Shown here piece after piece: positions 1 through 19,436 of a stretch of 19,436 nt of DNA (position 1 is the first letter of the stretch; every line of letters begins with the position of its first letter). The stretch is from Ruminococcus difficilis. Its GTDB lineage: Bacteria > Bacillota_A > Clostridia > Oscillospirales > Acutalibacteraceae. The DNA lies in contig NZ_JAEQMG010000087.1 of the NCBI RefSeq assembly GCF_016680995.1, positions 1-19,436 on the forward strand, written 5' to 3'. Under the pieces are notes generated by a model. The model saw only the letters and a program-made list of their open reading frames with translations, was not told the origin of the DNA and did no database searches. Position numbers and translations under genes: made by a program.

Positions 1-1
1 T

Positions 2-1021
2 AATATAAATGAGATTGCCAAAGCACATCGGATAAAGGTTGAAGATCTGGAATGGTACGGCGCATTCCATAACACGACGCATCATCCGCATATTCATTTG
101 ATAATTTTCTCGAAAGGGCAAGAGGGATTCCTCTCCGAGAAAGGTATCAAAGAGCTGTGCCGTTCTCTCGGACAGGACATCTTTCGTGACGAGCAATACA
201 AGCTGGCAACGATAGAGACCGGCTATCGGAATCAATTGAAAGAACAGCTTGCTGATTTGTTACAGCAGCTTCAGACACGACAATCTGTCCCTAACGCCGA
301 TTATTATCTTTTTCTATTGAGAAAAATTCGTGATGAAGTTCAGCAGCAGAAAGGGAAAAAGCTCTACGGTTATTTGCCGAGAAAGGCGAAAAAGCTAGTG
401 GATTTTGCTCTGCATGAGATCGCCAAAGACAGTGATTTATCTGAAATATATTCCAAATGGAACGAGGTCAACCGCGAAAAGTTGAGTCTCTACTACGATA
501 CGAAGGACAAGCCGGACGTGCCTATTGAGAAGAATTCCGAGTTGCGGTCACTGAAAAATATGCTTATCAGGACAGTGTTGAGTATGAATTTCAATGCACA
601 GATAGCTGTTAATACTGCTCGTATTGGTTATCTTTTCTCTATGTTAGCAAAACAAATCGTCAGTAGCGCAGGCAAAAGGTTAGATGAGCTCAACAGGATG
701 ATGCCCTTGCCTGACAGCAAAGAGCGAGATAAAATCCGCGAGAAAAAGCTGGCACACGGTCTGAAAGAAGGAGCAGACAGCAGTGGCGTCAATGAAGAAG
801 TCTACGATAGCCAAGCAGCGGAAGGTATCCTGCCGATGCTTGACTACCTGATTTTGCTCGGCAATCAGGATAGTTCCCAAGATGCGCAAGAAGAACCTGT
901 ATCATCTGAAAATGAATATGATTTCGACAACGCCTATGCGGAATATCTGAACGACACTGATGACGGTCTTTATGAGGATGATACAGATGACGAGGATGAG
1001 TATTACGGCATGTCCATGTGA
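2..1021 (+). CDS. MobL/MobP3-type relaxase, 3' part (5' end outside window)
   Basis: The frame is open from base 2, with no start codon, so the gene begins left of the window; the ATG at 98 is internal. Aligned by eye, the first codon corresponds to residue 171 of the complete copy at 17225-18754, and both proteins continue for the same 339 residues. The visible part includes the histidine metal-binding motif (HHPHIHLIIF) of HUH relaxases, a lysine-rich middle, and a very acidic tail ending EDEYYGMSM. Relaxases of this family nick DNA at oriT and start conjugative transfer. I count roughly 30 amino-acid differences from the right-hand copy, while many further base changes are silent, so both copies seem to have been kept functional. 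Whether the upstream part is intact cannot be seen. Confidence 0.88.
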   Translation, partial: NINEIAKAHRIKVEDLEWYGAFHNTTHHPHIHLIIFSKGQEGFLSEKGIKELCRSLGQDIFRDEQYKLATIETGYRNQLKEQLADLLQQLQTRQSVPNADYYLFLLRKIRDEVQQQKGKKLYGYLPRKAKKLVDFALHEIAKDSDLSEIYSKWNEVNREKLSLYYDTKDKPDVPIEKNSELRSLKNMLIRTVLSMNFNAQIAVNTARIGYLFSMLAKQIVSSAGKRLDELNRMMPLPDSKERDKIREKKLAHGLKEGADSSGVNEEVYDSQAAEGILPMLDYLILLGNQDSSQDAQEEPVSSENEYDFDNAYAEYLNDTDDGLYEDDTDDEDEYYGMSM

Positions 1022-1036
1022 ACAACGAGATTAGAG

Positions 1037-1200
1037 CCCTGTTTCGCCGTGTATCGCCCTGTCTGCGATTTGTTGAGGAAAGTAGGGAAAGTTACCCGAC
1101 CGGATTGTTTGAGCGGTGTTGGGCGTTTGTGGCGATTTGTGAAAGACAGTCCGATTTGACAGGTCGGCAGCAGTCATATCCATATTTGCCTGTAACAGAT
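1037..1200 (+). repeat. Dispersed noncoding repeat, module A, copy 1
   Basis: Starts CCCTGTTTCGCCGTGTATCG directly after the relaxase. Copies occur at 1663, 14270, 18770, 19068 and 19266. The family consists of a GTTTCGCC box, a GATTTGTTG box, a small hairpin with GGG/CCC arms, and a TTGAGCCTTTGTCGCGG-like segment. In this copy the hairpin arms are partly degenerate (1084-1100). The copy closest to it is the one after the right-hand relaxase. Confidence 0.8.
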
Positions 1201-1203
1201 ACC

Positions 1204-1234
1204 TTTTTACTATACACGTAGTGTATAGTAAAAA
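1204..1234. repeat. Perfect 31-bp palindrome (module P), copy 1
   Basis: The arms TTTTTACTATACAC and GTGTATAGTAAAAA are perfect reverse complements around a 3-base centre (gta). An identical palindrome lies at 18937-18967 in the matching place after the other relaxase. The U-tract would precede the stem on either strand, so it is not a normal intrinsic terminator. An operator or recombination site is possible. Confidence 0.8.
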
Positions 1235-1247
1235 CAGAGTAACGGGT

Positions 1248-1300
1248 CTGTTCAAAATTTGCGACGCTATAACAAAGAATACGAAAAAAGTTCTGGACTT
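1248..1300 (+). repeat. Dispersed noncoding repeat, module B, copy 1
   Basis: Contains TTCAAAATTTGCGACGC followed by an ACAAAGAA box and AAAAAGTTCTGGA. Related copies are at 1733, 15158, 18981 and 19362. In copy 1 the module leads directly into the DUF6809 gene; at the right window edge the same leader is present, cut off before the gene. Confidence 0.7.
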
Positions 1301-1345
1301 TTCCGTTTTCTGTGGTATCCTGTTGTGCTTGAAGGAGATTCACAC

Positions 1346-1603
1346 ATGGATACGATCAGAGAATTGTTTTACGGCAACATACACCCGTTTGAGCGTGACA
1401 TTCCCAAAGGTAGCGAAGGAGACAGGTTGAATCAACTGATAATCAGGCATGACGCTGCGCTCAAAGCAATGCTGAACGAGCAGGAAGCGGAAATTCCGGA
1501 AAAGCTCAAGGACGCTTTGACGGAGCAGAGTAGTTTAAGCGAGTGCGAAGGGTTTGTAAACGGATTTCGTTTAGGTTTCAGGCTATTAAGCGACGACCAA
1601 TAG
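1346..1603 (+). CDS. DUF6809 family small protein
   Basis: An 85-residue protein. The ATG at 1346 is chosen because GAAGGAG (1331-1337) sits at the right distance; an upstream in-frame extension to 1259 has no ribosome site. From memory it fits the DUF6809 family of Clostridia: an N-terminal LFYGNIHPFER block followed by an IPKGSE-like block, a charged helical middle (residues 27-60), and a C-terminal SLSECEGFVNGFRLGFRL block. No function is known and there is no signal peptide or membrane segment. The gene sits inside the A/P/B repeat unit right after a relaxase. A broken copy is at 14362-14530, and the leader of a third reaches the right window edge, so the gene appears to travel with the repeat. 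Confidence 0.8.
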   Translation: MDTIRELFYGNIHPFERDIPKGSEGDRLNQLIIRHDAALKAMLNEQEAEIPEKLKDALTEQSSLSECEGFVNGFRLGFRLLSDDQ

Positions 1604-1662
1604 ACCTGAAAGGGTAGAAAAAGCCCAACAACTACAAATTGTGGATTTTCTAAATTATCTAA

Positions 1663-1790
1663 CCCTGTTTCGCCCTGATTGTTTGTGCAGTGTTGAGCCT
1701 TTGTCGCGGTTTGTGAGCAACAACCAGCATATCTGTTCAAAATTCGCGACGCAAAAAAGCGTTTTTTCCTCTGCTGAAAAAGCTGACAAT
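1663..1790 (+). repeat. Dispersed repeat, shortened A module plus B module, copy 2
   Basis: An A remnant from 1663 keeps CCCTGTTTCGCCCTG and the TGTTGAGCCTTTGTCGCGG segment with its closing CAACA, but lacks the middle hairpin. It is followed by B (TGTTCAAAATTCGCGACGC, then GCTGAAAAAGCTGACA at 1773-1788). A weak ACGC/GCGT hairpin with a T-tract lies at 1748-1768. There is no gene between 1604 and 1963. Confidence 0.65.
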
Positions 1791-1882
1791 GCGGAAGGCT
1801 TTGCTTTGAAGCAGTGATTGCTGACGAATTTTACCAAAAACAGGTCGTATTTTACCACATTCTACGATTCTTCGAATAATAT

Positions 1883-1933
1883 GATATAATAACCCAATTA
1901 TATCTTTTTTCTTAACGTTCTTTATGATATAAT
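1883..1933 (+). promoter_or_regulatory. Promoter/operator region of the two-component operon
   Basis: The 11-mer TATGATATAAT occurs twice (ending 1890 and 1933), each ending in a perfect -10 box TATAAT (1885-1890 and 1928-1933) but with poor -35 boxes. The first copy also forms an inverted repeat, GATATAAT (1883-1890) with ATTATATC (1897-1904). CTTAACGTT at 1911-1919 reads AACGTTAAG on the other strand, like one half of an AgrA-type LytTR site; no properly spaced partner was found. Weak -35 boxes with repeated elements fit an activated or self-regulated promoter; this is inference. Confidence 0.55.
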
Positions 1934-1963
1934 CAAAATAACAATCAGGAAAGGACGCGGCGT

Positions 1964-2674
1964 ATGCGTATTTTGTTAGTAGACGACGAAAAAGCGTTTT
2001 TGGTTTCTATGAAAAAAGAAATTCTCCGGCTGTGTGCCGAAAAGGATTATGACGTCAACGTCAGCATGACCGACGACCCTTATTCGCTGTTGGAGGACGA
2101 GCAGTACAGGTGCAATGATGTGATCTTGCTGGATATTGAAATGCCTGACATTTCGGGAATTGACCTCGCCGCCGAAATCAATTTGCACAAGGGCAAAGCC
2201 GAGCGTCCGTATATCATTTTTGTGACGAACCGCGACAGCTTGGTGTTTGAGGCGTTGAAGGAGCAGCCGTATTCCTTTATCCGTAAATCGCACGCGGAGG
2301 ACCTATCCGCCTGCCTGTCCCGCATATATGACAAAATCGCGGGGGAGGATTCAATGTTTATCAAATCCGGCACGGGCGTTTTCAGGGTGGAGCTGAAGGA
2401 TATCGTCTACATGATAAAGGAAAAGAACTATGTCATCATCTATACCGAAACCGATGAATACCGCGAGCGGACAACGATTGACGAAGAGGCGCAGCAGCTT
2501 TTGGCAAAGGGCTTTCTGCGTCCGCATATCGGCTATCTGGTCAACATGAAATACATCGACACGCTTTTTCCGCAGACCATTCAGCTTATCAGCGGCGTTC
2601 AAATTCCCGTCAGCAAGAAATACCGCAGGGAAGTAAAACAGAGATTTTATGATTGGATGGTGAGGACGCAATGA
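1964..2674 (+). CDS. LytTR-family response regulator (AgrA-like)
   Basis: A 236-residue cytoplasmic DNA-binding response regulator. Residues 1-120 form the receiver: acidic pair D7/D8, phospho-acceptor D57 in the VILLDIEMP strand, T88 and K108 in the expected places. Residues about 130-232 form a LytTR domain (KNYVIIYT, FLRPHIGYLVNMKYI, IPVSKKYRREV), which binds direct repeats upstream of targets. The ribosome site is AGGAAAGGA near 1947-1954. The next gene overlaps its stop by ATGA, so the two are translationally coupled. Order and family match Agr-type peptide-sensing systems, but no AgrB or AgrD is in the window. Likely targets include itself and perhaps the downstream surface-protein genes. 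Confidence 0.92.
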   Translation: MRILLVDDEKAFLVSMKKEILRLCAEKDYDVNVSMTDDPYSLLEDEQYRCNDVILLDIEMPDISGIDLAAEINLHKGKAERPYIIFVTNRDSLVFEALKEQPYSFIRKSHAEDLSACLSRIYDKIAGEDSMFIKSGTGVFRVELKDIVYMIKEKNYVIIYTETDEYRERTTIDEEAQQLLAKGFLRPHIGYLVNMKYIDTLFPQTIQLISGVQIPVSKKYRREVKQRFYDWMVRTQ

Positions 2675-4005
2675 ACGTGGCGTTAGCGGTTGAGATTTGT
2701 GTGGATTTCTTTCAGAGCTTTGTGGATATTGCGTTTTTGTATTTGTTTTTTGAAAAGTCCGGCAACAAGCTGAAAAACGCGCTGGGCTTTTGGAGCACCG
2801 TAGCCTTGTCGACGGCTATTGAAATTTTCAACACCTTCAACGATATGGCGGAAGGGCATGCGGATTTTCATTTGGGACTCTTGTTGGCGGCGTATTTGAT
2901 AAGGATGCTGTATGTCTTGTTTTTCCTAAAGGGCAAGCTGTACCTCAAGCTGCTGATGGTGCTGGCGACGGCTGCGCTTTATATGTTAGTGGATACCGCG
3001 TTAGCGACGCTCGCGTTCAGTAACCCCGACCTTGCGGATTTCATTCAGTTTTCTTCCTTTAACAGATACAATCTAATGATTGTGGAAAACGTTGTCTACA
3101 CGGGAGTGCTTGCCGTCATTTTGCTGACCGGCAAACAGAAAATCCGGCTGCGCAAGGTGTTCGATAAAATCACGGCGATCGTCATAACGGCACTGGTGTG
3201 TCTGTCGCTCTTTGCCGCGGAGCTGTTGTTTGTGTCACTCAGCTTTAATGGCAGCGATTCCGTGATACTTTACACCGTGATAATCATCCTTTCGCTGGTG
3301 GTGCTGTCCGTTTTGTTTTGGGTGCTGCTTTTCAAGATCAGCAAGGCAAACGAAGTGCACACCGAGCTGCTGCTGGGCAAGCAGCGCGAGGAGCTGTACA
3401 AAACATCCGTTGCCGCCGCTAATGCGCAAATTGAAGCAATCGCCGAAATGAAGCACGACATGAAAAACAGCGTGATGTCCGTCGGCAGCCTGATCGCCGG
3501 GGGAGAGTATGAAAAGGCGCGGGCGCTGTGCGATTCCGTTAATGAGAAACTGACGGCGGCGTTCACACCCGCCCACACCGCCAACCCCGTGCTCAATGCT
3601 ATTCTCAATGTAGAAACCGAAAAGGCGGCGACGCGTGCGATTGATTTTTCCGTTGACATACAAGACGACTTGTCGTTTGTTTCCGATTCGGACCTCATAT
3701 CTATCATCGGCAACCTTTGCGACAACGCGATCGAGTATTTGTCGGCGATCCCCGAAAGCCAACGGCGGATGCGGCTGGAAATAAAGGTGCATCGCGGCTA
3801 TTATTGCATAACTTGCAAAAATACGATTCTGGAATCTGTGCTGGAAACCAATCCCGATTTGAACAGCACCAAAGACGACGCGGCCTTCCACGGCAAGGGA
3901 ATCAAGCTGCTAAAGCAAACAGCGGAGAAATATCAGGGCGAATTCGTATGCAGCGAAGAAAACGATCAGTTCATCATTTCCGCGATTATTCGAAATTCGA
4001 ATTAA
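2671..4005 (+). CDS. GHKL sensor histidine kinase (AgrC-like)
   Basis: A 444-residue membrane sensor. The start is placed at 2671, where ATGA overlaps the regulator's stop behind GGTGAGGA; the longer frame from 2653 lies inside the regulator. Residues 1-225 hold about six hydrophobic membrane segments. A helical linker follows, then the H-box EMKHDMKN with the likely phosphorylated H262, and a GHKL ATPase domain with N-box GNLCDNAIE (N348, N352) and G-box HGKGIKLLKQ (408-417). This is the usual layout of AgrC-type kinases that sense secreted peptides. It would phosphorylate the regulator encoded just upstream. The stimulus is unknown; the 43-aa peptide downstream is one candidate but nothing in the sequence proves a link. 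Confidence 0.9.
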   Translation: MNVALAVEICVDFFQSFVDIAFLYLFFEKSGNKLKNALGFWSTVALSTAIEIFNTFNDMAEGHADFHLGLLLAAYLIRMLYVLFFLKGKLYLKLLMVLATAALYMLVDTALATLAFSNPDLADFIQFSSFNRYNLMIVENVVYTGVLAVILLTGKQKIRLRKVFDKITAIVITALVCLSLFAAELLFVSLSFNGSDSVILYTVIIILSLVVLSVLFWVLLFKISKANEVHTELLLGKQREELYKTSVAAANAQIEAIAEMKHDMKNSVMSVGSLIAGGEYEKARALCDSVNEKLTAAFTPAHTANPVLNAILNVETEKAATRAIDFSVDIQDDLSFVSDSDLISIIGNLCDNAIEYLSAIPESQRRMRLEIKVHRGYYCITCKNTILESVLETNPDLNSTKDDAAFHGKGIKLLKQTAEKYQGEFVCSEENDQFIISAIIRNSN

Positions 4006-4053
4006 AAATGCCGTTTTATCCCAAAAATAAGTTTAGTTTTACCAACCCAACCA

Positions 4054-4101
4054 AATCCTCGCGATAATTTGCTAAAATTATCATGAGGATTGTTGTTTTT
4101 T
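4054..4101 (+). terminator. Hairpin with T-tract between the kinase and the giant gene
   Basis: AATCCTC (4054-4060) pairs with GAGGATT (4085-4091), and GATAATTT (4063-4070) with AAATTATC (4075-4082); the loop is GCTA with a 2x2 internal mismatch, and GTTGTTTTTT follows. It could end the two-component transcript or act as an attenuator for the next gene, whose ribosome site is only 23 bases beyond the T-tract. An extended -10-like TTGCTAAAAT (to 4078) overlaps the hairpin as an alternative start of transcription. Confidence 0.7.
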
Positions 4102-4137
4102 CAGGAAACACAGACAAATGAAAATGGAGGTAAGAAC

Positions 4138-7100
4138 ATGAAACAACGGATAAAACATTTTTCAAAATCCACCATGTCGGTCATTCTCGCCGTCTGCATG
4201 CTCGTGTCATGCCTGACGGTAGGATTGATCGCCACCGACGCGGCGCAGGTGACAAGTGAAAACCGCGTCGGCGCAAGCGTGGGTTGGACGGCGGCAGACT
4301 GCTATATGCATTATTCTGCTGATGGCGGTACCAATTGGGTTAATGCGGCAATGGATTCCGAAGAGAAAATCACGCTAACGTTGTATAGCGAGACTACCAT
4401 AAGATACTTTTTGGTTGCAGAGAGAACATGGTATCGTTATAACGGGTATTATACCGAAAAACCGAGCGGTACTTCAACATCAAGTGACAATTTTTATGCC
4501 AGAATAAGTGGAACATGGAACAACAATACAACATCAGACAGTGATTATATTGAAACTACTCTGCCGTCAGGTGTATATACTATTACTTATGAAACCCGCT
4601 ATCAATACGGTAATACAAGTAACGTTACTTTACAATATCACTTCTATAGATCAGGCGACGCTGAGACGCAGTATGCCGTAACTATTTCTGCCGGAACAGG
4701 AGGTTTTGTTTCTCCAAATTCTAAGCAGGTGGGAGCAACAACTCAGACCCTTCCGACCGCTGTACCTGACTATGGCTATAAATTCAGCGGATGGACGACG
4801 GAAGATACATCCACTATAACACTGGGAAATGCTTCCAGTGCAAATGCAGCTACAATTTCCGCGTCGGGTGCAGGTACCGTTACGGCAAACTTTGCGCCTG
4901 ACGATGGGAAATCGCTCTATATTGCAGGTCGCTTTCACGTGAAAGCGACAGATGGCGCAAATACGTATTTCAATACATGGGATGGCAGCACTAGTGACAA
5001 CTGGGATGACGATTCCGAGGTAATACAACTTTTGCCTACAGGAAATGATTTTGAGTACAGCGTCAATACTCACTGCAGCTTTACGGAATTATCGCAAACA
5101 ATCGGCGATGGCTCGAATACATACGATCCTTATTTCTTTATTTATGATAAGGATATCACCAAAAGGTTTTTTGCGCCATCGTCAAGCACGCACCTAAACG
5201 CTAGCACGACCTATGTTGATTTGGTTGAAGAAGGAACTACGGGCGCTGCAAATAATAATATGCGGTTTAATTATACGAGCGACGACGGACCGGTGATTAT
5301 TTTCTATAACACAATCACAAAGCGGCTTCGTTATGAATTGGAGGGCGAAAACTACTTCGTCACCTCCGCCGGCGCGAACGACAGCACTGCGGGTTTTACG
5401 TCAAACATTTGGGCGGCAAAGGATTCTGCGGGAAAAATGACCGACAACGGTAACGGCACCTACAGCATTACCTTCTCCGAAAAGGAAATGGGCTGGTATC
5501 GCTTCAAAATCAACGGCTATGACGGAGCAGCCTCGCTGGGAACATGGGGCGGTGCCAATGTCACCTATGCGTCAGATGAAGGCACAGCCGCGTGTATCAC
5601 TGATAAATCGACCGAAAACAGCGGTAACGCAAAGTTTTATCTGACAAAGACCTCTGACGTTACTGTCACTATTAACACAAGTACGCATGAGATAACTGTA
5701 AGCGCGGCGGCAACGCCGGGCACTGTTACCTATCAGTACTACATCGTCGGCATGGCGTCTGACGGCACGTCGGGTATGTTTGACAATGTTTGGGCGGACG
5801 ACTGGAAGGTGTTCAGCGCTGAGGATAAGATGACGACGTCCGACGGCGGTACCACCTACACGCTGGAGAAAAACGATTTCGGCGGCAGCTACGGCACCTA
5901 TATCTATGAAGCCGTACGCGTCGGCTCTGACGGCTCAAAGGAGTACTATCCCGGCAATTCCGTCACGCAGACCGTTGACGTAACACAAAAGGCGAAAAAG
6001 GTCGTTTATACTCTGACCTTCAGCGGCGGTGATTTTTTAAGCTTGACGGCAGATGTTACCAATAAAAGCAACAGCAGCGACGAAACGTATGATACGATAT
6101 TTGTTAAAGGCAATAAGGATGACAATTATCATCTGTTGTATAGCAGCAGCGGAAGTCAGGCGGCCGGATACTCACATACAAGTATTCAGGCTTACAAAAT
6201 AACAAATTCAAGCAGCCAAAATGTCTATTATTTTAAAATACCTGTTTCTTCCTATGTCAGCACAAGCAGTCACGCGTTTTTAGTGACAAAAAACGGAACA
6301 AACTACTATAATTGCGCCTCAGGCAACAGCAGCACTTTGAATATTTCAGCAACCAGAGTTGAAAGAGCGAAAACATATCTTACAGTTGAGACAAATAATT
6401 TTAATGGTGATGTCAATAGCAGCTATAAAGATAACAGATATCATTACGCAAAAGCAAAATTTAATGATAGCAGCTATACATCTCAATTTAATTACATTGT
6501 ATTAGCTTACAATTCAAGTACAAAAACCTATACTTTTGACGTTTACGGCGACGCCTCCGGCGGCGGTACCGACCCCTCTTTTGTGAACTTTGTAGACCTT
6601 TACGCCAAAAACGGCAATCTGCGTGACAGTTCCTACAACCGCTTTACCAATCTTGCCAACACCGACGTTATGTCTGTCACTACGCCCGACGGTATTGTTT
6701 ACACCAAGGACAGCCACGCAAACTGGGGCACCGCGACGAGCGGCGGCACTTGGGAAACCGACAAGAGCGGCTATGACAGCAATTACGACAAGATCACAAA
6801 CATTCCCGTAGGCTCCAAGGTGGTGCTGAGAACTACGCTGTCCAATAACAATCAAAAGTTTGACGACAGATATTTCAGCGCTTCCCATTATCTGAAAGCC
6901 TATAGCTTTAACGGCTATACCTATCAGCTCCATACGCCCGCAGAGGCGGTAACCTCGGGCAACGCGCAGTACTATGAGGAAACATGGACGGCAGAGGCAA
7001 TCAACGCCGCAAACATGAAGAGTGGCAAAACCGTTGAGATCACCCCGATTTACTATCTGAAGGACAACACCTACACCAAAACCTTCTTCATCGACGGTTA

Positions 7101-10100
7101 CGAGGGTCTGCTTCAGGAGAAGTGGGGCACACTGCTCTGCGTTTATCCCTACTACAAGGGCAGCAGCAACAAAAGTAACGCCTTCGGCGGCTATCCCGGT
7201 CAGCCTATGCTCTACTGGGGCGGCAAGTTCCAGATGGAAATCCCGCTCACCGTAGACGGCACCGCAACCGGCAAGGAGATCAAGGGTCTGACCATGCACA
7301 ACGCCTATTGGGATCTCCTTCACCGCAAGCTCGACGGAAAGTGTGACGACGGTCATTGCCAGACCTACGATTACGACGACTTCTACAAAATATACAAGGA
7401 GAAGAACGCCGACACCATTTTCTTCCGCTATAAGTATTATCCGAAAAAGGATTATTCTTACAACGGAGCAACAATCAGCGCGGGTCACGATAACTACGGC
7501 GACGGCTATAGTTATGATAACCACAGCTTTCAGAATGACAGCTTAAATACTGCGGCAAAGTGTGTTTCCGCCGGCAATGGCGTAGAAATAGTCACAGACT
7601 ACTACGGCAGACAGATCGACGTATTCGGCACACGCCTTACAAGTGCTCAGCAGTCAGGCTACGACGGAGGCACAACACCGCAAACCAAGGAGCTTCTCCT
7701 TGTTTCTACCGGTTACAAAAATACCTATGTAGGTCACTACGCAACCGAGTGGGCGGTTTATGCCCCGGCGTCAGGCTATACGAAAAATAATGACGCGGCA
7801 CATAAGTTTATCGGATACATTTCGTCATCCATGCTTTATCTTAACAATATCGGCAGAGTAAGCCAGTATTCGGGCGGCACAAACACGGGCGACGGACAAA
7901 TGAGCTCTTCAAAGTATAAGAATACCTATAACTACCTTAAAGAGCATTATGAGGGTGTTCCGGCGCTGATTTCCTATGAGAAGGAAATCCACAACTATTC
8001 GCTTGACCAGGCAGACCGCTCCGACGGCAAGTGGTATTACTCCACCTCAAGCGACAGGCTGACCGCGAATATTAAGATTCAGACCACAAGCGCAACGACG
8101 GACGTCACGCTGCTTGGCGACCACAACTGGACTGACAGCGCCTTTACCGCGGCGGGAGCCGGCAACGAAACGAATGTTGACGCTAACGGCAACTCGGCTT
8201 ACTTCACCAATACTACGCCCGAATATCTCTACGGAAAAACAACCTCGGGCAGCATTCTTGCCGACCCGTCCGGCCAGTTTACATTCCAAGCCTATTCAGG
8301 CAACGGCTGGACATTTGTCGGCTGGGTGCGTTACAGCGACGGCAAGTACTACGAAATTGCCGATAAGGATGGTCTCGGCAGCTCCAACATCTCCGCGAAC
8401 GACACCTATATCGCGCGCTTTATGCCTGCCGCCAAAGGGTCGCTGGTGATTTCTCACAACATCGTTAAGGACAGCACCCACAAGGGCGACGGTACCAAAT
8501 ACCTTAAGGTCGAGGTGATGAACGGAGACAGTGTTGTTAAGACATATGAAAAGACTGACGGATCCGATATCGACGTTTCCGCTTATATCGACTCAACAAA
8601 ATACAGCTCATATAAACTTAGGATCACGCTGGTCACCGAACCCGACGAGGATTGCGCGGTCGCGGACCGTTCAGTCGCGCTGGGAGCTGATTCAAAGTAT
8701 GACAGGTACAGGACAGATACTTCGAATAACAGTATTGCTCCGGCTTCCCCGCTGGATGCGGGCGTTACTTACAACAGCGTTATTTTGGTCAATATAAGTG
8801 ATGTTTATGACAATACCAACGGTGTGACCGCGCTTAGATACACGACAGAGCTGACCAAAACAGAATTGAACTACGCTTATCGAATCGTTTATACCTACAA
8901 AAGCCGATTCTGGGGAAATCAAACTTATACGGTTGAGGGCTTTGTTGACGAGATGGAATCTGCAAAGTATTTCTCGGGCGTTAAAAGCACTGCGACGCTT
9001 AACAAGAGTTTTATCGTATCAAGCACTCCTTACGAAAAGAACTTCCGTCAGAAAATTGATTGGAACTACGACAGCATGACGAACAATGCCGCCGGCTCGC
9101 CGCAGGCGTTAGTTACGATTAACGGCACCGCAAAAGAAAATGTTTATTTCATGCAGGCTGCGGTCGGCTCGACAAATACGGTTGACGACACCGTAAGGGC
9201 TGAGTTCTTCCTGCCTTATAAGTACAACGAGGAAACAAAGTCCGAAACCGGACTCGACCTTTACAATGCGGAAGGAACTAAGCTTGAAGGTACTGAAATC
9301 GCCTTTGACGACCGGCACTACGAGTCAAGCACAGTTAAATCTCAGGCAGGACATCTGTTCAACTATGACAGCTCGATCCCGAATATTCCAACATCCGGAC
9401 AGACGACTGATGATTTCCCGAAGCTTGTCAAAGCGGCTCCTTATGTTCTTAAAAAGGGAGTCTGGAACACTGAAGATTCCAAATGGATATTCACAAACCT
9501 TTCAGGTGATGACTTTCACTATGCGGATACGTATACCACTAAGGAATATGACGGAAATATGTCATTTGAGATCGGCGGTACGTATTACTACGCAACGGAA
9601 ACCGCTCCGGAGGATATTCCGCCAGGCGCGTCAACACAACAGCTTACCGCTTTAAATACAGAAAGCTGGTTTGACGACAACGGAACCTCCGCAACATATA
9701 CTTTCGCCAAAAAAGACGGCGACAATGTTTATTACTTCTACTTTGAGGAAAATGAGTGCCTGGGTTACAAGGTTTCTTCCAAGGGCAATGTTATCGACGG
9801 CATTATTCAGAACAGCAATGCTGAAATGACGACAGAACCGAGCGATGCTTCCTATACCTTCTACAAGAAATTCTACTTTACCCGCTGGGACATCTTCACT
9901 GCCGACGGAAAAACCTTTGTTGCTTCAAGTTTTGCGAACAGCCGCGCGTTTAATTACAGCGGTTATGAGGATTACATCATCATTCCCGTCTACAACGATA
10001 AAGAGAGCAACAGCGGACGCTCAACGACGATCACCTTTATGGGAGATACCCGTAATCAGTGGAATATGGGCGGCTTGGGTCATTATAAATCAGGTGCTGT

Positions 10101-10653
10101 TGCCTCGCAGGGCGAAGAAAGCACAAACCTGAGTGATTGCGATACGCAGGGCGATAAGATACTCATTGACTTCGGTCTTGCGTTTAATAATGCCGGAACA
10201 AAGCTGACGCCCGACGACAGGGCAGGATTTATCATCGAAAGACTCGATAAGCTTGACACCACAGAAGGAATACCGGTAACCGGATTAAAGGATTCAAACG
10301 CGATCACCAGCCTTTCGTATTATGAAAAGAAATACGCAGCGGGAAGCGGCAATGCTTATGCGTATGACAGCGATGCTGTTTTGTCCTCGGCAAATGGTTT
10401 TGCGGCGGACAGCAGCAATAAAACCAAACCCACATGCAGCGGAGCGGCGATATTCCGCGCTGCAACAATTGCCAAGCTTGACAACTTCGACAGAATGCAG
10501 TACACCAACACCTTTACAAACTTAAAGGACAGCGGTCAAACAGAACAGGCGCTGTATGTTTACAGAGCGACGTCCTATCTGAAGGTCAACAATCAGGATA
10601 CGGTGATCTCTGAGCCGATTTACTTTACTATTTATGATATTGCGTCTCGTTAA
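4138..10653 (+). CDS. Giant secreted modular surface protein (2171 aa), probably polysaccharide- or starch-associated
   Basis: Start at 4138 behind TGGAGG (4125-4130); an upstream frame extension lacks a ribosome site. Signal peptide: MKQRIKHFSK, then a hydrophobic stretch with LVSC (a possible lipobox) and ATDAAQ (a possible signal peptidase I site). Visible modules: an InlB/Flg_new-like beta repeat with GYKFSGW (about 180-260); a YIAGRFHV module (about 262-400); two tandem X25-like immunoglobulin modules, a type found beside pullulanases and starch-binding proteins (about 402-525 and 530-640); a Ser/Asn/Tyr-rich AT-rich insert (about 645-800); a large conserved-looking core with YEGLLQEKWG and GGYPGQPMLYWGG (about 805-1370); another GW-type beta repeat (about 1378-1431); and beta-rich segments to the end. 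No glycosidase motif, dockerin, cohesin, LPXTG or SLH anchor is seen. Binding or adhesion is inferred from modules and neighbours. Confidence 0.8.
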   Translation: MKQRIKHFSKSTMSVILAVCMLVSCLTVGLIATDAAQVTSENRVGASVGWTAADCYMHYSADGGTNWVNAAMDSEEKITLTLYSETTIRYFLVAERTWYRYNGYYTEKPSGTSTSSDNFYARISGTWNNNTTSDSDYIETTLPSGVYTITYETRYQYGNTSNVTLQYHFYRSGDAETQYAVTISAGTGGFVSPNSKQVGATTQTLPTAVPDYGYKFSGWTTEDTSTITLGNASSANAATISASGAGTVTANFAPDDGKSLYIAGRFHVKATDGANTYFNTWDGSTSDNWDDDSEVIQLLPTGNDFEYSVNTHCSFTELSQTIGDGSNTYDPYFFIYDKDITKRFFAPSSSTHLNASTTYVDLVEEGTTGAANNNMRFNYTSDDGPVIIFYNTITKRLRYELEGENYFVTSAGANDSTAGFTSNIWAAKDSAGKMTDNGNGTYSITFSEKEMGWYRFKINGYDGAASLGTWGGANVTYASDEGTAACITDKSTENSGNAKFYLTKTSDVTVTINTSTHEITVSAAATPGTVTYQYYIVGMASDGTSGMFDNVWADDWKVFSAEDKMTTSDGGTTYTLEKNDFGGSYGTYIYEAVRVGSDGSKEYYPGNSVTQTVDVTQKAKKVVYTLTFSGGDFLSLTADVTNKSNSSDETYDTIFVKGNKDDNYHLLYSSSGSQAAGYSHTSIQAYKITNSSSQNVYYFKIPVSSYVSTSSHAFLVTKNGTNYYNCASGNSSTLNISATRVERAKTYLTVETNNFNGDVNSSYKDNRYHYAKAKFNDSSYTSQFNYIVLAYNSSTKTYTFDVYGDASGGGTDPSFVNFVDLYAKNGNLRDSSYNRFTNLANTDVMSVTTPDGIVYTKDSHANWGTATSGGTWETDKSGYDSNYDKITNIPVGSKVVLRTTLSNNNQKFDDRYFSASHYLKAYSFNGYTYQLHTPAEAVTSGNAQYYEETWTAEAINAANMKSGKTVEITPIYYLKDNTYTKTFFIDGYEGLLQEKWGTLLCVYPYYKGSSNKSNAFGGYPGQPMLYWGGKFQMEIPLTVDGTATGKEIKGLTMHNAYWDLLHRKLDGKCDDGHCQTYDYDDFYKIYKEKNADTIFFRYKYYPKKDYSYNGATISAGHDNYGDGYSYDNHSFQNDSLNTAAKCVSAGNGVEIVTDYYGRQIDVFGTRLTSAQQSGYDGGTTPQTKELLLVSTGYKNTYVGHYATEWAVYAPASGYTKNNDAAHKFIGYISSSMLYLNNIGRVSQYSGGTNTGDGQMSSSKYKNTYNYLKEHYEGVPALISYEKEIHNYSLDQADRSDGKWYYSTSSDRLTANIKIQTTSATTDVTLLGDHNWTDSAFTAAGAGNETNVDANGNSAYFTNTTPEYLYGKTTSGSILADPSGQFTFQAYSGNGWTFVGWVRYSDGKYYEIADKDGLGSSNISANDTYIARFMPAAKGSLVISHNIVKDSTHKGDGTKYLKVEVMNGDSVVKTYEKTDGSDIDVSAYIDSTKYSSYKLRITLVTEPDEDCAVADRSVALGADSKYDRYRTDTSNNSIAPASPLDAGVTYNSVILVNISDVYDNTNGVTALRYTTELTKTELNYAYRIVYTYKSRFWGNQTYTVEGFVDEMESAKYFSGVKSTATLNKSFIVSSTPYEKNFRQKIDWNYDSMTNNAAGSPQALVTINGTAKENVYFMQAAVGSTNTVDDTVRAEFFLPYKYNEETKSETGLDLYNAEGTKLEGTEIAFDDRHYESSTVKSQAGHLFNYDSSIPNIPTSGQTTDDFPKLVKAAPYVLKKGVWNTEDSKWIFTNLSGDDFHYADTYTTKEYDGNMSFEIGGTYYYATETAPEDIPPGASTQQLTALNTESWFDDNGTSATYTFAKKDGDNVYYFYFEENECLGYKVSSKGNVIDGIIQNSNAEMTTEPSDASYTFYKKFYFTRWDIFTADGKTFVASSFANSRAFNYSGYEDYIIIPVYNDKESNSGRSTTITFMGDTRNQWNMGGLGHYKSGAVASQGEESTNLSDCDTQGDKILIDFGLAFNNAGTKLTPDDRAGFIIERLDKLDTTEGIPVTGLKDSNAITSLSYYEKKYAAGSGNAYAYDSDAVLSSANGFAADSSNKTKPTCSGAAIFRAATIAKLDNFDRMQYTNTFTNLKDSGQTEQALYVYRATSYLKVNNQDTVISEPIYFTIYDIASR

Positions 10654-10668
10654 AGGAGGAATGCACAA

Positions 10669-10800
10669 TTGAAAAAATATGATTCTCCTGAATTTGAATT
10701 GGTAAAGATTCAGCTCTTAAATCAGTTATGCGGCAGCGACCCGACCGATCCCGTTGAAGACAACGGCGAAGAACACAACTTTGACGATGGCTGGAATTGA
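10669..10800 (+). CDS. 43-aa YxxP-motif peptide with acidic tail, TTG start
   Basis: Its Shine-Dalgarno site AAAGGAGG (10652-10659) overlaps the stop codon of the giant gene and lies 9 bases before TTG at 10669. The nearer ATG at 10661 is only one base away and hits a stop after three codons. The product begins MKKYDSPEFELVKIQ, continues LLNQLCGSDPTDP and ends in an acidic, Asp/Asn/Glu-rich tail finishing DDGWN. A basic start, a YxxPxF/L motif, an alternating hydrophobic stretch, a turn with Cys-Gly-Ser and an acidic end resemble short peptides I recall from Firmicutes and Bacteroidetes, and loosely RiPP leaders (YxxP). No modifying enzyme, protease or transporter is in the window and there is no signal peptide. 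Function unknown; co-translation with the giant protein is likely. Confidence 0.72.
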   Translation: MKKYDSPEFELVKIQLLNQLCGSDPTDPVEDNGEEHNFDDGWN

Positions 10801-10816
10801 CGGAACAATCACAGGG

Positions 10817-10840
10817 ACAGGCAGTGTTTGCGCTGCCTGT
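10817..10840 (+). other. Perfect 8-bp hairpin just before the LRR gene's ribosome site
   Basis: ACAGGCAG (10817-10824) pairs with CTGCCTGT (10833-10840) around an 8-base loop. The ribosome site AAGGAG (10844-10849) starts three bases later and there is no T-tract, so this is not a terminator. It could tune translation, stabilize a processed mRNA end, or separate expression of the peptide from the dockerin gene. Confidence 0.6.
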
Positions 10841-10861
10841 GCAAAAGGAGACAGGAATGTT

Positions 10862-11767
10862 ATGAAAAAAATCATCAAATGTATTTCGTTAATGATCATT
10901 TCATCTTTGCTTTTAGTTACTTCCGTTGCCGGATTCAACGCTGTGACATTATATACCGACGGCGACTATACTTTTGCGGATGCCGACGCGGAAAGTGTTG
11001 CGTTGTATGGGTATAACGGAAGTTCCTCCGCCTTGGTAGTTCCGGCAAGCTGCAACGGCAGATATGTTTCATCTGTTTATAACTACGCTTTTGAAGATAA
11101 CACAAGCATTACCGCCATTGATTTTTCACAGGCGTCAAGGTTTTTTGACTCAATAGGGATGAAGTCCTTCGTCAACTGCACAGGACTTTCCGGTACGCTT
11201 TCGCTGCCGGCAAGCATTACGTCCCTCGGACACGGCGCCTTTCAGGGATGCACAAATATAACGGAGCTGCAAATGAATGCCTGCGTTGCGCAGATTCCGT
11301 CACAGTGCTTCAATAAGTGCGCCAGTTTAAGAACTGTTATAACTTCGCCTTTTGTGGAATCGATTGACAACCTCGCGTTCGCGAATTGTCCGTATTTGCA
11401 GGACATCTATTTGTCAACTGCCGTCACTTACATCAGCGACACCGCTTTTTTAAATTCCAACAGAGTACGGTTTCAGGTTTTTTATGACAGCTATGCCCGT
11501 GTATACGCGCAGGAGCACGGTTTTTCGTATGTGCTTCGTGACGGCGTTAAGCTGAGTGATGTGAACGGCGACAATAACGTCAATATCAATGATGTGACGA
11601 TGATACAGCGGCACCTTGCCGAGCTGGAAAGCGTTGAGGGAATCTACCTTTACGCAGCGGACGTTAACCGCGACGGCACCGTTGATGTTGCCGATGGGAC
11701 CGCTTTGCAGATGTATCTTGCCGGATACGATATGCCTGACCCGATCGGAGAGATACTGACGCAATAA
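10862..11767 (+). CDS. Secreted leucine-rich-repeat (BspA-type) protein with C-terminal dockerin
   Basis: A 301-residue protein starting at ATG 10862; an in-frame upstream extension to 10754 would overlap the 43-aa peptide gene and has no ribosome site. Signal peptide at residues 1-24 (MKKIIK, then a long hydrophobic core). Residues about 45-215 carry LRR_5/BspA-type repeats (AFEDNTSITAIDFS, SFVNCTGLSGTLSLP, AFQGCTNITELQM, CFNKCASLRTV). Residues 231-299 are a type I dockerin with two calcium-loop repeats, DVNGDNNVNINDVT and DVNRDGTVDVADGT, followed by IQRHLAEL and LQMYLAGYD helices. The dockerin should plug the protein into a cohesin scaffold; the LRR part may bind a surface or partner. It has no catalytic motif. 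It lies between the giant protein and the amylase and is followed by its own terminator. Confidence 0.88.
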   Translation: MKKIIKCISLMIISSLLLVTSVAGFNAVTLYTDGDYTFADADAESVALYGYNGSSSALVVPASCNGRYVSSVYNYAFEDNTSITAIDFSQASRFFDSIGMKSFVNCTGLSGTLSLPASITSLGHGAFQGCTNITELQMNACVAQIPSQCFNKCASLRTVITSPFVESIDNLAFANCPYLQDIYLSTAVTYISDTAFLNSNRVRFQVFYDSYARVYAQEHGFSYVLRDGVKLSDVNGDNNVNINDVTMIQRHLAELESVEGIYLYAADVNRDGTVDVADGTALQMYLAGYDMPDPIGEILTQ

Positions 11768-11777
11768 TACTTTTGTC

Positions 11778-11804
11778 AAAAAGGGCTTATGTTTTCCCCT
11801 TTTT
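11778..11804 (+). terminator. Terminator after the LRR-dockerin gene
   Basis: AAAAAGGG (11778-11785) pairs with CCCTTTTT (11797-11804) around an 11-base loop. The stem itself ends in five T residues, and the structure begins only 10 bases after the stop codon. The symmetric A/T arms could work on both strands. Confidence 0.65.
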
Positions 11805-11816
11805 ACCTCTATTTCA

Positions 11817-11843
11817 CCCCCGGAGTTTTTACTGCTCCGGGGG
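11817..11843 (+). other. GC-rich 9-bp hairpin without T-tract in the amylase leader
   Basis: CCCCCGGAG (11817-11825) pairs perfectly with CTCCGGGGG (11835-11843) around TTTTTACTG. It is followed by AACTTAAAAATTATAAAATT, not by T residues. No good -35 box lies between it and the amylase ribosome site, so it may be a 5' stabilizer or processing hairpin on readthrough transcripts. Confidence 0.6.
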
Positions 11844-11884
11844 AACTTAAAAATTATAAAATTTTAGATAGGAGGAGATATTTA

Positions 11885-13972
11885 ATGAAGAAGAAATTTT
11901 TATCGCTTGTTCTCTCACTTACGGTCGCGCTGACGGCTGCCTGTTCGCTTCACGCTTCTTTCAGCGCCGCGCAAGCTAATGATGCCGTCGGGCAGACGCA
12001 ATTCGCGCAGAATACCATTCGCGGCGCGGCGGTGCTGCACTGCTTCAACTGGTCGTATAACGAAATCAAGAATAATCTGCCCGATATTGCTGCGGCAGGG
12101 TACACGGCGGTGCAAACCTCTCCTGTCCAAAAACCGAAAAGCTATAAATCGAGCTATACAAGCACAAGCGGTCAGTGGTGGAAGCTCTACCAGCCGTTGA
12201 CGTTGAGTGTAGCCGACGGCGGAACGTGGCTCGGGACAAAATCCGAACTGAAAGCGTTGTGCTCGGAGGCGGACAAATATAACATTAAGGTGATCGTGGA
12301 TATTGTCGCAAACCACATGGCAAACAACACCTCCGGCGGCGGTTATTCCCACCTGAGCGAAAACGTGGAAAGCAATCTGAAAAACTCCGCGTATTATCAC
12401 AGCGAAACCTACGGAGTCAACGATAACAGCCGCTATGAGATGACCCACGGCCATCTAGGCATGCCCGATTTGAACACCGCCAACAGCTATGTGCAAAAGC
12501 GTGTGCTGGGGTTGTTGAAGGAATGTGTGGACTGCGGCGTTGACGGCTTCCGCTTTGACGCGGCAAAGCATATCGAGCTTCCCAGCGATGATTCAAGCAC
12601 CAAGAGTGAGTTTTGGCCGTACGTGATCAACGGTATCAAGAGCTACAAAAGCGACGTGTTCTGCTACGGAGAAATTCTCAACACCGCCGCGACGAGTATG
12701 TCAAACTACACCAAGTATATTGATGTAACCGACAATAAAACAGGAAACAGCGCGCTTTCCGCCGCGAAAAACAGCAATGCGTCTTCACTGGCGGCAAGCA
12801 ATTATCAAATGGGCGCAGGGGCTTCTTATTCTGTACTGTGGGCGGAATCGCATGATACCTATATGCACGACGAAACCTCGGGCGTTTCCAATTCCGTCAT
12901 AGCAAAGGCGTGGGCGATTACGGGCGCGAGGGCTAAATCAACCTCTCTGTATTTCGCGCGCCCGAACAGCACGATGGGACTTGCAAGCTCTGATACAAGC
13001 TGGAAAAGCACAGCCGTGAGGGAGATCAACAAATTTAAGAACTACTTTATGGGACAGAGCGAATATCTTGCTTCAAGCGGTAAGACGGCATATATTGAAC
13101 GCGGCACCACGGGCGTGTGCATCGCGAAGCTCGATGGCTCGGGCGACGTCAGCCTGACAGCCAACAAAATGGAGTCCGGCACATATAAGGATCAAATCTC
13201 GGGCAACACCTTTACCGTGTCGGGCGGAAAAATCAAGGGAACTGTCGGCTCCAAGGGCGTCGCTGTTGTCTATAACGCGCCTTCCGAACCGACGACGGTC
13301 CCCGCAACCGCAGCCCCGACAACAATCGCTCCCACAACCACTGTTCCCGCCACCACCGCTGCGCCGACCACGGTTGAGCCCGCTGCCGAGGAAACGCAGC
13401 CGACGACCGTTCCCGCAACGCAGGTGACGGTAGGCGATACCGATGAGGACGGAGAAATAACGATTAAAGATGTAACAACGATCCAACGTTATATTGCCGA
13501 ATTGGAGATCATGCCCCGCGTCGGCAAAACAGGAGATACAAACGGAGACGGAGAACTGGATATCGCCGACGCGACCTTGCTTCAAATGTTTCTTGCCGAG
13601 TATGACATTGAGAGCCGCATAGGACAGATCCTCACAATCGAAGCTCCTGCGTCGGAGCCGGCAACCAAACCGCAGGATTACACGGTGTATTTTACAAATT
13701 CACGCAGTTGGAGCGGTACGATCTACTGTTACTATTGGTCGGATGAAAACTCCCATATGCTTACATGGCCGGGAGAAAAAATGACCTACGACAGAACCAA
13801 CAGCAGCAATCAGAAAATCTATACCTTCACCGTTCCTGCCAATATTGATTATCTGATGTTTAACAACAATGATAAGCAAACTGTGAAAATCCCCTTCGAC
13901 GGCACCGTGCTGCGGTTCTACGCCAAAAGCAGTACCGATTCGAGCGGAAAATATGAATACGGAACATGGTGA
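11885..13972 (+). CDS. Secreted alpha-amylase, GH13 (subfamily 28-like), with dockerin and CBM26
   Basis: A 695-residue enzyme that would cleave internal alpha-1,4 bonds of starch. The start at 11885 has GGAGGAG in front; the frame upstream to 11789 is unsupported. Signal peptide at residues 1-31; LTAAC at 16-20 could also be a lipobox. Residues 45-465 match Bacillus AmyE in layout: AAGYTAVQTSP, VIVDIVANH (region I), GFRFDAAKHIELP with nucleophile D225 (region II), YGEIL with acid/base E263 (region III), and ESHDTY with H323/D324 (region IV). A Thr/Pro/Ala linker spans 467-513. A type I dockerin spans 517-585 (DTDEDGEITIKDVT, DTNGDGELDIADAT). A CBM26-type module spans 598-695 (VYFTNSRSW, YYWSD, WPGEKM). 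The layout fits a cohesin-borne starch complex such as the R. bromii amylosome. Confidence 0.95.
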   Translation: MKKKFLSLVLSLTVALTAACSLHASFSAAQANDAVGQTQFAQNTIRGAAVLHCFNWSYNEIKNNLPDIAAAGYTAVQTSPVQKPKSYKSSYTSTSGQWWKLYQPLTLSVADGGTWLGTKSELKALCSEADKYNIKVIVDIVANHMANNTSGGGYSHLSENVESNLKNSAYYHSETYGVNDNSRYEMTHGHLGMPDLNTANSYVQKRVLGLLKECVDCGVDGFRFDAAKHIELPSDDSSTKSEFWPYVINGIKSYKSDVFCYGEILNTAATSMSNYTKYIDVTDNKTGNSALSAAKNSNASSLAASNYQMGAGASYSVLWAESHDTYMHDETSGVSNSVIAKAWAITGARAKSTSLYFARPNSTMGLASSDTSWKSTAVREINKFKNYFMGQSEYLASSGKTAYIERGTTGVCIAKLDGSGDVSLTANKMESGTYKDQISGNTFTVSGGKIKGTVGSKGVAVVYNAPSEPTTVPATAAPTTIAPTTTVPATTAAPTTVEPAAEETQPTTVPATQVTVGDTDEDGEITIKDVTTIQRYIAELEIMPRVGKTGDTNGDGELDIADATLLQMFLAEYDIESRIGQILTIEAPASEPATKPQDYTVYFTNSRSWSGTIYCYYWSDENSHMLTWPGEKMTYDRTNSSNQKIYTFTVPANIDYLMFNNNDKQTVKIPFDGTVLRFYAKSSTDSSGKYEYGTW

Positions 13973-14011
13973 CATCAGGTGTTTGCGTAATGTTGTGAGG
14001 AGCGCGCGCAT

Positions 14012-14185
14012 ATGAAAAATTCGTTTAAAGCTTTTTCTGCTTTTCTCATAGCTGTTTTCTCATCCTACGACCAATACCAGGCATCGAAACGGTTCTATTA
14101 CAACGGCGACTCCGAAGCGGAGCTGAACGCGGCAGCATCGGCACTGAAATCGATTACCGACCACATCAACGGAAAGACAACCTAG
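14012..14185 (+). pseudogene. 57-aa secreted peptide, likely remnant of a FIVAR-type surface protein
   Basis: GTGAGGAG (13994-14001) precedes the ATG at 14012 by a normal distance. The product is MKNSFKAFSAFLIAVFSS, a short signal-peptide-like start, running straight into YDQYQASKRFYYNGDSEAEL and then NAAASALKSITDHINGKTT. The second part resembles one FIVAR-type helical repeat of large surface proteins. A signal sequence directly joined to one C-terminal-looking repeat suggests a big gene with an in-frame internal deletion. It could still be expressed: it lies 39 bases after the amylase stop with no terminator between, and a strong terminator follows. The alternative is a genuine small secreted protein. 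Confidence 0.5.
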
Positions 14186-14219
14186 GCAATTTTTCATTTA
14201 TGGAGTTTTTTATATAACG

Positions 14220-14254
14220 GCGGGCACACCCTTGCGGTGTGTCTGCTGTTTTCT
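14220..14254 (+). terminator. Terminator of the amylase transcript
   Basis: GCGGGCACACC (14220-14230) pairs with GGTGTGTCTGC (14236-14246), 11 bp including two G-T pairs, loop CTTGC, followed by TGTTTTCT. Confidence 0.85.
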
Positions 14255-14269
14255 GTATGGACAAATATC

Positions 14270-14360
14270 CGTCTGTTTAGCCGCGTGTCGCCCCTGTGTT
14301 GAAGATAGACGGGTGTGCACCCGAACAGATCGTTCTCGGAACACGCAAAAAAGTTCTGGA
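14270..14360 (+). repeat. Dispersed repeat, module A fragment, copy 3
   Basis: CCGCGTGTCGCCCCTGTGTTG, the hairpin CGGGT/ACCCG (14310-14323), then AAAAAAGTTCTGGA (14347-14360) as in the leader of the DUF6809 gene at 1346. The segment between the hairpin and this leader is shorter than in the other copies. Confidence 0.6.
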
Positions 14361-14361
14361 T

Positions 14362-14530
14362 ATTTCCCAAAGGTATCGAGGGCGGCAAGCTAAACAAACT
14401 GATAATCAGGCATGACGCCGCTCTCAAAGCAACTTTGAATGAGCAGAGTAGTTTAAGCGAATGTGAGGGATTTGTAAATGGATTCCGTTTGAGCGTCAGG
14501 CTGATAGCGGAACTGTTTTGTAGCGAATAA
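14362..14530 (+). pseudogene. Broken DUF6809 copy
   Basis: Reads FPKGIEGGKLNKLIIRHDAA, then LKATLNEQSSLSECEG and FVNGFRLSVRLIAELFCSE, clearly homologous to the protein at 1346-1603. Two deletions separate it from that gene. About 105 bp from the leader (after GTTCTGGA) into codon 19 are missing, taking the ribosome site and start codon. A further 45 bp are missing between two GAGCAG direct repeats present in the intact gene, which suggests slippage or recombination between them. The reading frame is otherwise open to TAA, so the damage may be recent. No start with a ribosome site is seen. Confidence 0.8.
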
Positions 14531-14536
14531 TAAAAC

Positions 14537-14574
14537 TTGTCCGGCGGTGCTAAATGTGCTGCCGGGCAAATTTT
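14537..14574 (+). terminator. Terminator after the broken DUF6809 copy
   Basis: TTGTCCGGC (14537-14545) pairs with GCCGGGCAA (14561-14569), with one G-T pair, followed by ATTTT. Confidence 0.75.
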
Positions 14575-14599
14575 CGCAAAAAAATATTGGCTTTTTGTC

Positions 14600-14655
14600 T
14601 TGACTACTACGATAATATCGTATAAAATAATTACAAGGACTACGAAAATATCGTA
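14600..14655 (+). promoter_or_regulatory. Promoter and twin palindromic operators of the XRE gene
   Basis: -35 TTGACT (14600-14605), 17-base spacer, -10 TAAAAT (14623-14628). Operator 1, TACGATAATATCGTA (14608-14622), is a perfect palindrome filling the spacer. Operator 2, TACGAAAATATCGTA (14641-14655), has one mismatch and lies over the transcription start region. They are 33 bp apart, close to three helical turns, as expected for two dimers on one face of the DNA. This is the usual layout for self-repression by an XRE antitoxin. Confidence 0.8.
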
Positions 14656-14745
14656 TGAGGAAGTGAAGCTTTGACAAGAGAATTTGACTTCGGAACAGAA
14701 AAAGCAATTGCAAATGCTGATCGACGCCATAAAAGAGGAGTGATG

Positions 14746-15105
14746 ATGGTGGCTGAGTATACTTTCAAAACCAATTTATCAATGGAAGAAATCAAGGATA
14801 ATTTTAAGAATATAGACTTTTTTGAGGGTGTAAAGAGCGGTTTGGAGGAAGCCTTGGCGTTTGAAAAAGGGCAGGCTGCCGCGGATACGTTCGCACGCAA
14901 AAGCTCGCTCCCACAAATAAATGTATCTGAGCTTCGGCATTCGCTGTCCTTGACGCAAAAAGCATTCGCCGCACTGCTCGGCGTTTCAACCAGAACCGTA
15001 GAGGCATGGGAAGGTGGAAAATCTACACCCACGCCCACCGCGAAGAAACTGTTGTTTCTTATTCAACAAGAACCGTCGCTTGTTCAAATGCTTCAAAACG
15101 CATAA
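14746..15105 (+). CDS. XRE-family (HigA/antitoxin-like) transcriptional regulator
   Basis: 119 residues from ATG 14746 behind AGAGGAG (14734-14740); ATG 14743 and an in-frame TTG at 14671 (with GAGGAAG upstream) are alternatives. The N-terminal 50 residues are acidic and helical (LSMEEIKDNFKNIDFFEGVK). A helix-turn-helix at about 62-106 carries LTQKAFAALLGVSTRTVEAW and GGKSTPTPTAKKLL, the pattern of HigA/MqsA-type antitoxin domains. The two palindromes upstream are its likely operators. A short frame ending at the TGA of 14740-14742, reading TSEQKKQLQMLIDAIKEE, overlaps the start region. It looks like the tail of a lost partner gene, possibly a toxin, but it is too short to classify. No toxin is visible downstream either. 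Confidence 0.85.
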   Translation: MVAEYTFKTNLSMEEIKDNFKNIDFFEGVKSGLEEALAFEKGQAAADTFARKSSLPQINVSELRHSLSLTQKAFAALLGVSTRTVEAWEGGKSTPTPTAKKLLFLIQQEPSLVQMLQNA

Positions 15106-15157
15106 GTTTATATAAATGACCTTTAAAAAAATAAGGTATGGATTTATCGTTAATCGG

Positions 15158-15222
15158 ATTGTCAAAATCTGCGACGCTAAATCAAAGAAAGGCGATTTTC
15201 CGCTGTGCTGAAAATGCTGACA
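15158..15222 (+). repeat. Dispersed repeat, module B fragment, copy 3
   Basis: ATTGTCAAAATCTGCGACGC, AAATCAAAGAAA and GCTGAAAATGCTGACA match module B at 1733-1790. No A module or palindrome accompanies it here. Confidence 0.6.
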
Positions 15223-15256
15223 GCGAGTTGTGAGCATTTACAATTAAAATGGCAAT

Positions 15257-15292
15257 GCCGCGCTTGACATTAACTGTTGAGCGCGGCGTTTT
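15257..15292 (+). terminator. Terminator downstream of the XRE gene
   Basis: GCCGCGCT (15257-15264) pairs with AGCGCGGC (15280-15287), extendable inward by four pairs (two of them G-T), followed by GTTTTAACTTT. Confidence 0.8.
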
Positions 15293-15527
15293 AACTTTAG
15301 CACAATGAGATTTAGATTTACTATGAGGGTTAAACTAAATTGGTTTTCGATGGGTGAGACCTCTTTGAAATTTGAGTTGAACTAACTCGAAAAAGTATCA
15401 GTCAGACGTTTTCGAACATCGAAAAACCGCTTTCTCAACCTAATATTTTCAAAACTGAAAATCCGGTTAAGATTTTATGATGAAATAACTGTCGGAAAAA
15501 CTCAATTGAATTAACATATAAAAAGAG
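15293..15527. other. Gene-free stretch with several inverted repeats
   Basis: No open frame with a ribosome site is seen. Inverted repeats include GGTTTTCGATG (near 15341) against CATCGAAAAACC (near 15418), GAGTT/AACTC around 15374-15389, and a local GTTTTCG/CGAAAAAC hairpin. They could form a folded RNA, but there is no clear promoter and no family I recognise. Confidence 0.35.
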
Positions 15528-15567
15528 AATGTTGTACTTAACGGGAATGGTTGAGTACAGCATTTTC
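15528..15567 (+). terminator. Long hairpin terminator
   Basis: AATGTTGTACTTAAC (15528-15542) pairs with GTTGAGTACAGCATT (15550-15564) along 15 bp using two G-T pairs; TTC follows. The gene it serves is not obvious, so it may belong to an unannotated RNA from the preceding gene-free stretch. Confidence 0.7.
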
Positions 15568-15828
15568 ATTTATGACGGTAGCACTTATATTATCTTTCGA
15601 GCTGATTAAGAATTATTATGGGATCAGTTATCATTTATCTCCTCAGTGATTATCGATTAAGCAGAACAAGCGTGAACAGACAAAAGAGAGAAACTCAAAA
15701 AAGCATCAGTCACCTTTTTCTCTGCTGTTGGAAAAGTGCTGGTCTATTGATGCTGTTCCTAGATTTTTTGCAAGTTCTGACCTGGATTTTGCATAAATTG
15801 ATTTACGAGCTTACAAAAATCATAACAC

Positions 15829-15860
15829 GAAAAAAGGCTTGAAACCGACGTTTCAAGCCT
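15829..15860 (-). terminator. Minus-strand terminator of the tRNA-like transcript
   Basis: AGGCTTGAAAC (15835-15845) and GTTTCAAGCCT (15850-15860) form a perfect 11-bp stem with loop CGAC. On the minus strand it ends in a run of T residues (plus-strand A run 15830-15835). Confidence 0.85.
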
Positions 15861-15893
15861 GAGAAATCCAGTAATAATGCGAAAAATTAAGTC

Positions 15894-15941
15894 GCGGTTC
15901 CCGTTTGGAGACCGCTGCTCTACCAACTGAGCTATACCCCT
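15894..15941 (-). pseudogene. 5' half of tRNA-Trp (CCA anticodon), 3' half missing
   Basis: On the minus strand the sequence starts AGGGGTATAGCTCAGTTGG and continues TAGAGCAGCGGTCTCCAAA: acceptor 5' strand, D-arm, anticodon 5' strand and loop CTCCAAA of a tRNA-Trp. The next bases should be ACCGC, closing the anticodon stem, but CGGGA is inserted before ACCGC. After that no variable loop, T-arm (GGTTCGA) or 3' acceptor strand can be found. The sequence runs through AT-rich DNA to a terminator 34 bases further on. The promoter is intact. A normal tRNA-Trp must exist elsewhere. The break at the 3' side of the anticodon loop is a common crossover point for tyrosine recombinases. Confidence 0.75.
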
Positions 15942-15965
15942 AAATATTTAATCGCTGCAAATGAA

Positions 15966-16196
15966 CGCACGTCACTTGCAAGGAGTATGATAACACAGAC
16001 ACGCGGTTTTGTCAAGCGTTTTTCAACACAAAAACGCCGATTTGAGTAAGAACTTGTATTGCCGCGTGTGATACGCACGTCATGCGCATTTCATTCAATC
16101 AAAAATCTCGTGTGACAGAACCGGTTCTCGCACGTCATTGTCGTGGATTTTGACCGCTGCCCGACCACATTTTCTTAGTAGAAACCCACACGTCAT
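15966..16196 (+). repeat. Four short direct repeats, consensus CRCACGTCAY
   Basis: CGCACGTCAC starts at 15966, CGCACGTCAT at 16074 and 16129, and CACACGTCAT at 16187. Spacings are 108, 55 and 58 bp. They lie between the half tRNA and the integrase fragment. Arm-type integrase sites or regulator sites are possible. There is no gene in 15944-16465. Confidence 0.5.
15987..16015 (-). promoter_or_regulatory. Promoter of the half tRNA
   Basis: On the minus strand: TTGACA (16010-16015), a 17-base spacer, TATCAT (15987-15992). Transcription would start near 15980, about 40 bases before the tRNA 5' end. Confidence 0.8.
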
Positions 16197-16250
16197 TTTT
16201 TCGGCGGTTGCGATACGACTGGGAAATACGGAAATAGCAGGGAAACACTC

Positions 16251-16279
16251 TTGACACTTTTTCTCAGATACGTTATAAT
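16251..16279 (+). promoter_or_regulatory. Perfect-consensus vegetative promoter
   Basis: TTGACA (16251-16256), a 17-base spacer and TATAAT (16274-16279). Every element is at consensus. The transcript would begin near 16286 and meet a strong terminator within about 60 bases. Confidence 0.88.
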
Positions 16280-16285
16280 AAAGAT

Positions 16286-16346
16286 GGACAGAGGAATAAA
16301 AAATCATCCCTATAGCTTGACAAACGCCAAGTTATAGGGATTTTTC
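16286..16346 (+). ncRNA. Predicted ~60-nt RNA or attenuated leader before the integrase gene
   Basis: Bounded by the consensus promoter at 16251-16279 and a terminator: ATCCCTATAGCTTG (16306-16319) pairs with CAAGTTATAGGGAT (16328-16341), 14 bp with one G-T pair, followed by TTTTC. There is no open frame with a ribosome site inside. It could be an independent small RNA or an attenuated leader of the integrase gene 120 bases on. Confidence 0.55.
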
Positions 16347-16465
16347 ATTGAAGCAATATAGTTGGTAATACACAAAAAGTCAAGAGAAATCTTGTCAGGG
16401 TATTTGCTGGATATTGACCACTGCCTGTGGTATTGTTGTGGTTACCAAAACGAAGGAGTGATAGC

Positions 16466-17104
16466 ATGAAACGAGAATTATTAGACAACGGCAACATATG
16501 GCAGAAAAGCGATGGACGTTGGATAGGTCTGGTACGTTACAAGGATGAGTTCGGTGTGACGCAACGAAAGAGTTTTTCCAGCAAAAAGAAGAAAACGCTG
16601 CAAGCAAAGATGACGGACTATGTCAAAAACTTCAACGAGCAGGTCGCCAACTCTGATGAATCAAAAAAGCCTTTGAAAGAGAGTATGAAAAACTGGCTGA
16701 GGGTGTATAAGTTCCCGGAGGTGGAGCGCACGACCTATGATCGATATGAATGCACTGCTGAACACCAAATCTATCCTTACATCGGCAACAAGCCTGTCGG
16801 AGATGTTACTCCTGCCGATATTAAGAAACTACTCACTAAGCACATGAACGCAGGCTACGCTTTCACGACGAGCAAGAAAGCGTACTCACTGCTCAAGATG
16901 TTCTTCAAGCAGCTATATCAGGAAGGCGCGATACCGAACAATCCGATGGCACTGATTGATATGACGAAAAAGGACAACTACCTTGCCGCGCAGAACAAGG
17001 AGAGCAAGCCGCAGTGTGATATGGTGGTAGTGTTCACGGACGAGGAGCTGGAGCAAATCAAAGCGGAAGCCTTCAAACGCTTCGCAAACGGCAAGCCGTT
17101 CTGA
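16466..17104 (+). pseudogene. Tyrosine recombinase (phage/ICE integrase), catalytic half deleted
   Basis: 212 residues from ATG 16466, with AAGGAG at 16453-16458. Residues 1-60 form an arm-binding beta domain (GNIWQKSDGRWIGLVRYKDE). Residues about 68-165 form the SAM-like core-binding domain (MKNWLRVYKFPEVERTTYDR, IYPYIGNKPVGDVTPADIKK, YSLLKMFFKQLYQEGAIPNN). VVVFTDEELEQIKAEA marks the start of the catalytic domain, and the frame stops 14 residues after its last residue (A199). The catalytic R, H-x-x-R and Y motifs are all absent. Full-length relatives are near 380-400 residues. The sequence after the stop belongs to a different gene, so an internal deletion has removed the integrase end. It cannot recombine DNA; it might still bind attachment or arm sites. 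Confidence 0.88.
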
Positions 17105-17232
17105 ACGACTACGCTCTGAACTATTTGAACGATATATCCGAGCAGCTAGTCGCTGAGCATAACGGAGTTCTTGACTTGGAAAAGGCTCGGGATTTCGTTG
17201 ATATAGACTATTCAGGAGAGGTAGATGGCTAA
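17101..17232 (+). pseudogene. 3' tail of a small gene upstream of the relaxase
   Basis: In the +1 frame relative to the integrase, the DNA reads LNDYALNYLNDISEQLVAEH, then NGVLDLEKARDFVDIDYSGE and VDG, ending at TAA 17230-17232. It overlaps the relaxase start (ATGGCTAA), a typical coupled arrangement. This looks like the end of a small mobilization accessory protein whose start was lost in the same deletion that cut the integrase. I do not recognise its family. Confidence 0.6.
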
Positions 17233-18754
17233 GATTATTGTCTCGTGCCGCTTCCCAAAGAGCGCAAAGGATATAGCTGATCTAATAAGATATATGGCTA
17301 CCCGAGAGGGAGTTGAGAAGTTGCCTAACACCAAGAAGTATAAAATTGCAACCCAAAGTCAGCACGACCTCATCCTTTCTGCAGTGAAACATTTTCCTCA
17401 AAGCAAGAAGTTCCTGGAGTACGAGGACTTTTATGCCATGCCTACACGGGAGAACGCCGACGAGTTTCTGGATGCCGTCGCTGAAAGATATGCCGACCGC
17501 GTGGATGAATTGAAGGGCTTGGTCAGCTATATCTCCAATCGCCCGGGCGTTGAAAAGCTCGGCTCGCACGGATTGTTTACGCAATTCGATATGCCAATTG
17601 ACCTTGATACAGTCGCAGAACGGGTCGCCAATCACGACGGTGTTATCTGGACGGAGGTGGTCAGTCTTCGCCGTGAGGACGCGGAGCGTCTGCATTTCAA
17701 CAACGCCGAAGCATGGAAAAACCTCGTCCGCCGGAATATGAATGAGATCGCCAAAGCACACAGAATCAAGGTGGAGGACTTGGAATGGTACGGCGCATTC
17801 CATAATACAACGCACCATCCGCATATTCATTTGATAATTTTCTCGAAAGGGCAGGAGGGATTCCTCTCCGAGAAAGGCATCAAAGAGCTGCGCCGAGCCT
17901 TCGGTCAGGACATCTTTCGCGATGAGCAATACAAGCTGGCGACGATAGAAACCGGTTATCGAAATCAGTTGAAGGAACAGTTGGCTGACCTGTTGCAGCA
18001 GCTTCAAACACGGCAATCAATTCCCAACGCCGATTATTATCTTTTTCTGTTGAGAAAAATCCGAGATGAAGTTCAGCAGCAGAAGGGGAAGAAGCTCTAC
18101 GGCTATCTGCCAAGAAAGACAAAAAAGCTGGTGGATTTTGCTCTGCACGAGTTCGCAAAAGACGGTGATTTATCTGAAATATATGCAAAGTGGAACGAGG
18201 TCAACCGCGAAAAGTTAAGTCTTTACTATGATACGAAAGATAAACCGGACGTGCCCATTGAGAAGAATCCCGAGTTGAGGTCGCTGAAAAATATGCTTAT
18301 CAGGACGGCGTTGAGTATGAATTTCAACGCACAGACAACTGTAAATACTGCCCGTATAGGTTTTCTTTTCTCTATGCTGGCAAAGCAAATTGTCAACAGC
18401 GCAGGCAAAAGGTTAGATGAACTCAATAAGATGATGCCCCTGACCGACAGCAAGGAGCGAGATAAAATCCGCGAGAAAAAGCTGGCTCACGGTCAGAAAG
18501 AAGGAGCAGACAGCAGCGGTATCAATGAAGAAGTCTATGACAGCCAAGCCGCAGAGGGTATTTTGTCTATGCTTGACTACCTAATTTCGCTCGGCAATAA
18601 GGATAGTTCACAAGATAAACAAGAAGAATCTATATCACCTGAAGATGAATATGACTTTGACAATGCCTATGCTGAGTATCTAAATGACACTGATTACGGC
18701 TTTGATGAGAACGATGCGGATGCAGAGGATGAGTATTACGGCATGTCCATGTGA
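17225..18754 (+). CDS. MobL/MobP3-type relaxase, complete
   Basis: 509 residues from ATG 17225 with GGAGAGG at 17215-17221. The N-terminus carries the family signature around IRYMATREGVEK (21-32) with a candidate catalytic Tyr at 23, and SNRPGVEKLGSHGLF (104-118). The metal-binding motif at about 191-206 reads AFHNTTHHPHIHLIIF (H193, H198, H200, H202). A basic helical region follows, and an acidic tail ends EDEYYGMSM. The enzyme would nick its oriT and pilot the strand into a recipient, using a conjugation apparatus that is not in the window. The adjoining integrase and accessory gene are broken, so this element probably can no longer excise by itself. The 3' two thirds duplicate the gene at the left edge. 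Confidence 0.9.
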   Translation: MAKIIVSCRFPKSAKDIADLIRYMATREGVEKLPNTKKYKIATQSQHDLILSAVKHFPQSKKFLEYEDFYAMPTRENADEFLDAVAERYADRVDELKGLVSYISNRPGVEKLGSHGLFTQFDMPIDLDTVAERVANHDGVIWTEVVSLRREDAERLHFNNAEAWKNLVRRNMNEIAKAHRIKVEDLEWYGAFHNTTHHPHIHLIIFSKGQEGFLSEKGIKELRRAFGQDIFRDEQYKLATIETGYRNQLKEQLADLLQQLQTRQSIPNADYYLFLLRKIRDEVQQQKGKKLYGYLPRKTKKLVDFALHEFAKDGDLSEIYAKWNEVNREKLSLYYDTKDKPDVPIEKNPELRSLKNMLIRTALSMNFNAQTTVNTARIGFLFSMLAKQIVNSAGKRLDELNKMMPLTDSKERDKIREKKLAHGQKEGADSSGINEEVYDSQAAEGILSMLDYLISLGNKDSSQDKQEESISPEDEYDFDNAYAEYLNDTDYGFDENDADAEDEYYGMSM

Positions 18755-18769
18755 ACAGCGAGGTTAGCG

Positions 18770-18936
18770 CCCTGTTTCGCCGTGTATCGCCCTGTGTGCG
18801 ATTTGTTGGGGCAAGACGGGTGTGTGCCCGACCGGGTTGTTCGCGCGGTGTTGAGCCTTTGTCGCGGTTTGTGAGCAACATCTCGATTTGACAGATTGAT
18901 AGTGGTCATATCTATATTTGCCTGTAGCAGACACCC
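18770..18936 (+). repeat. Dispersed noncoding repeat, module A, copy 4
   Basis: The closest relative of copy 1, in the same place after its relaxase. It has the GTTTCGCC box, a hairpin CGGGT..GCCCG (18822-18835; a T-G pair where other copies have T-A), and TGTTGAGCCTTTGTCGCGG closing with CAACA. Confidence 0.8.
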
Positions 18937-18967
18937 TTTTTACTATACACGTAGTGTATAGTAAAAA
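18937..18967. repeat. Perfect 31-bp palindrome (module P), copy 2
   Basis: The same arms, TTTTTACTATACAC and GTGTATAGTAAAAA, and the same gta centre as at 1204-1234, while bases around it differ. Confidence 0.8.
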
Positions 18968-18980
18968 CCGAGCGATAGGG

Positions 18981-19020
18981 CTGTTCAAAATTTGCGACGC
19001 CAAACAAAGAAAAGCAATTT
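18981..19020 (+). repeat. Dispersed noncoding repeat, module B, copy 4
   Basis: CTGTTCAAAATTTGCGACGC then AAACAAAGAAAAG. Here module B is not followed by a DUF6809 gene but by another A module. Confidence 0.7.
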
Positions 19021-19067
19021 CTTTCGTTACTGAAGACGCCTGTTGCAGAGTGAAATGTATTTTTCTC

Positions 19068-19195
19068 CCCTGTTTCACCGCGTGTCGCCCCGTGTGCGAA
19101 TTGTTGAGCAAAGACGGGTGTGTACCCGTCCAGATTGTTCGCGCGGTGTTGAGCCTTTGTCGCAGTTTGTGAGTAACAGCCAGTTTTGAGAGGCA
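19068..19195 (+). repeat. Dispersed noncoding repeat, module A, copy 5
   Basis: CCCTGTTTCACCGCGTGTCG, hairpin GACGGGT/ACCCGTC (7 bp, loop GTGT), TGTTGAGCCTTTGTCGCAG, then TAACA closing with a G-T pair where other copies have CAACA. Confidence 0.75.
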
Positions 19196-19265
19196 TTTGA
19201 AGGTCATGTTTTCGCTCACCCAAAAAAGAGATAATAGTAAAAAACGGTACTGCGAGCAAAAAACA

Positions 19266-19436
19266 CCCTGTTTCGCCGCGTGTCGCCCTGTGTGCGATTT
19301 GTTGGAGAAAGACGGGTGTGTACCCGACCGAAGTGTTTGCGCGGTGTCGGCGATTTTTGGACGAATCTCATTTTTGCTACGCTATAACAAAGAAAGCGCG
19401 AAAAAGTTCTGGATTTTTTCTTTTTTAGCGGTATCT
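19266..19436 (+). repeat. Dispersed noncoding repeat, modules A and B-like leader, copy 6 (runs to window edge)
   Basis: CCCTGTTTCGCCGCGTGTCG with hairpin CGGGT/ACCCG. From 19362, a B-like stretch (GCTATAACAAAGAAAG, AAAAAGTTCTGGATTTTTTC, GCGGTATCT) matches 1264-1320, the leader of the DUF6809 gene at 1346. A further DUF6809 gene is expected about 25-30 bases past the edge. There is no gene in 18755-19436. Confidence 0.75.

Follow-up and report, generated by a model that had tools for sequence, protein, structure and literature searches.

The amylosome of Ruminococcus bromii is a dockerin- and cohesin-based starch system. Among modified peptides, the linear polyphosphorylated peptides (LPPs) were described by Popov et al. 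2026 (PMC13381572), with a core set consisting of an SpI protease, a discrete RRE, an HprK-like kinase, an NTP transferase and an MsbA-like transporter. As set out in that paper, the leader follows the pattern YxxPxVLxHQxIxFETxxS, and the RRE binds YxxP, with D70 of LppB hydrogen-bonding the leader Tyr; cleavage is RRE-dependent and falls after T-1, Ser+3 is phosphorylated and the SpI triad is Ser/His/Asp. The discussion of the paper leaves the biological role of LPPs open, and word stems for Clostridia, Ruminococcus and dockerin do not occur in its main text (PMC13381572).

Here, we analysed a window of 19,436 nt (the whole stretch of DNA given above) with a 43-codon ORF directly behind the gene for a giant surface protein (Table 1). 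Starch-degrading gut and rumen bacteria keep this peptide gene beside the giant surface protein gene, and the ORF is confirmed as a genuine, conserved gene. Its product is likely an LPP-like RiPP precursor that is processed by RRE, SpI, kinase, NTP5 and ABC proteins, the enzymes acting in trans in the case of the window.

Table 1. Features of the giant-peptide-LRR unit and the adjoining amylase gene in the window.
Feature	Position	Strand	Basis
Giant secreted surface protein, 2171 aa	4138..10653	+	ORF with its own Shine-Dalgarno site, ATG 4138, signal-like N terminus
Shine-Dalgarno site AAAGGAGG of the peptide gene	10652..10659	+	Overlaps the giant's stop TAA (10651-10653)
Putative RiPP-type precursor peptide, 43 aa	10669..10800	+	TTG start, TGA 10798-10800
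BspA-type LRR protein, secreted and dockerin-bearing, third of the conserved trio	10862..11767	+	ATG 10862
GH13 alpha-amylase with dockerin and CBM26	11789..13972	+	Pfam; genomic context of the unit

The Shine-Dalgarno (SD) site lies 9 nt from the TTG start of the ORF, which encodes MKKYDSPEFELVKIQLLNQLCGSDPTDPVEDNGEEHNFDDGWN. The sequence-only reading had described this arrangement over the giant's stop correctly, along with the single Cys and the acidic tail (residues 23-43 contain eight D/E and no K/R). We infer the boundary between a leader-like part (residues 1 to ~22, with YxxP at residues 4-7) and the remaining acidic, core-like tail. The peptide has no Pfam and no NCBIfam match, and searching 5.8 billion proteins with its single sequence gave two homologues: P0001 (43 aa, 98% identical) and P0002 (56 aa, 70% identity), the called start of the latter probably being too early because the frame runs through what appears to be its own ribosome site. 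A genome search with the window peptide alone matched zero genomes. The gene had been presented as hidden but is only partly so: P0001 was already a predicted protein. Most relatives begin with ATG. The family as a whole has no Pfam or NCBIfam model. Against a profile of the family, of which it is itself a part, the window peptide scored E 4e-14; a wider profile matched 122 protein clusters at E ≤ 1e-3, and among the 120 of these 122 matches listed, all named clusters are 'hypothetical protein'.

The giant contains an InlB B-repeat domain (PF18998) and probably starts at the ATG given in Table 1, not at 4090; GHKL and LytTR genes both lie upstream of it. The LRR protein matches LRR_5 (E 5e-24) and Dockerin_1 (E 3e-12). 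The unit is bracketed by two related MobL relaxase genes (2-1279 and 17735-19011; 86% identical as DNA and 90% across 339 aa), and between them lies an integrase-type ORF (16427-17104). Trio and amylase are thus situated either on integrative mobilisable elements or between them. Located 3' of the amylase, 14671-15105 encodes an HTH / MqsA-antitoxin-like protein, with no toxin recognised adjoining it. On the minus strand, 15880-15945 (GGGGTATAGCTCAGTTGGTAGAGC...) resembles the 5' part of a tRNA; ARAGORN made no call for this stretch, which is possibly the remnant of an integration site.

Homologues of the giant numbered 68 at E ≤ 1e-3, of which 34 were aligned with the window's giant (alignment A2), and its relatives were followed in 34 public loci from Ruminococcus and further Clostridia; among them are R. 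bromii ATCC 27255 (L014) and 5AMG (L015), as well as Ruminococcus sp. FMBCY1 (L005). Peptides were first listed without the motif, as all SD-preceded small ORFs 3' of each giant stop, and all loci were later searched with the motif and then with the profile. A peptide of 41-104 aa starting M-K-K-x-Y-x-x-P was found directly 3' of the giant in 26 of the 34 loci (L001-L016, L023-L025, L027, L028 and L030-L034), the gap from the giant's stop being 11-25 nt in 20 loci, 47-68 nt in five and 213 nt in L024. Six other loci carry it 5' of the giant (L017, L019, L020, L021, L022 and L029; E 1e-10 to 5e-3), at a distance of ~1.8 kb and with a kinase in between in L022, and a weak match in L018 (E 3.5e-4, search of two loci) makes a seventh such locus; in L026 the giant runs past the contig end. 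Homologues are therefore present at the same place in related genomes, and the idea that the peptide is a partner of the giant holds in the genomic sense. Behind the second giant of L031, no intact peptide remains but only a strong SD and the decayed start of one (15773-15850), which looks like a lost copy.

Across all fetched loci we counted 68 peptide rows at E < 1e-4, 67 of them distinct (L007 minus 135 repeats L082); start codons were 57 ATG, 9 TTG and 2 GTG in the 68 rows, one of which is a duplicate. YxxP is present at the N terminus of all 67 peptides, a count that is partly by construction because the profile was built on such peptides; the first listing was motif-free. The upstream frame is ≥900 aa in 48 of 68 rows (47 distinct) and an LRR relative lies 3' of 37 of the 67 peptides, in a set that is biased because many of its loci were gathered via the giant. 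The 30-peptide profile (A3) had matches in 20 of 20 genomes with a best E of at most 5.2e-9 in each; at E ≤ 1, a genome gave as many as five rows, and the lowest-scoring of these may be chance matches. Among 19 paralogue regions, 12 show the order large protein, peptide, LRR (L065-L072, L076, L077, L082 and L083; 1184 aa for the large protein of L077). The remainder have giant and peptide with no LRR gene next (L073, L078), an LRR gene behind a short or split upstream frame (L074, L075), an upstream frame of 330 aa (L079) or the peptide 5' of the giant (L080, L081). Some of these are redundant: L068 and L071, L076/L008 and L083/L032 duplicate each other or loci collected before. Two different genomes, G005 and G010, carry the trio and its neighbouring mobilisation-type genes (L068 4222-15001 and L071 3044-13825) at 96.7% identity across 10.8 kb, which suggests recent horizontal transfer.

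The R. bromii family was sampled with 299 genomes, in 45 of which the profile found the peptide at E ≤ 1e-3 (~0.3 expected by chance). In 20 regions picked from these matches, a long protein often but not always lies 5' of the precursor (present in L187, L188, L191, L192, L198, L200, L201, L204 and L205; absent in L196, L197, L199 and L202).

Genes for maturation enzymes form one operon with the peptide in some relatives and are found in the same genome in nearly all. The sequence-only reading had noted that no maturation enzyme is nearby. This is true of the 19,436 nt of the window, where no such gene was found, but not of the relatives, which carry RRE, protease, ABC, nucleotidyltransferase or kinase genes. 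Its description of the peptide as leader-like in the RiPP sense is supported. PqqD-type, signal-peptidase-like, HprK-related, ABC or nucleotidyltransferase proteins are encoded near the copies in L076, L078, L081 and L082. PqqD (PF05402) scored above cut-off in 22 of 23 peptide genomes versus 3 of 14 control genomes, and the profiles of the SpI-like protease and the HprK homologue each matched 22 of the 23, most of which are draft assemblies or MAGs. Neither RRE nor SpI was found in G016 and no HprK homologue in G011, and that of G003 is degenerate only, plus a fragment.

Contiguous operons of giant, peptide, LRR, RRE, SpI-like, ABC and NTP_transf_5 genes are present in L150 (with two LRR genes), L151 and L191; these clusters include the NTP transferase and an MsbA-like exporter and no kinase. 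Dockerins were identified in all three LRR proteins scanned (window, L151 and L083). In L187-L190, L192 and L193, one or two precursors lie 5' of genes for kinase, ABC, RRE and SpI proteins, the order of which varies; the cluster of L193 has no gene labelled ABC. Eight loci, including the two of R. bromii, have the order giant, peptide, LRR and HprK-like kinase, with an intact GxGKS (L005, L014, L015, L023, L025, L027, L028 and L030). An RRE-SpI pair or RRE-SpI-NTP5 trio also occurs in a separate setting, adjoining one common gene that we take to be groEL (L140, L141, L146, L152, L155 and L156). R. bromii is among the genomes with this setting, and the gene positions suggest that the enzymes act in trans there as well: in one R. 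bromii genome the peptide gene is at 15868-16005 of L015 and the RRE gene at 8078-8341 of L146.

The Tyr-binding residue of the RREs and the catalytic residues of the SpI-like proteins are conserved. An Asp equivalent to D70 of LppB is present in 40 of 40 RREs and the Ser/His/Asp triad in 32 of 32 SpI-like proteins. The equivalent of LppB N33, read by eye from the alignment, is Asn in 36 of 40 RREs and Ser in four, which are those beside degenerate HprK homologues. HprK homologues without P-loop and NDDK are encoded in L076 (407-1078), L082 (5029-5700), L138 (6426-7097) and L139 (8392-9069), and a model of the L138 protein (pLDDT 89) matches PEPCK folds, and HprK folds more weakly. A second RRE subtype adjoins an SpI-like/NTP_transf_5 fusion protein in L125, L126, L127, L132 and L157, and the small secreted dockerin proteins beside it lack a YxxP leader and end in a common tail, ELPFxP-like or ELPxxP.

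We then compared peptide and PqqD across the 299 genomes (peptide E ≤ 1e-3, PqqD E ≤ 1e-6). PqqD was found in 160 genomes: 44 of the 45 with the peptide, G257 being the exception, versus 116 of the 254 without it (Fisher p 1.9e-12, uncorrected for relatedness), and its presence in so many peptide-free genomes counts against the LPP-like reading. In at least 10 of the 45 genomes (G035, G074, G111, G136, G153, G185, G190, G191, G229 and G289), peptide and PqqD lie within ~12 kb of each other, compared with a rough estimate of 3% of genomes expected by chance (p ~9e-7).

What the sequences show is that the peptide is conserved and adjoins the giant, which enzyme genes accompany it in relatives and that their catalytic and Tyr-binding residues are kept. 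The most likely mechanism would be as follows. The peptide would be translated right behind the giant surface protein, so that both are made together. The YxxP leader at the N terminus would be captured by a discrete PqqD-type RRE and handed to the signal-peptidase-I-like protease, which would cut it off, perhaps close to the conserved motif D-[I/V]-[L/I/C]-x-x-S. Modification of the acidic core would fall to the HprK-like kinase and the NTP_transf_5 nucleotidyltransferase, and its export to the MsbA-like ABC protein, such that a short precursor is probably trimmed, modified and exported. Because the window has no enzymes, these would have to be supplied in trans by other parts of the genome. 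Several observations count against this reading: the enzyme-free window, the missing LPP signature, the weak score of LppB, the degenerate or cluster-absent kinases, and the genomes that lack RRE and SpI (G016), the HprK homologue (G011) or PqqD (G257). From gene order alone, we would guess that the mature peptide and the giant adhesin act jointly on the cell surface. We regard it as unlikely that the LPP-like RiPP is a modified-peptide part of the polysaccharide-degrading surface, attached to the starch-surface giant or to the polysaccharide; if true, a RiPP would have a structural or adhesive role and not that of an antibiotic or signal.

A short ORF with a TTG start could be spurious, or could be a regulatory leader that is translated into a product without function. 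This is extremely improbable here in view of the same-place conservation in many loci, the SD-like motif 5' of 63 of 67 peptide relatives and the purifying selection. The sequence-only reading had named a lack of same-place homologues or of purifying selection as grounds for refutation, and neither was observed. Nine pairs could be aligned, two of which were saturated in dS at the codon level, and the seven measurable dN/dS values were 0.11, 0.13, 0.14, 0.22 and three times 0.27; three of the seven derive from one set of three sequences, and none of the pairs contains the window's own peptide. Conservation lies in the N-terminal leader, whereas the acidic tail varies (mean information per column of 2.35 bits for residues 1-23 and 1.75 for the tail; 39 sequences). 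The peptide had also been proposed as a signal for the GHKL kinase. GHKL and LytTR genes do stand upstream of the giant in the window, but relatives of this pair occur in 1 of 53 related loci (L003), while the peptide stays by the giant, and a signal for this two-component system is thus very improbable.

More serious is the reading as a true LPP, in which the HprK-like kinase would polyphosphorylate a conserved core serine (S23 in the window peptide) and cleavage would remove the leader a short distance ahead of this serine, as described for Paenibacillus alginolyticus. The same five-protein set, a Ser at the S23 position in 26 of 39 aligned peptides and the intact kinase directly downstream in eight loci speak for it. 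On the other side, the LPP leader signature Px9Fx[T/A] is present in 0 of 67 peptides, as is HQ, the kinase is degenerate or missing from the cluster in several giant-linked loci and LppB is not nearest to our RRE profile. The profile matched TbiB1 (E 9e-9) and TfuB1 (E 5e-6), both solved with YxxP leaders, which speaks for the LPP-like reading, and also PbaB1 (1e-3); LppB itself scored weakly (E 0.096), and the profile is therefore nearer to lasso RREs than to LppB. A true LPP is possible but doubtful. The window-type peptide may work like an LPP precursor by gene set, but we do not claim LPP membership, and because the signature is missing we refer to an LPP-like RiPP precursor and not to a proven LPP. 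Most RiPPs with a known role are antimicrobial or signalling, and this, together with the variable core and the copies on mobile elements (L068 and L071), favours a peptide of that kind, for which adjacency to the giant merely gives co-expression. We consider this rather unlikely, since the giant adjoins the peptide in nearly all 34 loci and none of the trio stood out, in passing, as a gene for immunity or for a receptor.

An LPP-like precursor family tied to giant surface and dockerin-LRR proteins would give LPP-type peptides a concrete, testable role, the candidate being that a keystone starch degrader uses them for adhesion or for assembling its surface. Some precursors are also separated from the genes of their maturation and carried by mobile elements, places that cluster-based genome mining would pass over. 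Compared with LPPs as described in PMC13381572, the relatives have the same five-protein set with an archaeal-type SpI protease, a precursor with a conserved N-terminal YxxP and a variable C terminus, and the Tyr-binding Asp and SpI triad. They differ in the leader beyond YxxP, in that the window family's precursors adjoin giant surface protein and LRR/dockerin genes, often away from the enzymes, and in that the HprK homologue is degenerate in four clusters of window-peptide relatives. Paeninodin-type and other Bacillota lasso peptides, by published accounts, share the [Y/W]xxP leader, the discrete RRE and an HprK-like kinase and nucleotidyltransferase as accessory genes. However, the window-peptide relatives have a signal-peptidase-like protease in place of the B2 leader peptidase (PF13471 above cut-off in 0 of 23 genomes, with weaker matches at E ≤ 0.01 in 8 of 23), and no macrolactam cyclase was recognised among those neighbours scanned with Pfam. 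In the literature searched, by title and start of abstract, none tied a RiPP precursor or RRE to the R. bromii amylosome, and no paper combined 'PqqD' and 'dockerin'. The likeness to that amylosome lies in the dockerin-bearing LRR protein and the amylase beside the window peptide, and R. bromii itself has the giant-peptide-LRR-kinase arrangement (L014 and L015).
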